Shown: positions 1 through 64,000 of the stretch, piece after piece | Numbering within the stretch: the first letter of the stretch is position 1 | How the letters are laid out: every line of letters begins with the position of its first letter | Assembly: GCF_013409865.1 (NCBI RefSeq) | Contig: NZ_JACCBM010000001.1 | Span: forward strand, 620,001-684,000 | Reading direction: 5' to 3' | Source: Herbiconiux flava | GTDB taxonomy: Bacteria; Actinomycetota; Actinomycetes; Actinomycetales; Microbacteriaceae | Length of the DNA: 64,000 nt | Position numbers and translations under genes: made by a program | Notes under the pieces: generated by a model | Told to the model about the DNA's origin: nothing | Seen by the model: the letters and a program-made list of their open reading frames with translations, nothing else | Databases searched by the model: none

Positions 1-59
1 GCGCCGCCTCGACCGACGAGCTCCTTCCCCCGGCGAGCGAGGGCGGCTACCGTGATGCC

Positions 60-1340
60 GTGCCCGAAACCCGAATCCGCCGCATCGTCGCGGCCCTTCT
101 CGCCCTGCCCCTCATCGTCGGATCCCTGGCGCTCGGCGCGCAGGCGGCTTCGGCGGGCGACGCCGGCCGGGCATCCGTCGCCGACCCCGTGCAGTACGTG
201 GCCCTCGGCGACTCGTACTCGGCGGGCTTCGGGCTCGAGCCGTTCAGCGACGAGCCGGCGGCCGGCTGCTACCAGGCCGTGGCCAACTACCCTCATCTCG
301 TGGCCGATGCACTCGGGCTCGCGCTGACCGACCGCACGTGCAGCGGGGCGGTGACGGCGAACATCCGGGACACGCCGCAGACGACCATCACCGGCGCCGG
401 TGTCGCGCCCGTGCAGTCGGATGCCCTCAGCGCCGACACCGACGTCGTCACCGTGACGATCGGCGGCAACGACCTCGGCTTCTCGACGGTCGCCACCTCG
501 TGCCTCGCCCAGTCGGCGGAGGGGCCGCTGTTCGCCGTCGACCTGCCCAACTGCCGGGCGCTCTACGTGCAGGGCTCAGGCGAGTTCGAGGTGGACACGC
601 TGAAGGCGAAACTCGACGACACCGTCGCGCCGGCGCTCGCCGAGACCTTCGCCCTGATCGCCGCGAAGGCGCCGAACGCGCGGGTCGTGGTGGTCGGGTA
701 TCCGTCGATCGCGCCTGACGTGGAGAACGTGCCGGCGGGCGGATGCTTCACGCCGCTGGTCACCGGCGGGAGCACGTTCCCCTCGAACGCGTTCCCGTTC
801 ACCGACGTCGACACCGGGTATCTGCACGAGACCGAGGCGCGGCTGGATGCGGCGATCCGCACGGCGGCCGAAGGAGCCGGGGCCACCTATGTCTCGACCC
901 TGGCCGCGACCGAGAGCCACTCGGCCTGCTCGACGACCGACCCCTACATCAACGGGGTGACGCTGACGACCGGCACCGGAACGCCATCGGGCGTCGAGGG
1001 GCTGTCGGTGAAGCTCGGGGTGCTGCACCCGAATGCCGCCGGAGTCGGCTTCCTGGCGACGGAGGTGGGGGCGGCCGTCGCGGAGGCGATCGCGCCGACG
1101 GAGCCGTCGCCGTCGCCCACTCCCACGCCGGCTTCTCCGGCGCCGACCTCGCCCGCCGCCCCCTCCGCCCCGGCGCCTCCGGGCCCGGAGGCGGGCGCCG
1201 GCGCCGTGCCTCCCGCCCTCGCGGCGACGGGGAACGACCCTCTGCCGCTGCTGCTCGCCGCCCTCGCGGTGCTCGCCGCAGGCGCCCTCGCGGCAGCCGC
1301 CGCCACCCGTCGCCCCCGCCCCGCGCGTCCCCGCCCCTAG
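60..1340 (+). CDS. Secreted SGNH/GDSL esterase with LAxTG-type wall anchor
   Basis: Predicted secreted ester hydrolase of the SGNH family, probably displayed on the cell wall. The 426-residue product has an N-terminal signal peptide (Arg-rich start, hydrophobic core to about residue 30, AQAASA near the likely cleavage site). GDSYSAG follows (block I, nucleophile Ser), then TIGGND (block III), and LHPN near residue 325 supplies the block V His. A Pro/Thr/Ser-rich linker of about 45 residues leads to LAATG, a hydrophobic segment and an Arg-rich tail. This is the layout of a sortase sorting signal; LAxTG is the form known for actinobacterial class E sortases. The GTG start directly precedes the signal peptide; an ATG at 52 is in another frame. 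The natural substrate cannot be read from the sequence, and no sortase gene lies in the window. Confidence 0.88.
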   Translation: MPETRIRRIVAALLALPLIVGSLALGAQAASAGDAGRASVADPVQYVALGDSYSAGFGLEPFSDEPAAGCYQAVANYPHLVADALGLALTDRTCSGAVTANIRDTPQTTITGAGVAPVQSDALSADTDVVTVTIGGNDLGFSTVATSCLAQSAEGPLFAVDLPNCRALYVQGSGEFEVDTLKAKLDDTVAPALAETFALIAAKAPNARVVVVGYPSIAPDVENVPAGGCFTPLVTGGSTFPSNAFPFTDVDTGYLHETEARLDAAIRTAAEGAGATYVSTLAATESHSACSTTDPYINGVTLTTGTGTPSGVEGLSVKLGVLHPNAAGVGFLATEVGAAVAEAIAPTEPSPSPTPTPASPAPTSPAAPSAPAPPGPEAGAGAVPPALAATGNDPLPLLLAALAVLAAGALAAAAATRRPRPARPRP

Positions 1341-1400
1341 CCCGCGCGTCCCGCCCCGAGCCCGGACCACGCCCGAGCCGAGTCGCCACAACGTGTGGCA

Positions 1401-1490
1401 ACTGGCTCCCACCTGACACAAGTTGCGGCAACTGGCTCCCACCTGACACAAGTTGCGGCAAGTCGCGGCGAGTTGCCGCAAGTTGTGGCA
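1401..1490. repeat. 30-bp tandem duplication plus hairpin after the esterase gene
   Basis: Positions 1401-1430 and 1431-1460 are identical 30-bp copies (each ends AGTTGCGGCA). They are followed by an inverted repeat, TTGCGGCAA at 1453-1461 and TTGCCGCAA at 1473-1481. The array lies between the esterase stop and the convergent Lrp gene, so it may also act as a bidirectional transcription end, but there is no T-run. A related 30-bp-period array occurs at 47075. Confidence 0.8.
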
Positions 1491-1513
1491 GGAGGGTCGC
1501 GCGGCGGCCGGGC

Positions 1514-1993
1514 TCAGGCCCCTGCGACCCCTTCGAGGAGCCCGCGCACGCGGTGCGGCATCGCCTCCACGAGCGACAGCGCCGTGTTCGTGCGCATCAC
1601 CCCGTCGATGCGCAGCATCCGGCTGGTGAGGCTGTGCAGGTGCTGCGGGTCGCGCGCGACGACCTTCGCGAGCAGGTCGGCGTCGCCCGTGGTGGCGTGC
1701 ATCTCGACGATCTCGGGGATCTCCGCCAGGCTCGCCATCGCCGCACTGTCCGACGCCTGGCTGATCGCGATCCAGACGAAGGCCACCAGCGGGTAGCCGA
1801 GCGCCGCCGGCGCGACGCGCTTGCTGAAGGAGCCGAGAGCGCCGCTGTCCGCCATGCGTCGCAGCCGCGCGTGCACGGTGTTGCGCGCGACGCCGAGGGT
1901 CTGGGCGAGGTGGAGCACCGTCGCGTCCGGGTTCTCGTCGAGGGCGAGCAGGATGCGGGCGTCGAGATCGTCGAGCAGGTTCACGCTGGTCAT
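1514..1993 (-). CDS. Lrp/AsnC family transcriptional regulator
   Basis: Small feast/famine regulator of 159 residues, the usual family size. Residues about 5-55 form the AsnC-type winged HTH (LDARILLALDENPDATVLHL opens it, then a recognition helix around GVARNTVHARLRRM). The rest is the ligand-binding RAM/ACT-like domain, with a conserved-looking GDADLLAKVVARD segment. Such proteins normally bind amino acids and control amino-acid metabolism genes. It is divergent from an aminotransferase gene with only 89 bp between the starts, so control of that gene is a reasonable inference. The effector is unknown. Confidence 0.92.
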   Translation of the reverse strand: MTSVNLLDDLDARILLALDENPDATVLHLAQTLGVARNTVHARLRRMADSGALGSFSKRVAPAALGYPLVAFVWIAISQASDSAAMASLAEIPEIVEMHATTGDADLLAKVVARDPQHLHSLTSRMLRIDGVMRTNTALSLVEAMPHRVRGLLEGVAGA

Positions 1994-2082
1994 TCTGTCA
2001 CTTCAGCGCCGTGAATAGCACAGGATGCTCAACGGAGGCCGCGCCGTTTGCGCCGCTGCGCATCCGCTCTCAGACTTGACCC

Positions 2083-3204
2083 ATGCCCGAAACCCCTGCC
2101 CGCGCCCCGCGCCCGCGCGACGCCGTGCTCGCCCTGCCCGCCTACATCGCCGGACGCCGCGCCGAGCACGAGCTCACCGCCGCCCTCGCCTCGAACGAGA
2201 GCCATCACGCGCCGCTGCCCGCTGTGCTCGAGGTGCTGGCGCACTCGAGCGCGGCGGTGAACCGCTACCCCGACACCGCGTCGACGGCGCTGCGCGAGCG
2301 GCTCGCCGAGTTGTTCGGCGTCACCGTCGAGGAGACGGTCGTGGGGGCCGGCAGCACGGGCGTGCTGCAGCAGATCATCGCGTCGCTCTGCGACCCGGGC
2401 GACGAGGTGGTGTTCGCGTGGCGGTCGTTCGAGGCGTATCCGATCCTCGCGCGGCTGGCCGGCGCGGTGCCGGTCGCGGTGCCGCTGCGGGCCGACGAGG
2501 CGCACGACCTCGAGGCGATGGCCGACGCCGTGACGCCGCGCACGAGGGTCGTGCTGCTCTGCACGCCGAACAACCCGACCGGCGTGCCGCTCGCCGCCGC
2601 CGAGCTCGACGCGTTCCTCACCCGCGTGCCGAGCGACGTGCTCGTGGTGATCGACGAGGCCTACATCGAGTACTCGGGCGCCGCGGCGGTCGATTCGGTG
2701 GCGCTGTTCCGGCGGCATCCGAACATCTGCATCCTGCGCACCTTCTCGAAGGCCTACGGGCTCGCCGGGCTGCGGGTCGGCTACGCGATCGCCGCACCCG
2801 CCGTGGCCGAGGGCCTCCGCCGCACGGGGCTGCCCTTCGCCGTCAGTGCCCTCGCGCAGCGGGCGGCGCTCGCCTCACTCGAGCCCGCGGCGGCCGGCGA
2901 GATGCGCAGCCGGGTCGCCGAGGTCGTGGCCGAGCGCTCGCGCCTCACCGCGGCCCTCCGCGCACAGGGCTGGGTGGTGCCCGACAGCAGTGCGAACTTC
3001 GTCTGGCTCCGGATGCCCGATGCCGACCGCGAGGCCCTCGTCGACCTGCTGGCGGCGAACCACATCCTCGTGCGGGGGTATCCCGGCGACGGGGTGCGCA
3101 TCTCGATCGCCGACGCGGCGGCGACGGATCGCGTGGTGGCGGTGCTGGCGAGGGTCACCCCGCCCGCGGCTGCCGCGCTGCCCGCCTCGGTGGTGTTCGC
3201 GTGA
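2083..3204 (+). CDS. Class I/II PLP aminotransferase (HisC/aromatic type)
   Basis: PLP-dependent aminotransferase of the histidinol-phosphate/aromatic aminotransferase branch, 373 aa (family usual about 350-370). Visible motifs are CTPNNPTG (substrate/PLP binding), DEAYIEY (Asp and Tyr that contact PLP) and TFSKAYGLAGLRVGY, where the SK Lys forms the Schiff base; VRGYPGDGVRIS carries the C-terminal Arg that binds the substrate carboxylate. A dedicated his operon is absent here. The partner is an Lrp regulator, so an aromatic amino-acid or general role (as in actinobacterial Pat) is as likely as histidine synthesis. The ATG sits 6 nt after CAGACT (2071-2076), a possible -10 box for a leaderless mRNA. 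The stop overlaps the next gene in GTGA. Confidence 0.88.
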   Translation: MPETPARAPRPRDAVLALPAYIAGRRAEHELTAALASNESHHAPLPAVLEVLAHSSAAVNRYPDTASTALRERLAELFGVTVEETVVGAGSTGVLQQIIASLCDPGDEVVFAWRSFEAYPILARLAGAVPVAVPLRADEAHDLEAMADAVTPRTRVVLLCTPNNPTGVPLAAAELDAFLTRVPSDVLVVIDEAYIEYSGAAAVDSVALFRRHPNICILRTFSKAYGLAGLRVGYAIAAPAVAEGLRRTGLPFAVSALAQRAALASLEPAAAGEMRSRVAEVVAERSRLTAALRAQGWVVPDSSANFVWLRMPDADREALVDLLAANHILVRGYPGDGVRISIADAAATDRVVAVLARVTPPAAAALPASVVFA

Positions 3205-3890
3205 CCTCGCTCGATCGTGCCGGCCGAGCATCCGCCCCGCTCGGCGACCCTTCGGCCGACCCGGCGACCACCGCCGGCCCGACGGCCTCGAGGAACCCGC
3301 TGCGGCACTCCTTCGCGGAGGACGTGCTCGGGGTGCTGACCGGGACGTTCACCGCGTCGCTCGGCGTCTTCCTGCTGAAGTCGAGCGGGGCCGTCACCGG
3401 CGGGACGGCGGGCCTCGCGCTGCTGCTCAGCTACGTCGTGCCGCTGCCGTTCGGGGTCGTGTTCTTCGTGCTGAACATCCCCTTCTTCGGGCTCGCGCTG
3501 TGGATGAAGGGCCTCACCTTCACCCTCCGCTCCATCGCGAGCGTCGCCCTGCTGTCGGCGTTCTCGCTGCTGAATCCGCTCGCGCTGGTCGTCGACCGGC
3601 TCGACCCGGTGTACGGGGTGCTGGCCGGGAATCTGCTGGCGGGCATCGGGCTGCTCGTGCTGTTCCGGCACCGGTCGAGCCTCGGTGGCTTCACGATCCT
3701 CGCGCTGATCGCGCAGGAGAAATTCGGCTGGCGGGCGGGCTACGTGCAGATGGCGCTCGACGTCGCGGTCGTGGTCTGCGCCTTCGCGGTGGTGCCACCG
3801 CTCACCGTCCTCCTCTCGGCGGCCGGCGCCGTTCTCCTCAACCTCGTGCTCGCGCTCAACCACCGCCCGGGCCGCTACACGGTCGCCTGA
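3201..3890 (+). CDS. YitT/DUF161-family membrane protein
   Basis: Integral membrane protein of 229 residues with about five to six hydrophobic segments. It resembles the YitT/YczE group: GTFTASLGVFLLKSSGAVTGG and GLALLLSYVVPLPFGVVFF near the N-terminus, then FRHRSSLGGFTILALIAQ. Its transported substrate or role is not established for the family. The GTG start overlaps the aminotransferase stop by 4 nt (GTGA), so the two are translationally coupled. A disordered, Ala/Pro/Thr-rich leader of about 35 residues precedes the first membrane segment. Confidence 0.75.
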   Translation: MTSLDRAGRASAPLGDPSADPATTAGPTASRNPLRHSFAEDVLGVLTGTFTASLGVFLLKSSGAVTGGTAGLALLLSYVVPLPFGVVFFVLNIPFFGLALWMKGLTFTLRSIASVALLSAFSLLNPLALVVDRLDPVYGVLAGNLLAGIGLLVLFRHRSSLGGFTILALIAQEKFGWRAGYVQMALDVAVVVCAFAVVPPLTVLLSAAGAVLLNLVLALNHRPGRYTVA

Positions 3891-3929
3891 GCATTCCGGT
3901 GAGGCGCGGACGACCGGTGGACGACTCCG

Positions 3930-4415
3930 CTAGAGGGCGAGGACGTTGAGGGCCACCGCGAGGGTGGCGACGGCCGCTCCGGCCAGGGCGATCGCGGTGG
4001 CCGCGAGTGCGCGCGGCGGCACCGGGGCTGCTGCAGCCGCGCGGGTGAACTCGGCGACCCGGACGGATGTGGCAGCGCGGGCGGACGCGGCGGGTTCTCG
4101 GGGTGCGACGGCGAAGGCGAGGGCGGCCGCGTCGGTGTCCGTGGCGTACGCCTCGGCGTACGCCACGGCGTACGAAGCGGCATCGGTGGGCGTGGGGGAC
4201 GGGGCCAGGGAGGCTTGGGCCGCGCGGAGGGTGGCGTGGGGCGGGCGGGGGTGGCCGGTGGCGTCGGTGACCGCGAAGTGGCCGGCCGTGAACTCGACGT
4301 AGCCGGCGAACTCGCCGGACAGGGTCGCGACCCAGAGCTTGGTCTCGGGCGACGTCCAGGTGAGGGCCGGCGCGGCGGGGGCGAGGACGGGAGCGGCGGT
4401 GAGCGAGGCGGTCAT
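3930..4415 (-). CDS. Hypothetical protein with C-terminal membrane anchor
   Basis: I do not recognise a family. The 161-residue product begins at the ATG at 4415, which has GGAAGGA about 7 nt upstream; an earlier in-frame ATG at 4436 lacks such a site. Residues about 15-60 look folded (WTSPETKLWVATLSGEFAGY, then VEFTAGHFAVTD). The middle is Ala-rich, with an AYAEAYAT motif encoded by near-repeats of GGCGTACG-like sequence. The last 27 residues form one membrane helix with almost no tail, suggesting a tail-anchored topology. It lies 113 bp downstream of the SseB-like gene on the same strand. Confidence 0.55.
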   Translation of the reverse strand: MTASLTAAPVLAPAAPALTWTSPETKLWVATLSGEFAGYVEFTAGHFAVTDATGHPRPPHATLRAAQASLAPSPTPTDAASYAVAYAEAYATDTDAAALAFAVAPREPAASARAATSVRVAEFTRAAAAAPVPPRALAATAIALAGAAVATLAVALNVLAL

Positions 4416-4528
4416 GAGGTGTCCTTCCGGGGGCATGGCTCCAGACTTCCGCGTCGAGTCGAGCGGTGGATCGTCCTACGGGACCGGTTCGGCTACCGCA
4501 TCCGCAGTACCCAGGTGCCACGCGGGAG

Positions 4529-5293
4529 TCAGCGGCGACCGAAGAGGCCGCGACCGCGGCGCGGGCGGGGCGCGGCGGCGGGCCCGCGGTAGAAGGGCTG
4601 CACCGCGTGCAGCAGGTGCCGCGACCCCGGCTCCGCGTAGAGCACGTCGACGGGCGCCGCCGTCGAGAAGGTCGCGAGTGCCCGGCCGAGGTCGGCGGCG
4701 AGTGAGGAGCGCAGCGACGACGGCCCCACGACCACGAGCAGGTAGCTCGAGTCCGACGGCGGCGTGACCGACCACCCGAGCACCGCCTCCGAGACGTCCG
4801 GATGCCCCGCGAACACCGCGGCGAGCGCGTCGGTCATCCCCGGCGGCACCTGCGCCGGCTCCCCCACGAGCATCCGCGTGCCGGCCGGCACCTCCCGCGG
4901 TGTCAGGGCCGCGGTCCCGTCGAGCAGCTGCGCGATCTCCCCCGGCAGGAACTCCTTGCCGTACGGCGAGTGCGGGTTCAGCACGAGCGTCGCCCCGCGC
5001 GTCATCTCCCAGAGCACGCGGCACGGCATCCCGAGGAACGCGCGCTCGAACCCCGGCACGACCTCGAGCGTCTCGCGCAGGCGCTCCTCCGAGGTGTAGA
5101 ACGGCTGCACCGAGCGCCCGTCGGGCCCGCGCAGATCGGCCAGGTTCACGGTGCGATCGTCGGATGCCCGTCCCGGCACGATCACCGTGCTCTCCAGCAG
5201 CGCCTCCACGAACGCGGGCGCGGCAGCCCGGTCGGCGGCCGCGGCCTGCAACAGCTCTTCCAGGGACGACGAGGACGGGTCGGCAGCGCTCAT
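4529..5293 (-). CDS. SseB-family protein
   Basis: Cytosolic protein of 254 residues matching the SseB (enhanced serine sensitivity) family. Recognisable features are LPGEIAQLLDG, the NPHSPYGKEF segment and a C-terminal domain with repeated beta-strand-like stretches (SYLLVVVGPSSLRSSLAADL). Biochemical function is not established. The C-terminus is a basic, Arg-rich tail (RPRRGRGLFGRR). The ATG is preceded by TACGCT (complement of 5300-5305) with 6 nt between, so the mRNA may be leaderless. It is divergent from the MntR-like gene, with 46 bp between the starts. Confidence 0.75.
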   Translation of the reverse strand: MSAADPSSSSLEELLQAAAADRAAAPAFVEALLESTVIVPGRASDDRTVNLADLRGPDGRSVQPFYTSEERLRETLEVVPGFERAFLGMPCRVLWEMTRGATLVLNPHSPYGKEFLPGEIAQLLDGTAALTPREVPAGTRMLVGEPAQVPPGMTDALAAVFAGHPDVSEAVLGWSVTPPSDSSYLLVVVGPSSLRSSLAADLGRALATFSTAAPVDVLYAEPGSRHLLHAVQPFYRGPAAAPRPRRGRGLFGRR

Positions 5294-5339
5294 CCCCCGA
5301 GCGTATCCCCGAGCATCCGCTCGCTAGGCTTGACGCATC

Positions 5340-6014
5340 ATGAGCCAGGACACGGCCACCGAGAACTACCTCAAGGCCATCTACGCCCACACCGAGTGGC
5401 AGCCCGTGCCGATCAGCCCCTCGGTGCTGGCGGGGCGGCTCGGGGTCGCGCCGTCGTCGGTGACCGAGATGGTCAAGAAGCTGGCGGCGGGCGGGATGCT
5501 CACCCACGTGCCCTACGGACCGCTCACCCTCACGGCCGAGGGCCGGCTGCGCGCGATGGGCGTGGTGCGCCGGCACCGGCTGATCGAGACCTGGCTCGTG
5601 CGGGAGATGGGCTTCGGCTGGGACGAGGTGCACGACGAGGCCGAGGTGCTCGAGCACGCCATCAGCGAGCGGCTGCTCGATGCGATCGACGAGCGGCTGG
5701 GGCATCCGGTGCAGGACCCGCACGGCGACCCCATCCCCACGGCGGCGGGCACGGTGCCGAGCTTCGACGCGCTGCTGCTCGCCCAGGCGCCGGCGGGCCA
5801 CGAGGGATGCGTCGTGCGCATCAGCGACCGCGACCCGGCACTGCTGCGCGCCCTGGCGGCCGAGGGCATCGGCCCGGGCACGGCGGTGCGGGTCGTGACC
5901 GAGCCGACCGTCAGCCTGCAGCAGCTCGAAGGCGATAGCGAGAGAAGCGCGACGGCGCCGGCCGGAACCGAAGTCCCGCCCGACGCCCTCGACGCCATCT
6001 GGCTGACGGCTTAG
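5340..6014 (+). CDS. mntR: MntR/DtxR-type metal-dependent repressor
   Basis: Metal-responsive DNA-binding repressor, 224 aa, with an N-terminal winged HTH (LGVAPSSVTEMVKKLAAGG), dimerisation/metal domain and C-terminal SH3/FeoA-like domain. His79, Glu83, His98, Glu102, Glu105 and His106 line up with DtxR metal ligands. Position 102 is Glu where iron-responsive DtxR/IdeR have Cys, which favours a manganese-type regulator, and the RRHRLIET...WDEVHDEAEVLEH stretch resembles mycobacterial MntR. The first-site residue aligned with DtxR Met10 is Asn9, a difference from both classes. The ATG lies 9 nt after TAGGCT (5325-5330), consistent with a leaderless transcript. No manganese transporter gene is nearby, so the target is unknown. 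Confidence 0.85.
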   Translation: MSQDTATENYLKAIYAHTEWQPVPISPSVLAGRLGVAPSSVTEMVKKLAAGGMLTHVPYGPLTLTAEGRLRAMGVVRRHRLIETWLVREMGFGWDEVHDEAEVLEHAISERLLDAIDERLGHPVQDPHGDPIPTAAGTVPSFDALLLAQAPAGHEGCVVRISDRDPALLRALAAEGIGPGTAVRVVTEPTVSLQQLEGDSERSATAPAGTEVPPDALDAIWLTA

Positions 6015-6035
6015 AAGAGCGAGAGGCGCGAACCT

Positions 6036-6608
6036 CTACCCCTCCACCTCCCGCAAGTGCCGGTACTTCCCCTTGAAGTACAGCAGCGGGTCGTGCTTGT
6101 GCCACGACGCCGGGCTCATCTCGTTCACCCGCCCGATCACGATCAGGTGGTCGCCCGCCTCGTGCTCGGCCCAGATGTCGCAGTCGAGCCACATCAGGGT
6201 GTCGGCGATCACCGGGTTGCCCGACGCGGCCGGCGCCCAGTCGATGCCCGCCCACTTGTCGGTGCCCGAGCGCGCGAACTGGTTCGACACGGTGTGCTGG
6301 TGGTGCGAGAGCACGTTCACCGAGAAGCGGCCGGTCGAGCGGATGCGCGGGTAGGTCGTCGACGTCGTCATCACGCTGAACGACACCAGCGGCGGCTCGG
6401 TCGAGACCGAGTAGAACGACTGGCAGGTGAAGCCGACGGGGGCGCCGTCCTCGATGCCGCCGATGATGGTGATGCCCGAGGCGTAGTGCCCGAGCGTGTC
6501 ACGGAACACCCGCGGATCGATGGGCGCGCCCTGGGCGAGGCCCGAAGCGGGCCCGGCAGCGATGTCCGGTGCGGCGCCCGAGGGCGCCCGGTCTGGTGCG
6601 ATTGTCAT
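6036..6608 (-). CDS. Flavin reductase (HpaC/NtaB-type) for a two-component monooxygenase
   Basis: NAD(P)H:flavin oxidoreductase of the flavin-reductase-like (DIM6/NTAB) family, 190 aa. It supplies reduced flavin to a separate oxygenase. Diagnostic stretches are FRDTLGHYASGITIIG, GFTCQSFYSVSTEPPLVSF (flavin binding), RFSVNVLSHHQ, and the C-terminal GDHLIVIGRVNEM...LLYFKGKYR. The start at 6608 is chosen because AAGGAGA lies 7 nt upstream; longer in-frame extension runs into the next gene. A 30-residue Ala/Gly/Pro-rich leader precedes the domain. Two luciferase-like monooxygenases 4-7 kb away are the obvious clients. Confidence 0.88.
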   Translation of the reverse strand: MTIAPDRAPSGAAPDIAAGPASGLAQGAPIDPRVFRDTLGHYASGITIIGGIEDGAPVGFTCQSFYSVSTEPPLVSFSVMTTSTTYPRIRSTGRFSVNVLSHHQHTVSNQFARSGTDKWAGIDWAPAASGNPVIADTLMWLDCDIWAEHEAGDHLIVIGRVNEMSPASWHKHDPLLYFKGKYRHLREVEG

Positions 6609-6624
6609 GTCCGTCTCCTTGCGG

Positions 6625-7167
6625 TCACGCAACCGATGCGGAGTGAGAGGCGGTGGCGCCGGCCACCACGGCCAGCCGCGCGAGGTTCTGCGCGTACTCC
6701 GCCGCGGCCTGCGAGACGATCTCGTCGAGATGGTCCATCTGGCCGGCGACGAAGTAGAGCCCGCGCCCCGGAACGACCGCACCCAGCTCGACGAGCAGCG
6801 GCGCGAGGTTCACGGTCGGACCCATGGCGTGGGTGAGGTCTCCCCCGGTGTGCACCGGGATCGCCGTCACCCCCGCGAGGCCGTTCGCGGGATAGCGGTC
6901 GAGGAACGCCTTGAGGAGCCCGGTGTACGTCGCCTTGTAGGTGGGCGACGCGAACACGGCCAGGTCGCTCGAGGCGACCCGCTCATTCAGGGCGGCCATC
7001 GTGTCGGAGGGCCACGCGAAGATCTCGCCCGTGTGATCGGCGAGGTCGATGATCTCGAGCTCGTACGATCCCGGCACGAGCAGCTTCTCGACCAGGGTCT
7101 CGGCGACCTTGAGCGTGCGCGAGCGCGGCTTGGGGTTGCCGACGACGATGGTGACCTTCAGTGCCAT
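6625..7167 (-). CDS. NADPH-dependent FMN reductase (SsuE/MsuE-like)
   Basis: Flavodoxin-fold FMN reductase of 180 residues. VVGNPKPRSRTLKVAE is the FMN phosphate-binding loop, and FASPTYKATYTGLLKAFLDR is the second flavin-binding signature of the SsuE/MsuE group that feeds FMNH2 to alkanesulfonate and methanesulfonate monooxygenases. It lies 16 bp upstream of the flavin reductase gene on the same strand, so the two form an operon with two different reductases. GAGAAG about 4 nt before the ATG can serve as ribosome site. Confidence 0.88.
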   Translation of the reverse strand: MALKVTIVVGNPKPRSRTLKVAETLVEKLLVPGSYELEIIDLADHTGEIFAWPSDTMAALNERVASSDLAVFASPTYKATYTGLLKAFLDRYPANGLAGVTAIPVHTGGDLTHAMGPTVNLAPLLVELGAVVPGRGLYFVAGQMDHLDEIVSQAAAEYAQNLARLAVVAGATASHSASVA

Positions 7168-7568
7168 TGCTTCTCACTTCATACCGATTGACAGGAAATG
7201 AGGGAGCGGTGCAGCGAGCCGCAGCGCGAGACATCGCATCCCTCAACACTCCACCGAGGTCTTGTGGCTCGGTGGGCCCGCAACGGCTTACGTTGCCCTT
7301 CCAGTATCGGCGCCGGAGGTTTCGGGCGTATTTCGCCAGTCACAATCCGTCAGAGAGCGGATGCGCATCCGCTCGTCAGGCCGGCGCCGGCGGTGGCGCA
7401 GCCGCTCCCCCGCCGCGCGTTCTGGCGCGGAGGAAGTGGCGCAACCGATCCTTCGCGGTGCCGAAACACCGGTGCAACGACGGCAGGACAGACTGACTCC
7501 GCTCGCACCACCTGCACCATTCCCGCGCCTCCGCCCCGCCGGAGCGCCCTTCGACAGATGGAGACGCC
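7168..7568. other. 401-bp divergent intergenic region between FMN reductase and binding lipoprotein
   Basis: No protein-coding region is supported here. The segment holds the two divergent promoters, a perfect 20-bp palindrome at 7355-7374 (listed separately), and a GC-rich inverted-repeat-rich leader before the lipoprotein gene. A short stretch near 7457-7492 vaguely recalls S-box elements, but the core is missing. Its length and position make it the control region of the flavin/transport cluster. Confidence 0.6.
7355..7374. promoter_or_regulatory. Perfect 20-bp palindrome GAGCGGATGC/GCATCCGCTC
   Basis: GAGCGGATGCGCATCCGCTC is a perfect dyad without a central gap, about 200 bp upstream of the lipoprotein ATG and 190 bp from the FMN-reductase start. 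It may be an operator, for example for the GntR/UTRA regulator at 10040, or a product of the genome-wide GGATGC word. The lack of loop bases makes a hairpin role less likely than protein binding. Confidence 0.55.
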
Positions 7569-8747
7569 ATGCCCCGATCCGTTCCCCGCCTCGCCTCAGC
7601 CGTCGGCCTCGTCGCCGTGACGGCGCTGGCCCTCAGCGCCTGCAGCTCCGGCAGCTCGGCCGAGGAGTCCGGCGGGTCCACCCCGGCGGCCGCCGTGGGC
7701 GACGTCGACCTGTCGGGCGTGTGCCCGGCGACCGTCGTCATCCAGACCGGCTGGAACCCGGAGGCCGAGCACGGCCACCTCTACGAGCTGCTCGGTCCCG
7801 ACCCGGTGATCGACGCGACCGCCAAGTCGGTCTCGGGCCCGCTCTACTCGGCGGGCGAGTACACCGGCGTCGACGTCGAGATCCGAGCGGGCGGCCCGGC
7901 GACCGGGTTCCAGCCGGTGTCGAGCCTGATGTACACCGACCCCGACATCCTGCTCGGCTACGTCTCGACCGACGAGTCGATCGCGCAGTCGGCCGACATG
8001 CCCACCACGGCGGTGTTCGCCTCGCACGACATCAGCCCGCTGATGATCATGTGGGACCCGGAGACGTATCCCGACGTGAAGACGGTGCCCGAGCTGGTGG
8101 AGTCGGGCGCGATCATCCGCTACTTCGCGGACACCGCGTACATGCAGTACCTGACCTCGGCGGGCGTCATCCCGGCCGATCAGACGGACGCCTCGTACGA
8201 CGGCACCCCGGCGAACTTCGTGGCCGCCGACGGCAAGGACGCGCAGCAGGGCTACGCTTCGGCAGAGCCCTACGTGTACGAGAACGAGGTGGAGAACTGG
8301 ATGAAGCCCGTGGCCTACCAGCTCATCGACGACCTCGGCTTCCGCCCCTACCAGGACCCGGTGGTCGTGCGCTCCGCCGACGTCACCGAGCAGGCCGACT
8401 GCCTGAAGGCGATCGTGCCCGTGCTGCAGCAGGCGGAGGTCGACTACTTCGCCGACCCGGCTGAGGCGAACTCGCTCATCCTCGACCTGGCCGAGCAGTA
8501 CGACACCGGCTGGGTCTACACCCAGGGCGTCGCCGACTACGCGGTGCAGACGATGATCGAGGACGGCATCTCGGGCAACGGCGACAACGACACCCTCGGC
8601 GACTTCGACGAGGCCCGCGTGCAGGACCTGATGGACAAGGTGATCCCCGTCTACACGACGCAGGGCGTCACCCCCGCCGAGGGCCTCACCCCCGCCGACC
8701 TCGTGACCAACGAGTTCATCGACACGACGATCGGGATGACCGACTGA
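7569..8747 (+). CDS. ABC-type substrate-binding lipoprotein (sulfonate/nitrate/taurine-like)
   Basis: Exported solute-binding lipoprotein, 392 aa. The signal peptide ends in a lipobox, ALSAC, with Cys about residue 25. The rest resembles NMT1/SsuA-type binding proteins for sulfonates, nitrate or thiamine precursors (VDVEIRAGGPATGFQPVSSL, TDPDILLGYVSTDE). The ligand is not deducible. No ABC permease or ATPase is adjacent; the next gene encodes an MFS carrier instead. The protein may therefore work with a transporter encoded elsewhere. AGATGGAGACGCC precedes the ATG; GGAG is a plausible ribosome site. Confidence 0.75.
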   Translation: MPRSVPRLASAVGLVAVTALALSACSSGSSAEESGGSTPAAAVGDVDLSGVCPATVVIQTGWNPEAEHGHLYELLGPDPVIDATAKSVSGPLYSAGEYTGVDVEIRAGGPATGFQPVSSLMYTDPDILLGYVSTDESIAQSADMPTTAVFASHDISPLMIMWDPETYPDVKTVPELVESGAIIRYFADTAYMQYLTSAGVIPADQTDASYDGTPANFVAADGKDAQQGYASAEPYVYENEVENWMKPVAYQLIDDLGFRPYQDPVVVRSADVTEQADCLKAIVPVLQQAEVDYFADPAEANSLILDLAEQYDTGWVYTQGVADYAVQTMIEDGISGNGDNDTLGDFDEARVQDLMDKVIPVYTTQGVTPAEGLTPADLVTNEFIDTTIGMTD

Positions 8748-8788
8748 ACGACCGCACCCCCGGCCCCCTCGCGGGGCGCCCGCTGGGC

Positions 8789-10000
8789 ATGAACGCGCAG
8801 GCGATCCTCGCCTGCGCGTTCATCGCGTCGGCGCAGATGACCTGGGGCGTCATCGTGCCGGCGCTTCCTCTGCTCGTCGAGCGGTTCGGCATCGGCACGG
8901 GCAGCATCGGCCTGCTGATCGCGGCGTTCGCCATCGGGCGGGTGATCGCGAACGTGCCGGCGGGGCTCGCACTCCGGCGCGTGCCGCCTCGGCGCTTCCT
9001 GCAGATCGTCTCGGTGCTGCTCGCGCTGGTGACCGCGGTGACCGGGCTGCTGCCGAGCGAGCCGCTGCTGCTCGCCGCCCGCCTGGTGGCGGGGGTGCTC
9101 GGCGGGGCGGCCGTGACGATCGGCTTCTCGGTGCTCGTGGCGGGAGCGCCGCCCGAGCGCCGGGGCCGCACGATGTCGACCGCGACCGTGGTGATGATGA
9201 GCGGATCCGCCGTCGGCGCGCTGCTCGGCGGAGGCGCGGTGACGGTGCTCGGTGTGGCCGGGGCGTTCGCGGTGGCGGTCGTGCCGCTCGTCGCGTGCCT
9301 CGTCGTCGACCTCGTGCGGCCGGCGACGCACTACTGGGCGGCCTTCGCGCCGAAGAGCGTCGAGCGGGGTGACGACGACGCGACGACGGATGCCCGTGCC
9401 GCCGCACCCCGTCCGCGCCGCCGTCTCCCCACCGGCGCCGGCGCGCTCGTCGTGGGACTCGTGGCAGTCTCCTTCGCCACCTTCCTGGCCCGCTTCGCCG
9501 GCGAGCAGGGGCTGATCCCGGTGCTCGCCTACGACACCGGCGGACTCACGCCGCTGACCCTCGGCGTCGCGATGGCCGCCGGAACCGTGATCAGCATCGC
9601 CGCCCTGCCGGTGGTCGGCCGGCTCGTCGACCGCGGCGCCCGGCTGAGCGTGCTGCTGCCCTCGGCGCTCGTGGGGGCGGGAGCCCTGATGCTCTTCCCG
9701 GTCGTGACGGCGCCGCTCGCCTTCGGCGCCGTGATCGTCGTCTACTACGTCTCGACCAGCGTGGCGGGGGTGGTGCCGAACGTCGTCACCGGCGAGCGCT
9801 TCGAACCCGCCGCCGCCGGCGCGGTGGTGGGGCTCACCCGCACGGCCGGCGACATCGGCGCGGCGGTGGGCCCGCTCGCGGTCTTCGCGCTCGCGGATGC
9901 GGCGGGGGCCCTCGCGGCGGTCTCGGTCATCGCAGCGGTGCTCGTGGCGGCTCTCGTGCTGCTCGCGCCGGCGGTGGCCCGCCGCCCCGGCACGGCGTAG
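8789..10000 (+). CDS. MFS transporter
   Basis: Major facilitator superfamily carrier of about 403 residues with twelve predicted membrane segments in two halves separated by a charged, Arg-rich loop (residues about 185-215). The loop between helices 2 and 3 (GRVIANVPAGLALRRVPPRR) and RGRTMSTATVVMM fit the MFS pattern. Substrate unknown; context suggests the compound handled by the flavin monooxygenases, or its product. The gene follows the lipoprotein by 41 bp. The reading frame is open back to 8744, but only a CTG is available there, so the ATG at 8789 is used. Confidence 0.82.
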   Translation: MNAQAILACAFIASAQMTWGVIVPALPLLVERFGIGTGSIGLLIAAFAIGRVIANVPAGLALRRVPPRRFLQIVSVLLALVTAVTGLLPSEPLLLAARLVAGVLGGAAVTIGFSVLVAGAPPERRGRTMSTATVVMMSGSAVGALLGGGAVTVLGVAGAFAVAVVPLVACLVVDLVRPATHYWAAFAPKSVERGDDDATTDARAAAPRPRRRLPTGAGALVVGLVAVSFATFLARFAGEQGLIPVLAYDTGGLTPLTLGVAMAAGTVISIAALPVVGRLVDRGARLSVLLPSALVGAGALMLFPVVTAPLAFGAVIVVYYVSTSVAGVVPNVVTGERFEPAAAGAVVGLTRTAGDIGAAVGPLAVFALADAAGALAAVSVIAAVLVAALVLLAPAVARRPGTA

Positions 10001-10039
10001 CGGCATCCCGGCCGGCGCAGCACGCCCGCTGCGCCGGCC

Positions 10040-10870
10040 CTACAGGTCGCCGCGCGACGGCTCCAGCGCGATCCGCACCTGGTCGGAGCGCTGCCGCCCG
10101 TGGTAGATCATCACCACGGTGCCGCCCGGCTCCCGCACGGTCGTCTCGATGAACAGCAGCGGCGTGCCGACCTCGGTCGCGAGCAGCTCGGCGGCCGAGA
10201 GGTCGGCCGAGATGGCGCTGATCTGCCGGTCGGCCGTCAGCCGCTCGTGCCCGAACCGGCTCTCGATGATCTCGAACACGTCGTCGTTCGCGTCGGCCTG
10301 CCCGAACTCGTCGCCGGGCCGCAGCGGCAGGTAGTAGGTGCGCAGGGAACCGGGGCGCCCCTTGTAGAGGATGACCCGCTCGAACACGGCCATCCGATCG
10401 ACCGTCTCGTCGAACAGGGCGGCCATCGGCGACGGCACCGCCGTCGTCTCGCGCCAGCCGATCAGCACGTAGTCGTGCTCGAGGGGCGGCGGGTCGATCT
10501 TCAGTTGATCCAGCAGCCGGTCGGTGCGCCAGGTCAGCGGGCGCGGGTTCGCATAGGTGCCCTGGCCGGCGGTCCGGCCGATGGTGTTCTCCTGCACGAG
10601 CATCTGCATCGCGATGCGGGCGGTGTTGCGGGTGCAGGAGAACTCGCGGGCGATCTCCTCGTCGCTCGGCAGCCGCTCCCCGTCGGTGGCGCCCGAGAGC
10701 ACGAAGGCCGAGACGAGGTCGCGCAGACGCCGCGCCTCGTCCTGCCGGCGGTGCTGGCCGAGGTCGAGGATCTTGTCCTCGGTGAAACTGCGCCGGCGTG
10801 GCGGGCCGGTGGGGCGGCCGGCGCCGGGCGGCGTCCGCGCATCCTGGCCGGTCGGATTCTCGGGGCTCAC
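10040..10870 (-). CDS. GntR-family regulator (HutC/UTRA type)
   Basis: Transcriptional regulator of 276 residues with a basic, disordered leader of about 35 residues, an N-terminal winged HTH (residues about 55-110; LPSDEEIAREFSCTRNTARI is typical GntR) and a C-terminal UTRA effector domain (ISAISADLSAAELLATEVGT, PLLFIETTV). Effectors of this class are small metabolites. It lies 12 bp downstream of the luciferase-like monooxygenase operon on the same strand, so it is likely the local regulator of the 6-15 kb cluster. Confidence 0.88.
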   Translation of the reverse strand: MSPENPTGQDARTPPGAGRPTGPPRRRSFTEDKILDLGQHRRQDEARRLRDLVSAFVLSGATDGERLPSDEEIAREFSCTRNTARIAMQMLVQENTIGRTAGQGTYANPRPLTWRTDRLLDQLKIDPPPLEHDYVLIGWRETTAVPSPMAALFDETVDRMAVFERVILYKGRPGSLRTYYLPLRPGDEFGQADANDDVFEIIESRFGHERLTADRQISAISADLSAAELLATEVGTPLLFIETTVREPGGTVVMIYHGRQRSDQVRIALEPSRGDL

Positions 10871-10882
10871 GGTCTCAGACTC

Positions 10883-12229
10883 TCACGCGAAGGCGGGCAC
10901 CCCGAGGGTGTCGCGCAGGGTCGTGCCGTCGTAGCGCGTGCGGAACCGTCCGCGCCGCTGCAGCTCGGGCACGAGCAGCCCCACCACGTCGATCAGGTCA
11001 CGGGGCGTGACCTGCGGATGCGCGACCATGAAGCCGCCCCGGCTGCCGGTGGCCTCGTACGACTCCTCGAGGTAGTCGGCCACCTCGGCCGCGCTGCCGG
11101 CCACGGTGTGCTCGTAGCCGGTGGCGACCTTCCAGAGCGAGTCGAAGAACTCCTCGCGGCTCAGCTCGGTGTCGGCGCCGTGCTCGTTCACCAGGTCGCG
11201 GAAACCCATCGGGCTCGCCTGCTTCGCGATCACCTCGGCCGTCAGCTCGGTCAGCGTGAAGCGGGCCGGCAGCTTGGCGAAGTCGTAGCCCGTGTTGTTG
11301 GCGAACTGCGCGGCGGCGGCCTCGGGCGGCAGGAGGTCGGCGAGCTGCTGCTTGCGGCGGAGCGCGTCGTCGGTGGTCTCCCCGACGATCAGCTGCAGGT
11401 CCCAGAGGATGCCGACCCGCGACGGATCGCGCCCCTGCTCGAGCAGCGCCTCGTCGAGCGCGGCACGGTGCTTCGCGCGGTCGGCGTTGTCGAAGGCGCC
11501 GCCGAACACGACGTCGGCGAAGGTCGACGAGGCGCGGATGCCTCGCGGCGACCCTCCCGCCTGAATCAGCACCGGCGCCTGCTGCGGGCTCGGCACCGAG
11601 TTGAGCGGACCCTTCACCTGGAAGAACTCGCCCGCGTGGTCGATCGGCCGGATGCGGCCGGGTTCGGCGACCATCCCGGTCTCCTTGTCCCAGACGAAGG
11701 CGTCGCGGTCGACGCTGCGCCAGAGCTCCTGGCAGACGGTGACGAACTCCTCCATCCGGCGGTAGCGGGCGTCGTGGTCCATCAGCGCGTCGAAGCCGTA
11801 GTTGGCCGCATCCGCTCCCCGGCTGGAGGCCACCACGTTGAAGGCCATCCGGCCCTGGGTGACGAGGTCGAGCGAGTTCAGCAACCGGGCGACGTAGAAC
11901 GGATGCATGAAGGTCGACGAGTAGGTCAGCCCGAAGCCGATGTGCTGCGTCTGCTGCGCGAGGGCCGCGATGAACGGGCTCATGTCCTGCCGCGGGTAGC
12001 CGATGCCCCACTCCACGGCCGCGTCGATCGAGTCGCCGTAGGTGGACGGGATGCCGGAGCCGTCGCCGAAGAACACCATGTCGAGGCAGCCGCGCTCGGC
12101 GGCGAGCAGCAGCTCGGTGTACATCCGCAAATCGGGGAAGGTGCGGCCCTCCCACGACCCGGGCAGCCGCCACCGGCCCTGGTGGTGCGAGAACGAGAGG
12201 TCGAGGGCGAGGCTCATCTGGTAGGGCAC
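10883..12229 (-). CDS. LLM-class flavin monooxygenase (NtaA/SnaA/DszA type)
   Basis: FMNH2-dependent, luciferase-like monooxygenase of 448 residues, the size of the NtaA/SnaA/SoxA/DszA group, which oxidises compounds such as nitrilotriacetate, pristinamycin and sulfones using FMNH2 from a separate reductase. Signatures are FGLTYSSTFMHPFYVARLLN, LDLVTQGRMAFNVVASSRG, QAGGSPRGIRASSTFADVVF and the C-terminal VAHPQVTPRDLIDVVGLLVP. The GTG start at 12229 is given; an ATG at 12217 would remove only four residues. It follows the RutA-like gene by 6 bp. Substrate unknown. Confidence 0.88.
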   Translation of the reverse strand: MPYQMSLALDLSFSHHQGRWRLPGSWEGRTFPDLRMYTELLLAAERGCLDMVFFGDGSGIPSTYGDSIDAAVEWGIGYPRQDMSPFIAALAQQTQHIGFGLTYSSTFMHPFYVARLLNSLDLVTQGRMAFNVVASSRGADAANYGFDALMDHDARYRRMEEFVTVCQELWRSVDRDAFVWDKETGMVAEPGRIRPIDHAGEFFQVKGPLNSVPSPQQAPVLIQAGGSPRGIRASSTFADVVFGGAFDNADRAKHRAALDEALLEQGRDPSRVGILWDLQLIVGETTDDALRRKQQLADLLPPEAAAAQFANNTGYDFAKLPARFTLTELTAEVIAKQASPMGFRDLVNEHGADTELSREEFFDSLWKVATGYEHTVAGSAAEVADYLEESYEATGSRGGFMVAHPQVTPRDLIDVVGLLVPELQRRGRFRTRYDGTTLRDTLGVPAFA

Positions 12230-12235
12230 GGGCGG

Positions 12236-13303
12236 TCAGCCTTTCGTCGGCAGGTGGTCGAGCAGGGGCATGACCTCGGTGCCGAAGCGCTCGAGGCCCT
12301 CCTCGAAGTCGTCGAAGGTGAGCATCGTGCCGGCCGTTCCGGGCACCGCCGCGATGGCGTTGAGGTGGTCGGCCACGGTCTGCGGCGATCCGACGAGGGC
12401 GCGACCGCCGTAGAACGGCGAGACGTCGGCGCGGTGGCTCGCGGCCACGGCCGCGCTCGAGCCGTCGGTGCTGGTGTCGTTGGAGTACTCGCGCACCATC
12501 CCCTCCACCGCGCCCCGGTCGACCCCGCGCTGGTAGAGCTCGACCTTGCGGGCCGCATCGGCATCCGTGTCGCCCATCACGAGGAGGGTCGTCGCGAACG
12601 AGCCGGGCGTGCGGCCGAGGCTCTCGCTCTCGGCGGCGAGGTGGGCGTTCGAGGCGGCCACCTCCTCGGCGCTCTGGCCGGAGCCGAAGTGGTAGTCGGC
12701 GTACTCGGCCACGAAGCGGCGGCCGCGCGGCGAGGAGCCGGCCGAGATGAGGTCGATGTGCCCGACGGGGGTCGGCAGCACCTCGCAGTCCTCGATGTCG
12801 AAGTACTCGCCGTGGAAGGTGACGCGGCCGGTCTCCCACGCGATGAGCAGGATCTGGGTGAACTCGCTGAGGTAGTCGTAGCGGTAGCCGTAGTAGTCGT
12901 CGCCGCGCCAGGCGCCCATCTGGGCGTACTCGCTGCGGTTCCAGCCGGCCACCAGGTTGATGCCGAAGCGGCCGCCCGAGACCTCGTCGATCAGCTGCGC
13001 CATCTTCGCCACCACGATCGGGTTGTAGCTGAGCGGCGAGACGGTGGCGTAGAGCTTGATGGTGCTCGTGATCGGGGCGAGCGACGCCATCAGGGTCATC
13101 GGGTCGATCGTGTGGTTCCAGTGCTGAGTCTCGCCGCCGTAGCCGCGGTACTTCAGCATCGCGAGGGCGAAGTCGAGGCCGTAGTGCTCGGCGCGCTCGA
13201 CGATGCTCCGCTGCAGGGCGAACGTCGGCTCGTACTGCGGGGAGGTGGTCGAGAGGATCCAGCCGTTGTTGCCGACGGGGAGGAAGACGCCGTAGCTGAC
13301 CAT
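12236..13303 (-). CDS. LLM-class flavin monooxygenase, RutA-like
   Basis: FMN-dependent monooxygenase of 355 residues closely resembling RutA, the enzyme that opens the pyrimidine ring of uracil. The similarity is visible in GVFLPVGNNGWILST, AEHYGLDFALAMLKYRG, ISGGRFG-like VSGGRFGINLVAGW, and EYAQMGAWRGDDYYGYRYDY. The C-terminal MLTFDDFEEGLERFG also matches. RutB-F partners are absent, so uracil need not be the substrate. AGGAG lies 6 nt before the ATG. It is cotranscribed with the asparaginase-fold gene upstream and the NtaA-type gene downstream. Confidence 0.87.
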   Translation of the reverse strand: MVSYGVFLPVGNNGWILSTTSPQYEPTFALQRSIVERAEHYGLDFALAMLKYRGYGGETQHWNHTIDPMTLMASLAPITSTIKLYATVSPLSYNPIVVAKMAQLIDEVSGGRFGINLVAGWNRSEYAQMGAWRGDDYYGYRYDYLSEFTQILLIAWETGRVTFHGEYFDIEDCEVLPTPVGHIDLISAGSSPRGRRFVAEYADYHFGSGQSAEEVAASNAHLAAESESLGRTPGSFATTLLVMGDTDADAARKVELYQRGVDRGAVEGMVREYSNDTSTDGSSAAVAASHRADVSPFYGGRALVGSPQTVADHLNAIAAVPGTAGTMLTFDDFEEGLERFGTEVMPLLDHLPTKG

Positions 13304-13337
13304 GGTGGTGCTCCTGTTCTGCGGGGCTGGCGGTTGG

Positions 13338-15008
13338 CTAGTGGGTGTCGAAGACGGTCTGGTACTCGGCCACCGCGGCGCGGATCGCGTCGAGCTCGGC
13401 CGGCGTCGGCGCCTCCGGGTCGGCGGGCAGCGGGAGCGCCCCGAACTTCAGCAGGCACGCCATCAGCAGGATGCGCGCCTTCGGCGCCGAGAGGTTGCTG
13501 CCCCGGATGAACAGGCCGCCGATCGTCGACTGCCCGAACGCGTAGCCGCCTCCGCCGCGGCCGACCGCCACCACGGGCATCCCGCGGAAGACGCCCTTCA
13601 GCAGCGCCGCCCGCATGGACTCGTAGACGCCGCCGTAGGGCGCCGAACCCTCGGCCACCAGGCCGGAGAGCGGGTGGTCGCGCAGGTTCTTCTCGATCCG
13701 GGCGAGGATCTCGACCTCGCTGTCGGCACTGTCGCTGAAGTCGTCCTGACCGTAGTTGACGTAGCGGGCGATGGTCACCTTCGGCATGGCCTCGGGCCGG
13801 AGGTGACCGGCGTCGTCGCGGGTCACGACGGCGTCGCCGTTCAGGCCGGGCACGGCATCCGGAAGCCTGTCGAGGCGCAGCGCCGAGGTGGAGGTGTGGC
13901 GGGCGACCGGCACGAAGGAGAGCACCGGGTCCTCGACCGTGTTGCCCACGATGCCGCCGTGGCCGCCGTAGGCGATGTAGCCGCCGGGACGCGCATCCGC
14001 CTTCTGCACCTCACGGCTGGTGAAGACCTGGCCGTTCTGGATCATCACGGCGCCGACCCGGTCGTCGCCCTGTTCGTCGGCCCAGACGCCCGAGGCGATG
14101 TAGTTGACCGACTGCACGAGGTTGTGGTCGCCGTCGTTGCCGAAGACGCCGTGGCCGTACTGCGAGCAGTTGCCGATCAGGGGGCGGCGGGTGGGGATGA
14201 CGAGGTTCAGCCAGTACACCGTCTCCTCGGTGGTGGGGCTGCCCTCGAGCCAGATGGCGCCGTCGTAGTCGCCGTTCGTCAGGGTGTCGTAGACGATGTT
14301 CGTCAGGGCGGCCAGGGTCGGCAGCGCCGGCTCCTGGCGCATGGGCATGTAGGGGAAGAAGTCCTCGCCGAGCACCTCGGGCGGCAGGTCGCCGTGCTCG
14401 CTGCCGAGGAGCGCGGAGTCGGTGCGCTCGGCCGCCGGCTGCCCCTTCGTGTAGCCGCCGGAGGGCGCCGCCCGCACGAAGTCGAAGTCGGCCACGCCGC
14501 TCATCAGGTTGTTGCCGCCGTAGCCGTCGAGGCCGAATCGGTCGATCTCGGCCACGATGCGGGAGGCGTCGGGGTAGAACAGCTGCCGGGCGGTGCCGTT
14601 GTCGTCGAACGGGCCGTCCCAGGGCTCGCCGTTCGCCTGGGTGGCGGCGTAGGGCAGCGGGAACGGGCCCTTCGCCGGGTCGAGGGTGACCTCGTAGACG
14701 GGGGTCCAGCCGTCGCGCGCGTCAGCGCTGAACTCGCCCGACGCCGGGTCGAGCCAGCCGTCGACCGGGCCGTACAGCTCCTGAGCGTCCTTTTCGAGCG
14801 GATGCGCGGAGAAGGCTTTCACGTACGCGGTCACCGGCGCGGCCAGCTGCTGGGCGCGAAGCGACTCGGGCAGGCTCTCGTCGGCGCCGGCGAGCCCACG
14901 CGCCTGGCGCACCGACTGGCTCGTGCGCAGCGCTGCACTGTTCTGGATGGTGGCACGGGGCCCCGAGAAGATCACCACGGAGGCGCGGGAGGCGGGTGAG
15001 AAGGTCAC
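13338..15008 (-). CDS. Divergent asparaginase-superfamily protein with altered active site
   Basis: Large (556 aa) member of the asparaginase/glutaminase fold; classical enzymes have about 330. Thr20 in PRATIQN matches the nucleophile Thr of GGTIA. EGSPTTEETVYWLN (residues 255-268) aligns with HGTDTMEET, so the second catalytic Thr-Asp pair is Ser257-Pro258. NDGDHNL and VQKAD (Lys336) match the ADGPFNL and catalytic-Lys segments. The C-terminal GLVAEGSAPYGGVYESM, then KARILLMACLLKFG, complete the fold. About 160 extra residues lie between the first and second motifs. No signal peptide is seen. It is the first gene of a likely four-gene operon with two flavin monooxygenases and a GntR regulator, suggesting an amide or ring-opened N-compound as substrate, or a non-catalytic role. 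Confidence 0.7.
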   Translation of the reverse strand: MTFSPASRASVVIFSGPRATIQNSAALRTSQSVRQARGLAGADESLPESLRAQQLAAPVTAYVKAFSAHPLEKDAQELYGPVDGWLDPASGEFSADARDGWTPVYEVTLDPAKGPFPLPYAATQANGEPWDGPFDDNGTARQLFYPDASRIVAEIDRFGLDGYGGNNLMSGVADFDFVRAAPSGGYTKGQPAAERTDSALLGSEHGDLPPEVLGEDFFPYMPMRQEPALPTLAALTNIVYDTLTNGDYDGAIWLEGSPTTEETVYWLNLVIPTRRPLIGNCSQYGHGVFGNDGDHNLVQSVNYIASGVWADEQGDDRVGAVMIQNGQVFTSREVQKADARPGGYIAYGGHGGIVGNTVEDPVLSFVPVARHTSTSALRLDRLPDAVPGLNGDAVVTRDDAGHLRPEAMPKVTIARYVNYGQDDFSDSADSEVEILARIEKNLRDHPLSGLVAEGSAPYGGVYESMRAALLKGVFRGMPVVAVGRGGGGYAFGQSTIGGLFIRGSNLSAPKARILLMACLLKFGALPLPADPEAPTPAELDAIRAAVAEYQTVFDTH

Positions 15009-15168
15009 GCTCGAAGAGTAGGACGCGCCTGTTTCACCCGCGTTGCGGCCGTGTGTTGGCCGCGCTTCGCCACCCTGGGCCGGCGGCGCGGCCCGGGATC
15101 ACGCGGGCGCACCCGCCCCTCCGACGGGCTGCGCCGGTCGCGCGGCCGGCGCCCGGGTGCGCCCCGGG

Positions 15169-18100
15169 TCAGGCCCGGGCGGGCACCGCGCCCCTCGTGC
15201 GGCCTCGGTGCGCGAGGGCGCGGAGCCGGGCGGCGAGGGCGAGACGGGAGGCCTCGGTGTCGACGTCGAAGAGCAGCAGCTCGGGCAGCGAGGTCGCGAA
15301 GTAGTCGACGGCGTCCTTCTCGCGTTCGAGCGTCGCGGCGCGCTCCTCGAGCGCCGTCCAGACGCGATCCGCCTCGTCGGGCTCGCCGAGGCGCAGGTGG
15401 GCGACGCCGACCCAGTAGTCGGCCGGTTCCGCCGGCCGCGATGCGACCGCCAGTGCCCCCGCGCCGTCACGGGCCCGTCGCCAGGCGGACTCCGCCTGCT
15501 CGGTCTCCCCGGCGAGCTCGAGCGCGTCGCCGAGGAGCACGAAGCGCTCGGCCAGGCTGTCGGCAGGGTGACGCCCCTCCCCCAGGTTCGCCGGCACGGC
15601 CACGCCGGAGCGCAGGAGCTCGGCGGCGTCGCGCGGCTGCCGCTCGAGCATCCGGCGCGCCACCTCGATCGTGGCGGCGTCGTACACGGCGATCACCCGG
15701 CCCTCGCCACCCTCGAACGGCCGGAAGGTGCGCGACGCGAGGATGTCGAGGGCGTCGTCGGGGGCACCGGTGGCGACGAGCAGCTCGAGGTGGTTCACCG
15801 TGAGGTCGTCGCGGCGGAGCACGACCGGGAGGCCGTGGCGCTCGAGCGCCTGCAGCCGCTCCGCGGGCCCGATGCCCCGGATGCGCGCCAGCACGTCGCG
15901 CTCGAAGACGAGGCGCGGGTCGCCGGGGCTGAGCTCGAGGGCCCGCGCGAGGAGCTCGTCGGCCGCGTCGCCGGAGCCGCCCGTGTTGACGGTCGCGATC
16001 GCCGCGTTCCGCCAGGCCACCGGGTCGGTGCTGCCGAGTGCGACGGCGTCGCGCAGCGCGGCCAGGGCGTCCTCGGTGCGTCCGGCGTCGAGCAGCCACG
16101 AGCCGAGCAGGGCCGGCGCGACCGGGTCGCCGGCGTCGGCCGCGGTGGCGGCGAGGAGGGCGTCGTACTCGTCGAGTCCGAAGGGGAAGGCCAGGGCGGA
16201 GTCGGCGGTGCGCGCGTCGCGTCGCTCGGCGACGGCGCGCTCCGGCTCGCCGAGCGCCTCCCACCACGTCGCCCGGAGGTAGTGCGCGACGGGAACGGGG
16301 TTGCCGAAAGCATGCCCGCGGGCCCGGTGCGCGCCCCCGGTTGATTCGGCGACTGCGTCGGTGGCGGCGAGCGCCGCGCGCCACTGCCCGCGGCGGGCGA
16401 GGTCGACGGCCACCGTCAGGACGGTCTTCGGGTCGGCGAACCGGGCGACCTCGCCCTGCTCCAGGCCGCACAGCACCGCCGCGACCGCGTCCAGAGGATC
16501 GGACTCCCGGCGGGCGGCGAGTGCGGAGGCGGCCTCGGCGTCACGGCCGAGCGCGCGCAGGGCCAGGATCGCCAGGTGCGCCGCGTCGGGGTTCGCCCGG
16601 TCGTGCGCCTCCGCCGAGCGCGCGTGCCGCAGAGCATCCGCGCCCCGCCCCTCGCGGAGAGCGACGCGGGACAGCGCCAGCTCGGAGGGCAGCGCCCAGG
16701 CCGCGTCCCACCCCGCCTTGCCGAAGTGCGCCGCGGCGGCGCCGAGCTCGCCCTGCCGCTCCAGCACGAGGCCCAACCGGTAGCTCGCCTCACCGCTCAC
16801 CGGGTTCAGATTGCGGCGGGTGAGGCGCTCGAGGGCGCGCTCCAGGTGCGAGCGCGCCGCCTCGTAGTCGCCCCGGCGGTAGGCGACGGCGCCCAGGGCG
16901 ATCGACGCCCGGGAGTCGCCGGGATCGCGCCGCAGCACCTCCTCGAAGTAGGGCACCGCCGATCGGGTCGGATGCCGGTTCTGCTGCAGGTGCACGCCCG
17001 TGAGGTAGAGCTCGTCGACGCTCTCGATCTGCTCGGGCAGCGGCGGCTCGGTGGCCGCCCACGGTTCGGGCCGGTCGTCGGCAGCAGCATCGGCGTCTGC
17101 GGCTGCTGGGGCGGAGGTGAACGCGATGAGCTCGTCGTCACCGTTCAGCACCCGCACGGTCAGGGCGCCTCCCTCGCCTGCGGCCGGGTGCACGACCAGG
17201 AAGGGGTCCCCGGGCTGCACCGTGATCGTCCACTCGGCGACGACCGTGGGCGCGCTGCCGTCGGCGCCCTCCGCCGCGTGCTCGAGCACCACCCGCGCGT
17301 CGACGAGCCGCACCGCACTCGCGACGCCGACCCGAGTCTCGGTGACGTCGGCGTCCAGCCGCACGGCGAGGTCCTTCGTCGCCTGGTGCGCCGGGCCGAT
17401 CTCCTGGATCGGGAACCAGTACTGGCTGAAGCTCCGCGTCTCCCCGGGTGCCAGGTAGCTGAAGTCGGGCTGGTTGTCGGTGAAGACCCCGGCCATCAGC
17501 TCGACGTAGGGTCCGTCGGAGTCGGTCAGCTGCGCGTCCCAGGCGTGGCCGATCGGCCCGTCGCCCCAGGTCCACTGCTTCTTGCCCGGCGAGATCGAGC
17601 GATCGGCCCAGTGCACGAAGCCGGCGCGTTCGCGGTGGTCGTAGCCGCCGAAGAAGCCCTGCTCGGTGTCGGTGACCATGTACGAGGTCGGCACGGGGAT
17701 GTTCCCGTAGAAGTCGATCCGGTCGGCATCCGGATGCTCGGCATCGGCCAGGGCGGGGTAGTCGACCCCGTAGTAGGGCCGGTCAGCGCGCGGGAAGGCG
17801 GTGATCGCGCGCCGGGCGTGGTCGGCCACGTAGCGCACGTCGGTGGGGAAGAACGACTGGTAGTCGTCGTGCGACCGGGCGGCGACGTTGGCCCACCAGA
17901 GGAAGGTCTGCGGCTCGTCCGTGCGGTTGTGCAGGCGCGCCGCCACCTCGATCGCCGAGCTGTCGCCGCGCAGCCGCACGCCGTGGTCGCCGCGCATCCG
18001 CTGCAGGGGATCGAGGTCGCTGTGCCATACCGTCACGTCGCCCGGGCCGGCACGCTCGATGCTCGTCTCCACCGGGAGGAAGGTGGCCGGGCGGTGGTGC

Positions 18101-18537
18101 TGCGGCCAGTTGAACTCGACGCCGCCCGAGATCCACGGGCCGGCGAGGCCCACGAGGGCGGGCTTGATGACGTTGTTGCGGTAGAAGAAGTCGTAGCCGC
18201 GGGTCTTGTCGTAGCCGATGTGGATGCGGCCGCCGATCTCGGGCAGCAGCATCAGCCGCACCCAGCGGTTCTCGAGGTGGACGGCCCGCCACCGCCGCGG
18301 GGTCTTCTCCGCGGCGATGCTGTCGACGAAGGGGATCGGATACACCTTGCCGCTGGACCCCTGGTAGACCCGCCGGTCGAGGAAGAGCGGGTAGCGGTCG
18401 GGCTCGCCCGGCTCGTAGCTGTCGATCTCGATCGCGCTCGTCCAGCAGGCGACCCCGCCCTGGTCGATGAGGGCCTGCTGCTCGGGGGGCGCGTCGGGCA
18501 GGTCGATCAGACTGAGGGCGGCGTCGGCATTCGTCAC
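15169..18537 (-). CDS. DUF5107 domain protein with TPR repeats
   Basis: Very large cytosolic protein (1122 aa) of the DUF5107 plus tetratricopeptide type. The N-terminal half (about residues 1-430) is a beta-rich sugar-mutarotase-like domain (LPEIGGRIHIGYDKTRGYDF, WISGGVEFNWPQHHRP, GFVHWAD). The C-terminal part is a long array of TPR-like helices, for example RRDPGDSRASIALGAVAYRR. Such genes accompany glycan-degradation loci in actinobacteria; no enzyme activity is established. The GTG start is chosen because upstream codons run antisense through the AraC gene, and TAACCT (complement of 18545-18550) lies 7 nt upstream, fitting a leaderless mRNA. It is divergent from the AraC regulator. Confidence 0.82.
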   Translation of the reverse strand: MTNADAALSLIDLPDAPPEQQALIDQGGVACWTSAIEIDSYEPGEPDRYPLFLDRRVYQGSSGKVYPIPFVDSIAAEKTPRRWRAVHLENRWVRLMLLPEIGGRIHIGYDKTRGYDFFYRNNVIKPALVGLAGPWISGGVEFNWPQHHRPATFLPVETSIERAGPGDVTVWHSDLDPLQRMRGDHGVRLRGDSSAIEVAARLHNRTDEPQTFLWWANVAARSHDDYQSFFPTDVRYVADHARRAITAFPRADRPYYGVDYPALADAEHPDADRIDFYGNIPVPTSYMVTDTEQGFFGGYDHRERAGFVHWADRSISPGKKQWTWGDGPIGHAWDAQLTDSDGPYVELMAGVFTDNQPDFSYLAPGETRSFSQYWFPIQEIGPAHQATKDLAVRLDADVTETRVGVASAVRLVDARVVLEHAAEGADGSAPTVVAEWTITVQPGDPFLVVHPAAGEGGALTVRVLNGDDELIAFTSAPAAADADAAADDRPEPWAATEPPLPEQIESVDELYLTGVHLQQNRHPTRSAVPYFEEVLRRDPGDSRASIALGAVAYRRGDYEAARSHLERALERLTRRNLNPVSGEASYRLGLVLERQGELGAAAAHFGKAGWDAAWALPSELALSRVALREGRGADALRHARSAEAHDRANPDAAHLAILALRALGRDAEAASALAARRESDPLDAVAAVLCGLEQGEVARFADPKTVLTVAVDLARRGQWRAALAATDAVAESTGGAHRARGHAFGNPVPVAHYLRATWWEALGEPERAVAERRDARTADSALAFPFGLDEYDALLAATAADAGDPVAPALLGSWLLDAGRTEDALAALRDAVALGSTDPVAWRNAAIATVNTGGSGDAADELLARALELSPGDPRLVFERDVLARIRGIGPAERLQALERHGLPVVLRRDDLTVNHLELLVATGAPDDALDILASRTFRPFEGGEGRVIAVYDAATIEVARRMLERQPRDAAELLRSGVAVPANLGEGRHPADSLAERFVLLGDALELAGETEQAESAWRRARDGAGALAVASRPAEPADYWVGVAHLRLGEPDEADRVWTALEERAATLEREKDAVDYFATSLPELLLFDVDTEASRLALAARLRALAHRGRTRGAVPARA

Positions 18538-18593
18538 AGCGTCGAGGTTAGAGATCGCGGGCGGGTGCGCGCCATAGTGGGCTCCTCGGTGAA

Positions 18594-18634
18594 CCTGGAC
18601 AAATCGCTGACGAGGTTGTCTAGACTGGCGCCCG
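18594..18634. promoter_or_regulatory. AraC/DUF5107 divergent promoter with CCTGGACAAATCG element
   Basis: CCTGGACAAATCG (18594-18606) recurs almost exactly, inverted, at 19605-19617 before the ABC operon. GACAA (18598-18602) and TTGTC (18616-18620) form a dyad. TAGACT (18621-18626) is a likely -10 box, with TGGACA (18596-18601) as a weak -35 at 19 bp; 7 nt later comes the GTG start, so the araC-type mRNA is probably leaderless and the element overlaps its promoter. Confidence 0.6.
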
Positions 18635-19527
18635 TGCTGATTCGAGACGGATTCCCTGGGCAGCGTCTGCGGGTGCTGCCGAGGCCCCGGGTCGCCGAGG
18701 CGCTGTCGACGCCGATCACCGGGCGGATGCTCGTGACCGACGCCGGCCACTTCCCCCACGCCGCGGCGCACGGCCGCGATCGGCCTCGCGGCGCGGAGGA
18801 GGTGGTGGTCATCCTGTGCACCGGAGGAGCCGGACACCTCGAGGTGCGCGGCGAGGAGCACCCGGTGGCACCGGGCGAGGTCGCCGTCATCCCGCGGGGC
18901 GAGCCCCACCGCTACCGCGCCGATCCCCGCGACCCATGGACGATCTGGTGGATGCACGTGACCGGCGCCGACGCCGACGACCTCGTCACCGCCATCACGC
19001 AGCCCTCGAACGACTTCTCGCCGGTGATGCAGGTGCACGATCCCTACGCCGCGAAGGCGGCCCTGGAGCACGCACTGGTCTCCCTCGAGCGGGACGAGAC
19101 GCTGGCGAGCCTGTTCGCCGCGTCGGGCGCCGCCTGGGGACTGCTGGCCCAGCTCGCTGCCGACCGGGCGCGGGGAGCGAAGGAGACCGGCGATCCGATC
19201 CTCGCGGCACAGGACTACCTGCGGGAGCATCTCGAGACCACGACGAGCGTCGCGGAGCTCGCGACGATCGCCGGGCTCAGCGTCTCGCACTTCTCGGCCC
19301 GCTTCCGGCTGGCCTCCGGGATGGGCGTCGTGGAGTACCACAAGCGCCTCCGCAGCGCCCGGGCCCGCGAGCTGCTGATCACCACCGAGGCCACGGTGGC
19401 CGACATCGCCCGCGCGGTGGGCTACGACGACCCGTTCTACTTCTCCCGCCAGTTCCGCGCGATCAACGGCACCAGCCCGAGCAGCTACCGGCTGTCGTTC
19501 CGCGACCGCTCGCAGCCGCACGACTGA
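18634..19527 (+). CDS. AraC-family regulator with N-terminal cupin arm
   Basis: Sugar-type AraC/XylS regulator of 297 residues. The N-terminal half is a cupin sensor (CTGGAGHLEVRGEEHPVAPG, then PRGEPHRYRADP). The C-terminal 100 residues carry two HTH motifs: SVAELATIAGLSVSHFSARF and TVADIARAVGYDDPFYFSRQ, ending in the family signature FRAINGTSPSSYR. The GTG start has no Shine-Dalgarno site but a -10 box 7 nt upstream. The position between the DUF5107 gene and the sugar ABC operon makes it their likely activator. Confidence 0.92.
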   Translation: MLIRDGFPGQRLRVLPRPRVAEALSTPITGRMLVTDAGHFPHAAAHGRDRPRGAEEVVVILCTGGAGHLEVRGEEHPVAPGEVAVIPRGEPHRYRADPRDPWTIWWMHVTGADADDLVTAITQPSNDFSPVMQVHDPYAAKAALEHALVSLERDETLASLFAASGAAWGLLAQLAADRARGAKETGDPILAAQDYLREHLETTTSVAELATIAGLSVSHFSARFRLASGMGVVEYHKRLRSARARELLITTEATVADIARAVGYDDPFYFSRQFRAINGTSPSSYRLSFRDRSQPHD

Positions 19528-19540
19528 GGAGATCCGTCCA

Positions 19541-19561
19541 GGCGATCCGGGCCGGATCGCC
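19541..19561. promoter_or_regulatory. 21-bp dyad after the AraC gene
   Basis: GGCGATCCGG, one central base and CCGGATCGCC form a perfect dyad 13 bp after the araC-type stop codon. A one-base centre and the absence of a T-run make an intrinsic terminator doubtful; it could be an operator for the ABC operon that starts 155 bp downstream. Confidence 0.4.
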
Positions 19562-19604
19562 GGGGAATTGCCCCTGCGCGCTGACCGGCGACGCGGTTGT
19601 TCGT

Positions 19605-19690
19605 CGATATGTCCAGGCCGATCCTCCGTTCTGTCTATCGTGACGCGCCGTGGGCGCTCCGTAGTATCGCTCGATGTAGCCCGCGGGCTA
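19605..19690 (+). promoter_or_regulatory. Control region of the sugar ABC operon
   Basis: CGATATGTCCAGG (19605-19617) is the inverted counterpart of the element before the AraC gene (12 of 13 bases). TAGTAT (19662-19667) is the best -10 candidate. TAGCCCGCGGGCTA (19677-19690) is a perfect 14-bp palindrome between that box and the ribosome site GAGGGAG near 19699, a position typical of a repressor site. Confidence 0.5.
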
Positions 19691-19715
19691 TCCGACCCGA
19701 GGGAGTGTTCATCTC

Positions 19716-20633
19716 ATGGCTGTCCTAGTCGCCAGCGGATCCAAGGCCCCGGCTCGACCTCGTCGCCGCCCGGTCGTCTCCAGCGGATGGGCCTTCGTGA
19801 TCCCCTTCCTGGTGTTCTTCGCTATCGCCATCCTGGCTCCCGTCGTCTACGCGATCTACCTGAGCCTGTTCCGCGATCAGCTGGTCGGCGGCTCGAGCTT
19901 CGTGGGCCTCGCCAACTACGGGCAGGCCCTCACCGACCCCGACTTCTGGTTCGGTGTCGGCCGCGTGTTCGGCTTCATGATCATCCAGGTGCCGATCATG
20001 CTCGTCTTCTCGCTGATCGCGGCGCTCGCCATCGACAGCGGGCGGCTGCGGGCACCGGGCTTCTACCGCATCCTGCTCTTCCTCCCCTACGCGGTGCCCG
20101 GCGTCGTCGCGGTGCTCATCTGGGGCTTCATCTACGGTCCGCGCTTCGGGCTGGTGGGTTCGATCAATTCCTTCCTGGGCGCCCAGATCTTCACACCGCT
20201 CACCCCCGAGTGGGTGCTCGGCTCGATCGCGAACATCGCCGTGTGGGAGTTCGCCGGGTACAACATGGTGATCTTCTACGCGGCGCTCCGCACCGTGCCG
20301 AACGAGCTGTACGAGGCGGCGTCGCTCGACGGCGCCGGAGCGTTCCGCACGATCCTGTCGATCAAGCTGCCCGCCCTGCGCGGCGCCCTCGTGATCACCA
20401 CCATCTTCTCAATCATCGGCAGCTTCCAGCTCTTCAACGAGCCGAACCTGCTGAAGCCGATCGCACCGAACGCGATCACCAGCACGTTCACCCCCAACCT
20501 CTACGCCTACAACCTCGCCTTCACCGGACAGCAGTACAACTACTCGGCGACGATCGCGATCGTGATGGGACTCCTCACCGCCGTGATCGCCTATGTGGTG
20601 CAGCTCCGGGGCACCCGGAAGGAACTCCGATGA
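19716..20633 (+). CDS. Sugar ABC transporter permease (MalF/UgpA type)
   Basis: Inner-membrane permease of a CUT1-type carbohydrate importer, 305 aa, with six membrane segments. The cytoplasmic EAA loop that docks the ATPase is ELYEAASLDGAGAFRTILSI. The first helix (FVIPFLVFFAIAILAPVVYA) and LFRDQLVGGSSFVGLANY are typical of UgpA-like subunits. It leads the operon permease-permease-binding protein, with a good ribosome site (GAGGGAG). No ATPase is encoded here, as is usual for actinobacterial systems sharing one MsiK-type ATPase. Confidence 0.93.
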   Translation: MAVLVASGSKAPARPRRRPVVSSGWAFVIPFLVFFAIAILAPVVYAIYLSLFRDQLVGGSSFVGLANYGQALTDPDFWFGVGRVFGFMIIQVPIMLVFSLIAALAIDSGRLRAPGFYRILLFLPYAVPGVVAVLIWGFIYGPRFGLVGSINSFLGAQIFTPLTPEWVLGSIANIAVWEFAGYNMVIFYAALRTVPNELYEAASLDGAGAFRTILSIKLPALRGALVITTIFSIIGSFQLFNEPNLLKPIAPNAITSTFTPNLYAYNLAFTGQQYNYSATIAIVMGLLTAVIAYVVQLRGTRKELR

Positions 20634-21511
20634 ACGCCGCCCCGATCGAGCGCCGGCGATCCCGGCTCGCTCCCCGCTCCTCCATCGGCCTCACGATCGT
20701 GATGATCGTGCTGGTGCTCTACACGCTGGTGCCGCTGGCGTACCTGCTGATCAACTCGACCAAGTCGCAGGACGACTTCTTCACCTCGTTCGGGCTGTCG
20801 TTCGGCTCCAGCTTCAACCTCTTCCAGAACATCGGCGAGGTCTTCAGCTACAACGACGGCATCTATTCGCGCTGGTTCCTCAACACGCTGCTCTACGTGG
20901 TCGTGTCGGCGGGAGGCGCCACGATCCTCGCCGCCCTCGGCGGCTACGGCATCGCGAAGTTCCGCTTCAAAGGACGCAGCGCCGTCTTCGCCGTGGTGCT
21001 CGGAGCGGTCGCCATCCCGGGCACCGCCCTGGCGCTGCCCACCTTCCTGCTGTTCAGCTCGATCGGTCTGGTGAACACGCCCTGGGCGATCATCATCCCG
21101 TCGCTCGTGAGCCCGTTCGGCCTCTACCTGATGTGGACCTACGCGAGCGAGGCCGTGCCGAGCGAGATCCTCGAGGCGGCCCGCATCGACGGGGCCGGCG
21201 AGTTCCGCACCTTCTTCACGGTGTCGATCCGCCTGCTGGCGCCGGGCCTCGTGACGGTGCTGCTGTTCTCGATCGTGACGACGTGGAACAACTACTTCCT
21301 GCCGCTGATCATGCTCAGCGATCCGAAGTGGTACCCGCTCACGCTCGGGCTGGCGCAGTGGAACGCGCAGTCCACCGGAACGAACGCCGACCCCATCCAG
21401 AACCTCATCATCACCGGATCGCTGCTGGCGATCATCCCGCTGGTGATCGTGTTCCTGCTCCTCCAGCGCTACTGGCAGTCGGGACTGGCCGCCGGAAGCG
21501 TGAAGGCCTGA
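20630..21511 (+). CDS. Sugar ABC transporter permease (MalG/UgpE type)
   Basis: Second CUT1 permease, 293 aa, six membrane segments, EAA loop EILEAARIDGAGEFRTFF. The C-terminus (QRYWQSGLAAGSVKA) is the standard MalG-family ending. The ATG overlaps the stop of the first permease by 4 nt (ATGA) and has GGAAGGA upstream, so the two subunits are translationally coupled and should pair in the membrane. Confidence 0.93.
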   Translation: MNAAPIERRRSRLAPRSSIGLTIVMIVLVLYTLVPLAYLLINSTKSQDDFFTSFGLSFGSSFNLFQNIGEVFSYNDGIYSRWFLNTLLYVVVSAGGATILAALGGYGIAKFRFKGRSAVFAVVLGAVAIPGTALALPTFLLFSSIGLVNTPWAIIIPSLVSPFGLYLMWTYASEAVPSEILEAARIDGAGEFRTFFTVSIRLLAPGLVTVLLFSIVTTWNNYFLPLIMLSDPKWYPLTLGLAQWNAQSTGTNADPIQNLIITGSLLAIIPLVIVFLLLQRYWQSGLAAGSVKA

Positions 21512-21566
21512 CCCCGCATCCCCACCTCGCACCACCTGAGAACCCCAACACAAGGAAGTGACACCC

Positions 21567-22910
21567 GTGAAACGCACCAGGATCGCAGCAGCAGTGCTCA
21601 CCGCAGCGCTCATCGGCACCGGCCTCGCCGCGTGCTCCCCCGGAGGAGGCGCCGGCGGCGGAGCCGCGGCCGGCTCCGGCTCGCCCGCCGACCTCGAGGC
21701 AGCCCTCGAGAAGGGCGGCGAGATCACCTACTGGGCGTGGGCTCCCGCCTCCGAGGCCAAGGCGAAGGCCTTCGAGGAGAAGTACCCGAACGTCACCGTG
21801 AACTACGTCAACGCCGGCAGCGGCGTCGACGAGTACACCAAGATCACCAACGCGATCAAGGCCGGCACCGGCGCTCCCGACGTGGCCCAGATCGAGTACA
21901 CGGCGATGCCCCAGTTCTACCTCGCCGACAACCTCGTCGACCTCTCGGGCTACGGCTTCGGCGACCTCGAGGACGACTACATCCCCGGCTCGTGGAGCGC
22001 CGTCGCGTCCGGCGACCAGGTCTTCGGACTGCCGGAGGACTCGGGCCCCATGGCAATGTTCTACAACAAGCGCGTCTTCGACCAGTACGGCATCACCGTG
22101 CCGACCACCTGGGACGAGTTCAGCGCCGCCGCGGAGACGCTGCACGCGGCCGACCCCAACCAGTACCTCACCTCCGACGGCGGTGACGGCTACTTCGCCA
22201 GCAGCATGATCTGGCAGGCGGGCGGCCACCCGTTCCAGGTCGACGGCACCGACGTGACCATCGACCTGCAGGACGAGGGAACCGCCAAGTGGACGGGCGT
22301 CTGGAACGAGCTCGTCGAGAAGAAGCTGCTCTCGCCGACCCCGAGCTACACCGACGACTGGTACAAGCAGCTGGGCAACGGTCAGATCGCCGCGCTGATC
22401 AGCGGCGCCTGGATGCCGAGCCTGCTCGAGTCCGCCGCGCCCGAGGGCTCCGGTGACTGGCAGGCCGCGCCGATGCCGACCTACGACGGCACCGCGGCCT
22501 CCGCGAACTTCGGCGGCAGCGCGCAGGGCGTCATCTCGCAGACGAAGAACCCCGCCCTCGCCGCGGCCTTCGTGCAGTGGATCAACGACACCCCCGAGGG
22601 TGTGCAGATCCTCCAGGACTCAGGCAGCTTCCCGTCGACCGTCGCCGCGCTCACCGCGCCCGAGTTCGCCGAGGCCACCTCGGACTACTTCGGTGGCCAG
22701 CAGGTCAACAAGGTGCTCCTGGATGCCGCGGACACGGTGCCGGAGGGATGGCAGTACCTGCCCTTCCAGACCTACGCGCAGACGATCTTCGCCGACTCCG
22801 TCGGACAGTCGTACGCCAGCAACTCGGATCTGAACCCCGGACTGAAGAAGTGGCAGGACTCGCTCGTCAGCTACGGCAACGAGCAGGGCTTCACGGTGAC
22901 GGGGAAGTAG
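21567..22910 (+). CDS. Sugar-binding lipoprotein of the ABC importer
   Basis: Extracellular carbohydrate-binding lipoprotein, 447 aa, of the MalE/UgpB-like cluster. The signal peptide ends at lipobox GLAAC. EITYWAWAPASEAKAKAFEE and GAPDVAQIEYTAMPQFYLAD are characteristic, as are the aromatic residues lining the cleft (for example YWAW). The GTG at 21567 is preferred over one at 21558, because AAGGAA is then correctly spaced. Galactosides or galactose-containing oligosaccharides are likely cargo from the neighbouring GH35 enzyme and epimerase, but this is inference. Confidence 0.92.
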   Translation: MKRTRIAAAVLTAALIGTGLAACSPGGGAGGGAAAGSGSPADLEAALEKGGEITYWAWAPASEAKAKAFEEKYPNVTVNYVNAGSGVDEYTKITNAIKAGTGAPDVAQIEYTAMPQFYLADNLVDLSGYGFGDLEDDYIPGSWSAVASGDQVFGLPEDSGPMAMFYNKRVFDQYGITVPTTWDEFSAAAETLHAADPNQYLTSDGGDGYFASSMIWQAGGHPFQVDGTDVTIDLQDEGTAKWTGVWNELVEKKLLSPTPSYTDDWYKQLGNGQIAALISGAWMPSLLESAAPEGSGDWQAAPMPTYDGTAASANFGGSAQGVISQTKNPALAAAFVQWINDTPEGVQILQDSGSFPSTVAALTAPEFAEATSDYFGGQQVNKVLLDAADTVPEGWQYLPFQTYAQTIFADSVGQSYASNSDLNPGLKKWQDSLVSYGNEQGFTVTGK

Positions 22911-22929
22911 CGCCCAGTCCCTTGCACGA

Positions 22930-22963
22930 AGAACGGCCCGGCTCGCGAGAGCCGGGCCGTTCT
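22930..22963. terminator. Rho-independent terminator, probably bidirectional
   Basis: A perfect 15-bp stem (AGAACGGCCCGGCTC at 22930-22944 with its complement at 22949-22963) closes on GCGA and is followed by TTT. It ends the sugar ABC operon; the A-rich flank on the other side suits the convergent GH35 gene. Confidence 0.9.
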
Positions 22964-22995
22964 TTCGTGGTCGTCTGTTTCGTCGTCGTCGCCGC

Positions 22996-25320
22996 TCAGG
23001 CGGTGACGGGCACGAGCCGGGACCGGTGCACCCGCGCTCCGAACACGGCGAGCCCTTCGCGGTCGGCCAGCGGACGCACGCGTCCGTCCAGGTGCACCGC
23101 GCTGTCGGGGCTCCACGGCAGAAGCCCCAGCTCCAGCTCGCCCGACAGACCCGTGACGTCGATCTCCCAGAGCCGGCCGCTCCAGAACTGGTCGGCCACG
23201 AGCACCCCGTCGTGGTGGGCGCGGCCCACGTCGCCGACCCAGTCGATCCCGAGGATCGCCCGGTCGCCAGGACGTGCCCCGTCGGGGGTCGCCGGCAGCC
23301 GGAGGCGGTAGCGCGCCGCGAGCGCGAAGTCCTCCTCGAGCGGCGCCGCCAGGCGGCCGGCGCTGCCGCCGTGCCGCACCGGCACCGTGCCGAGCGCCTC
23401 GCTCACCCGAACGATCTCCGCCTCGAGGCCGGCCGATGTCGCACCGTGGCCGTCCACGCGATAGACGCCGAGGAGGTCGCCGGGGCCGTCGATCCTCTGC
23501 ACACCGTCCCCGACCCGGGTGAGGGCCGGGATCGTCGAGACGGTCTGCGGTCCGTCCGCGAGCCGGATCGACAGCGCGCCGTCGAAGCTCACGTCGGCCG
23601 CGCTGAACACCAGGTGCTCGACACCGTCGACCTCGCCGCGCCAGAGGGTCTCGGCGGTCGCGGCGTCGAGCACGATCATCCGCGCTCCCCCGACCTCGAG
23701 ACCGTTCTCGGCGGTCGGCACGGCCACCGGATGCACGGGGTGGTGCTCCGACCCGCCGCCGACGCCCTCGTGCACGACCTCCACCGGCACGCCGGCCGTC
23801 TGGAAGAGCACGACCGTGGGCACGCCGTCGAGCTCGAGCTCGGTGACGAGCTGCGCGCTCGCGGAGAAGCGGCTCCCGTCGGGGAGCAGTCGGCGCACCG
23901 GCCAGACGAAGGAGGCGCCCGAGGGGACCACGGCCGGCTCCGACGGCAGCACGACCCGGTGCTCGCCGAGTCCGAGCTCGAACTGCACCGTCTCCGCCGG
24001 CAACGGGGCGACCGCGGGCTGGTAGGTCGAGAAGAACACGAAGCCCTGCTCCCGGTCGGCGCGGAGAGCCGCCCTCGGCTCCCCCTCCGCGAACGACGGG
24101 ACGGCCGGCGCCAGCACGTCGGCCGCCGTCTGCGCGAACAGGTGCTGCAGCCGGAGCAGGTCGGCGTGGCGCCGGCGCTGGCCGAACGCGCCGAGGGGCG
24201 CGGCGAAGTCGTAGTCGCGGGCGGGGAGGTCGTTCGGGTAGCCGGTCGCCTGCGACTCCTGCGTGCCCGGCACCTGCACACCGCCGTGGTACATGTAGTA
24301 GCCCTGGAACACCGAGCCGCTGGCCAGCTTCGCGAGGGCGACGGCCGCGACGTCCTCGGGGTCGACGTGGGGGCGACGGTGGTAGGCGACGGGCATGCCG
24401 CCGCCGAGCTCGCAGGTCGCGTAGGGGACGGTCTCCGCGGCAGCGGTGTCGGCGCCGGTCGCGCCGGCCGCCCCGCCGTTGCTCGCTGCCCGCACGTCGG
24501 CCCCCACGCCCAGGTCGTCCCGCTCGTCGGTGAAGCGGAAGTGCATGGCGTAGTTCTCGGGCCAGCCGGCGTCGCTGTCCTCCCAGAAGCCGTCGACGTA
24601 GCCGGCGTAGACCGGCAGGAACTCCTCCGGGGGCAGCTGGGCGCCGCCCCAGCCGGTCGCCGTCCAGAGCGGAGCGGTCATCCCGGCGGCCTCCGCCAGG
24701 CGCCGGAGGGTGCGCAGGTGCTCGGGCTGGTCGTAGAGCTCGTTCTCGACCTGGATGGCGACGATCGGGGCGTCCGGCGCCTCGTCGTTCCGGAACAGGC
24801 CGCGCAGCTGGTCGGCCAGGGCCCCGATCCACGGGGTCACGAGCTCCAGGTAGGCGGGGTCGTCCGCGCGCAGTCCGACGTCGGCCGACTGCACCCAGTC
24901 GGGGAAGCCGCCGTTGCGGGTCTCGCCGTGCACCCACGGGCCGATCCGGAGCACGACCTCGAGCCCGACCGCGCGGGCGGTCTCGACGAAACGGCGCAGG
25001 TCGAGGGCCCCCGACCAGTCGATCGACTCCGGGGTCTCCTGGTGCAGGATCCAGATCGCGTACGTCGACACCAGGGTGACGCCGTTGCTCCGCATCGCCG
25101 CGAGGTCCTCGCGCCAGCGTGCCGGATCGGTGCGCGCGTAGTGGTACTCGCCCGCGACCGGGAACCAGGGCCTCCCACCCCGTTCGAGGTGGCTCCGCCG
25201 CACGACGACGGCGTCGCCGGGAACGGAGTCGCCGAGTCGGAGGGCGGAGACCGAGGAATCGGCAGGGGCATCGGTGAGCCGGATGCGCCGCGGCGCCCCG
25301 GGAGTGCTGAGCTGGGCCAC
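22996..25320 (-). CDS. Glycoside hydrolase family 35 beta-galactosidase
   Basis: Cytosolic beta-galactosidase-type enzyme, 774 aa, without signal peptide. The GH35 barrel is seen in GEYHYARTDPARWREDL, RIGPWVHGETRNGGFPDW, and IQVENEL (about residues 189-195), which carries the acid/base Glu. The nucleophile region is near CELGGGMP (about 325-332). Later beta domains are less conserved. It is convergent with the ABC operon and divergent from the epimerase gene. Start GTG with CAGGAT 6 nt before it, which may be a weak -10 box. It would cleave imported galactosides. Confidence 0.87.
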   Translation of the reverse strand: MAQLSTPGAPRRIRLTDAPADSSVSALRLGDSVPGDAVVVRRSHLERGGRPWFPVAGEYHYARTDPARWREDLAAMRSNGVTLVSTYAIWILHQETPESIDWSGALDLRRFVETARAVGLEVVLRIGPWVHGETRNGGFPDWVQSADVGLRADDPAYLELVTPWIGALADQLRGLFRNDEAPDAPIVAIQVENELYDQPEHLRTLRRLAEAAGMTAPLWTATGWGGAQLPPEEFLPVYAGYVDGFWEDSDAGWPENYAMHFRFTDERDDLGVGADVRAASNGGAAGATGADTAAAETVPYATCELGGGMPVAYHRRPHVDPEDVAAVALAKLASGSVFQGYYMYHGGVQVPGTQESQATGYPNDLPARDYDFAAPLGAFGQRRRHADLLRLQHLFAQTAADVLAPAVPSFAEGEPRAALRADREQGFVFFSTYQPAVAPLPAETVQFELGLGEHRVVLPSEPAVVPSGASFVWPVRRLLPDGSRFSASAQLVTELELDGVPTVVLFQTAGVPVEVVHEGVGGGSEHHPVHPVAVPTAENGLEVGGARMIVLDAATAETLWRGEVDGVEHLVFSAADVSFDGALSIRLADGPQTVSTIPALTRVGDGVQRIDGPGDLLGVYRVDGHGATSAGLEAEIVRVSEALGTVPVRHGGSAGRLAAPLEEDFALAARYRLRLPATPDGARPGDRAILGIDWVGDVGRAHHDGVLVADQFWSGRLWEIDVTGLSGELELGLLPWSPDSAVHLDGRVRPLADREGLAVFGARVHRSRLVPVTA

Positions 25321-25374
25321 CTGCCGATCCTGTCGTACCGGCGCCGAGGTCGGAATGCCTGCCCGGCGGAAGAG

Positions 25375-25431
25375 CCTGGATGATTCGATGCCGGCGCCTT
25401 CGTCAGCACCTTCGTCAGCGGAACGTCCAGG
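25375..25431. promoter_or_regulatory. Candidate AraC operator pair between GH35 and epimerase genes
   Basis: CCTGGATGATTCG (25375-25387) and CGGAACGTCCAGG (25419-25431) each match 10 of 13 bases of the CCTGGACAAATCG element and face each other. They lie in the 205-bp divergent region controlling the beta-galactosidase and epimerase genes. The match is imperfect, so this is a candidate only. Confidence 0.4.
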
Positions 25432-25525
25432 GGTTCAGGCGGATCACCCATGGAGGCGGAGGGAATCACGGGTGACGCTGGAGCACCGCCCTCACGATGC
25501 GACGACGACGAAGGGGAAGACTGCG

Positions 25526-26518
25526 ATGACCACCCGGACGGCCCCGCAGGTCGGCGGTCTGCTGCGCCTGAACGGGATGCACGCCGGGAGGCGGATCGAC
25601 GCCCTCGTCTCCCGTCGCGCCGCCGCATTGCGTCTGCTCGCGGTCGACGGCCTGCATCTCGTCGAGCCGACCGCGGCGACGGAGCCGGCTCCCGGCGCGG
25701 CCGGGGCCATCCTCGCCCCCTGGCCCAACCGCGTCGAGGGTGCGCGCTGGACGCACGAGGGCGTCGAACGGCGACTCCCCGTCGGCGACCCCGAGAACGG
25801 GCACGCCAACCACGGGCTCCTGCTCGAGCGGGACTGGGACGTCGTCGAGCTCTCGGACGATGCCGTCACGCTGCGCACGGCCCTCGAACCGAGTCAGGGA
25901 TATCCGTTCCGGCTGGAACTCACGACCCGGTACGCCCTCGACGGCGGTCCCGAGGGCGTGGGTGTCTCCGTGCAGCACGAGGCTGTCAACCGCTCGGCGG
26001 AGGCGTCGCCGTTCGCGCTGGGCGCGCATCCGTATCTCTGCGTCGACGACCGGCCGGGAGACGACCTGACCCTCACGATCGACGCCGAGCGCGCGCTGGT
26101 GCTCGACGAGGGGTGGATCCCGCGGGGCGAGCGCGAGGTCGCCGGCACCCGGTGGGACCTGCGGAGCGGCCGCCGGCTCACCGAGATCGACCCGCACTCG
26201 GGCTACACGGCGCTCCGGAGCCGCGGCGGACAGGTGGTGCACCGGCTCGAAGCGCCGGACGGTGCCAGGGTGGAGCTCTGGGCCGACGCGGTGTTCGAGT
26301 GGGTGCAGGTGTACCGGGCGGCGGATCTCACGACCGACCGCGGGACGCGGAGCGCTCTGGCCGTCGAGCCCATGTCCGCGCCGCCGAACGCCCTGCGCAC
26401 CGGCCGCGGGCTGCACTGGATCGGGCCCGGGGAGGGCTGGAACGCCGGGTGGGGCATCCGCCTCGGCCGGGAGACGTCGTCGCGAGCATCCGTCACCACC
26501 ATCGAGGAGAGACCATGA
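25526..26518 (+). CDS. Aldose 1-epimerase (galactose mutarotase-like)
   Basis: Mutarotase-fold protein, 330 aa, converting alpha and beta anomers of an aldose. The family pattern is seen in LAPWPNRVEGARWTHEG, GHANHGLLLERDW (His), and GAHPYLCV (second His, proton donor); the Glu in LAVEPMSAPPNAL is the expected base. The ATG at 25526 is used: AAGGGGAAG lies upstream and the mutarotase fold begins soon after. The gene overlaps the next by ATGA. It would prepare sugar released by the GH35 enzyme. Confidence 0.88.
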   Translation: MTTRTAPQVGGLLRLNGMHAGRRIDALVSRRAAALRLLAVDGLHLVEPTAATEPAPGAAGAILAPWPNRVEGARWTHEGVERRLPVGDPENGHANHGLLLERDWDVVELSDDAVTLRTALEPSQGYPFRLELTTRYALDGGPEGVGVSVQHEAVNRSAEASPFALGAHPYLCVDDRPGDDLTLTIDAERALVLDEGWIPRGEREVAGTRWDLRSGRRLTEIDPHSGYTALRSRGGQVVHRLEAPDGARVELWADAVFEWVQVYRAADLTTDRGTRSALAVEPMSAPPNALRTGRGLHWIGPGEGWNAGWGIRLGRETSSRASVTTIEERP

Positions 26519-27396
26519 ACCCCGTCGCCACCACCCCGATCACCCTCGGAGCCTCGCGGCTCGGCGAGCGCCCGGCCGCCGGAGAGCTCGCCGACGCCCT
26601 GATCGCCTCACCGCTCGGCAACGTCGACACGAGCAACATGTACGCGGAGGGCCGCAGCGAGGTGCTGCTCGGTGAGGCGCTGGCGAGGGCCGGAGGGCTC
26701 CCGCCGGGGAAGCTGATCTACTCCAAGGCCGACCGCGACGTGCCGTCGGGCGTCTTCGACGCCGACCGGGTGCGCCGCTCGCTGGAGGAGTCGCTGACCC
26801 GGCTGGGCGTCTCCCACCTGCCGCTCTACCACCTGCACGACCCCGACACGATCACCTTCGCCGAGGCGATGGCGCCCGGTGGCCCGGTCGAGGCGCTGCT
26901 CGCCCTGCGCGACGAGGGCGTGATCGGGGCCGTCGGCATCGCCGCGGGCACGATCGGACAGGTGCACGAGTACGTGGCGACCGGCGTGTTCGACGCCGTG
27001 CTGTCGCACAACCGGCTGACCCTCGTGGACCGGTCGGCCGAACCCACCTTCCGCCTCGCCCGCGAGCTCGGGATGACCGTGTTCAACGCGGCTCCCTTCG
27101 GTGGCGGCGCCCTCGCGAACGGGTCGACGGCGGACTACGGCTACCGGCCGATGCCCCAAGAGTTCGCGGCGCACCTGGCCGCGGTGCGGGCGCTCGCGAC
27201 CGAGTGGGGCGTCGACCTCGCCGCAGCCGCTCTGCGCTTCTCGCTGCGGAGCCCGCTGGTCACGACGACCGTCGTGGGCGTGCCGACGCCGGAGCGTCTC
27301 GCCGACCTGCCCCGGCTGCTCGACTCCGCCGTGCCCGACGGCTTCTTCGCGGCGGTCGAGGCGCTGGGCCCGCCCCCGGCCAACGGCAACGACTGA
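26515..27396 (+). CDS. Aldo/keto reductase (aldose dehydrogenase-like)
   Basis: NAD(P)-dependent oxidoreductase of 293 residues with an aldo/keto-reductase barrel. NVDTSNMYAEGRSEVLLG holds the Asp and Tyr, LIYSKAD the Lys and YHLHDPD the His of the catalytic tetrad. Length and the FNAAPFGGGAL segment are close to D-threo-aldose 1-dehydrogenase/L-fucose dehydrogenase types. Start overlaps the epimerase stop, so a coupled step on a free aldose is likely. Exact substrate unknown. Confidence 0.85.
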   Translation: MNPVATTPITLGASRLGERPAAGELADALIASPLGNVDTSNMYAEGRSEVLLGEALARAGGLPPGKLIYSKADRDVPSGVFDADRVRRSLEESLTRLGVSHLPLYHLHDPDTITFAEAMAPGGPVEALLALRDEGVIGAVGIAAGTIGQVHEYVATGVFDAVLSHNRLTLVDRSAEPTFRLARELGMTVFNAAPFGGGALANGSTADYGYRPMPQEFAAHLAAVRALATEWGVDLAAAALRFSLRSPLVTTTVVGVPTPERLADLPRLLDSAVPDGFFAAVEALGPPPANGND

Positions 27397-27536
27397 GGGT
27401 CTCGCCTCCGCGGCATCTACGTGATCGGACGGATGACGGGGACCCGTCGCGGCGCGAGAGTCGAAGGAAGGTCGGCGCGTCGGCCGTCGGAGCCGGTGCA
27501 TCCGCCGCGCATCCGCCGCAGGAGAGGACAGGAACC

Positions 27537-28106
27537 ATGACGGTCATCGCAGTAGTGGGAACCGGCCGGGTCGGACTGGGATTCGCGGAGGCCGCTGTCG
27601 CGGCGGGACACCGCGTCGTGCTGGCGAACTCCCGCGGGCCGGAGACCTTGGCGGAGGCCGTGGACTCGCTCGGTGGCTCCGCCGAGGCGGACACGGTCGA
27701 GGGCGCGGCGGCCCGGGCGGACCTGGTGCTGCTGGCGGTGCCGCTGCACAGCTACGGATCCCTCCCCGCCTCGGCCCTCGAGGGACGGATCGTGATGGAC
27801 GCCGGCAACTACTACACGGACTGGTCGGGTCACATCCAGCTGCCGATCGCCGGAGACGACGAGGCGGCGAAGAAGGCCGTCGCCGAACTGATCGAGAGCA
27901 TCGGCTTCGACGCCGTCGACGCCGGAGCCCTGCGGGAGGGCTGGCGGTTCCAGCGCGGCACACCCGCCTACGTGGTGCCGCTCGGCACCGCCGAACTCGT
28001 CGACGCGCTGCAGCGGGCCCGCCGCTACCGGGACATGGCGATCGACGACCTCACCACCGAACGCACCCACCGCCTGCCCGGCAGTGGCGCCCAGCGGCCC
28101 GATTGA
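27537..28106 (+). CDS. F420-reductase-like NAD(P)-binding protein with internal gap
   Basis: Rossmann-fold protein of 189 residues related to NADPH-dependent F420 reductase. VVGTGRVGLGFAEAAVAAGH is the nucleotide loop; IVMDAGNYY and LPIAGDDEAAKKAVAELIES are family motifs. In relatives known to me about 45 residues separate the last two motifs (including the HLPGA...VKAFN region), whereas here they are joined by SGHIQ. This looks like an in-frame deletion of the substrate-side segment. A strong GGAGAGGACAGG ribosome site precedes the ATG. It follows the aldo/keto reductase gene by 140 bp and may or may not belong to that operon. Confidence 0.7.
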   Translation: MTVIAVVGTGRVGLGFAEAAVAAGHRVVLANSRGPETLAEAVDSLGGSAEADTVEGAAARADLVLLAVPLHSYGSLPASALEGRIVMDAGNYYTDWSGHIQLPIAGDDEAAKKAVAELIESIGFDAVDAGALREGWRFQRGTPAYVVPLGTAELVDALQRARRYRDMAIDDLTTERTHRLPGSGAQRPD

Positions 28107-28191
28107 CGCGGGGCGCGTGGTCGAGCATCCTGAACTGGAGGCCCGGCTCCAGATCGCGGGGTCGAGCCGTCCGAATGAAGGGGTCGCGCGC

Positions 28192-29013
28192 TTGTCAGCG
28201 GAACTTCTCGCGCTGGGAGAGTTCCTCCGCGCACGTCGCAACGTCACCCAGCCCGAGGACGCCGGGCTCGTCCGGGAGCCGAGACGGCGAGTTCCCGGCC
28301 TCCGCCGCGACGAGGTCGCGCGTCTCGCCGGCATCAGCGAGCAGTACTACCTGCGGCTCGAGCAGGGGCGGAACATCCGGCCCTCCGACCAGGTGCTCAA
28401 CACGCTGGCCCGCGCGCTGCGACTGGACGCGGATGCCCGGCAGTACATGTTCCGGGTCGCCAGCGGTGACCTGCCGAACCCCGAGCCCCCCGCCGCCGAG
28501 TCCGCGGAGCGCATCGCGCGCGTGCTGAGGCAGTGGACCCACACTCCCGCCTACGTCTCCGACAGCAATCGCGACATCGTCGCCTCCAACCCCCTGGCGA
28601 CCAACTTCGGCCACGGCGGCCTCGCGACCGGGTCGAACGTCGTGGTCGACCTGTTCAACGAGCGGATGAAGCGCACCCTCGTCGAGTGGGAGCCGATGGT
28701 CAGGTCCTCCGTCGCCGGGCTGCGCCGGGACGCGAATCCGTTCTCGCCGCGCCTGACCGAGCTCGTCGAGCAGCTCTCCGCCGCCGACGAGGACTTCGTG
28801 CGGCTCTGGGCGCGGTACGACGTCTCGGGCCCCGAGGACGCGCACATCCACATGGTCGTCGAGAACGTGGGGACGATGGAGATCGACGTGCAGAACTTCG
28901 CGGTGCGCAGCATGCCCGGCTACCTCCTCACCGTCCTCTCGGCGCCGCCGCAGAGCCTCACGGCGGCGGTCTTCGCGAGCATGGCGGCCGCCCTCGACCC
29001 GTCGGTGCGCTAG
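28192..29013 (+). CDS. MmyB-like XRE transcriptional regulator (A)
   Basis: Regulator of 273 residues with an N-terminal XRE-type HTH (RRRVPGLRRDEVARLAGISE, then YYLRLEQGRN) and a C-terminal MmyB-type ligand domain (PAYVSDSNRDIVASNPLAT). The TTG start is inferred: GAAGGGG lies about 10 nt before it and the product then begins MSAELLALGEFLRARR as in relatives; a GTG at 28084 would add 36 residues and overlap the previous gene. Its stop is shared with the opposite gene in CTAG at 29010-29013. Effector unknown. Confidence 0.85.
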   Translation: MSAELLALGEFLRARRNVTQPEDAGLVREPRRRVPGLRRDEVARLAGISEQYYLRLEQGRNIRPSDQVLNTLARALRLDADARQYMFRVASGDLPNPEPPAAESAERIARVLRQWTHTPAYVSDSNRDIVASNPLATNFGHGGLATGSNVVVDLFNERMKRTLVEWEPMVRSSVAGLRRDANPFSPRLTELVEQLSAADEDFVRLWARYDVSGPEDAHIHMVVENVGTMEIDVQNFAVRSMPGYLLTVLSAPPQSLTAAVFASMAAALDPSVR

Positions 29014-29852
29014 CGGGCCGGCCAGCCCCGGAGCGGCCCGCGGACCCCGCGCCCGGTGAGGGCGTTCTCCCGGAGAGACGCGAGCACCTCGAAGGCGCGT
29101 GTGCCCCGTGCCACCGGCCAGACCGTCATGAAGAACCCGCCCGGCACCTCCAGCACCTGCCACGGGAACTCGACCAGCTCGCCGTCGCCGGCCACGAGGA
29201 GGATCGTCCCCTGGGACATCGGCCGCGCGTCGTGCTGGGCCCACAGCCGCCGGAACGCCGCGCTGGTCGTCGACAGCTCGCCGACGACCTCCTGGAACCG
29301 CGGATTGCCGGGGTCGCCGTGGAACCTCAACGCCGCCACCGCCCGGTGGGCGATGTCGTGGATGCGCTCCTCGTCCACCTTCGCGAACGCTGCCAGGGCG
29401 AGATTGCCGTCGAACAGCTCGACGCTCGGGATCAGGACGTCGGCCATCTCGTTGATCGCGACGACGTCGAGATTGCTGTCCTCGACGAACGCCGGAACGT
29501 CGGACCAGGTGTTCAGCAGCGACAGCACCGTCTCGCTCACCGGCGTCGGCTCCCGGCGCGGCGGCGTCGGCGAGAAGCCCGGCCGGGCGATCCGGTAGAA
29601 GTAGCTCCGCTCGAGGGGATCGAGGCAGAGCGCCTCGGCCAGGCTGTTCAGGACCTGGTGGGACACCTGGTGGTTCTGGCCCTGCTCGAGGCGGATGTAG
29701 TAGTCGCGGCTGATGCCGGCGAGGCTCGCCAGCTCCTCCCGCCGCAGACCCGGCACGCGCCGGTCGTGGTCGACGAAGCCGAACGACGCGGGGTCCAGCT
29801 GCGATCGGCGGGCACGCAGGTACTCCGCGAGGACCGAGGATCGGGTAGTCAT
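29010..29852 (-). CDS. MmyB-like XRE transcriptional regulator (B)
   Basis: Paralogue of the convergent neighbour, 280 aa, with HTH RRVPGLRREELASLAGISRD and the MmyB-type C-terminal domain (PAFVEDSNLDVVAINEMAD). Length and architecture match. The two stop codons overlap in the palindrome CTAG, so transcripts end head-on over each other. Such regulators often act on a divergent oxidoreductase gene; here no such gene lies upstream, the next being pdxY 100 bp away on the same strand. Confidence 0.88.
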   Translation of the reverse strand: MTTRSSVLAEYLRARRSQLDPASFGFVDHDRRVPGLRREELASLAGISRDYYIRLEQGQNHQVSHQVLNSLAEALCLDPLERSYFYRIARPGFSPTPPRREPTPVSETVLSLLNTWSDVPAFVEDSNLDVVAINEMADVLIPSVELFDGNLALAAFAKVDEERIHDIAHRAVAALRFHGDPGNPRFQEVVGELSTTSAAFRRLWAQHDARPMSQGTILLVAGDGELVEFPWQVLEVPGGFFMTVWPVARGTRAFEVLASLRENALTGRGVRGPLRGWPAR

Positions 29853-29952
29853 GACGGGATCACTCCGATGGGAGAGGGAATCCGCCCACGGTATCCCGGC
29901 GGCCGGCGCCGGAGCAGAGCCCCAGGAGGGACACCTTCCCGGCCGTCCGCCC

Positions 29953-30804
29953 TCAGCGCACCTGTTCTGCCGTGAACTGCAGACGCGGATGCGCGTACGA
30001 CTCCTGCGCCTCGATCAGCTGCAACTCGCGCCGCCCTGAACGGTGGGTGGCCTCGATCAGATCGAAGACGCTCGACACCGTGCGCTCGAGCGCCGTCGCG
30101 GCCGATCCGGTCTCGCGGTAGTGGGCGGTGAACAGGGCCGCCGTGACGTCGCCCGAGCCGTTGGCCTTGAACGGGAGCAGGGGCGTCTGCACGATCCAGG
30201 CGCCGGCGTCGTCGACCACGAGCATCTCGATCGTGTCGGGGGCACGGTCGGGGCGCTCGACGCTCGTGACGAGCACCGTCGAGGGGCCCATCGCGCGGGC
30301 GAGGTCGGCCGAGGCGAGGGTCGACTCGAGCGAGCCGGGCTCGGTGCCGGTGAGGTAGCCGAGCTCGAACTGGTTCGGGGTGATGATGTCGGCGACGGGC
30401 ACGACCCGGTCGCGCAGCAGCTCGGGGATCTCGGGGGCCACGAAGCAGCCCGACTTCGCGTTGCCCATCACGGGGTCGCAGGCGTAGACCGCCGACGGGT
30501 TCGCGGCCTTCACGCGCTGCACCGCGTCGACGATGACGTCGCCGATGCCGACGCCACCCTGGTAGCCCGAGAGCACCACGTCGATCTCGGGCAGAACGCC
30601 GCGCTCCTCGATGCCGAGGATGACGTCGTGCACGTCCTCGGGCGAGATCAGCGGCCCGCGCCAGGCGCCGTACCCGGTGTGGTTGGAGAAGTTCACCGTG
30701 TACACGGGCAGCACCTCCACCCCGATGCGCTGCAGGGGGAACACGGCCGCGGAGTTGCCGACGTGCCCGTAGGCCACGGCCGACTGAATCGAGAGGATCT
30801 TCAC
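29953..30804 (-). CDS. pdxY: Pyridoxal kinase
   Basis: ATP-dependent kinase of the vitamin B6 salvage pathway, 283 aa (usual about 285). KILSIQSAVAYGHVGNSAAV and GYQGGVGIGDVIVDAVQRVK are family hallmarks; CDPVMGN and the FKANGSGDVTAALF motif (catalytic Asp in GSGD) complete the ribokinase-like active site. The GTG start gives the canonical N-terminus. It lies downstream of the NAD operon, 56 bp after the desulfurase stop, and makes the PLP needed by that enzyme. Confidence 0.95.
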   Translation of the reverse strand: MKILSIQSAVAYGHVGNSAAVFPLQRIGVEVLPVYTVNFSNHTGYGAWRGPLISPEDVHDVILGIEERGVLPEIDVVLSGYQGGVGIGDVIVDAVQRVKAANPSAVYACDPVMGNAKSGCFVAPEIPELLRDRVVPVADIITPNQFELGYLTGTEPGSLESTLASADLARAMGPSTVLVTSVERPDRAPDTIEMLVVDDAGAWIVQTPLLPFKANGSGDVTAALFTAHYRETGSAATALERTVSSVFDLIEATHRSGRRELQLIEAQESYAHPRLQFTAEQVR

Positions 30805-30860
30805 CCCTCCATCCTCCGCCCTCCGCGCCCCTCCCGTCACCTCATGGGCACATCCGCCGG

Positions 30861-32000
30861 TCAGCGGAGGGTCGCGAGGGAGGCGAGGGTCGCCTCGAGG
30901 GCGGTGGCCGCCGCCGCGAGGTCGGGCGCCGTGGTGGCCGGGGTGAAGGTGAAGCGCACGGCGGTCTGGGCGACGGCCGGGTCGAGGCCGAGGGCGAGCA
31001 GCACGGGCGACGGGTCGTCGCTGCCGGCCGCGCAGGCCGAGCCGCTCGAGACGATCACGCCGCGCTCCTCGAGGCCGAGCAGCACCGCCTCGCCACTGGT
31101 GCCCGGGAAGCAGAACGACGCCACCGAGGGCAGGCGGGCATCCGGATGCCCGGTCAGCACCGCCCCGTCGACGCGCCGCAGCACCTCGACGATGAAGTCG
31201 TCGCGCAACGCGGTGGTGCGGGCGGCCGCGTCGGTCCGGGCCGGCTCGGCGAGCTCGACCGCGCGGGCGAGGCCGACCGCGAAGGCCACGTTCTCGGTGC
31301 CGGAGCGGCGGCCGCGCTCCTGTCCCCCGCCGTGCAGCACGGGCTCGAGCGGATGGCGGCCGCGCACCGCCACCGCCCCGATGCCCTTGGGCGCGCCGAG
31401 CTTGTGGCCCGAGATGCTCACGGCGTCGGCGCCGAGCACGTCGAGGCGGAGGTCGAGCCAGCCTGCTGCCTGCACCGCATCCGTGTGGAACGGCACACCG
31501 CGCTCGTGGGCGACCGCGGCCAGCTCGGCCACGGGCTGCACCGTGCCGATCTCGTTGTTCGCGAGCATCACCGTGGCGAGGGTGGTGTCGGCGCGCAGGG
31601 CGTCCGCGAACGCGGCGGGGTCGACGAGGCCGGTGCCGTCGACGGGCACGACCGTGACGTCGAAGCCGTGCAGGCGCCGCAGGTGGTCGACCGATTCGAC
31701 GACCGCCGGATGCTCGACCGCGCTCAGCACGGCGTGCCGACCCCGGGGACTGCCGAGCGCCAGGCCCTTCACCGCGAGGTTGGCGCCCTCGGTGCCGCCC
31801 GAGGTGAAGACGACCTCCGCCGGACGGCAGCCGAACCACTCGGCAACCGTCCGCCGCGCCCCGGCGAGGGCACGCGCGGCGGCATCACCCAACGCGTGGT
31901 GGCTGGAGGGGTTGCCGAACTCGCCGGTCAGGTGCGGCCACATGGCCTCGAGCACCTCGCGGCGTACGGGCGTGGTCGCGGCCGCGTCGAGGTGGATCAC
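30861..32000 (-). CDS. Cysteine desulfurase (IscS/NifS type) of the NAD operon
   Basis: PLP enzyme of 379 residues that removes sulfur from cysteine for Fe-S assembly. IHLDAAATTPV opens it, SISGHKLGAPKG holds the PLP Lys and SSGSACAAG the catalytic Cys. Its GTG start overlaps nadC by 4 nt (GTGA), making it the last gene of nrtR-nadA-nadB-nadC. A desulfurase coupled to nad genes is known from Bacillus subtilis nifS, where it matures the NadA cluster; the same role is inferred here. Confidence 0.93.
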   Translation of the reverse strand: MIHLDAAATTPVRREVLEAMWPHLTGEFGNPSSHHALGDAAARALAGARRTVAEWFGCRPAEVVFTSGGTEGANLAVKGLALGSPRGRHAVLSAVEHPAVVESVDHLRRLHGFDVTVVPVDGTGLVDPAAFADALRADTTLATVMLANNEIGTVQPVAELAAVAHERGVPFHTDAVQAAGWLDLRLDVLGADAVSISGHKLGAPKGIGAVAVRGRHPLEPVLHGGGQERGRRSGTENVAFAVGLARAVELAEPARTDAAARTTALRDDFIVEVLRRVDGAVLTGHPDARLPSVASFCFPGTSGEAVLLGLEERGVIVSSGSACAAGSDDPSPVLLALGLDPAVAQTAVRFTFTPATTAPDLAAAATALEATLASLATLR

Positions 32001-32938
32001 GGACGCGCCGCGGGTGGGGCGGCCGGGGAGGAAGTGCCCTCGGTGGCCAAGGCGGGGGCGGCCGCCGGGGCGGCAGAGCGCGCATCCGGCAGCCCGATGT
32101 CGAGGCCGAGGTCGAGCGCCCGCACCGAGTGCGTTAGCGCGCCGACCGAGATGAGGTCGACGCCGGTGCGGGCGATCGCGCCGACGGTGTCGAGGGTGAC
32201 GCCACCGCTCGCGTCGACGAGGGCCCGGCCGGCCACGAGGGCGACCCCCGCGCGCAGCTCGTCGAGCGTGAAGTTGTCGAGCAGGATCGTGTCGACCCCT
32301 CCCGCGAGCACCGGCTCGATCTGGTCGAGCCGGTCGACCTCGACCTCGAGGTGGGTGGTGTGCGAGATCTGGGCCCGCACCGCCCGGATCGCCGCCGTCA
32401 CGTCGCCCCCGTGCTGCTGCGCCAGCACGGCGAGGTGGTTGTCCTTGGCGAGCACGGCGTCGGACAGCGAGAAGCGGTGGTTGTGGCCGCCGCCCGCCCG
32501 CACCGCCGCGCGCTCCAGGGCTCGCAGGCCCGGCGTGGTCTTGCGCGTGTCGACGATGCGCGCGCCGGTTCCGGCGACCGCGGCGACGTAGCGGGAGGTC
32601 TCGGTGGCGATGGCACTCATCCGCTGCACGAGGTTGAGCCCCACACGCTCGGCCCGCAGGATGCCGCGGGCCGGCCCCTCGACCGTCGCCAGCACGGCTC
32701 CCGGCTCGAAGCGCTCCCCGTCCTCGACGAGCAGGGTCGAACGGATGCGCGGGTCGACCAGTCGCATCGTCGCCTCCCACACGGCGCCTCCGCTGAACAC
32801 CCCGGGCTCCCGGGCCTCGAGGCGCGCCGACGCCCATGCCTCCTCGGGAATGAGCAGCTCGGAGGTGAGGTCGCCCCAGGGCGCGTCCTCGGCGAGAGCG
32901 CGGGCGACGACGTCGTCGATGATCTGGGTGGTGAGCAT
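31997..32938 (-). CDS. nadC: Nicotinate-nucleotide pyrophosphorylase (carboxylating)
   Basis: Quinolinate phosphoribosyltransferase, 313 aa, forming nicotinate mononucleotide from quinolinate and PRPP. Motifs: DTRKTTPGLRALERAAVRAG, GGHNHRFSLSDAVLAKDNHL (substrate-binding Arg/His/Lys), and VDTILLDNFTLDELR; ISVGALTHSVRALDLGLDI closes the barrel. A short Ala/Pro-rich tail is unusual but harmless. The ATG overlaps the nadB stop (ATGA). Confidence 0.97.
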   Translation of the reverse strand: MLTTQIIDDVVARALAEDAPWGDLTSELLIPEEAWASARLEAREPGVFSGGAVWEATMRLVDPRIRSTLLVEDGERFEPGAVLATVEGPARGILRAERVGLNLVQRMSAIATETSRYVAAVAGTGARIVDTRKTTPGLRALERAAVRAGGGHNHRFSLSDAVLAKDNHLAVLAQQHGGDVTAAIRAVRAQISHTTHLEVEVDRLDQIEPVLAGGVDTILLDNFTLDELRAGVALVAGRALVDASGGVTLDTVGAIARTGVDLISVGALTHSVRALDLGLDIGLPDARSAAPAAAPALATEGTSSPAAPPAARP

Positions 32939-34599
32939 CAGGCGCTGACCTCTTCTCTGGTTCGGGGTCGGACGACGGCGTCGGTCGACGTGCGGGGTCG
33001 GGCCGCGGAATCGGGCGAGATCAGTGGGAAGTCGGCTCGCGCGTGCGCCCCGCGGGACTCCTCGCGGGCGATCGCGGCGCTCACCACCACCCGGGCTAGC
33101 TGCAGCAGATTGCCGGTCTCGAGCCGCTCCACGTCGGTGGTGCGGGACGTGTCGATGCTCCACGAACCGAGCGTGCGCTGCGCCTCGAGCAGCCCGTCCG
33201 CCGTTCGGAGGAGGCCCGCGTGCCTCCACATCAGGCCCTGGAGCTCGGCACGCGTCGGTTCATGCGAGCCCGTGGTGGGACGAGCATCCGGCACCATCGA
33301 CGGCCCGCTGGGAGTGCTCATGCCGTTCGGGGCATGCAGCTCCGAACGCAGGGCGGCTGCCGCCCGGTGGGCGAAGACGAGACCCTCGAGCAGGGAGTTC
33401 GAGGCGAGGCGGTTCGCGCCGTGCACGCCGGTGCACGCGACCTCCCCGACCGCGAAGAGCCCGGGGAGGGAGGTGCGGCCGTCGAGGTCGGTGGCGACGC
33501 CGCCCATCCAGTAGTGGGCGGCGGGCGCGACCGGCACGGGCTCCCGGGTCCAGTCGAAGCCGGCGGCACGGCAGGCCGCCGTCACGGTCGGGAAGCGCGC
33601 CTCCAGGTCGTCGACCCCGGTCGCGTCGAGCAGCACCGGGGCGCCCGTGGCGAGCATCTCGGTCGCGATGGCCCGGGCCACGACGTCCCGCGGGGCGAGC
33701 TCGGCGAGCGGATGCGCGTGCACCAGGAATCGCGACCCGTGGACGTTGCGCAGCACCGCGCCGTCACCACGCACGGCCTCCGACACCAGGGGTGAACCCG
33801 GCACGGCGAGCGCCGTCGGGTGGAACTGCACGAACTCCAGGTCGGCGAGACGCGCCCCGGCCCGCAGCGCGGCCGCCGCGCCGTCACCGGTCGCGACCGC
33901 CGGGTTCGTGGTGAACGGGTACAGCTGCCCGGCACCGCCCGTGGCGAGCACGACGGCGTCGGCGTGCAGCTCCTCGAAGCGGCCGGCGCGCAGCACCCGC
34001 ACACCGACCACGGGCCCGGCCCCGGCGCCGGATCCGGCGTCGGATCCGGCATCGGCATCGGCGCCGCCGCCGGCGAGCAGCAGATCGACGAGCATCGTGT
34101 GCTCGAGCACCCGCGCCGCCGACGCCCGCACCGCCCGCACGAGAGCCGTCTCCACCGCCAGCCCCGTCGCGTCGCCGCCGGCGTGCAGGATGCGCCGCCG
34201 CGAGTGCGCCCCTTCGAGCCCCGCGTCGAAAGCCCCCTCGGTGCCGCCGCCCGCGTTCCCACCCGCACGGTCGAAGGCGACGCCCCACTCGATCAGGTCA
34301 CGGATGCGGGCGGGCCCCTCCGTGCAGAGCACCCGCACCGCCTCGGGGTCGCACAGCCCGGCGCCGGCCGCGAGGGTGTCGGCGACGTGCGACGAGACCG
34401 AGTCGCCGGGCATCACCGCCGCCGCGATCCCGCCCTGGGCGTACCGCGTGCTGCCGTCGTCGACGGCGCCCTTCGTGACGACCACGACGTCGGCGACGTC
34501 CACGAGTCCGAGCGCCGCGACGAGCCCGGCGATGCCGCTGCCCACCACGATCACCCGCGGCCGGCGGGAGGACTGCGCCGAGGCGATGGCCGTGGTCAT
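32938..34599 (-). CDS. nadB: L-aspartate oxidase
   Basis: FAD flavoenzyme of 553 residues oxidising aspartate to iminoaspartate for quinolinate synthesis. VIVVGSGIAGLVAALGL is the dinucleotide loop, STRYAQGGIAAA and HSRRRILHAGGDATG the FAD/succinate-type core, and HYWMGGVATDLDGRTSLPGL matches the fumarate-reductase-like active region. Insertions around residues 170-190 are Ala/Gly/Asp-rich. Overlaps nadA (ATGA) and nadC (ATGA). Confidence 0.96.
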   Translation of the reverse strand: MTTAIASAQSSRRPRVIVVGSGIAGLVAALGLVDVADVVVVTKGAVDDGSTRYAQGGIAAAVMPGDSVSSHVADTLAAGAGLCDPEAVRVLCTEGPARIRDLIEWGVAFDRAGGNAGGGTEGAFDAGLEGAHSRRRILHAGGDATGLAVETALVRAVRASAARVLEHTMLVDLLLAGGGADADAGSDAGSGAGAGPVVGVRVLRAGRFEELHADAVVLATGGAGQLYPFTTNPAVATGDGAAAALRAGARLADLEFVQFHPTALAVPGSPLVSEAVRGDGAVLRNVHGSRFLVHAHPLAELAPRDVVARAIATEMLATGAPVLLDATGVDDLEARFPTVTAACRAAGFDWTREPVPVAPAAHYWMGGVATDLDGRTSLPGLFAVGEVACTGVHGANRLASNSLLEGLVFAHRAAAALRSELHAPNGMSTPSGPSMVPDARPTTGSHEPTRAELQGLMWRHAGLLRTADGLLEAQRTLGSWSIDTSRTTDVERLETGNLLQLARVVVSAAIAREESRGAHARADFPLISPDSAARPRTSTDAVVRPRTREEVSA

Positions 34600-35894
34600 G
34601 GCCGGGCCGCGAGCATCCGCTCGAGTGCCACCCGCGCCGGCTCGGCGACCGACGCCGGCACCGAGATCTGGTTCAGCACCACCCCGTCGACCAGCGACTC
34701 GAGCACCCACGCGAGGTAGCCCGGGTGGATGCGGTACATCGTCGAGCACGGGCAGATCACGTCGTCGAGGCAGAAGATCGTGTGCTGCGGGTACTGGTTC
34801 GCGAGGCGCTGCACGAGGTTGATCTCGGTGCCGATGGCGAAGGTCGAGCCGGCGGGGGCGGCGGCGATGGCCTTGACGATGTAGTCGGTCGATCCGGCGC
34901 CGTCGGCCGCGTCGACCACGGGCATCGGGCACTCGGGGTGCACGATCACCCGCACGTCGGGGTGTGCCGCCCGCGCGCGCTCGATCTGGGCGACGGTGAA
35001 GCGCTTGTGCACCGAGCAGAACCCGTTCCAGAGGATGACCCGGGCGTCCGTCAGCTCGTCGGCGGTCGAGCCGCCGAGGGGCTTGCGGGGGTTCCACAGC
35101 GGCATCCGCTCGACGGGCACGCCCATCGCCTTCGCGGTGTTGCGGCCGAGGTGCTGGTCGGGGAAGAACAGCACCCGCTGCCCGCGCTCGAAGGCCCACT
35201 CGAGCACCGTCGCGGCGTTCGACGAGGTGCAGACGATGCCGCCGTTGCGGCCGCAGAAGCCCTTCAGGTCGGCCGAGGAGTTCATGTAGGTGACCGGGAT
35301 GATCGGCACCCGCCCCTCGGCGTCGGGCTCGGATCCGTAGACGGACGCCAGCTGCGCCCAGGCCTCCTCGACCGAGTCGATGTCGGCCATGTCGGCCATC
35401 GAGCAGCCCGCCGCGAGGTTGGGCAGGATGACCGCCTGCGACGGCTGCGCCAGGATGTCGGCGGTCTCGGCCATGAAGTGCACGCCGCAGAAGACGATGG
35501 CGCGGGCATCCGGCCTCGTCTTCGCGGCGTTGGCCAGCTGGAACGAGTCGCCCACGAAGTCGGCGTACTGCACCACCTCGTCGCGCTGGTAGAAGTGGCC
35601 GAGCACGACCACGCTGTCGCCGAGAGTCTCCTTGGCACGACGGATGCGCGTGTCGAGCTCGCTCTTCGAGGCCGCCGTGTACTCCTCGGGGAGCACGCCC
35701 TGCCGGGGCGCCTCGGCGGGGAGCGGGTCGGCCATCGAGGCGCCCGGGCCGTAGGTGGGGCTCTGCAGGTCGAAGACCCAGGGGCCCTCGGCGAGCTCAG
35801 GGGCGCACGTGCTCGCGGTCGAGCCCGGCGCGGCGGCCGTCCCCGCCGCGATCAGCTGGATCTCGTCGTCGACGGACAGGAGGCGTGCGGTCAT
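34596..35894 (-). CDS. nadA: Quinolinate synthase
   Basis: [4Fe-4S] enzyme of 432 residues condensing iminoaspartate with dihydroxyacetone phosphate. VVLGHFYQRDEVVQYAD and IVFCGVHFMAETADIL open the repeated domain; cysteines in FCGRNGGIVCTSSN and ICPCSTMYR supply cluster ligands. A 90-residue N-terminal extension precedes the fold, as in other actinobacterial NadA proteins. Start overlaps the nrtR stop (ATGA); stop overlaps nadB. Confidence 0.96.
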   Translation of the reverse strand: MTARLLSVDDEIQLIAAGTAAAPGSTASTCAPELAEGPWVFDLQSPTYGPGASMADPLPAEAPRQGVLPEEYTAASKSELDTRIRRAKETLGDSVVVLGHFYQRDEVVQYADFVGDSFQLANAAKTRPDARAIVFCGVHFMAETADILAQPSQAVILPNLAAGCSMADMADIDSVEEAWAQLASVYGSEPDAEGRVPIIPVTYMNSSADLKGFCGRNGGIVCTSSNAATVLEWAFERGQRVLFFPDQHLGRNTAKAMGVPVERMPLWNPRKPLGGSTADELTDARVILWNGFCSVHKRFTVAQIERARAAHPDVRVIVHPECPMPVVDAADGAGSTDYIVKAIAAAPAGSTFAIGTEINLVQRLANQYPQHTIFCLDDVICPCSTMYRIHPGYLAWVLESLVDGVVLNQISVPASVAEPARVALERMLAARP

Positions 35895-36613
35895 GGTCGC
35901 GGCTTTCTCGGGAGGCGGTCGAGCGGCCCGCGGTCGACGGGCGCGACCGAGGTGTTGTAGCGGTAGAGGCGCGGCGGCCGGTAGCTCGTGCCGAGCACCC
36001 GCTTGCCGGTGGGCACGACCGAGTTCGACGACTCGATCTGCCGGCGGAAGTTGGCCGGGTCGAGCGAGCGCCCGAGCACCGCCTCGTGCACCTCGCGCAG
36101 TTCGGCGAGGGTGAAGGTGTCGCCGAGGAAGGCGTGCGCGATGCGGCTGTACTCGACCTTGTTGCGCAGGCGCCAGAGGGCGTACTCGATGATGACGTCG
36201 TGGTCGAAGGCGAGGTCGGGCAGGTCGTCGACCGAGAACCAGCTGACGTTCTCGGGGTTGGCGCCGGCGCTGGTCGCCACCTCGTCGGAGCTCACCAGCG
36301 CCCAGTACACGATCGAGACCACGCGGTCCTTCGCACCCTCGGGCGAGCGGTCGAGGGTGCCGAAGGCGTAGAGCTGCTCGAGGTAGGCGGGCTCGAGCGC
36401 GGTGGTGGCGCCGAGGGTGCGGGCGGCGGCGTCCTCGAGGTCCTCGTCGATCATCAGCGGCCCGCCGGGCAATGCCCAATCGCCCTCGTAGGGCGGGCGG
36501 ATGCGCCGCACCAGCGGCAGCCACAGCCCGGCGGGCGCGTCGGGCTGGTCGGGCCGGAGCGCGAAGATCACCGTCGACACCGCCAGTGCGATGGCCCCCG
36601 GATGCTCGCCCAT
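35891..36613 (-). CDS. nrtR: Nudix-related transcriptional regulator NrtR
   Basis: NAD-metabolism repressor of 240 residues: an N-terminal Nudix domain (residues about 10-150) with a degenerate box (GGPLMIDEDLEDAAARTLG; the RExxEE core is RTxxAT, so hydrolysis is unlikely) and a C-terminal winged HTH (TFTLAELREVHEAVLGRSLD, then NFRRQIESS). It heads the nad operon and should sense ADP-ribose or a related NAD metabolite, as known for the family. Two CCCTWAAGGT boxes sit in its promoter. Confidence 0.93.
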   Translation of the reverse strand: MGEHPGAIALAVSTVIFALRPDQPDAPAGLWLPLVRRIRPPYEGDWALPGGPLMIDEDLEDAAARTLGATTALEPAYLEQLYAFGTLDRSPEGAKDRVVSIVYWALVSSDEVATSAGANPENVSWFSVDDLPDLAFDHDVIIEYALWRLRNKVEYSRIAHAFLGDTFTLAELREVHEAVLGRSLDPANFRRQIESSNSVVPTGKRVLGTSYRPPRLYRYNTSVAPVDRGPLDRLPRKPRP

Positions 36614-36647
36614 CTCGTCTCTCCGCCCTGCGACCTCGTCCGGGCCG

Positions 36648-36694
36648 CCCTAAAGGTAGCCCCGACTATAACCCTTAAGGTCACCCCAACCCAA
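36648..36694 (-). promoter_or_regulatory. nrtR-nad promoter with two CCCTWAAGGT boxes
   Basis: Reading towards nrtR, TTGGGT (complement of 36689-36694) and TATAGT (complement of 36665-36670) form -35 and -10 boxes with 18 bp between. CCCTTAAGGT (36672-36681) lies in the spacer and CCCTAAAGGT (36648-36657) near the expected transcription start, exactly 24 bp apart. This is the expected placement for autorepression by NrtR; binding by NrtR is inference. Confidence 0.6.
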
Positions 36695-36723
36695 ACCCGG
36701 AAATCATCCAAAGAGCTGAACAC

Positions 36724-36772
36724 GCTTGCATAACGAGTCGCTTATTGCAGGTTACGAAGCTAAGCTTGCATA
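36724..36772 (+). promoter_or_regulatory. Direct repeat GCTTGCATA, 40 bp apart, before the Fic gene
   Basis: GCTTGCATA occurs at 36724-36732 and 36764-36772, four helical turns apart, with GCTTATTGCA between. The segment 36690-36775 is clearly AT-richer than its surroundings. It lies 33-80 bp upstream of the Fic start and probably contains the Fic promoter and a binding site for an unknown regulator. Confidence 0.5.
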
Positions 36773-36804
36773 CCGGCGGTCCTATCTCACCCTTGGGAGG
36801 CACC

Positions 36805-38004
36805 ATGCGCTGGCCTCCCCATGTCATCCGCACCGTTCCGTGGTCGCAGAGCCGCCGAGCGGGCACCCGCGCCGACCGCATGCTGTCCGCGGTGACGGTC
36901 TCGATCCCGCCGTCGATCGCCGCGCTGGAGGTGCCGATCGGGGCGAGCAGTGCCGAGACCGCCGCCCTCGACGCGATCGCACGGCTCGATCAGGCCTCCG
37001 ACGGGCAGAGCGTCGGTGCGCTCGGCATGATGCTCATCCGTCTCGAGTCGGTCGCGTCGTCGAAGATCGAGCACCTGGAGGCCGGTGTCGGCGACTTCGC
37101 CCGCGCGATCGCCGGGTCTCGCGCGAACGAGTCGGCGACCGCCATGGTGGCGGCGTCGGCAGCCATCCACGATCTCGTCACCTCTGTCGAGCGCGGCGGG
37201 CGCATCACGGCCGAGCGCATTCTCTCCGCCCACGCCGAGCTCATGGCAGACGACCCTGTCGAGCGCGGGTACGCCGGCCGCTTCCGCGACGTGCAGAACT
37301 GGATCGGGGGCAGCGACCACTCCCCCCGCGACGCCCTGTACGTGCCACCTCCGCCTGAACTGGTCGAGCCGCTGATCGACGACCTGCTCGCCTTCGCGCA
37401 TCGCGACGATCTCCCCCCTCTTCTGCAGGCCGCCATCGTGCACGCGCAGTTCGAGTCGATCCACCCCTTCACCGACGGCAACGGGCGCATCGGGCGCGCC
37501 CTGATCCAGGCCGTCTTACGACGGCGTGGCAACGCCCGCACGGTCGTCGTGCCGATCGCGTCCGCCCTCTCGGCCGACCGCGAGCGCTACTTCGGCCTGC
37601 TCGACGCCTACCGGGCGGGCGAGGTGTCGCCCGTGGCCGACGGCATCGCCGTGGCGGCCCGCATCGCGGCAGAGGCGTGCCTTCCCCTGCCGCAGCGGCT
37701 GAACGAGCTGCCGCGGGAGTGGCGGGTGGCCACGGGCTTCCGCCGCGGGTCGGCCGCCGACGCTCTCCTCGACGTGCTGCCCGCGCGTCCCGTGGTCACC
37801 GCCAGCGGAGTGGAGCGGGAGCTGGGCGTGAGCTACACGGCGGCGAACAACGCCGTGCTGGCGCTGGTGGAGGCGGGCATCCTGACGCCCTTGAACCAGC
37901 GCAAGCGCGACCGGGCCTTCGTGGCGTCGGAGGTGATGGCCGAGTTGAGCGCTCTCGAGCGCCTCATCGGGTCGCGGGCGACCGCGGCTTTCGGCACGGG
38001 CTGA
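36805..38004 (+). CDS. Fic-domain protein (putative AMPylase)
   Basis: Soluble Fic protein of 399 residues with a Fic_N-type N-terminal region, the full catalytic motif HPFTDGNGRIGR (residues 220-231) and a C-terminal winged HTH (VTASGVERELGVSYTAANNA). An upstream SSKIEH (residues 85-90) corresponds to the class II inhibitory motif (S/T)xxxE(G/N), here with His at the last position. Target unknown; house-keeping Fic proteins of this layout are common. The ATG at 36805 has GGGAGG 4 nt upstream, so an earlier ATG at 36745 is not used. Confidence 0.88.
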   Translation: MRWPPHVIRTVPWSQSRRAGTRADRMLSAVTVSIPPSIAALEVPIGASSAETAALDAIARLDQASDGQSVGALGMMLIRLESVASSKIEHLEAGVGDFARAIAGSRANESATAMVAASAAIHDLVTSVERGGRITAERILSAHAELMADDPVERGYAGRFRDVQNWIGGSDHSPRDALYVPPPPELVEPLIDDLLAFAHRDDLPPLLQAAIVHAQFESIHPFTDGNGRIGRALIQAVLRRRGNARTVVVPIASALSADRERYFGLLDAYRAGEVSPVADGIAVAARIAAEACLPLPQRLNELPREWRVATGFRRGSAADALLDVLPARPVVTASGVERELGVSYTAANNAVLALVEAGILTPLNQRKRDRAFVASEVMAELSALERLIGSRATAAFGTG

Positions 38005-38070
38005 CGGCGGGCCGCGGGGGGTGATCACAGGGCCTCCCTCGGCGGGCGGGGGCGGCGTAGCGTCGAGGGC

Positions 38071-38961
38071 ATGAGCATCCCGAGCTTCACCCTGAACAAC
38101 GGCGTCGAGATCCCCGCGATCGGCCTCGGCGTCTACCAGAGCACCCCCGAGGAGACGGCCGCGGCCGTCGAGACCGCGCTGCGCACCGGGTACCGGCACA
38201 TCGACACCGCAGCGGCGTACCGCAACGAGCGCGAGGTGGGCGAGGGCATCCGTCGTTCGGAGGTCGACCGGAGCGAGGTCTTCATCGAGACCAAGGTCTG
38301 GGTGAGCGACTTCGGCTACGACGAGACGCTGCACGCGTTCGAGAAGGCGACCGGCAAGCTGGGCTTCGACACGCTCGATCTGCTCATCCTGCACCAGCCC
38401 GCGCCCGCGCGCTTCGAGCGCACGGTGGCGGCCTACAGGGCCCTCGAGACGCTGCTCGGCGACGGGCGGGTGCGCTCGATCGGCGTCAGCAACTTCACGC
38501 CGGCGCACCTCGAGCGGCTGCTCGCCGAGACCTCGGTGGTGCCCGCGGTGAACCAGGTCGAGCTGCACCCGTACTTCGTTCAGCCCGAATTGCAGGCGAC
38601 GGATGCACGGCTGGGCGTTCTGACCCAGGCCTGGTCCCCGATCGGCGGCATCACCTTCTATCCCGGGTGGGGCGAGCAGCGCGTCAGTGTGATGGAGGAC
38701 GAGACGATCGCCGCGATCGCCGCCGCGCACGGGAAGAGCCCGGCGCAGGTGATGCTGCGGTGGCACGTGCAGGAGGGGCGGTCGGCGATCCCGAAGTCGA
38801 CGAACCCCGCCCGGATCGCGTCGAACTTCGACGTCTTCGACTTCGAGTTGAGTGCGGACGAGCTCGCGCGCATCGACGCGCTCGACACGGGCCGGCGCAG
38901 CGGTCCTGACCCCGACGTGGAGCGGCCCGAGATGTTCGACCTGCCGATCGCGGAAGCCTGA
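38071..38961 (+). CDS. Aldo/keto reductase (2,5-diketogluconate reductase type)
   Basis: NADPH-dependent carbonyl reductase, 296 aa. HIDTAAAYRNEREVGEGI (Asp, Tyr), FIETKVWVSD (Lys), LLILHQPAP (His) and IGVSNFTPAHLERL are canonical; the cofactor loop is AIPKSTNPARIASN. TAGCGT (38058-38063) lies 7 nt before the ATG and no ribosome site is seen, so a leaderless transcript is likely. Substrate not deducible; a general detoxifying role is likely. Confidence 0.92.
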   Translation: MSIPSFTLNNGVEIPAIGLGVYQSTPEETAAAVETALRTGYRHIDTAAAYRNEREVGEGIRRSEVDRSEVFIETKVWVSDFGYDETLHAFEKATGKLGFDTLDLLILHQPAPARFERTVAAYRALETLLGDGRVRSIGVSNFTPAHLERLLAETSVVPAVNQVELHPYFVQPELQATDARLGVLTQAWSPIGGITFYPGWGEQRVSVMEDETIAAIAAAHGKSPAQVMLRWHVQEGRSAIPKSTNPARIASNFDVFDFELSADELARIDALDTGRRSGPDPDVERPEMFDLPIAEA

Positions 38962-39000
38962 GCCTCCGTCACCCCGTCGGCGACGACGCCGGCGTGCGCG

Positions 39001-39294
39001 TCAGTGCGCCGGGAGGTCCCAGGACTCGGCGAACTCCTCGGGGGTGGTGGTCTCGAGCTGGAGCAGGATGCGGTCGTGCAGATCGGCCAGCTCACTGACG
39101 TCGTTCGCCGCGACGCGACGCAGCTCGACGCCGTCGCTCCTGATGCTCAGCTCCGACACGGCGGGCGCCATCCCACTGCCGTCGAGCAGCCCGGCGACGA
39201 TCGTGCCACCCCACCGCGCCGCTCGCCGCAGCGGCCCGCCGTCTCGATCGACCATCACGACGTCGTACACCTCGGCAGCCGCGCGCTCGTCCAT
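39001..39294 (-). CDS. Small orphan protein A of a tandem pair
   Basis: I do not recognise a family. The 97-residue soluble protein is a close paralogue of the gene at 39363: both share EVYDVVMVDR, GGPLRRA, RWGGT, AGLLDGSG, SDGVELRRVAA and LQLETTTPE with near-identical C-termini (FAESW). CAGGCT lies 6 nt before the ATG. Function unknown; the pair arose by tandem duplication. Confidence 0.65.
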   Translation of the reverse strand: MDERAAAEVYDVVMVDRDGGPLRRAARWGGTIVAGLLDGSGMAPAVSELSIRSDGVELRRVAANDVSELADLHDRILLQLETTTPEEFAESWDLPAH

Positions 39295-39320
39295 GCCCCC
39301 AGCCTGCCAGACCGCGCGGC

Positions 39321-39368
39321 CGTCAGCGCGTCAGCGCGTCAGCCCGTCAGCGCGTCAGCCGGTCAGCG
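39321..39368. repeat. Six 8-bp tandem repeats CGTCAGCG
   Basis: Six consecutive units (CGTCAGCG with C/G exchanges) span 39321-39368. The last unit contains the TGA stop (complement of 39363-39365) of orphan protein B, so the array begins in its stop codon and extends into the gap between the two paralogues. Confidence 0.9.
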
Positions 39369-39677
39369 CGCCGGAAGCTCCCAGGACTCGGCGAACTGCT
39401 CCGGGGTGGTGGTCTCGAGCTGGAGCAGCATGCGGTCGTGCAGGTCGGCCAGACCGGTGACGTCGCTCGCCGCGACGCGACGCAGCTCGACGCCGTCGCT
39501 GCAGATGCTCAGCTCCAACACGGCCGGGGCGTTTCCGCTCACGGCCGGGGCGACGCCGCTGCCGTCGAGCAGGCCGGCCGCGACCGTGCCGCCCCACCTC
39601 ACCGCGCGCCTCAGCGGGCCTCCCCGCCGGTCGACCATCACGACGTCATACACCTCGGCAGCCACGCGATCGCTCAT
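39363..39677 (-). CDS. Small orphan protein B of a tandem pair
   Basis: Paralogue of the 39001 gene, 104 aa; it carries a seven-residue insert, SGNAPAV, in the middle. CAGGCT is again 6 nt before the ATG, so the duplication included the promoter. Composition is soluble and acidic, with no membrane segment. No function can be assigned. Confidence 0.65.
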   Translation of the reverse strand: MSDRVAAEVYDVVMVDRRGGPLRRAVRWGGTVAAGLLDGSGVAPAVSGNAPAVLELSICSDGVELRRVAASDVTGLADLHDRMLLQLETTTPEQFAESWELPAR

Positions 39678-39777
39678 GCCTCCAGCCTGTCAGAGGGTGC
39701 CCGCCCCAGTCTCCGAGAAGCCCCCGAAGCTCAGGCGGGCCCGCTAGCCTGGGCGTGACGACGAAGGAAGGACGAGC

Positions 39778-40575
39778 ATGCCCCGCCGCGACGAGATCGA
39801 ATGCTGGCTCACCGACATGGACGGCGTGCTCGTGCACGAGAACCACCCCATCCCCGGTGCCGCCGAGCTGCTGCAGCAGTGGCGCGACCAGGGCAAGCCC
39901 TACCTGGTGCTCACGAACAACTCCATCTTCACGCCGCGCGACCTGAGCGCACGTCTCCGCTCGAGCGGCCTCGAGGTGCCCGAGGAGTTCATCTGGACGA
40001 GCGCGCTCGCCACGGCCACCTTCCTCGCCGACCAGATGCCGGGCGGCAGTGCGTTCGTCATCGGCGAGGCCGGCATCACCACGGCCCTGCACGAGGCCGG
40101 CTTCATCATGACCGAGACCGCGCCCGACTACGTGGTGGTCGGTGAGACCCGCAACTACTCCTTCGAGGCGATCACGAAGGCCATCCGGCTGATCGGCAAC
40201 GGCTCGCGCTTCATCGTCACGAACCCCGACGCCACCGGCCCGAGCACCGAGGGCCCGCTGCCCGCCACCGGCGCGATCGCCGCCCTGATCACCAAGGCCA
40301 CCGGCAAGGAGCCCTACATCGTGGGCAAGCCGAACCCGATGATGTTCCGCTCGGCCATGAACCGCATCGGCGCGCACTCCGAGAACACGGGCATGATCGG
40401 CGACCGCATGGACACCGACGTGGTCGCCGGCATCGAGGCCGGCCTGCACACCATCCTCGTGATGACGGGCATCAGCGACGAGCGCGAGATCGCGAAGTAC
40501 CCCTTCCGCCCCGACGAGGTGCTCGACTCGGTCGCCGACCTGCTCGTCACCGAGCCCTTCGAGACCGAGCTCTAG
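39778..40575 (+). CDS. HAD-IIA (NagD-type) phosphatase
   Basis: Haloacid-dehalogenase phosphatase of 265 residues. TDMDGVLVHENHPIPGA holds both motif I Asp residues; LVLTNNSIFTPRDLS is motif II, GKPNPMMFRSAMNRI motif III region and IGDRMDTDVVAGIEAG motif IV. Sugar-phosphate or nucleotide phosphatase activity is typical. AAGGAAGGA precedes the ATG and TAGCCT (39745-39750) may be the -10 box. A lipoprotein gene follows after 3 bp. Confidence 0.92.
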   Translation: MPRRDEIECWLTDMDGVLVHENHPIPGAAELLQQWRDQGKPYLVLTNNSIFTPRDLSARLRSSGLEVPEEFIWTSALATATFLADQMPGGSAFVIGEAGITTALHEAGFIMTETAPDYVVVGETRNYSFEAITKAIRLIGNGSRFIVTNPDATGPSTEGPLPATGAIAALITKATGKEPYIVGKPNPMMFRSAMNRIGAHSENTGMIGDRMDTDVVAGIEAGLHTILVMTGISDEREIAKYPFRPDEVLDSVADLLVTEPFETEL

Positions 40576-40578
40576 GCG

Positions 40579-41217
40579 GTGGCGGCCCGACTCGCTCAGC
40601 TCCTCGGCACGGCGCTCGTGGCCGGTGCGCTGCTGGCGTCGATGAGCGGATGCGCGGCCGGCGGTGATGTCGTCTTCACGAAGACCCCGAGCCCCACGGC
40701 GGCGCCGAGCGTCGTCGCCCCCACCACGCCGCCCGAGCCGGCGCCGACCGTGGCCGCTCCCGAGGCGCCGGCGGTGCCGTCCGGGCTCGCGCTCGTCGTG
40801 GTGCTGCCGGGGGACGGGAGTGCCGGCGCCGAGCAGGCCGACGCCGTGCGCCAGGCGGTCACCGGGCTCGCGACCGCCAACGCGGCATCCGTCACCCTGC
40901 TCGACCTCGCGGTCTCGGCGAACGCGGGCACCCTCTACGAGCGGGCGCTCGACTCCGACCCCGACGTCGTGGTGACGGTCGGGCCGACCGGGCTCGACGC
41001 GCTGCAGCAGGTGGCGGCGGCCCAGCCCGGTCGGCAGTTCCTCGTGGTGGGCGCGCAGCCCCTCGCGCCGGCGCCGAACATCACCGCGGTCGTCTGGCCG
41101 GGCTCCGACGCGGCGCCCGTCGCACCCGACCTCGGGACGCGGGTCGCGGCGGCGGTCACGGCCGGCACCTCGGAGATCGCGGCCGAGCGCACGGGCCTCG
41201 TCATCGCCCTTCCCTGA
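40579..41217 (+). CDS. Lipoprotein with periplasmic-binding-like domain
   Basis: Exported lipoprotein, 212 aa, with signal peptide and lipobox SMSGC, a Pro/Thr/Ala-rich linker to about residue 65, and a Rossmann-like domain (LALVVVLPGDGSAGAEQADA, DPDVVVTVGPTGLDALQQVA, RQFLVVGAQPL). This recalls the first lobe of BMP/PnrA-type binding proteins, shortened. GTG start 3 bp after the HAD stop implies cotranscription. Ligand and role unknown. Confidence 0.65.
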   Translation: MAARLAQLLGTALVAGALLASMSGCAAGGDVVFTKTPSPTAAPSVVAPTTPPEPAPTVAAPEAPAVPSGLALVVVLPGDGSAGAEQADAVRQAVTGLATANAASVTLLDLAVSANAGTLYERALDSDPDVVVTVGPTGLDALQQVAAAQPGRQFLVVGAQPLAPAPNITAVVWPGSDAAPVAPDLGTRVAAAVTAGTSEIAAERTGLVIALP

Positions 41218-41270
41218 GGGCGGCCACCGGCCGCGCGTGGCCGGGTCGGGCCGCTCTCGGCCGGGTCGGC

Positions 41271-41582
41271 CTACGCGGCGGGGTCGCGCGGCTCGGGGAC
41301 GACCCGGAGGCCGGCCGGCGAGTTCGACAGCCGCACCAGCTCCTCGATCCAGACCCGGTTCAGGACCGGCTCCTTGCTGCCGACGAAGTCGAACTGCAAC
41401 GGGATGGTCGGGTGGATCCAGATCGAGCTGTGGCCGCTGCCCTTGGCGACGGTGTACTCCCAGGAGAACGTGAAGCTCTCGCCCCGCCGGACCTTCGAGA
41501 TGATCACGGCCTTCACGTGGGCCAGCACGCGATCGTCGAACTCGACCGAGACGGACGGGGTGCCGTAGATGAAGTAACCCAT
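41271..41582 (-). CDS. Small Microbacteriaceae-type protein (DUF7882-like)
   Basis: Soluble 103-residue protein beginning GYFIYGTPSVSVEFDDRVLA, a pattern I associate with a conserved small family (DUF7882-like) widespread in Microbacteriaceae. Other features: FTFSWEYTVAKGSGHSSIWI and VWIEELVRLSNSPAGLRVVP. No catalytic motif or membrane segment is visible. It is the last of three adjacent small genes on this strand, 2 bp after the next. Confidence 0.6.
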   Translation of the reverse strand: MGYFIYGTPSVSVEFDDRVLAHVKAVIISKVRRGESFTFSWEYTVAKGSGHSSIWIHPTIPLQFDFVGSKEPVLNRVWIEELVRLSNSPAGLRVVPEPRDPAA

Positions 41583-41584
41583 GC

Positions 41585-41941
41585 TTACTGCCCCAGCCCG
41601 TCGTCGATCTCACGCATGATGTCGTTGATGTCGGTCGCCGTCGCGCGGGCGTCCGCGGTGGACTCGACGGTTCCGCTGATGCCGACCTGCGGCATGACGG
41701 GTACCGGGAAGCGCTCCGCCTCCTCCTCGTCGGTCATGCCGCCGACGTCGACGACGTCGAACTGGCTCGCCGGGCTGAGCAGCAGCGTGTGCACGGAGAC
41801 GTCGCCGTTCTCCTCGAGCACCGCGATGTCGACCGTGACGCTGTTCTCGGCGTCGGCGACGGTGGTCGTGTATTCGAGCAGCGCGGCCGTGATGGCGCTG
41901 CCGGTCACGATCGACCCGCCGCTGTAGGTGATGCGCTTCAT
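41585..41941 (-). CDS. Small orphan protein C1 (paralogue of C2)
   Basis: Unrecognised 118-residue acidic protein. The N-terminus KRITYSGGSIVTGSAITAAL is nearly the same pattern as the protein encoded at 42044, and both have a LLLSPASQ-like segment. GAGGGAGA lies 7 nt before the ATG at 41941, so an in-frame start at 41974 is not used. The product may form one beta-rich domain. It precedes the DUF7882-like gene with a 2-bp gap. Confidence 0.6.
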   Translation of the reverse strand: MKRITYSGGSIVTGSAITAALLEYTTTVADAENSVTVDIAVLEENGDVSVHTLLLSPASQFDVVDVGGMTDEEEAERFPVPVMPQVGISGTVESTADARATATDINDIMREIDDGLGQ

Positions 41942-42043
41942 GCGCGGTCTCCCTCTTCTACCCGTGGGTCGCAATGGCGGTGGGCGCCGTCGCGGTGGCG
42001 GTGGGCGTGAGGCCTCACCCTACGGCACCGGGCCCGCGACCGG

Positions 42044-42403
42044 TCACCGGGGGTAGAGGCCGTCGAGGTCGAGGGCGACGGTCTGGTCGTCGCCCGCGGG
42101 GATCGGCGCGGCCACGACGACGCGGCCGCCCGCGGCGAGCTCGCCGATCTGGGTGTGCAGGCGCTGCACCAGCGCGTCGTCGACGATCTCCTCGTACGGG
42201 CTCTCCTCGGTGTCGGAGACGATCTGGCTCGCCGGGCCGAGCAGCAGCGTCGACCGCCCGACCGCCCCGTCGTCGAGCCGGGTCGGGATCTCGACGGTCT
42301 CCGCCGTCTGCGCCTGGGCCAGGGCCCGGGCGAGGTCGAGCAGCGCCTCGGCGATGGCGGAGCCCGTCAGGACGGAGTCGCCCACGTAGTGAATTCTGTC
42401 CAT
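42044..42403 (-). CDS. Small orphan protein C2 (paralogue of C1)
   Basis: Unrecognised 119-residue protein: DRIHYVGDSVLTGSAIAEAL at the start, then LLLGPASQIVSDTEESPYEE. Pairs with C1 at 41585 by shared spacing and sequence. No signal peptide or catalytic motif. The start has no obvious ribosome site. Together with C1 and the DUF7882-like gene it forms a compact cassette of unknown function. Confidence 0.6.
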   Translation of the reverse strand: MDRIHYVGDSVLTGSAIAEALLDLARALAQAQTAETVEIPTRLDDGAVGRSTLLLGPASQIVSDTEESPYEEIVDDALVQRLHTQIGELAAGGRVVVAAPIPAGDDQTVALDLDGLYPR

Positions 42404-42474
42404 ACCCAACCATGCGCCCGGAACGCTGTTCCCGCAGGGGACTGTCCTACGGGCGTCGAGTGTGCATGGCTCCG

Positions 42475-43854
42475 CTAAGCGATGCGGATGAGCTTCTTGT
42501 TCACGAACTCCTCCACGGCGAAGCGCCCCATCTCGCGGCCCGAACCCGAGCGCTTGACGCCGCCGAACGGCAGCTCCGCCGCGTCGCCCAGCACCAGGTT
42601 CACCCACACCATGCCGGCGTCGATGCGGTCGGCGACCCGCAGCGCCTGCTCCTCGTCGGTCGTGTAGACGTAGGAGCCGAGGCCGAACGGGGTGTCGTTC
42701 GCGAGCGCGATCGCCTCGTCCTCCGACGAGACGCGGTAGAGCGCGGCGACGGGGCCGAAGAACTCCTCGCGGTACGCGTCCATCGTCGGGGTGACGTCGG
42801 CGAGCACGGCGGGCGGGAAGAAGTTGCCGCTCCGCTCGCCCTTGGCCAACACGGTGGCGCCCTGGGAGATCGCTCGGCCGAGCTGCTCCTCGAGGCGGTC
42901 GGCCGCGGCGGTCGAGGAGAGCGGGCCGAGCAGGGTGCCGTCGGCGAAGGGATCGGCGGGCTGGGCATCCGTGAACACCGAGGTGAACTTCGCCGCGAAC
43001 TCCTCGTAGAGGTCGTCGATCACGATGAAGCGCTTGGCGGCGTTGCAGGACTGGCCGTTGTTGTCGAGGCGCGCGTTCACCGCGTCCTGCACGGCCGCGT
43101 CGAGGTCGGCGGTCGAGAGCAGGATGAACGGGTCGGAGCCGCCGAGCTCGAGCACGACCTTCTTCAGGTTCTGGCCGGCGAGCTGCGCCACCGCGGCGCC
43201 CGCCCGCTCGGAGCCCGTGACCGAGACGCCCTGCACGCGCGGGTCGGCGATCACGGTCGCGATCTGCTCGTTCGTGGCGTAGATGTTCACGTAGACGCTG
43301 TCGTGCGCGCCCAGCTCGGCCTCGGCGTCGTCGAAGATCTGTGCGATCGCGGCGGCCGACTCGGGGCACTGCGGCGCGTGCTTCAGCAGGATGGTGTTGC
43401 CCGCGACGATGTTCGGGCCCGCGAACCGTGCCACCTGGTAGTACGGGAAGTTCCACGGCATGATGCCGAGCAGCACCCCGAGGCCCGCGCGGCGGATGAA
43501 GGCCTGCCCCGTGCCGTCGCTCAGCTCGATCTTCTCGTCGGCCAGGAACTCCTCGGCGTGGTCGGCGTAGTACTGGTAGATCGCCGCGGCGAACTCCACC
43601 TCGCCCACCGCCTGGTCGAGCGGCTTGCCCATCTCGCGCACGATGATCTCGGCGAGCGCGTCCTTGCGCTCCTCGTGCAGCGCGGCGACCCGGGCGATCA
43701 GGGCGGCCCGGTCGGCGACGGATGCGCGGCGCGACCAGTCCTCGAACGCCGACGATGCGGCGCCGACGGCCTCCTGCAGCTCGGCGTCGGTGATGGTCGG
43801 GTACTCGCTCAGGGTCTCCCCGGTGGCCGGGTTGACGACGGCGTACTGGCTCAT
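42475..43854 (-). CDS. NAD(P)-dependent succinate-semialdehyde/aldehyde dehydrogenase
   Basis: ALDH-superfamily dehydrogenase of 459 residues, closest in motifs to GabD/SSADH types. LGIMPWNFPYYQVARFAGPN forms the cofactor site, VSVTGSERAGAAVAQLAG and ELGGSDPFILL (Glu) follow, and the catalytic Cys is in NNGQSCNAAKRF. PFGGVKRSGSGREMG is typical. Its start overlaps the amine oxidase stop (ATGA). Oxidation of the aldehyde made by the oxidase, for example 4-aminobutyraldehyde or succinate semialdehyde, is the likely role. Confidence 0.92.
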   Translation of the reverse strand: MSQYAVVNPATGETLSEYPTITDAELQEAVGAASSAFEDWSRRASVADRAALIARVAALHEERKDALAEIIVREMGKPLDQAVGEVEFAAAIYQYYADHAEEFLADEKIELSDGTGQAFIRRAGLGVLLGIMPWNFPYYQVARFAGPNIVAGNTILLKHAPQCPESAAAIAQIFDDAEAELGAHDSVYVNIYATNEQIATVIADPRVQGVSVTGSERAGAAVAQLAGQNLKKVVLELGGSDPFILLSTADLDAAVQDAVNARLDNNGQSCNAAKRFIVIDDLYEEFAAKFTSVFTDAQPADPFADGTLLGPLSSTAAADRLEEQLGRAISQGATVLAKGERSGNFFPPAVLADVTPTMDAYREEFFGPVAALYRVSSEDEAIALANDTPFGLGSYVYTTDEEQALRVADRIDAGMVWVNLVLGDAAELPFGGVKRSGSGREMGRFAVEEFVNKKLIRIA

Positions 43855-45272
43855 GCTGATGCTCCTTCGGTGACGGGGGTGGTGTCGGTGCTCGAGGTGG
43901 CGTTCGTCGTGGAGGTCGCGGCGATCTCGTCCAGGATCTCGCGGGCGAGCCGGCGGCCGACCCGGATGGCGCCGTCGACGTGCTGGTAGCCCTCGGCCGC
44001 GAGGTCGCTCGACCCGAACCGGATGGGCCCCACGGGCTCGAGCTGCAGCGCCCCGTAGCGGGTCAGCCCGCCGAGGTCGAAGCTCGCGGCGTAGGCGCCC
44101 TGCGTCCACTCCTCGGCGGCCCAGTCGCTCTCGTAGTACACGACGGGCTCCAGTGCCTTCGGTCCGTAGTACGCGGCGAGGGAGTCGAGGATCGCCCGGC
44201 GGCGGTCGACGGCCGAGAGCTGCAGCAGCGCATCCGCCTTCTGATCGCTGACGAAGCCCACCAGGGTGCCCCGCGTCTCGCCGTGGTTGGAGTTGTCGTA
44301 GGCCTCGTGCACCAGCTGGTACGGGCTGAAGGCGGTGCCCGAGAGGCCGTCCTCGCGCCAGAACGGGGTCTCGTAGGTGGCGTGCACCTTGATCACGAGT
44401 CCGAGCGACTGGTGCTGCTGCAGCTGCTGGCGCAGGCGCGGCAGCGGGGGCACGTAGTCGATGCGGTCGTAGAGGTTCGGCGGAACGGCGACGATCACGT
44501 GGCGGGCGGCGACGGTGAGCGCATCCGTCGACACGGTGACACCGCCGTCGGCCCACTCGACGGTGCGCACCGGATGCCCGAGCCGCACGTCGTCGCCGAG
44601 CCCCTCCGCGAGGCGCAGCGGCACCTGCTGCAGCCCGCCCACGACCCGCTTGTCGAGGATGAAGTCGGCGTCGACCAGGTGGCTGAAGCTTCCCGCGGAG
44701 GCTGCCATCAGGAGCGCCTGCAGCAGCGAGAAGGAGTGCGCCGGCTTCGTGAGCATGGCGTCGGCGATGAACAGGGCGATGTTCTCGACGGCCTCGGAGT
44801 CGTCGCTCTCGGCCTCGAGCCAGGCGCGGAAGGTGATGCGGTCGAACTCGGCGGCGCGCGGGTGCTCCCACGGGGCGGCCGGGTCGGTCTGGGCGACGAG
44901 CTCGTCGAGCAGCGCGATCAGGCGCTCGAGCTCGGCCTGGGTCGCGTCGGAGGCGGGGAAGATGTCACCCGTGAACCGCGCCGCGACGCCACCGGGGCCG
45001 ACGTAGACGCTCTCGCCCTCGCGGTAGCGCTCGTAGGTGGGCAGACCGAGCGTCTCGAGGGTGTCGATCAGCGCGGTCTGGTCGGGAGAGACCCACTGTC
45101 CGCCGAGCTCGTACATCTGGCCGTCGATCTCGTCGGTGTGGAGGCGGCCGCCGACGCGGTCGCGGGCCTCGAGCACGACGACCGACAAGCCCGCCGCCTT
45201 CAGCTCGGTGGCGGCGGTGAGGCCGGTGGCGCCCGCCCCCACGACGACGACGTCTCGGTTCAGGTGCAGCAT
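43851..45272 (-). CDS. Flavin-containing monoamine oxidase
   Basis: FAD amine oxidase of 473 residues. VVVVGAGATGLTAATELKAA is the dinucleotide loop, VLEARDRVGGRLHTDEI the MAO signature, ELGGQWVSPDQTALIDTLE follows, and GYQHVDGAIRVGRRLAREIL closes the FAD site. Probable substrates are putrescine or other amines, giving an aldehyde for the coupled dehydrogenase. The ATG at 45272 is chosen because the Rossmann loop follows directly. A Ser/Thr-rich tail of about 20 residues is present. Confidence 0.92.
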   Translation of the reverse strand: MLHLNRDVVVVGAGATGLTAATELKAAGLSVVVLEARDRVGGRLHTDEIDGQMYELGGQWVSPDQTALIDTLETLGLPTYERYREGESVYVGPGGVAARFTGDIFPASDATQAELERLIALLDELVAQTDPAAPWEHPRAAEFDRITFRAWLEAESDDSEAVENIALFIADAMLTKPAHSFSLLQALLMAASAGSFSHLVDADFILDKRVVGGLQQVPLRLAEGLGDDVRLGHPVRTVEWADGGVTVSTDALTVAARHVIVAVPPNLYDRIDYVPPLPRLRQQLQQHQSLGLVIKVHATYETPFWREDGLSGTAFSPYQLVHEAYDNSNHGETRGTLVGFVSDQKADALLQLSAVDRRRAILDSLAAYYGPKALEPVVYYESDWAAEEWTQGAYAASFDLGGLTRYGALQLEPVGPIRFGSSDLAAEGYQHVDGAIRVGRRLAREILDEIAATSTTNATSSTDTTPVTEGASA

Positions 45273-45295
45273 CACAACTCTTTCCGCAGTGTTTA

Positions 45296-45331
45296 TGGTG
45301 TCAGAATGACGAATCAGTAACCATGGTGTCA
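45296..45331. promoter_or_regulatory. Two direct copies of TGGTGTCA in the amine-oxidase/amidohydrolase promoter
   Basis: ATGGTGTCA occurs at 45295-45303 and 45323-45331, 28 bp apart, between two divergent genes. The core octamer TGGTGTCA is identical to arms of the palindromic operator at 50639-50659. A regulator site is likely; which protein binds is unknown. Confidence 0.45.
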
Positions 45332-45375
45332 CTGGACCGTGGAAAACGATAGTCGGCGGGGGCGAAAGGCGGATC

Positions 45376-47073
45376 ATGGGCGCTGAGGTGCTGTTCGAGA
45401 ACGGGTCGGTCTTCACCGCGGGGATGGAGCGCAGCCGGCCGGGCTCGGTGCTCGTGCGCGACGGCGTGATCGTGGCGGTCGGCGAGGCCGGGGAGGTGCG
45501 GTCGCGGGCCGGCGGGGGCGGGCGGGCCGTGACGCGGGTCGACGTGGGCGGGGGGCTGGTGGTGCCCGGGTTCCAGGATGCGCACGTGCATCCGCTGCCC
45601 GCGGGGATCGAGATGCTGCAGTGCGACCTGTCGGAGGCCTCCTCGGCGGCCCACGCGCTGGAGCTCGTCGGCGCCTATGCGGCGGCGCACCCGGTGGCGG
45701 CGAGCCGCGGTGCGTCGGTCGGGGGCTCGGGCGGCGGCGGCGCGTCGGACGCGGCCGCGTGGATCCTCGGCGGCGGCTGGACGATGGACCACTTCACGGG
45801 TGGCGCTCCGACCCGCGAGGCGCTCGACGCCGTCACCGGCGGACGGCCCGCCGTGCTGCTCAGCCGCGACCACCACAGTGCCTGGGCGAACTCGACCGCC
45901 CTCGCCCTCGCCGGCATCACCGCCTCGACCCCCGACCCCGCCGACGGACGGCTCGAGCGCGTGGCCGACGGCACGCCGTCGGGCACCCTGCACGAGGGCG
46001 CGATGGCGCTGCTCGACGGCGTGAAGCCGGTTCCGGATGCGGCGCTCGCGCGGGCCGGGCTGCTCGCCGCCCAGACGCACCTGCTCTCGCTCGGCATCAC
46101 CGGCTGGCAGGACGCGCTCGTGGGCGAGGGGCTGGGCTTCGTCGACGCCTTCCCCGTCTACCGCTCGGCCCTCGAGGCGGGCGAGCTGCGCGCCCGGGTG
46201 ACCGCGGCCCTCTGGTGGGAGCGGTCGGAGGACGCCTCGCAGATCGACCGCCTGGCCGCGCGCCGCGACGAGGCGGAGGCGCTCGGGCAGCCCTCCCTGT
46301 TCATCGCCGACACCGTGAAGATGATGCTCGACGGCATCGTCGAGAACCAGACGGCGTCGATCCACGGGCATTACGGGGTGCACCCGCCGTCGTCGGGCAT
46401 CGACTTCATCGACCCGGCGGCGCTCGGCGGGTACGTCGCGGCGCTCGACGCGCGGGGGCTGTCGGTGCACTTCCACGCGCTGGGCGACCGCGCGGTGACC
46501 CAGGCCCTGGATGCGCTGCAGGGGCTGGGCGCGAGCGGGGGCCGCGCATCCGCTCGCCGTCACCAGCTGGCGCACCTGCAGCTCGTCGACCCGGCCGACA
46601 TCGCGCGCTTCGCGGCCGTCGGGGCGATCGCGAACCTGCAGGCCTTCTGGGCGCGCACCGACGAGCAGCTGCGGGATCTATGCCTGCCGATCCTGCCGCC
46701 GGACGCACTGTCGCGCACCTATCCGTTCGGGCGGCTGGCGCGGGCGGGCGCGGCGCTCGCGTTCGGCAGCGACTGGCCGGTGTCGACGGCCGACCCGCTG
46801 GCGGCCATCCACGTGGCGGTCAACCGCACGGGATTCGGCGCGGCGCCCGAGCCCCTCGGCGGCACGGTCGACGCGCTCGACCTCGCGACCGCCCTCACCG
46901 GCTACACGGCCGGCAGCGCCCACGCGAACGGCCGCGGCGCCACCACGGGCCGCCTCGCGCCGGGCTACCTCGCCGACCTCGCGATCCTCGACCGCGATCT
47001 CTTCGAGCTGCCCCCGGATGCCCTCGCCGACGCCCGCGTCACGGCCACCTACCTCGCGGGCGCCCCCGCCTGA
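45376..47073 (+). CDS. Amidohydrolase of the YtcJ-like family
   Basis: Metal-dependent amidohydrolase of 565 residues. VVPGFQDAHVHPLPAG gives the HxH metal ligands, KMMLDGIVENQTASI the region of the carboxylated residue, HFHALGDRAVTQALDAL and HQLAHLQLVDPAD later metal His, and FGSDWPVSTADPL the metal Asp. The composite N- and C-terminal beta domain is present (AILDRDLFELP). Substrates of this group are mostly unknown N-acyl or amide compounds. It is divergent from the amine oxidase. GAAAGGCGG precedes the ATG. Confidence 0.85.
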   Translation: MGAEVLFENGSVFTAGMERSRPGSVLVRDGVIVAVGEAGEVRSRAGGGGRAVTRVDVGGGLVVPGFQDAHVHPLPAGIEMLQCDLSEASSAAHALELVGAYAAAHPVAASRGASVGGSGGGGASDAAAWILGGGWTMDHFTGGAPTREALDAVTGGRPAVLLSRDHHSAWANSTALALAGITASTPDPADGRLERVADGTPSGTLHEGAMALLDGVKPVPDAALARAGLLAAQTHLLSLGITGWQDALVGEGLGFVDAFPVYRSALEAGELRARVTAALWWERSEDASQIDRLAARRDEAEALGQPSLFIADTVKMMLDGIVENQTASIHGHYGVHPPSSGIDFIDPAALGGYVAALDARGLSVHFHALGDRAVTQALDALQGLGASGGRASARRHQLAHLQLVDPADIARFAAVGAIANLQAFWARTDEQLRDLCLPILPPDALSRTYPFGRLARAGAALAFGSDWPVSTADPLAAIHVAVNRTGFGAAPEPLGGTVDALDLATALTGYTAGSAHANGRGATTGRLAPGYLADLAILDRDLFELPPDALADARVTATYLAGAPA

Positions 47074-47074
47074 C

Positions 47075-47174
47075 GCTGAGTCGCGGCGAACCGCTGCCCA
47101 CAGCGCTGAGTCGCGGCGAACCGCTGCCCCCAGCGCTGAGTCGCGGCAAAACGTGACACTTCGGCGCGACTCAG
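47075..47174. repeat. 30-bp-period tandem array with terminal hairpin
   Basis: Units start at 47075, 47105 and 47135 (GCTGAGTCGCGGCGAACCGC in the first two), one base after the amidohydrolase stop codon. CTGAGTCGCG (47136-47145) and CGCGACTCAG (47165-47174) form a 10-bp stem at the end. The hairpin probably ends transcription although a T-run is missing. It has the same 30-bp period and partial sequence likeness to 1401-1460. Confidence 0.85.
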
Positions 47175-47197
47175 CCGAGCGGGGGCAGGATGGGGGG

Positions 47198-48226
47198 ATG
47201 AGCTACGTCGCTGACGCTGACCGGTACGAGTCCTTTCCCTATCGCCGCGTGGGGCGGAGCGGGCTGAAGCTGCCCGCGGTGTCGCTGGGGCTGTGGCAGA
47301 ACTTCGGCGACGACAAGCCGATCGAGACGCAGCGGGCCATCCTGCGGCGGGCGTTCGACACCGGGGTCACGCACTTCGACCTCGCGAACAACTACGGGCC
47401 GCCCTACGGCAGCGCCGAGACGAACTTCGGGCGCATCTTCGCCGAGGACTTCGCCGCGCACCGCGACGAGATCGTGCTCTCGACGAAGGCCGGCTACGAC
47501 ATGTGGCCCGGGCCGTACGGCGACCACGGCTCGCGCAAGTACCTGCTCGCCTCGCTCGACCAGTCGCTCGCGCGGATGGGCGTGGACTACGTCGACGTCT
47601 TCTACTCCCATCGCGCCGACCCCGAGACCCCGCTCGAGGAGACGATGGGCGCCCTGCACACGGCGGTGCAGTCGGGCCGCGCGCTGTACGCGGGCATCTC
47701 GAGCTACTCGCCCGAGCGCACGAGGGAGGCGGCGCGCATCCTGAGCGATCTCGGCACGCCGCTGCTGATCCACCAGCCCTCGTACTCGATGTTCAACCGC
47801 TGGATCGAGGACGGCCTGCTCGACACCCTCGGCGAGCTCGGCGTGGGCTGCATCGCGTTCTCGCCGCTCGCGCAGGGGCTGCTCACCGACCGCTACCTGA
47901 ACGGCGTGCCCGAGGGCTCGCGGGCGGCCCGCGAGGGTTCGATGTCGACGCGGATGCTCAGCGACGACACCCTCGCCCGCGTGCGCGGCCTGAACGAGAT
48001 CGCGTCGGGGCGCGGGCAGACGCTGGCGCAGCTGGCGCTGTCGTGGGCGCTGCGGGACGAGCGGGTGACGAGCGTGCTGATCGGGGCGTCGTCGGTGGGG
48101 CAGCTCGACGACAACCTCGCGGCCGTGCGGAACCTGGAGTTCTCGGCCGAGGAGCTCGCGGCGATCGACGAGTTCGCGGGCGACCGGGACATCGACCTGT
48201 GGGCGGCGTCGTCGCGGGTGGAGTAG
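47198..48226 (+). CDS. Aldo/keto reductase (YghZ/L-glyceraldehyde-3-phosphate reductase type)
   Basis: Aldo/keto reductase of the KCAB-like YghZ type, 342 aa, which detoxifies methylglyoxal and reduces L-glyceraldehyde 3-phosphate. FDLANNYGPPYGSAETNFG (Asp, Tyr), IVLSTKAGYDMWPGPYGDHG (Lys) and DVFYSHRADPETPLEE (His) are the family pattern. It lies 24 bp after the hairpin of the tandem array, so it has its own promoter. A 34-bp repeat array starts 4 bp after its stop. Confidence 0.9.
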   Translation: MSYVADADRYESFPYRRVGRSGLKLPAVSLGLWQNFGDDKPIETQRAILRRAFDTGVTHFDLANNYGPPYGSAETNFGRIFAEDFAAHRDEIVLSTKAGYDMWPGPYGDHGSRKYLLASLDQSLARMGVDYVDVFYSHRADPETPLEETMGALHTAVQSGRALYAGISSYSPERTREAARILSDLGTPLLIHQPSYSMFNRWIEDGLLDTLGELGVGCIAFSPLAQGLLTDRYLNGVPEGSRAAREGSMSTRMLSDDTLARVRGLNEIASGRGQTLAQLALSWALRDERVTSVLIGASSVGQLDDNLAAVRNLEFSAEELAAIDEFAGDRDIDLWAASSRVE

Positions 48227-48230
48227 CGCG

Positions 48231-48332
48231 GGTCGGCGGCGCGGTCGGCGCCGCATTCGGCTGGGGTCGGCGGCGCGGTCGGCGCCGCAGGTGGCTGGGG
48301 TCGGCGGCGCGGTCGGCGCCGCAGGTGGCTGG
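48231..48332. repeat. Three 34-bp GC-rich tandem repeats
   Basis: Copies start at 48231, 48265 and 48299 (GGTCGGCGGCGCGGTCGGCG...). The second and third are identical over 34 bp and the first differs slightly. Each unit can fold through GGCGC and GCGCC. The array lies between the convergent aldo/keto reductase and MFS genes, four bases after the reductase stop. Confidence 0.9.
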
Positions 48333-48351
48333 GCTCAGCGGGCCGCGCAGG

Positions 48352-49704
48352 TCAGAGGGCGGTGCGGTCGGCGTCGCGACGCGGCACGAGGGGCAGGGCC
48401 GCGAGGGGCGCCAGCGCGACCAGCGCGAACGCGAGCGGGTAACCGACGAGGGCGATCAGTGCGCCCACTCCCGGGCCCACCGCCGAGGCCGCGAGGAACT
48501 GCCCCGTGTTCTGCACCCCGAGCGCCCGCCCCGCCCACGCCGGGCCCGCGGCCTCGGCCACCGAGGTGAAGGCCAGACCGTTGTCGGCCACGCTGACCGT
48601 GGTGGCCAGCACGAAGACGATCGCCGCCGCGACGGTCAGCTGCAGTCCGCCGAGCACGGCCATCGCGGCGAGCAGCGAGATCCCCGCGACGCAGACGGCG
48701 CGCAGCACGCGCACGCGGCTGCCGACCCGGTCGCTCAGGGCGCCGATCGCGATGCGCCCGCCGGCTCCCACGAACTGCGACACCGACACCACGAGTCCGG
48801 CGGCGAGCGGCTCGACGCCGAGTCCTGCCACCAGCCACAGCAGTCCGAACGTCGAGAGCGTGAACTGCGGCAGCACGAGCAGCACCGACACCGCGTGGAT
48901 GCGCACCAGGAAGCGGTCTCGCCGGTAGGGGTTCGCCGACTTCTCCCGGCCGACCGCGAGGGCGGCGGGCGCGAGGGCGGCGGGCGCAGCGGCGGCGGGC
49001 GCAGCGGCGGCCGTGGTGGCGGGGCCCGACGCGGGGGTGGCCGCGGCGGCGGGCACCGCGGCGGTGGCGGGAGCGGGTGCCGGGCGGGGCGGGTTGCGGA
49101 TGCCCAGGGCGCACCCCACCGCCAGCAGCGCCGTGGCGACCGCCGCCAGCGCGAGCGGCGCCCCGAAACCGGCGGTCGCGGCGAGCGGAGGCACCACGAG
49201 CGCCGCGACGGCGGTGCCGAGCGGCTGCGCCATCTGCCGGATCCCCATCGCCAGCCCACGCCGCTCCCGCGAAAACCAGCCCACGACGACCCGGCCGCTC
49301 GCCGAGTTGGTGCTCGCCGACGCCGCCCCGCCCAGCACGAGGAAGAGCACGAGCAGCCCGGGCGCCTCCAGTGCGCCGGGTGCTGAAGCCGCCCACGCCG
49401 CCAGCGCGGCGAAGACGGCGGTGAGCGCGAGTCCGCCGGCGATCACCCCGCGCTCCCCGAGCCGGTCGGCGAGCGCACCCCACGCCACCAGCGTGAGCAC
49501 CATGCCGATCGTCGGGGCGGCCGCGAGCCATCCCGCGGTCGTCAGGGCGACGCCCTGCTCGACGTGCAGATACGGGATCAGGAAGGCCGGGGCGCTGACG
49601 AGGAAGGTGCCGGCCGACTGCCCGGCGAGCCCGAGGCCGAGCATCCGCCAGGCACCGGAGGGCACCGCGGCGCGCGGCGTTCGGACTTGTTGGGGCGCGG
49701 GCAT
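48352..49704 (-). CDS. MFS transporter controlled by the divergent GntR gene
   Basis: MFS carrier of 450 residues with twelve membrane segments, a central linker of about 50 residues that is almost entirely Ala and Pro (residues about 215-265), and MFS loops such as GALADRLGERGVIAGG and GALSDRVGSRVRVLR. The start at 49704 has a CGGAGTC ribosome site; an in-frame ATG at 49767 is less likely. Divergent from a GntR regulator that probably represses it. Substrate unknown; monocarboxylate-type carriers have this layout. Confidence 0.82.
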   Translation of the reverse strand: MPAPQQVRTPRAAVPSGAWRMLGLGLAGQSAGTFLVSAPAFLIPYLHVEQGVALTTAGWLAAAPTIGMVLTLVAWGALADRLGERGVIAGGLALTAVFAALAAWAASAPGALEAPGLLVLFLVLGGAASASTNSASGRVVVGWFSRERRGLAMGIRQMAQPLGTAVAALVVPPLAATAGFGAPLALAAVATALLAVGCALGIRNPPRPAPAPATAAVPAAAATPASGPATTAAAAPAAAAPAALAPAALAVGREKSANPYRRDRFLVRIHAVSVLLVLPQFTLSTFGLLWLVAGLGVEPLAAGLVVSVSQFVGAGGRIAIGALSDRVGSRVRVLRAVCVAGISLLAAMAVLGGLQLTVAAAIVFVLATTVSVADNGLAFTSVAEAAGPAWAGRALGVQNTGQFLAASAVGPGVGALIALVGYPLAFALVALAPLAALPLVPRRDADRTAL

Positions 49705-49734
49705 GGACGACTCCGTTCGAGTGGGGTACCGTGA

Positions 49735-49744
49735 TGGTATACCA
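49735..49744. promoter_or_regulatory. TGGTATACCA palindrome, likely GntR operator
   Basis: Perfect 10-bp palindrome 21 bp upstream of the GntR start and 30 bp from the MFS start. It fits the TGGTnnnACCA-like sites of FadR-subfamily GntR regulators (TNGTnnnACNA pattern). Confidence 0.7.
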
Positions 49745-49765
49745 AGCGGCGAGGGGCGGGGCGAC

Positions 49766-50569
49766 ATGGCGGACGAACGGCGGAGCCCCTACGCGGTGCT
49801 GCGGGCGGGCATCCTGAACCTCGACCAGGTGCCGGGCGAGCGACTGAGCGAACGCGGGCTCGAGGGGCTGCTGGGGGCGTCGCGCACGCCGATCCGGGCG
49901 GCGCTGATGCGGCTCGAGGCCGAGGGGCTCGTGCGACGGGAGGGGCGCGCGTGGCAGGTGACGCCGATCGACCTCACGGAGGTGCGGGCGGTCGCCGAGT
50001 ACCGCGAGGCCGTCGAGGGCGCCGTCGCCGAGCTGGCCGCGACCCGCGCCACCGCCGACGAGCTCGAGGCGCTGGCCGAGCTCGCCCGCAGCGCGGGCCG
50101 AGACGCCGGCGACGCTGCTGACCGAGGCGAGGGCGCCGACGGTGCGGGCGGCGACGGTGGGGGCGCCGGCGGTGGGGGCGCCGGCGGTGGGGGCGCCGGC
50201 AACCGCGGCGAGGGCGGCGGCGAGCAGGGCGACGACGAGGAAGCCGGCGTGCGGGCGGGCGACGCCTTCCATCTCGCGCTGGCGGGGCTCAGCGGCAACC
50301 CGTTCCTCGTGCAGGCGATGCGCGACGTGCTGACGCGACTCAGCCGCACCCGCTGGCTCGACGTGCGCACCGCCGAGTCGCGGGCCTCCGCCCGGCGGGA
50401 GCACCTCGCGATCGTCGAGGCCCTGGCCGCCCGCGACGGCGAGCGCGCCCGCGAGCTCGTCGTGGCGCACGGCCGGGGCACGCGCGACCGCATCCTCGCG
50501 CACCTCGCTGACGAGCGGCGACGGATGCGCGGCCGCGGCATCGCGATCGTGGAGACCAGCCCGGCCTGA
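49766..50569 (+). CDS. GntR regulator (FadR/FCD subfamily) with Gly-rich insert
   Basis: Transcriptional regulator of 267 residues: N-terminal winged HTH (LGASRTPIRAALMRLEAEGL) and C-terminal FCD helical domain with metal-site residues in DAFHLALAGLSGNPFLVQAM and REHLAIVEAL. Between FCD helices about residues 115-150 lies a Gly/Asp-rich segment encoded partly by three perfect 15-bp repeats (50156-50200). Such an insert is absent from typical family members of about 230 aa. The ATG is 22 bp after the operator-like palindrome, suggesting autoregulation. Confidence 0.88.
   Translation: MADERRSPYAVLRAGILNLDQVPGERLSERGLEGLLGASRTPIRAALMRLEAEGLVRREGRAWQVTPIDLTEVRAVAEYREAVEGAVAELAATRATADELEALAELARSAGRDAGDAADRGEGADGAGGDGGGAGGGGAGGGGAGNRGEGGGEQGDDEEAGVRAGDAFHLALAGLSGNPFLVQAMRDVLTRLSRTRWLDVRTAESRASARREHLAIVEALAARDGERARELVVAHGRGTRDRILAHLADERRRMRGRGIAIVETSPA
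50156..50200 (+). repeat. Three 15-bp in-frame repeats in the GntR gene
   Basis: GGTGGGGGCGCCGGC occurs at 50156-50170, 50171-50185 and 50186-50200 and encodes GGGAG three times. Being a multiple of three, it can vary in copy number without breaking the frame. Confidence 0.95.
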
Positions 50570-50617
50570 CCCCCCGCCGCCACGTCGAGCATCCGCGGCA
50601 GGCCCGCGTGACGCAAC

Positions 50618-50668
50618 TGACACCAGATTGGTGTTGACGTGACACCACTGTGGTGTCACACTGGTGAC
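50618..50668 (+). promoter_or_regulatory. Operator-promoter of the RHH regulator operon
   Basis: A perfect 21-bp dyad (GTGACACCAC, T, GTGGTGTCAC at 50639-50659) lies between TTGACG (-35, 50634-50639) and CACACT (-10, 50657-50662), 17 bp apart. TGACACCA-GAT-TGGTGT precedes it (50618-50634) and GTCAC...GTGAC follows (50655-50667). The ATG is 6 nt after the -10 box, so the mRNA is likely leaderless. The encoded RHH protein is the natural candidate repressor. Confidence 0.75.
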
Positions 50669-51157
50669 ATGGACATCGGACAGTACGTCACCGAACTGCA
50701 GCGTCAGCTCGCCGACACCGCCGAGAACGGCTCGGACGAGACCCGGGCCGTCGCGGAGCGGATCGCGGCCGGGCTCGACGCGGCGACGCGGATCGTGCTG
50801 CTCGACGCCCTGTCGGCCGCCGCCGGCGAGATCACGCGCGATCTCGCCCCCGGATCGGTCGACCTGCGCCTCCGCGGCCGCGAGGTCGAGTTCGTCGTCA
50901 CGGCGCCCAGCGCCGAGGCCGAGCCCGACGAGCAGCCGGGTGCGGCGGTCGATCTCAACGACGCCAGCACCTCCCGCACCACCCTCCGCCTGCCCGACGC
51001 CCTGAAGGCCCAGGTCGACGACGCGGCGGCGGCCGACGGCCTGTCGGTCAACACCTGGCTGGTGCGGGCGATCGCCTCGGCCCTCCAGCCCAAGCAGCGC
51101 CGCTCGGCGCAGCGCAGCCTCCGCACCGGCGACAACTTCGCCGGCTGGGCGCGGTAG
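50669..51157 (+). CDS. Ribbon-helix-helix (HicB/CopG-type) regulator
   Basis: Cytosolic 162-residue protein with a helical N-terminal domain (residues 1-90) and a C-terminal ribbon-helix-helix motif (RTTLRLPDALKAQVDDAAAA, then DGLSVNTWLVRAIASAL). A basic tail follows. Databases label such proteins HicB-family antitoxins, but no HicA toxin gene is present; with the palindromic operator at its promoter it is better viewed as an autoregulator of the following DUF4097-ABC operon. A GTG at 50639 lies within the operator and is not the start. Confidence 0.8.
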   Translation: MDIGQYVTELQRQLADTAENGSDETRAVAERIAAGLDAATRIVLLDALSAAAGEITRDLAPGSVDLRLRGREVEFVVTAPSAEAEPDEQPGAAVDLNDASTSRTTLRLPDALKAQVDDAAAADGLSVNTWLVRAIASALQPKQRRSAQRSLRTGDNFAGWAR

Positions 51158-51307
51158 ACCCACCGCACCCACCCCCGGTCACCGTCCCCCCGACCTCGCG
51201 ACCGTGCCGCCCACCGCGGCACCCGCCCACCGCAGCCGCACCCGCCCATCGCGGGCGATCGGTCGCGCCCTCCTCCACTCCCCACGCCCAGAAAGGGTCG
51301 CTTCAGC

Positions 51308-52153
51308 ATGCCTTCCTTCGACACCCCTTCCCCCATCGACCTCGCGATCGACCTGCCCGTCGGGGCGATCGACGTCGTCGCCTCCGACCGCGCCGACACC
51401 GTCGTGACGGTCACCCCCACCAATCCCACCAAGGCCGTCGACCGGCGCGGCGCCGAGGAGACGAAGGTCGACTTCGACGGCACCCGCCTCACGATCACCG
51501 GCCCGAAGCCGCGCCTCAGCTGGATCGGCCCAACCGAGTCGGTCGACCTCCGCGTCGAGCTGCCGACGGGGTCGCGGCTGACCGCCGAGATCGCGGTCGG
51601 CGGCGTGCGCAGCTCGGGCCGGCTCGGCGCCACCCGCGTCAAGAGCTCCACGGGCTGGGTCGAGCTCGACTCAACCGGCGACCTCTGGGCGCGGGCCGGG
51701 CACGGCAACGTGACGGTCGCCGCCGCGCAGGGCTCGGCCGAGATCATCGCCGACCACGGACAGATCCGGATCGGGTCGGTGAGCGGAGACACCGTGCTCA
51801 AGGCCTCGCACGGCACCGTCACGATCGGCGAATCCGGCGGCGACGTCGACGCGAAGCTCTCCTACGGCGACCTCGAGATCACCCGGGCGCTCGCCTCGGT
51901 GACCGGCCGCACCGCGTACGGCAGCGTGCTGCTGCACGAGGTGTCGAGCGGCTCGATCCAGATCGACAGCGGCTACGGGCAGCTGACGGTCGGGGTTCGG
52001 CCGGGCATCCCGGCCTGGCTCGACCTCGCCTCGAAGGAGGGTCACGTGCGCAACGAGCTCGAGGGCGACCACGCCCCCGCGGCCGGCGAGCAGACCGTCG
52101 CGGTGCGCGCCCGCACCCAGTTCGGCGACATCACCATCCGGAGGGCCCGATGA
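51308..52153 (+). CDS. DUF4097-family beta-helix protein
   Basis: Protein of 281 residues with repeated beta strands (SSTGWVELDST, GNVTVAAAQGSAEIIADHG, and SHGTVTIGESGGDVDAKLS), the DUF4097/DUF4098 pattern of a right-handed beta-helix. No signal peptide or membrane segment is seen, so it is probably cytosolic. AGAAAGG lies 10 nt upstream. The stop overlaps the ABC ATPase start. Function not established; families of this kind often sit with drug exporters. Confidence 0.8.
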   Translation: MPSFDTPSPIDLAIDLPVGAIDVVASDRADTVVTVTPTNPTKAVDRRGAEETKVDFDGTRLTITGPKPRLSWIGPTESVDLRVELPTGSRLTAEIAVGGVRSSGRLGATRVKSSTGWVELDSTGDLWARAGHGNVTVAAAQGSAEIIADHGQIRIGSVSGDTVLKASHGTVTIGESGGDVDAKLSYGDLEITRALASVTGRTAYGSVLLHEVSSGSIQIDSGYGQLTVGVRPGIPAWLDLASKEGHVRNELEGDHAPAAGEQTVAVRARTQFGDITIRRAR

Positions 52154-53169
52154 ACCACGAAGCCGCCACCTCCGCATCGCGCGGGTCAGCCGCGGCAGCG
52201 AGCACGGCCTCCGCACCCGCCATCGAGGTGCGCGGCCTCCGCAAGTCCTACGGCGAGCAGCTCGTGCTCGACGACGTCGACCTCGCGGTGGCGCCCGGCA
52301 CCGTCACCGCCCTGCTCGGCCCGAACGGCGCGGGCAAGACGACGGCCGTGCACATCCTCTCGACCCTGGTGCGACCGGATGCCGGATCGGTCTCGGTCGC
52401 GGGCCACGACGTCGTGCGGGCCACGGCCGCGGTGCGCGCATCCATCGGTCTGACCGGCCAGTTCTCGGCGGTCGACACCCTGCTCACCGGCGAGGAGAAC
52501 CTGCTGCTGATGGGCCGCCTGCGCCACCTCGGCCGCCGCGCCGCGAAGGCCCGCGCCGCCGAGCTGCTCGAACGCTTCGACCTGGTCGAGGCCGCCCGCA
52601 AGCCGCTCGCCACGTACTCCGGCGGCATGCAGCGCCGGCTCGACCTCGCGATGACCCTCGTCGAGGGGCCCGCGGTGATCTTCCTCGACGAGCCGACGAC
52701 CGGCCTCGACCCGCGCAGCCGCCGCACCCTCTGGGGCATCGTGCGCGAGCTCGTCGGCGAGGGCACCACCGTGCTGCTCACCACGCAGTACCTCGACGAG
52801 GCCGACGCCCTGGCCGACCGCATCGCGGTGCTCGACGGCGGCCGCATCGTCGCCGAGGGCACCCCCGAGGAGCTGAAGCGGCTCGTGCCGGGCGGCCACC
52901 TCCGGCTGCGATTCGCGGATGCTCCCGCCTACGACTCGGCCGCTGCCCTGCTCCCCGGCGCCACGCGCGACGACGCGTCCCTCGTGCTGACCGTTCCGAG
53001 CGACGGCGGCACGGGCACCCTCCGCACCGTGCTCGACCGCCTCGACGCGGCCGGGCTCCCCGTGGAGGACCTGAGCATCCACACCCCCGACCTCGACGAC
53101 GTGTTCTTCGCTCTGACCGGCGCCGGAACCACGGCCGGGGCCGGCACCACGAAGGGATCAGCATCATGA
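52150..53169 (+). CDS. ABC transporter ATPase (DrrA-like)
   Basis: ATP-binding subunit of an exporter, 339 aa, resembling daunorubicin-resistance DrrA. Walker A GPNGAGKTT (residues 57-65), Q-loop in LTGQFSAVDTLLTG, signature YSGGMQRRLDLA, Walker B VIFLDEPTTGLDP and H-loop area TTQYLDEADALADR. The C-terminal domain (SIHTPDLDDVFFALTG) is typical of DrrA. Starts in ATGA overlap with the DUF4097 gene and ends in ATGA with the permease. Confidence 0.94.
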   Translation: MNHEAATSASRGSAAAASTASAPAIEVRGLRKSYGEQLVLDDVDLAVAPGTVTALLGPNGAGKTTAVHILSTLVRPDAGSVSVAGHDVVRATAAVRASIGLTGQFSAVDTLLTGEENLLLMGRLRHLGRRAAKARAAELLERFDLVEAARKPLATYSGGMQRRLDLAMTLVEGPAVIFLDEPTTGLDPRSRRTLWGIVRELVGEGTTVLLTTQYLDEADALADRIAVLDGGRIVAEGTPEELKRLVPGGHLRLRFADAPAYDSAAALLPGATRDDASLVLTVPSDGGTGTLRTVLDRLDAAGLPVEDLSIHTPDLDDVFFALTGAGTTAGAGTTKGSAS

Positions 53170-53978
53170 CGACGATCACTCCGCAGCGGCCGTCCCACGT
53201 GGTCGCCGACGCGATCACCATGCTCGACCGCACGATGCTGCACATGGTGCGCTACCCCGGTCTGTCGATCTTCACGATCATCGGCCCGGTCGTCATCCTG
53301 CTGCTGTTCGTGTTCGTGCTCGGCGGCACCCTCGGCGCGGGTCTGCCCGGGGTCGACCCGGCGGGCGGGCGGGAGGCCTACCTCGCCTACGTGCTGCCGG
53401 GCATCCTGGCCATCACCATCGCGGGCACGGCCGGCGGCACCGCCACCACCGTCTCGATGGACATGACCCAGGGCATCACCGCACGCTTCCGCACCATGGC
53501 GGTCGCCCGCGCCTCGGTGCTCGCCGGGCACGTGCTCGGCAACACCATTCAGGCGCTGATCGCCGTGGCGCTCGTGCTCGGCGTGGGGCTCGCGATCGGC
53601 TTCCGCCCGACCGCCGGCCCGCTCGAGTGGCTCGCCGTCGCCGGCGTGCTCGCGCTGGTCGCCTTCGCGATCAACTGGCTCGGCGTCGCGATGGGCATGC
53701 AGGCGAAATCGGTCGAGACGGCGAGCAACCTGCCGCTCGTGCTGACCTTCCTGCCCTTCCTCGGCAGCGGCTTCGTGCCGGCCGACTCGATGCCCGGCTG
53801 GCTGCAGGGCTTCGCCGCCTACCAGCCGTTCACGCCGATCATCGAGACCCTGCGCGGGCTGCTGCTCGGCACAACGCTCGGCTGGAGCCCGGTGCTCGCG
53901 GTCGGCTGGTGCCTCGTGCTCGCCGTGGGCGGGTACGTGTGGTCGCGCATCCTGTACGAGCGCCGCTCGGTTCGCTGA
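53166..53978 (+). CDS. ABC-2 type permease (DrrB-like)
   Basis: Membrane subunit of the exporter, 270 aa, six membrane segments. NRTMLHMVRYPGLSI-like entry (DRTMLHMVRYPGLSIF), GITARFRTMAVARASVLAGH and FVPADSMPGWLQGFAAYQPF are DrrB/ABC-2 hallmarks. Substrate unknown; drug or lipid export is usual. Ends the four-gene operon that starts with the RHH regulator; a strong hairpin follows at 54001. Confidence 0.93.
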   Translation: MTTITPQRPSHVVADAITMLDRTMLHMVRYPGLSIFTIIGPVVILLLFVFVLGGTLGAGLPGVDPAGGREAYLAYVLPGILAITIAGTAGGTATTVSMDMTQGITARFRTMAVARASVLAGHVLGNTIQALIAVALVLGVGLAIGFRPTAGPLEWLAVAGVLALVAFAINWLGVAMGMQAKSVETASNLPLVLTFLPFLGSGFVPADSMPGWLQGFAAYQPFTPIIETLRGLLLGTTLGWSPVLAVGWCLVLAVGGYVWSRILYERRSVR

Positions 53979-54000
53979 ACCCGCGTCGCCCAGTGCACGA

Positions 54001-54041
54001 GGGCCCCGGATGCCCGCCCGAGCGGTGGGCGTCCGGGGCCC
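54001..54041 (+). terminator. Hairpin terminator after the ABC operon
   Basis: GGGCCCCGGA (54001-54010) pairs with TCCGGGGCCC (54032-54041), with inner pairing of CCCGCC to GGTGGG. There is no clear T-run, but position 23 bp after the permease stop suits a transcription end. Confidence 0.6.
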
Positions 54042-54050
54042 ATCGGCGTG

Positions 54051-54136
54051 CCGGCGTCAGGCGCCCGGCGTCAGGCGCCCCGGCCTCAGGCGCCCCGGCC
54101 TCAGGCGCCCCGGGTCCGGCGCCCGGCGTCAGGCGC
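54051..54136. repeat. About six 14-15-bp tandem repeats at the end of the FusB-like gene
   Basis: Units of CCGGCGTCAGGCGCC type (with C/G exchange) run from 54051 to 54136. The stop codon of the following minus-strand gene (54129-54131) is part of the last unit, and the repeats continue into its 3' region. This mirrors the array at 39321. Confidence 0.85.
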
Positions 54137-54644
54137 TGTCGCGGATGGCGAGCGCGAAGGCCCGCACGTGCATCCGGAGCCCCTCGATGCGCTGCAGCCG
54201 CGCCGCATCGCGGTCGAAGCCCGGATAGGCGAGCGGCGGCAGCTTCCGCACATTGGCCGAGCACTGGAACTCGTCGCAGACGAGCGCGCCGACCGTGTCA
54301 CCGTTGCGCCCGGCCCGCCCGCCGCGCTTGGCGCCGAAGAACACGACGTCGTTCGGCAGCGTGACGTCGTCGCACCAGGAGCACTGCGGCCGGCTGCGGG
54401 CGGAGGCCTCGGCCTGCCGCAGCAGCACGCCCACGGGCTCGCCGTCGACATCGGCAACGACGTAGCCGAGCTGGGGCTGCCGGCGGTCGCGCCAGCCGAG
54501 GTAGTCGAGGTCGTCCCAGCGGAGGCCCGCGAGGGCACCGGGGCCGCCGGCCGCGCCGGGCAGCACGATGCCGGCCCGCTCGCGCTGGGAGGTGTTGACG
54601 AAGGAGGCGCGCAGCTGCGCCTCGGTGAAGGGGGTCATGGTCAT
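54129..54644 (-). CDS. FBP-domain (FusB-like) zinc-binding protein
   Basis: Soluble 171-residue protein resembling the FBP/FusB family, which binds elongation factor G through a treble-clef zinc finger and can rescue ribosomes stalled by fusidic acid. Cysteine pairs CSWC and CDEFQC supply four zinc ligands about 40 residues apart. The N-terminal helical part starts FTEAQLRASFVNTSQRERAG. Two in-frame ATGs (54644, 54638) are possible. EF-G binding is inference from the family. The C-terminal codons merge into a tandem array. Confidence 0.75.
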   Translation of the reverse strand: MTMTPFTEAQLRASFVNTSQRERAGIVLPGAAGGPGALAGLRWDDLDYLGWRDRRQPQLGYVVADVDGEPVGVLLRQAEASARSRPQCSWCDDVTLPNDVVFFGAKRGGRAGRNGDTVGALVCDEFQCSANVRKLPPLAYPGFDRDAARLQRIEGLRMHVRAFALAIRDSA

Positions 54645-54869
54645 CCTGTTCCGGTCGCCCGGGCACGGGGCCGCGGGCTGGTCTCGTTCGGAGCGCGGCG
54701 GAAAGCCGCGCCGGGCGGCACCGAGGTGCCGAGTGCGCGAGAGGGAACGGCTCTATCTGCCGCCGGCCGGGCGGCCGACGACCTCCTGCCGGCCCGAGGC
54801 CGTGAGAGGTGCCCGCGAGGGGCGTGAGATGAGCGGATGCACGGACAGCAGTTTACGCCCGGGCCGACG

Positions 54870-55025
54870 TCACACGGCCGTCCACTTCTCGTTCGGGCCG
54901 AGGGCGGGCGCCGTGGCCCTGCCGGCACGCACGGGAGCGCGGCGGTAGCCGTCGCGCAGCACGGTGATCACGGAGGCGACGACCGCGACGGCCGCCAGGA
55001 CGAGGAGCATGAAGAAGAATGTCAT
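54870..55025 (-). CDS. Small single-pass membrane protein
   Basis: 51-residue protein: MTFFFMLLVLAAVAVVASVI forms one membrane helix, followed by a basic segment (RDGYRRAPVRAGR) and PNEKWTAV. TAGCGT (complement of 55033-55038) lies 7 nt before the ATG, so a leaderless mRNA is likely. An upstream in-frame ATG (55088) would add a Cys-rich leader that looks non-coding. Function unknown. Confidence 0.55.
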   Translation of the reverse strand: MTFFFMLLVLAAVAVVASVITVLRDGYRRAPVRAGRATAPALGPNEKWTAV

Positions 55026-55172
55026 GGCAGTAACGCTATGGAAGGGGCGGTCCCGCCACGAGTGGCAGCACTGCCCCAGTTCGTGCATTTACTGCCATTG
55101 CTCGGTGCGGCCCGCGACGACACGGCGCGCGCAGGCTGGGAGAATCCCCGATGGCGTGATAGGAGGCTCGGA

Positions 55173-55178
55173 TATGAT
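55173..55178 (+). promoter_or_regulatory. -10 box TATGAT before the LCP gene
   Basis: TATGAT lies 39 bp upstream of the GTG start, with ribosome site AAGGA between. A clear -35 box is not evident. Confidence 0.4.
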
Positions 55179-55216
55179 CGACCGCTGACCCCCGCTCCAC
55201 ACCGAAGGACAGCCGC

Positions 55217-56479
55217 GTGAACGAGACCGCCCGACGCCCCCGGCGCCCGAGCTCCGGCCCCGTGCGGCACGGCCGGCTGCGCAGCTCGTCCCCCGTCGCG
55301 ACGGCCCTGAAGGGCCTCGCCGTGGTCGCGGCCGTCGCACTCGTGAGCGTCGGCACCATCACCGCCTACGCGGTGAGCAGTGTCGCCACGCAGTTCACCT
55401 CGAACGCCGTCGACATCAGCAACGGCGAGGCGGCCCCGGCGCCGCCGCCCCTGCTCTCGGCCTTCGAGGGCGGCTTCAACATGCTGGTCATCGGCACGGA
55501 CAACGACCCCAATCAGGGCGACAGCTTCGGGGAGCGCGACGCGACCCTGAACGACGTCAACATCCTGCTGCACGTCTCGGCCGACCACAAGAACGCCGTG
55601 GTCGTGAGCTTCCCGCGCGACCTGGTGATCTCGCATCCCGACTGCCAGGACCCGGAGACGGGCGAGACCTTCGACGCGATGAGCGCCCAGCCGCTGAACG
55701 ACGCCTACGCCCGCGGCGGCATCGCCTGCGTCGCGAACACGGTCTCGAACCTCACCGGGCTGTCGATCCAGTACGCCGCCGCCACGTCCTTCGACGGCGT
55801 GATCGAGATGACCAACGCCGTCGGCGGCGTGCCGGTCTGCCTCACGGCGCCGATCTTCGACTCCGACTCGGGCCTCGACCTGCCGGCCGGCACCAGCGTG
55901 ATCGAGGGGCAGATGGCGCTCGCCTTCCTGCGCAACCGGCACGGGGTCGGCGACGGCAGCGACCTCTCGCGCATCGGCTCGCAGCAGCAGTACCTGTCCT
56001 CGCTCATGCGCACCATGAAGAGCGCCGACACCCTGAGCGACCTCGGCAAGCTCTACGGGCTCGCGCAGGCCGCCGCCTCGAACATCAAGCCCTCGCAGTC
56101 GCTCGCGAGCCCCGACGCCATGGTGTCGCTCGCGCTCACGCTGAAGGACGTCGACCTCAACAACATCGTCTTCGTGCAGTACCCCTCGGAGGAGGACCCC
56201 GACGACGTGAACAAGGTCGTGCCGGCCCAGTACCTGGCCGACGCCATGTTCGCGAAGATCGTGGCCGACCAGCCGTTCACTCTGGGCGCCGACTCGACCA
56301 CGACGGGATCGACCGTGGTCGAGGACCCGGCGGCTCCCGCCGAGCCGGCTCCCGACGCGACGGCCGCTCCCGACGCCACCGCGGCCCCCACCACCGACCC
56401 CAGCGCCCCCGAGGTCATCGAGGGCCTGAAGGGCCAGACGGCCGCGCAGCAGACCTGCGCGAACCCGAACGACAACTGA
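55217..56479 (+). CDS. LytR-CpsA-Psr (LCP) family wall-polymer ligase
   Basis: Membrane-anchored enzyme of 420 residues that attaches glycopolymers (teichoic-acid-like or arabinogalactan-type) to peptidoglycan. An N-terminal cytosolic part (about 30 aa) and one membrane helix (ALKGLAVVAAVALVSVGTIT) precede the LCP domain: NMLVIGTDNDPNQGD, SFPRDLVISHPDCQD (catalytic Arg/Asp region), and LAFLRNRHGVGDGSDLSRIG. The C-terminus is an Ala/Pro/Thr-rich tail. GTG start. Confidence 0.93.
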   Translation: MNETARRPRRPSSGPVRHGRLRSSSPVATALKGLAVVAAVALVSVGTITAYAVSSVATQFTSNAVDISNGEAAPAPPPLLSAFEGGFNMLVIGTDNDPNQGDSFGERDATLNDVNILLHVSADHKNAVVVSFPRDLVISHPDCQDPETGETFDAMSAQPLNDAYARGGIACVANTVSNLTGLSIQYAAATSFDGVIEMTNAVGGVPVCLTAPIFDSDSGLDLPAGTSVIEGQMALAFLRNRHGVGDGSDLSRIGSQQQYLSSLMRTMKSADTLSDLGKLYGLAQAAASNIKPSQSLASPDAMVSLALTLKDVDLNNIVFVQYPSEEDPDDVNKVVPAQYLADAMFAKIVADQPFTLGADSTTTGSTVVEDPAAPAEPAPDATAAPDATAAPTTDPSAPEVIEGLKGQTAAQQTCANPNDN

Positions 56480-56623
56480 GCTCGCGCATCCGGCGGTCGT
56501 GCCGGGGCGACCGGCGACGGTGCCCCGGTGCGACACCCGGCTCCGTCGATCTCAGACCCGGGTACCACGGCGATGAGCCCCTGGTCCGATGAGCGGATGC
56601 ACGGGCCTGCGTAGCGTCGAAGC

Positions 56624-57142
56624 ATGACGACTTCGACCACCACCCCCGACCAGACCACCTCCACCCAGACCACCGCGGTCATCCCCCTCGACGAGGCGGA
56701 GACCACCGGATCCGGCCCCACCGCCTCGGGCGCCACCGGTCACGCCGGCACGACGGGCGGCTACGCCGGTGCGACCGGCGGCTACGCCGGTGCCGGGCCG
56801 GCCACCGGGAACGGTGCGCCCGCCTTCCCCGGCCAGCCCGTCGCGGCGCAGCCGGCATCCGTTCTGCCCGCCCAGGCGCGCACCAACGTGCTGGGCATCA
56901 TCACCCTCGTGCTCGGCGTGCTCGGCTTCGGCCTCGTGCCGGTGATCACCGGGCACATCGCCCTGAACCAGATCAAGCGCACCGGCGAGGACGGACGCGG
57001 ACTCACGCTCGCCGGCCTCATCCTGGGCTATGTGACACTGGCCGGCTGGCTGCTCGTGGCGTTCTTCTGGGTCGCGGTCGCCGGCCTCGCCGTGATCGGT
57101 GCGGCCGCCGGCAGCGGCTACGGGTACGGGTACGGCTACTAG
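56624..57142 (+). CDS. DUF4190-domain membrane protein
   Basis: 172-residue protein with a Thr/Gly/Ala-rich disordered N-terminus (residues 1-90, with GGYAGATGGYAGA repeats), two membrane helices (LGIITLVLGVLGFGLVPVIT and GWLLVAFFWVAVAGL) joined by the DUF4190 signature GHIALNQIKRTGEDGRGLTL, and a Gly/Tyr tail (GYGYGYGY). TAGCGT lies 6 nt before the ATG. Function not established. Confidence 0.88.
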   Translation: MTTSTTTPDQTTSTQTTAVIPLDEAETTGSGPTASGATGHAGTTGGYAGATGGYAGAGPATGNGAPAFPGQPVAAQPASVLPAQARTNVLGIITLVLGVLGFGLVPVITGHIALNQIKRTGEDGRGLTLAGLILGYVTLAGWLLVAFFWVAVAGLAVIGAAAGSGYGYGYGY

Positions 57143-57202
57143 GCCGTCGGGTTCGGGCCGAGCCCGCGCCGCCTTAGACCGGGGCGGGGGAGCTGAGTCG
57201 GG

Positions 57203-59203
57203 TCAGACTCCTCCGCCCCCACCTCCTCCACCGCCGCCACCCGACGATCCACCGCCGCCCGAGAAGCCGCTCGAGCTGCTCGACGAGCTGCCCGAGTAGG
57301 CCGAGGCCGACGTGGAGCTGAGCGACGACAGGCTCGACGCGAACAGCGCCGCGTTGAAGGTGCTGCTGCCGCCGTACCAGTCGGGCTGGCTGCCGAGGCT
57401 CTCGTAGTAGGTGCCGAGCACCTTGGCCCACTCGGTCTCGAGGTTCAGCAGCACCGCGTAGGGCAGCAGCTTCTCGTAGAGCTTCACGACCTGGCCCCAG
57501 TCGGGCGCGTCGACGCCGGTGCGCAGGGCGCCCTCGGGGCTCTGCAGCACGCGGAACCGCTCCTCCTCGGCCCACTTCAGGTACATCTCGATGCCGGCGA
57601 CGTAGTCGCGCAGCTCGGCGCCCTTCTGCGTGAGGGGCGTGCGGAACGCGACGATCCCGGTGAACACCATCAGCACGAACAGCAGCGCGACCAGCAGGAA
57701 TGGCAGGCCGCCCCCGAGCCCCGCCTCGCCCGTGACGATGCCGGCCACGAAGCCCACCGCCGCGAGCACGATCGCTGCGATCAGCAGCAGCGAGCCGATG
57801 CCGGTCACGCTCCGGCCGAGATAGCCCTCGGTGCGGGCGCGCTTGCGGGTCTTCTGGAGCAGGGCGTAGATCGCCTTGGCGAGCTCCGCGTCCTTCTTCT
57901 TCAGCTCGCGCCAGCTGCCGGGCGCGAGACCCGGCCCGAACAGGGCAGCCGCCAGCTCGCGCTCGTGCGGGTTCAGGGGGTCGGCCGACTTCAGCTGCAG
58001 CCAGTACTGCGTCGACGGGCCGAACAGGCCCGGCTCACTCTGCTCGACGATCTGCAGCACCCGCCGCACGGCGTAGTCGACGAACGACGCGGCCGCGGCC
58101 CGGTTCGTGCGCTTGGTGACGACGGAGGCGATCAGCAGGTCCTCGCCGCGCGGCGGCGTGTACTCGGGCACGATCACCGGTCGGCCCTTCGCGTCACGGA
58201 GGCGCGTCAGCCGGTGCACCAGGGCGGCGATGGCCGTGGCGATCGCGAGCACCACCGCGACGAGCTGGATCCACCCCGACGGCGCCGAGAGGTAGCCGGT
58301 CTCGCGCTCGGTGAAGGTGTGGGGCGCGAAGGCGACGCCGATCGTGACGTTCTCACCGGCGGTGAGGTTCTGGGTGTCGGTGGTGAAGACGGCGGCGCCC
58401 TCGGCGATGGCCTCGTCGATCCCGACGGCGCCGCCGCTCCCGCTGCCGGTGTCACTACCCGTGTCGGTGCCGAACTCGGCGGTCGGGTCGCCCTGCGCCT
58501 CGACGATCTCGCACTGGGCCGTCGAGCCCTCCACCCCGACGAAGCAGCCGGTGTCGCCGGTCAGCGCGTCGACCAGCTCGGGGGCGACGACGGTCGTGGT
58601 GCGGTGCTCGGCGAAGGGCTGCTTCCACAGAGTGCCGTTGGTGTCCCAGTAGAACTCGTCGTCGTCGGTGTTCGCGAAGTAGGCCGTGACGTCGCGCTGG
58701 GTGTACGTGAGCACGTACGTCTGCTCGCCGTGCACGTAGTCGTCGCCGGCGATGGTGACAACGAGGTTCTCGTCGTCGTCCTCGGTCTCGTACTCGCGCG
58801 GGGTGCCGTCGCCGTCCGTCACCGAGACCAGCTCGAGGTCGGTCGGATGCCCCTGGTACACCCGCGGGATCGCCCGCTGGATGCCCCGGTTCTGATCGCT
58901 CTCGGGGAACTGCGCCACGAACGTCTCGGTGGTGCGCAGGGTCGAGTGGCCGGCGTCGTCCATGCCGAGGTCGTAGCGGGCGTCGAAGGAGTCGAACGTG
59001 AAGTCGTTGACGTCGCGGGGCACGGCGGCGAGCGCGGGCGCTTCCGCGGCGTCCGCCGGGGTGGCCGCCAGGATGGGGGCGGCGAGCGCCGCCACGGGCT
59101 GTGCTGCGGACAGGGAGGCGGCGGCCGCGGGGGTGGCCGCCAGGGCGGGGGCCGTGACGAGCAGGAGGGCGGCGAGCATCCGGAACCGGGCGAGCGTGCG
59201 CAT
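57203..59203 (-). CDS. DUF2207-domain membrane protein
   Basis: Large exported/membrane protein, 666 aa. Signal peptide, extracellular DUF2207 domain (TFDSFDARYDLGMDDAGHST, RTTETFVAQFPESDQNRGI), a membrane helix near residue 320, a cytosolic part, two more helices (LLLIAAIVLAAVGFVAGIVT and LPFLLVALLFVLMVFTGIVA) and a Ser/Gly-rich C-terminus ending in a Gly run. TAGGCT (complement of 59210-59215) is 6 nt before the ATG: leaderless. Role unknown; membrane-associated. Confidence 0.9.
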   Translation of the reverse strand: MRTLARFRMLAALLLVTAPALAATPAAAASLSAAQPVAALAAPILAATPADAAEAPALAAVPRDVNDFTFDSFDARYDLGMDDAGHSTLRTTETFVAQFPESDQNRGIQRAIPRVYQGHPTDLELVSVTDGDGTPREYETEDDDENLVVTIAGDDYVHGEQTYVLTYTQRDVTAYFANTDDDEFYWDTNGTLWKQPFAEHRTTTVVAPELVDALTGDTGCFVGVEGSTAQCEIVEAQGDPTAEFGTDTGSDTGSGSGGAVGIDEAIAEGAAVFTTDTQNLTAGENVTIGVAFAPHTFTERETGYLSAPSGWIQLVAVVLAIATAIAALVHRLTRLRDAKGRPVIVPEYTPPRGEDLLIASVVTKRTNRAAAASFVDYAVRRVLQIVEQSEPGLFGPSTQYWLQLKSADPLNPHERELAAALFGPGLAPGSWRELKKKDAELAKAIYALLQKTRKRARTEGYLGRSVTGIGSLLLIAAIVLAAVGFVAGIVTGEAGLGGGLPFLLVALLFVLMVFTGIVAFRTPLTQKGAELRDYVAGIEMYLKWAEEERFRVLQSPEGALRTGVDAPDWGQVVKLYEKLLPYAVLLNLETEWAKVLGTYYESLGSQPDWYGGSSTFNAALFASSLSSLSSTSASAYSGSSSSSSSGFSGGGGSSGGGGGGGGGGGV

Positions 59204-59266
59204 GCGCCCAGCCTACCCGGGGCGAGCAATCCTCAGCGGGCGGATTCTCTGCAGGAGGAGGGCCGG

Positions 59267-59950
59267 TCAGGGCACCAGCGAACCGGCCAGCGGCGAACCC
59301 GACGCCGTGCTGAAGAAGCACTGGAAGACGCGGTCGCCGGCATCCCACCCCTCGGCCGTCGCGGGGTACGAGGCCTGCCAGCGCAGGTCGGCCACGTCGG
59401 GGGCGGCTGCGGTGTTCACCGCGGTGGGCGCGGTGCAGAGCAGGTTGAGCCGCGACGCCAGCGCAGCCTCGCCCGGGTAGGGCGTGCCGGCGGCCTCGGG
59501 GAAGAGCCCGCGCAGGGTGAGCTGCGCCGGATGCTCGGCGGCGCAGTCGACCACGGTGAACGTCTCGGCCCAGGGCGAGGCGTAGGCGCCGAGGCACTCT
59601 CCGCCGAAGAGCTCGGTGAACGGATGCTCGCCGGGCGCCGCCGGAGCGGTGGGCGCGGGCGGCAGCGCACCGACGGTCGGGTCGGGCCGAACATCCGGCA
59701 CCCCGCTCGCGCTCGGCGCGGCCGTCTCGCTCGCGACCGCCGTCTCGCTCGGCACAGCCGTCGCGGCTTCGCCCGCTCCCACGCCGGCGCCGCTCGTCGC
59801 GCCTTCGCCCTCGTCGCCCGCCCCGCCTCCCTGCCCGCCGCCCTGCCCGGCCCGCAGCCCGAGCACGAACAGCACCACGACCACCACCGCCGCGAGCAGC
59901 ACCCCACCCAGCACCATCAGGCGGGTGCGGCGGCTGCTCGTCGGCGCCAT
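59267..59950 (-). CDS. Septum-formation family protein
   Basis: Membrane-anchored 227-residue protein: a short cytosolic N-terminus, one helix (LMVLGGVLLAAVVVVVLFVL), a long Gly/Ala/Pro linker and an extracellular Cys-containing domain (FTELFGGECLGAYASPWAET, FTVVDCAAEHPAQLTLRG, GWDAGDRVFQCFF) like the actinobacterial septum-formation family. Four Cys could make two disulfides. It starts 3 bp after pyrE and is cotranscribed with it. Confidence 0.82.
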   Translation of the reverse strand: MAPTSSRRTRLMVLGGVLLAAVVVVVLFVLGLRAGQGGGQGGGAGDEGEGATSGAGVGAGEAATAVPSETAVASETAAPSASGVPDVRPDPTVGALPPAPTAPAAPGEHPFTELFGGECLGAYASPWAETFTVVDCAAEHPAQLTLRGLFPEAAGTPYPGEAALASRLNLLCTAPTAVNTAAAPDVADLRWQASYPATAEGWDAGDRVFQCFFSTASGSPLAGSLVP

Positions 59951-59953
59951 CGG

Positions 59954-60502
59954 CTACTCCAGCCCGAGGTCGCTCAGGCCGATCGCGTAGTGGTACGGGT
60001 AGCCGGCCTCTTCGATGCGCTCGCCGGCACCGGTATTGCGGTCGACGACCACGGCGACGCCCGCGATGATCGCGCCGGCCTTCTCAAGGGCCGTGATGGC
60101 GGCGAGGGGAGATCCGCCGGTGGTCGAGGTGTCCTCGAGCACGATCACGCGCTTGCCGGCGACGTCGGGGCCCTCGACCTGGCGGCCGCGGCCGTGGTCC
60201 TTCGGCTCCTTGCGCACGACGAAGGCGTCGTACTCGAGGCCGCGCAGGGCGCCCTGATGCAGCACGGCCGAGGCGATCGGGTCGGCGCCCATCGTCAGCC
60301 CGCCGACGGCGGCCACGTCGTGAATCGGCGCGATCAGGTCGAGCATCACCTGCCCGATCAGCGGCGCGACGCGGTGGTCGAGCGACACCTTGCGCAGGTC
60401 GACGTAGTAGCTCGCCTTCTTGCCGCTGGTGAGGGTGAAGTCGCCGTGGAACACGGCATCGGCCTTGATGTACTCGATGAGTCTGCTGCGCGCGTCGGTC
60501 AC
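59954..60502 (-). CDS. pyrE: Orotate phosphoribosyltransferase
   Basis: Pyrimidine-synthesis enzyme of 182 residues joining orotate and PRPP. GDFTLTSGKKASYYVDLRKV and VVRKEPKDHGRGRQVEG are substrate loops, and VIVLEDTSTTGGSPLAAITA is the PRPP motif. TAGGCT (complement of 60509-60514) lies 6 nt before the GTG start, indicating a leaderless mRNA. It is the first gene of a pair with the septum-formation gene. Confidence 0.96.
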   Translation of the reverse strand: MTDARSRLIEYIKADAVFHGDFTLTSGKKASYYVDLRKVSLDHRVAPLIGQVMLDLIAPIHDVAAVGGLTMGADPIASAVLHQGALRGLEYDAFVVRKEPKDHGRGRQVEGPDVAGKRVIVLEDTSTTGGSPLAAITALEKAGAIIAGVAVVVDRNTGAGERIEEAGYPYHYAIGLSDLGLE

Positions 60503-60520
60503 CCGCCCAGCCTACCGAGC

Positions 60521-60552
60521 GGGCCGCCGGCCGCGCGCCCGCCGGCCGGCCC
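60521..60552. terminator. GC-rich hairpin between the NAD(P)-binding gene and pyrE
   Basis: GGGCCGCCGGCC (60521-60532) can pair with GCCGGCCGGCCC (60541-60552) with one bulge. A second small stem (GTGCGC, GCGCAC at 60553-60580) follows. No T-run, so the terminator call is tentative. Confidence 0.35.
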
Positions 60553-60599
60553 GTGCGCTTGCCGCCGAGGCTTCGCGCACGCGAGGCGGGTGCCGAGGC

Positions 60600-61505
60600 C
60601 TAGACGGGGTCGGCGCCCGGCTGGGGTGCGCGGGCGCCCTCGAGGAGGGTGCGGAGGGAGAGGGGCGGGTGGCCCGTGAGGCGTTCGACGTCGGGCGTGG
60701 TACGGGCGAGTTCGCCGGTCGCGATCGCGGTGTAGGTGCTGACCCAGGCGTCGAGCTGCCACGGCGGCGCCCCGTAGGAGGCGCGGGAGGCGTAGGCCTC
60801 GTCGATCGTCTCGTCGTGGAAGACCACGGGTCCGCGTCCGCCGAGCTCCGAGACGAGGCCGGCGACCTCGGCGAGGGTCAGCGCCTCGGGGCCGGTGAGC
60901 TCGTAGACCGCATCGACGTGGGGCGAGATCGGCCCGTCCCGCAGCACGTCGCGAAGCACCGCCACCGCCGAGTCGGCCACGTCGGCCCGCGCCACCGCCG
61001 CGACCCGCCCGTCCCGCGCCGGCCCGCGGATGACACCGTCCTCCCCCGCCAGGTACGGCAGGAAGTCGGCGTAGAAGTTGTCGCGCAGCGCGGTGAAGCC
61101 GAGGCCCGACGCGCGCAGCAGCTCCTCGGTGGCGAAGTGGTCCCGCCCGAGGGTGAACACCGCGTCGGGCGCGGCCCCGAAGAACGAGGTGTAGACGAGG
61201 TGACGAACTCCGGATGCCCGTGCCGCCTCGATGAACGCGGCGTGCTCCGCGACCCGGTCCGCGCTCTCGGCGGCCGAGACCATGAAGGCCAGCTCGACCC
61301 CCTCGAGCGCACGCCGCACCGCGTCCGTGTCGCGGTAGGACGCCTCGGCGACCTCGACCGGCGCGCCGCCCTCGAAGCGCGGTGCCCGGGAGGCGTCGCG
61401 CACGACGAGGCGCAGCGGGATGCCCGCGGCGTGCAGCTGCTCGGCGACGCGTCCGCCGACGGCACCGGTCGCGCCCGTGACGGCGACGGGAGTGGAAGAG
61501 GTCAT
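60600..61505 (-). CDS. NmrA-like NAD(P)-binding protein
   Basis: Rossmann-fold atypical SDR/NmrA protein, 301 aa. VAVTGATGAVGGRVAEQLHA is the nucleotide loop, RHLVYTSFFGA follows, and the active-site Tyr/Lys pair of classical SDRs is not evident. ALRDNFYADFLPYL and DVADSAVAVLRDVL match the NAD(P)H-binding group. GGAGGA lies 8 nt upstream of the ATG. It follows the BrkB gene by 3 bp. Substrate unknown; could sense redox state as in NmrA or HSCARG-type proteins. Confidence 0.82.
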   Translation of the reverse strand: MTSSTPVAVTGATGAVGGRVAEQLHAAGIPLRLVVRDASRAPRFEGGAPVEVAEASYRDTDAVRRALEGVELAFMVSAAESADRVAEHAAFIEAARASGVRHLVYTSFFGAAPDAVFTLGRDHFATEELLRASGLGFTALRDNFYADFLPYLAGEDGVIRGPARDGRVAAVARADVADSAVAVLRDVLRDGPISPHVDAVYELTGPEALTLAEVAGLVSELGGRGPVVFHDETIDEAYASRASYGAPPWQLDAWVSTYTAIATGELARTTPDVERLTGHPPLSLRTLLEGARAPQPGADPV

Positions 61506-61508
61506 GCC

Positions 61509-62681
61509 CTAATCCTCCGCCCCGGGAGCCCGCCCGGGCGACAGCGCGGCCGTGGGGCGCAGAGACTCGAGCGAGCGCAGCTCCTCGAGCGCGGCGTCTC
61601 GGCGCCAGCGCGCGGCCGCCCGGCGCCACCAGCCCGCCGCGTCGAGTTCGCGCTGCGCGTCGCGCAGGCGCACCTCGGCGGCGATCAGCAGCGCCTCGTG
61701 CTCGAGGGCCGCCCTCTCGGCGGCGCTCGGCTCGTAGAGGGTGCCGCCGTGGTCCTCGGTGGCTACGGCGATCCAGGCGGCCGCGACGAGCGTGACCACG
61801 CTGGTCAGCCGGAACCAGAGCAGCAGAGCGATGAACACCACGAAGGTGGAGAGGAGGGGGTTGCGGCTCGCACCACCGAGCAGAGTGCTGCCGAGGAGCT
61901 GCAGGCCGAGCAGGGCGGCTCCGCCGAGGAGGGTGCCGCCGAGCATCCGTCGCAGTGTCAGTCGGGCGTCGGCCAGGAAGCGGAAGAGCACGCCGAGGGC
62001 CGCCGCGTCGATGAGGTAGACGACCAGCAGGCTGACCGCCGTGACGAGGGGGCGCGACCAGTCGCGGAAGCCCATGCCGAGGAAGGAGGTGAACCAGTCC
62101 AGCGCCGAGGTGCTCACGACGCTGAGGAACGCCGCCGCGAACAGCACGAGCCCGATCACGAGGGAGACGACGAGGTCGCGCGCCTTGAGCAGGAGGTAGG
62201 AGCGGGAGTCGCGGGGCATGCCGAAGATGGTGCGCACGGCGATGCGGGAGTAAGTGATCCAGCCGATGGCCGTCCAGATCAGCACGGGCAGGGCGAGCAC
62301 GCCGGTGATGGTGAGGAGCGACGTGCTCGAGGTGGCGATCATCGAGAGGTCGGCGGGCGAGATGATGCCCTTCTCGCCGATCAGGCGGGGCACGTAGGTG
62401 TTGATCAGGACGACGAGGGCGTCCATCGTCTCGGGCGACTGCACCAGCCAGATGCCGGCGCCCGCGAAGACGAGGTAGACCGCGGCGAACACCGCGAACA
62501 GGGCCTGGTAGCTCATGCCCGAGGAGAGCAGGAAGCCGTTGCCCGCGAGGAAGCGGCGCCAGACCCGGGTGGGGAAGAGCGCGAGGGTCTGCTGGGTGAC
62601 ACTGGTGACGCGCTCGAGGGGCTGCTCGAAGCGCTGCTCGAGGCGGGTGCGGAGGGTCTCGTCGTCGCCCCGGCCCGCCAT
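61509..62681 (-). CDS. YihY/BrkB-family membrane protein
   Basis: Integral membrane protein of 390 residues with about six helices, of the YihY/BrkB (previously mislabelled RNase BN) family. SSGMSYQALFAVFAAVYLVF, VLIWTAIGWITYSRIAVRTI and RFLADARLTLRRMLGGTLLG are characteristic. A cytosolic C-terminal helical tail of about 70 residues is Arg/Ala-rich. TAGGCT (complement of 62688-62693) is 6 nt before the ATG. Function not known. Confidence 0.92.
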   Translation of the reverse strand: MAGRGDDETLRTRLEQRFEQPLERVTSVTQQTLALFPTRVWRRFLAGNGFLLSSGMSYQALFAVFAAVYLVFAGAGIWLVQSPETMDALVVLINTYVPRLIGEKGIISPADLSMIATSSTSLLTITGVLALPVLIWTAIGWITYSRIAVRTIFGMPRDSRSYLLLKARDLVVSLVIGLVLFAAAFLSVVSTSALDWFTSFLGMGFRDWSRPLVTAVSLLVVYLIDAAALGVLFRFLADARLTLRRMLGGTLLGGAALLGLQLLGSTLLGGASRNPLLSTFVVFIALLLWFRLTSVVTLVAAAWIAVATEDHGGTLYEPSAAERAALEHEALLIAAEVRLRDAQRELDAAGWWRRAAARWRRDAALEELRSLESLRPTAALSPGRAPGAED

Positions 62682-62735
62682 GCCGCCAGCCTACGCGCCG
62701 CCGGCCTGGTCACCGGCGGGCGGTAGCGTGGAGGC

Positions 62736-63590
62736 ATGCGTGTTGCGACCTGGAACGTGAACTCGATCCGAGCCCGAGTGGGCCGCGTCGTCGACTGGCT
62801 GGTGCGGGAGGACGTCGACGTGCTCGCCATGCAGGAGATCAAGTGCAAGGAGTCGCAGTTCCCGTTCGAGGCCTTCCAGGAGGCGGGCTACGACGTCGTG
62901 CTGCACGGCCTGAACCAGTGGAACGGCGTCGCCTTCGCGAGCCGTCTGCCGATGGAGGACGTGGCGAACACCTTCACCGGCATGCCCGGCTTCGGCAAGG
63001 AGCTCGCCGACGGTTCGCTGCCACAGGAGGCGCGGGCGCTCGGCGTGACGGTCGACGGAGTGCGCCTGTGGAGCCTCTACGTGCCCAACGGCCGCGCCCT
63101 CGGCGACCCGCACTACGAGTACAAGCTGACCTGGCTCCGCGAGCTGGCCACGCAGACGGCCGCCTGGATGTCGGCGCACCCGACGCAGCCGCTCGCCCTG
63201 ATGGGCGACTGGAACATCGCGCCCCTCGACAGCGACGTGTGGGACATCGGCGTCTTCGCCGAGTCGACCCACGTCTCCGTGCCCGAGCGCGCCGCCTTCG
63301 CCGAGTTCGAGCGCATCGGCCTCGCCGACGTCGTGCGCCCGCTGGTGCCCACCGGCTACACCTACTGGGACTACAAGCAGCTGCGCTTCCCGCGCAACGA
63401 GGGCATGCGCATCGACTTCGTGATGGGCTCGCAACCGTTCGCCGACCTGGTGACGGATGCGCGGATCGACCGCAACGAGCGGAAGGGCGATGCGCCCTCC
63501 GACCACGTGCCCGTCGTGGTCGACCTCGACCTCGACCTCTCGGCCGAGCTGGCGACCGATGACGACGACCGGCCGATGATCTTCGGCTGA
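62736..63590 (+). CDS. xth: Exodeoxyribonuclease III
   Basis: AP endonuclease/3'-5' exonuclease for base-excision repair, 284 aa. VATWNVNSIRARV, AMQEIKCKESQFP (metal Glu), SLYVPNGRA, and LMGDWNIAPLDSDVWD (catalytic Asp/Asn) are typical; DYKQLRFPRNEGMRIDFVMG and SDHVPVVVDL (catalytic His) close the fold. TAGCGT (62724-62729) lies 6 nt before the ATG, leaderless-like. Divergent from BrkB. Confidence 0.95.
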   Translation: MRVATWNVNSIRARVGRVVDWLVREDVDVLAMQEIKCKESQFPFEAFQEAGYDVVLHGLNQWNGVAFASRLPMEDVANTFTGMPGFGKELADGSLPQEARALGVTVDGVRLWSLYVPNGRALGDPHYEYKLTWLRELATQTAAWMSAHPTQPLALMGDWNIAPLDSDVWDIGVFAESTHVSVPERAAFAEFERIGLADVVRPLVPTGYTYWDYKQLRFPRNEGMRIDFVMGSQPFADLVTDARIDRNERKGDAPSDHVPVVVDLDLDLSAELATDDDDRPMIFG

Positions 63591-63612
63591 AATCGCGACA
63601 TAGAGTGAGCCC

Positions 63613-64000
63613 ATGAGTTCACCCACGGTCGGCGCCGGGTCGCCGCTTGTGCCCGGGCAGCCGTGGCCCGACGCACCGCCGCCCCCGAGCCGGCTGCGGC
63701 GGTGGCTCACCGACGGTCTGCAGGACACGGCGGGCCGGCATCCGGGGCCCGGGGCGTCCAAGCCCGAGAAGACCCACTCGTGGTGGCGCGTGATGTGCCT
63801 CACCGGCGTCGACTACTTCTCGACGCTCGGCTACCAGCCCGCGATCGCCGCGCTGGCCGCCGGGCTGCTCAGCCCGATCGCCACCATCGTGCTGGTGCTG
63901 GTGACCCTGCTCGGCGCTCTGCCGGTCTACCGGCGGGTGGCCCGCGAGAGCTTCAAGGGCGAGGGCTCGATCGCCATGCTCGAACGGCTGCTGCCCTGGT
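63613..64000 (+). CDS. APC-family permease (partial, cut by window end)
   Basis: The first 129 residues of a membrane transporter: a Pro-rich cytosolic start, then [20 protein letters not shown] and [20 protein letters not shown], an entry pattern of actinobacterial amino-acid/polyamine/organocation permeases. TAGAGT (63601-63606) is 6 nt before the ATG. The reading frame is open at the right edge of the window. Substrate not determinable. Confidence 0.8.

What the first reader, a model, noticed from the sequence alone, without database searches (positions are those of the whole stretch)
6036..15008. Unusual flavin-monooxygenase cluster with asparaginase-fold protein
Within 9 kb lie two different flavin reductases, an NtaA/SnaA-type and a RutA-type luciferase-like monooxygenase, a large asparaginase-fold protein as first gene of their operon, a GntR/UTRA regulator, an MFS carrier and an orphan binding lipoprotein. 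RutA is known to open the pyrimidine ring, and NtaA relatives oxidise N- or S-containing substrates, but the Rut partner genes are missing. The combination suggests an oxidative ring-opening or N/S-dealkylation pathway followed by an amide-handling step; I know of no described system with this gene set.
Basis: partly seen in the sequence, partly recalled or inferred. Interest (0 to 1): 0.72.

Follow-up and report, generated by a model that had tools for sequence, protein, structure and literature searches.

The report
Putative heterocycle-degrading flavin monooxygenase cluster
In an actinobacterium of the genus Herbiconiux, a small group of neighbouring, probably co-regulated genes (two oxygen-using flavin enzymes, an unusual relative of asparaginase, a regulator and uptake proteins) probably breaks open an unidentified nitrogen-containing ring compound, and it is a variant of a wider kind of gene group that we did not find described.

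Summary
Asp–RutA-like–DszA-like–GntR form a tight operon, syntenic in 11 of 11 examined places whose Asp is about 69% identical or more (Herbiconiux, Subtercola, Salinibacterium). In 9 Herbiconiux/Subtercola genomes the divergent binding-protein gene is kept in 9 and the MFS gene in 8. A motif shared by the two divergent promoters occurs only at these two places in the 3.85-Mb genome. The same genome and four others of its class carry a related module: RutA-like, isochorismatase-type hydrolase, a DszA-like enzyme 55–59% identical to the window's, and a NitT/TauT-type importer. In the window the asparaginase-fold protein stands in the hydrolase's place. The RutA-like protein keeps RutA's O2 pocket but is not the Rut equivalog; no RutA or RutB over cut-off is in the genome. 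The asparaginase-fold protein keeps Thr and Lys of the active site but lacks the Asp that anchors an amino-acid substrate. Best reading: oxidative opening of a cyclic amide or ureide, then amide hydrolysis. Substrate, reactions and the role of the DszA-like enzyme are unknown. New variant of a known kind.

The parts
6036..6608 (-). Flavin reductase, HpaC/HsaB/RutF-like (PF01613)
   Evidence: PF01613 141.6 bits; HsaB 189 bits (cut-off 230), RutF 74.5 bits (cut-off 254.75)
6625..7167 (-). NADPH-dependent FMN reductase, SsuE-like (PF03358)
   Evidence: PF03358 85.5 bits; SsuE 81.9 bits (cut-off 164.05)
7437..7467 (+). Putative shared operator/promoter element TGGCGMARCS-N16-GAAAC upstream of the binding-protein gene
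   Evidence: one of only two matches in the 3.85-Mb genome; exact in 8 of 9 Herbiconiux/Subtercola genomes at this promoter (the ninth, L016, differs by one base); absent from both Salinibacterium loci
7569..8747 (+). Substrate-binding lipoprotein of a NitT/TauT-like family
   Evidence: only a weak NMT1 match (13 bits, E 0.094); some relatives named nitrate ABC transporter substrate-binding protein; two paralogues in the same genome
8789..10000 (+). MFS carrier
   Evidence: PF07690 129.6 bits; a 55% homologue follows DszA2 in L110 and a 47% one in L111
10040..10870 (-). GntR/UTRA transcription regulator, last gene of the operon
   Evidence: PF00392 + PF07702; syntenic in 11 of 11 places
10883..12229 (-). 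DszA-like (NtaA/DmoA family) FMN-dependent monooxygenase
   Evidence: TIGR03860 370 bits over cut-off 279.7; best solved match DszA 5tlc, 233 bits; 9 of 12 DszA active-site positions kept, His316 is Asn
12236..13303 (-). RutA-like FMN-dependent monooxygenase
   Evidence: TIGR03612 379 bits below cut-off 498.3; RutA 6sgl 337 bits; L65, T105, N134, V136, W139, F224 (E. coli numbering) all kept
13338..15008 (-). 556-aa asparaginase-fold protein, first gene of the operon
15031..15072 (-). Putative shared operator/promoter element TGGCGMARCS-N27-GAAAC, starting 64 nt upstream of the asparaginase-fold gene
   Evidence: the second of two genome matches; present in 9 of 9 Herbiconiux/Subtercola genomes, absent from both Salinibacterium loci

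Best explanation
This is a probably GntR-regulated accessory catabolic module for an N-containing ring compound, most likely a cyclic amide or ureide of pyrimidine or purine-breakdown type. Proposed working: (1) uptake by the binding lipoprotein (using an ABC permease encoded elsewhere) and/or the MFS carrier; (2) the flavin reductases supply FMNH2; (3) the RutA-like enzyme cleaves a ring amide through a flavin-N5-peroxide; (4) the asparaginase-fold enzyme hydrolyses the exposed amide or ureido group, in the place held by isochorismatase-type hydrolases in the paralogous module; (5) the DszA-like enzyme makes a second oxygenolytic cut. Shown here: gene content, synteny, a shared promoter motif, the recurring module, kept active-site residues. 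Inferred: substrate class, order of steps, importer pairing, regulation by this GntR, and all reactions.
For: Operon synteny 11 of 11. A motif shared by both promoters has only two matches in the genome and is conserved in 9 genomes. The genome's second module reads RutA2, isochorismatase (PF00857), DszA2 (55% to the window's DszA-like), with a divergent SsuA/NMT1-type binding protein, ATPase and permease. All 5 non-self DszA places at E<=1e-130 among 394 class genomes lie within about 0.8 kb of a RutA-like gene with an isochorismatase between; both reductase types are in the same cluster in 4 of the 5. RutA's O2-pocket residues are intact. The asparaginase fold keeps Lys and, by motif, the nucleophile Thr. 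Binding-protein paralogues lie 2-7 kb from a true allantoinase (562 bits, cut-off 357.85), an 8-oxoguanine-deaminase-like protein, a PucR regulator and a DUF1989 protein.
Against: No substrate or product is known and nothing was assayed. The role of the DszA-like enzyme is unexplained. The reductases are adjacent in only 3 of 9 Herbiconiux/Subtercola genomes. The model's confidence is under 50 at residues 19-28 and 334-349, which hold the proposed Thr and Lys, so active-site geometry is not established. The link of the binding-protein family to purine/ureide genes rests on neighbours in one genome. Binding proteins of related modules are weakly sulfonate-like (SsuA 43-55 bits, cut-off 163.5), which fits a sulfur compound as well. 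RutA-like genes at 44-45% in G601, G690 and G773 stand without importer or DszA-like gene. Neither Salinibacterium locus carries the motif.
Confidence: 0.56

Rival explanations
1. Organosulfur assimilation: the DszA-like and RutA/SfnG-like enzymes with an SsuE-type reductase release sulfite from a sulfone or sulfonate, and the hydrolase removes an amide side group.
For: Best solved match of the large monooxygenase is DszA; the RutA-like protein also matches SfnG (154 bits); SsuE-like reductase; binding proteins of related modules are weakly SsuA/taurine-like.
Against: RutA scores far above SfnG (379 against 154 bits). DszA His316 is Asn. In the modules with a DszA-like gene an amidase-type gene is present. 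I noticed no sulfur gene by eye in the flanks read; no search for one was made.
Confidence: 0.21
2. A plain alternative uracil/thymine pathway: the RutA-like enzyme acts on uracil as in E. coli and the asparaginase-fold protein replaces RutB.
For: Six RutA pocket residues kept; RutF/HpaC-type reductase present; no RutA or RutB over cut-off in the genome.
Against: Below the RutA equivalog cut-off. In a 65-row tree the window protein lies in a clade with 100/99 support that excludes the six rows named RutA or taken from E. coli. RutC, RutD, RutE and RutG are not among the eight genes. Uracil breakdown has no known need of a DszA-like enzyme.
Confidence: 0.14
3. The genes are a loose island of unrelated catabolic genes and the RutA-like and DszA-like enzymes act in different pathways.
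For: The genome has 26 luciferase-family matches; Asp homologues elsewhere lack these neighbours; RutA2 occurs without DszA in 8 of the 12 other genomes with an importer-linked RutA2 that I read.
Against: Synteny 11 of 11, two promoters sharing a motif unique to them in the genome, and pairing of RutA-like and DszA-like genes in the second module.
Confidence: 0.06

Closest known systems
Rut pyrimidine pathway of E. coli (RutA-G)
   Same: RutA-type FMN monooxygenase with intact O2-pocket residues, a RutF/HpaC-type flavin reductase, an amide-hydrolase step predicted next
   Different: Not the RutA equivalog; no RutB over cut-off in the genome; RutC, D, E, G not among the eight genes; has a DszA-like enzyme, GntR regulator, binding protein and asparaginase-fold hydrolase
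DszA/BdsA dibenzothiophene sulfone monooxygenase
   Same: Best solved match of the 448-aa monooxygenase; 9 of 12 active-site positions kept
   Different: His316 is Asn, Gln80 is Ile, Leu230 is Gly; no DszB or DszC among the eight genes
Type II L-asparaginase
   Different: About 230 residues longer; Thr-Asp pair is Ser-Pro, so the amino-group anchor is gone; 43 bits against the family cut-off 314.3
RutA2-isochorismatase-DszA2-ABC module found here in the same genome and in G615, G093, G637, G735
   Same: DszA-like enzyme 55-59% identical, RutA-like enzyme, binding protein of NitT/TauT kind; in the four other genomes both reductase types, and in G093 and G637 an MFS homologue
   Different: Isochorismatase instead of the asparaginase-fold protein; ATPase and permease present; RutA2 from another clade; no reductase in the 18 kb read of the own module
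Riboflavin/lumichrome catabolism (RcaE and lum cluster)
   Same: Actinobacterial clusters; RcaE is an FMN enzyme of the same superfamily and lum opens a pyrimidine ring
   Different: RcaE is a weaker match (148 bits against 233 for DszA); lum uses hydrolases, a P450 and a thiamin-dependent decarboxylase (PMC12746152, first of six parts and passages seen)

Membership tests
RutA (TIGR03612 equivalog) | Score over curated cut-off 498.3 | tested here: not met
   379.4 bits
RutA (TIGR03612 equivalog) | O2-pocket residues L65, T105, N134, V136, F224 and neighbouring W139 | tested here: met
   All six identical in the window protein; roles from PMC7662398 section 7 part 1 and PMC10005588 passages
Rut pathway | Partner RutB in the genome | tested here: not met
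   No match over cut-off in the own genome; best 56.8 bits against 377.95
Rut pathway | Activity on uracil | not testable with these tools
   Needs an assay
NtaA/DmoA FMN monooxygenase subfamily (TIGR03860) | Score over curated cut-off 279.7 | tested here: met
   370 bits
DszA sulfone monooxygenase | Active-site His20, Asp59, Ser139, His156, Arg159, Tyr160, Ser231, Phe246 | tested here: met
   All eight identical (residues from PMC11134501 passages)
DszA sulfone monooxygenase | His316 | tested here: not met
   Asn312 in the window protein
L-asparaginase | Fold | tested here: met
L-asparaginase | Thr-Asp-Lys triad with the Asp anchor (E. coli T89, D90, K162; roles recalled) | tested here: not met
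   Ser257-Pro258 and Lys336; in the 38 aligned family members Pro 38, Lys 38, Ser 37
L-asparaginase | Score over type II cut-off 314.3 (TIGR00520) | tested here: not met
   43.3 bits
Riboflavin lyase RcaE | Closest relation by sequence | tested here: not met
   RcaE 5w48 148 bits against DszA 233 bits

The most novel reading that the evidence does not exclude
The window and the paralogous module together define an undescribed actinobacterial route for dismantling a nitrogen (perhaps also sulfur) heterocycle, in which two flavin-N5-peroxide-type oxygenases of different families act in one pathway and an asparaginase-fold enzyme that has lost its amino-acid anchor serves as the ring-fragment amidase, interchangeable with isochorismatase-type hydrolases.
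Probability: 0.37. Interest if true: 0.7.

Novelty: new variant of a known kind. Interest (0 to 1): 0.5.

Why it matters
Flavin-N5-peroxide chemistry is assigned to few enzymes (RutA, DszA, HcbA1 and some others; PMC7662398 and PMC8283759, passages seen). A conserved module that pairs a RutA-type with a DszA-type enzyme gives a compact, testable case for what else this chemistry does. It also points to a family of long asparaginase-fold proteins (the 120 best hits listed are 50% identical or more, mostly metagenomic) as likely amidases of non-amino-acid substrates.

Tried and rejected
Riboflavin/lumichrome catabolism: considered because RcaE is of the same superfamily and from a related genus; rejected because DszA matches better and the lum genes are of other kinds (PMC12746152, part seen). 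E. coli RutA Glu292 as a substrate marker: dropped, the position varies throughout the rows compared. Known RNA family in the window: none at gathering thresholds. The asparaginase-fold family as a marker of the pathway: rejected. No RutA- or DszA-like match lies in the DNA held (3.3-21.7 kb each, some with little flank) of 17 of 17 loci L021-L037 (tblastn 1e-8), nor in L065-L068, which stand for 4 of the 14 family places. There its neighbours are isochorismatase + NitT/TauT ABC (L065-L068) or, by eye in 8 loci (L025-L028, L031, L033, L034, L037), an FmdA-like acetamidase/formamidase gene (one of them, L028, scanned); in L021, L022, L024, L035 and L036 I saw no clear amide-handling partner. 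Biotin, thiamin, ergothioneine and sulfonamide breakdown were thought of from memory only and not tested. Contexts of five genomes with RutA-like matches (G589, G621, G670, G723, G760; 45-46%) were not read. G591's module lies near a contig end, so a lost partner cannot be excluded. Gene calls in fetched loci are by a simple GC-frame script; some antisense frames were called wrongly (for example L102 10395-14283, corrected). Of the rows grouped as Asp-linked in the tree, one (P0149) falls among rows whose context I did not read, so Asp linkage is not shown to have one origin. The estimate of about one chance match of the promoter motif per genome was made by hand, in no call.
Full report
WHAT IS THERE. 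The window lies in a 3.85-Mb genome whose Asp gene is 99% identical to that of Herbiconiux sp. VKM Ac-1786 and 96% to that of H. gentiana. On the minus strand an operon runs from an asparaginase-fold gene (Asp, 13338-15008), through a RutA-like (12236-13303) and a DszA/NtaA-like monooxygenase (10883-12229), to a GntR/UTRA regulator (10040-10870). The gaps are 34, 6 and 12 bases. Divergent to it run a binding lipoprotein (7569-8747) and an MFS carrier (8789-10000). Beyond these lie an SsuE-like FMN reductase (6625-7167) and an HpaC/RutF-like flavin reductase (6036-6608) on the minus strand.

CONSERVATION. Among 398 genomes of the window's family (Microbacteriaceae, from the Herbiconiux match) there are 14 near-full-length Asp places in 13 genomes (E below 1e-127). 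All 10 with about 69% identity or more have RutA-like, DszA-like and GntR in the same order; the 4 with 54% or less (L065-L068) have no RutA- or DszA-like match in the 10-18 kb read. One more Herbiconiux (L018), found in the genus search, has the order too, so 11 of 11. In the genus search 7 of 16 genomes have Asp, so the operon is accessory. In 9 Herbiconiux/Subtercola genomes the binding-protein gene is kept in 9, the MFS gene in 8, and the two reductases beside it in 3. In two Salinibacterium genomes (L063, L064) a NitT/TauT-type importer with another binding protein stands directly beside Asp (the permease was recognised by eye), with another MFS gene, and a flavin reductase (55%) in L063. 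Asp and RutA-like hits also share contig lengths in three further cases (61546, 10942 and 8438 bases; the first named Rhodococcus sp. NPDC060084), which suggests linkage there (contigs not read).

ONE REGULON. The upstream regions of Asp and of the binding protein share TGGCGMARCS followed by GAAAC after 27 or 16 bases. The pattern was read off these promoters. In the whole genome it occurs at exactly these two places, and the reversed control pattern at none. By a rough hand estimate about one chance match per genome would be expected, so the weight lies on conservation: the Asp element is present in 9 of 9 genomes, 64 bases before the start in each (starts of L018 and L019 as), and the binding-protein element in 8 of 9 (the ninth differs by one base). 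Neither Salinibacterium locus has it. That the operon's GntR binds it is inference.

A SECOND MODULE IN THE SAME GENOME. At contig positions about 2.4257-2.4333 Mb lie RutA2 (36% to the window's RutA-like), an isochorismatase-family hydrolase (PF00857, 122 bits) and DszA2 (55% to the window's DszA-like), with a divergent SsuA/NMT1-type binding protein, then an ATPase and a permease; no relative of the two reductases lies in the 18 kb read. Of 394 genomes of the class, 5 have a DszA-like match at E<=1e-130. Apart from the query itself the five places (own second module and G615, G093, G637, G735; 55-59%) lie within about 0.8 kb of a RutA-like gene, with an isochorismatase between. The four in other genomes also have both reductase types in the cluster, and two (G093, G637) a homologue of the window's MFS (55% and 47%). 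RutA2 also occurs with the importer and isochorismatase but without a DszA match in G500, G473, G733 and G673, and with the importer but neither partner in G776, G657, G769 and G591 (tblastn 1e-6). Of the other contexts read, G600 has importer parts, two RutA-like genes and a flavin reductase; G616 has a RutA-like gene (52%) beside a NitT-like binding protein named by eye, on a 5-kb contig; G601, G690 and G773 have a RutA-like gene (44-45%) without importer or DszA-like gene. So the recurring core is importer + RutA-like + hydrolase, with DszA-like and reductases added in some.

THE RUTA-LIKE ENZYME. It scores 379 bits on the RutA equivalog (cut-off 498.3) and 337 bits against solved RutA. The O2-pocket residues known from RutA (L65, T105, N134, V136, F224, and W139 beside them) are kept (roles from PMC7662398 section 7 part 1 and PMC10005588 passages; changes of T105, N134 and V136 abolished RutA activity except T105S). 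Glu292 of RutA is Arg here but varies across the rows compared. In a 65-row tree the window protein sits in a 33-row clade (100/99) apart from the six rows that are named RutA or are E. coli RutA; RutA2 is a separate deep clade, and the program warns that long branches meet there. The genome has no RutA or RutB over cut-off.

THE DSZA-LIKE ENZYME. It is a member of the NtaA/DmoA subfamily (370 bits over 279.7) with DszA as best solved match. Of 12 DszA active-site positions checked, 9 are kept; His316 is Asn, Gln80 is Ile, Leu230 is Gly (positions from PMC11134501 passages). It is therefore likely an active FMN monooxygenase whose substrate need not be a sulfone (inference).

SUBSTRATE HINTS. 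Some relatives of the lipoprotein are named nitrate ABC transporter substrate-binding protein. Its two paralogues in the genome lie within 2-7 kb of a true allantoinase (562 bits, cut-off 357.85) and an 8-oxoguanine-deaminase-like protein (253 bits, cut-off 532), with their own ATPase and permease, or of a PucR-type regulator, a DUF1989 protein and a flavin reductase. This points to ureide-like compounds, weakly. The related modules' binding proteins are weakly sulfonate-like, which keeps the sulfur rival alive.

LITERATURE. Eight searches of the held library listed no paper that, by its listing, describes this gene set. Six papers were opened, none read whole: passages of PMC10005588, PMC11134501, PMC8283759 and PMC6946804, passages and part of section 7 of PMC7662398, the first of six parts and passages of PMC12746152. 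Subscription journals are mostly not held.

VERDICT. The reactions, the substrate and the reason for two monooxygenases are open.

Noticed in passing
L102:5664-13323 (G000:C1 about 2425664-2433323): Second module in the same genome: RutA2, isochorismatase, DszA2, divergent SsuA-type binding protein, ATPase, permease; a third NtaA-like enzyme lies at L102:14414-15778.
   Followed up: yes
L102:8870-9292 (-); similar ORFs in L109, L110, L112-L114, L119-L121, L123, L124: A small protein of about 140-166 aa recurs beside the RutA2 modules (likeness judged by eye); the L102 copy has no Pfam hit below E 0.1.
   Followed up: partly
L026 and L028: Tandem copies of the asparaginase-fold gene in alphaproteobacterial MAGs, beside FmdA-like acetamidase/formamidase genes.
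   Followed up: no
L019:16132-21484: In Subtercola the cluster is flanked by another MFS gene, an alpha/beta-hydrolase-like, an aldehyde-dehydrogenase-like and a 3-hydroxyisobutyrate-dehydrogenase-like gene (named by eye), possibly downstream steps.
   Followed up: no
L133:3545-8860: A paralogue of the binding lipoprotein sits with a PucR regulator, a DUF1989 protein and a flavin reductase.
   Followed up: partly
window 13338-15008: The last residue of the asparaginase-fold family is a histidine in 38 of 38 aligned members, and an HPLE motif near residue 70 is invariant in them; neither has an assigned role.
   Followed up: no
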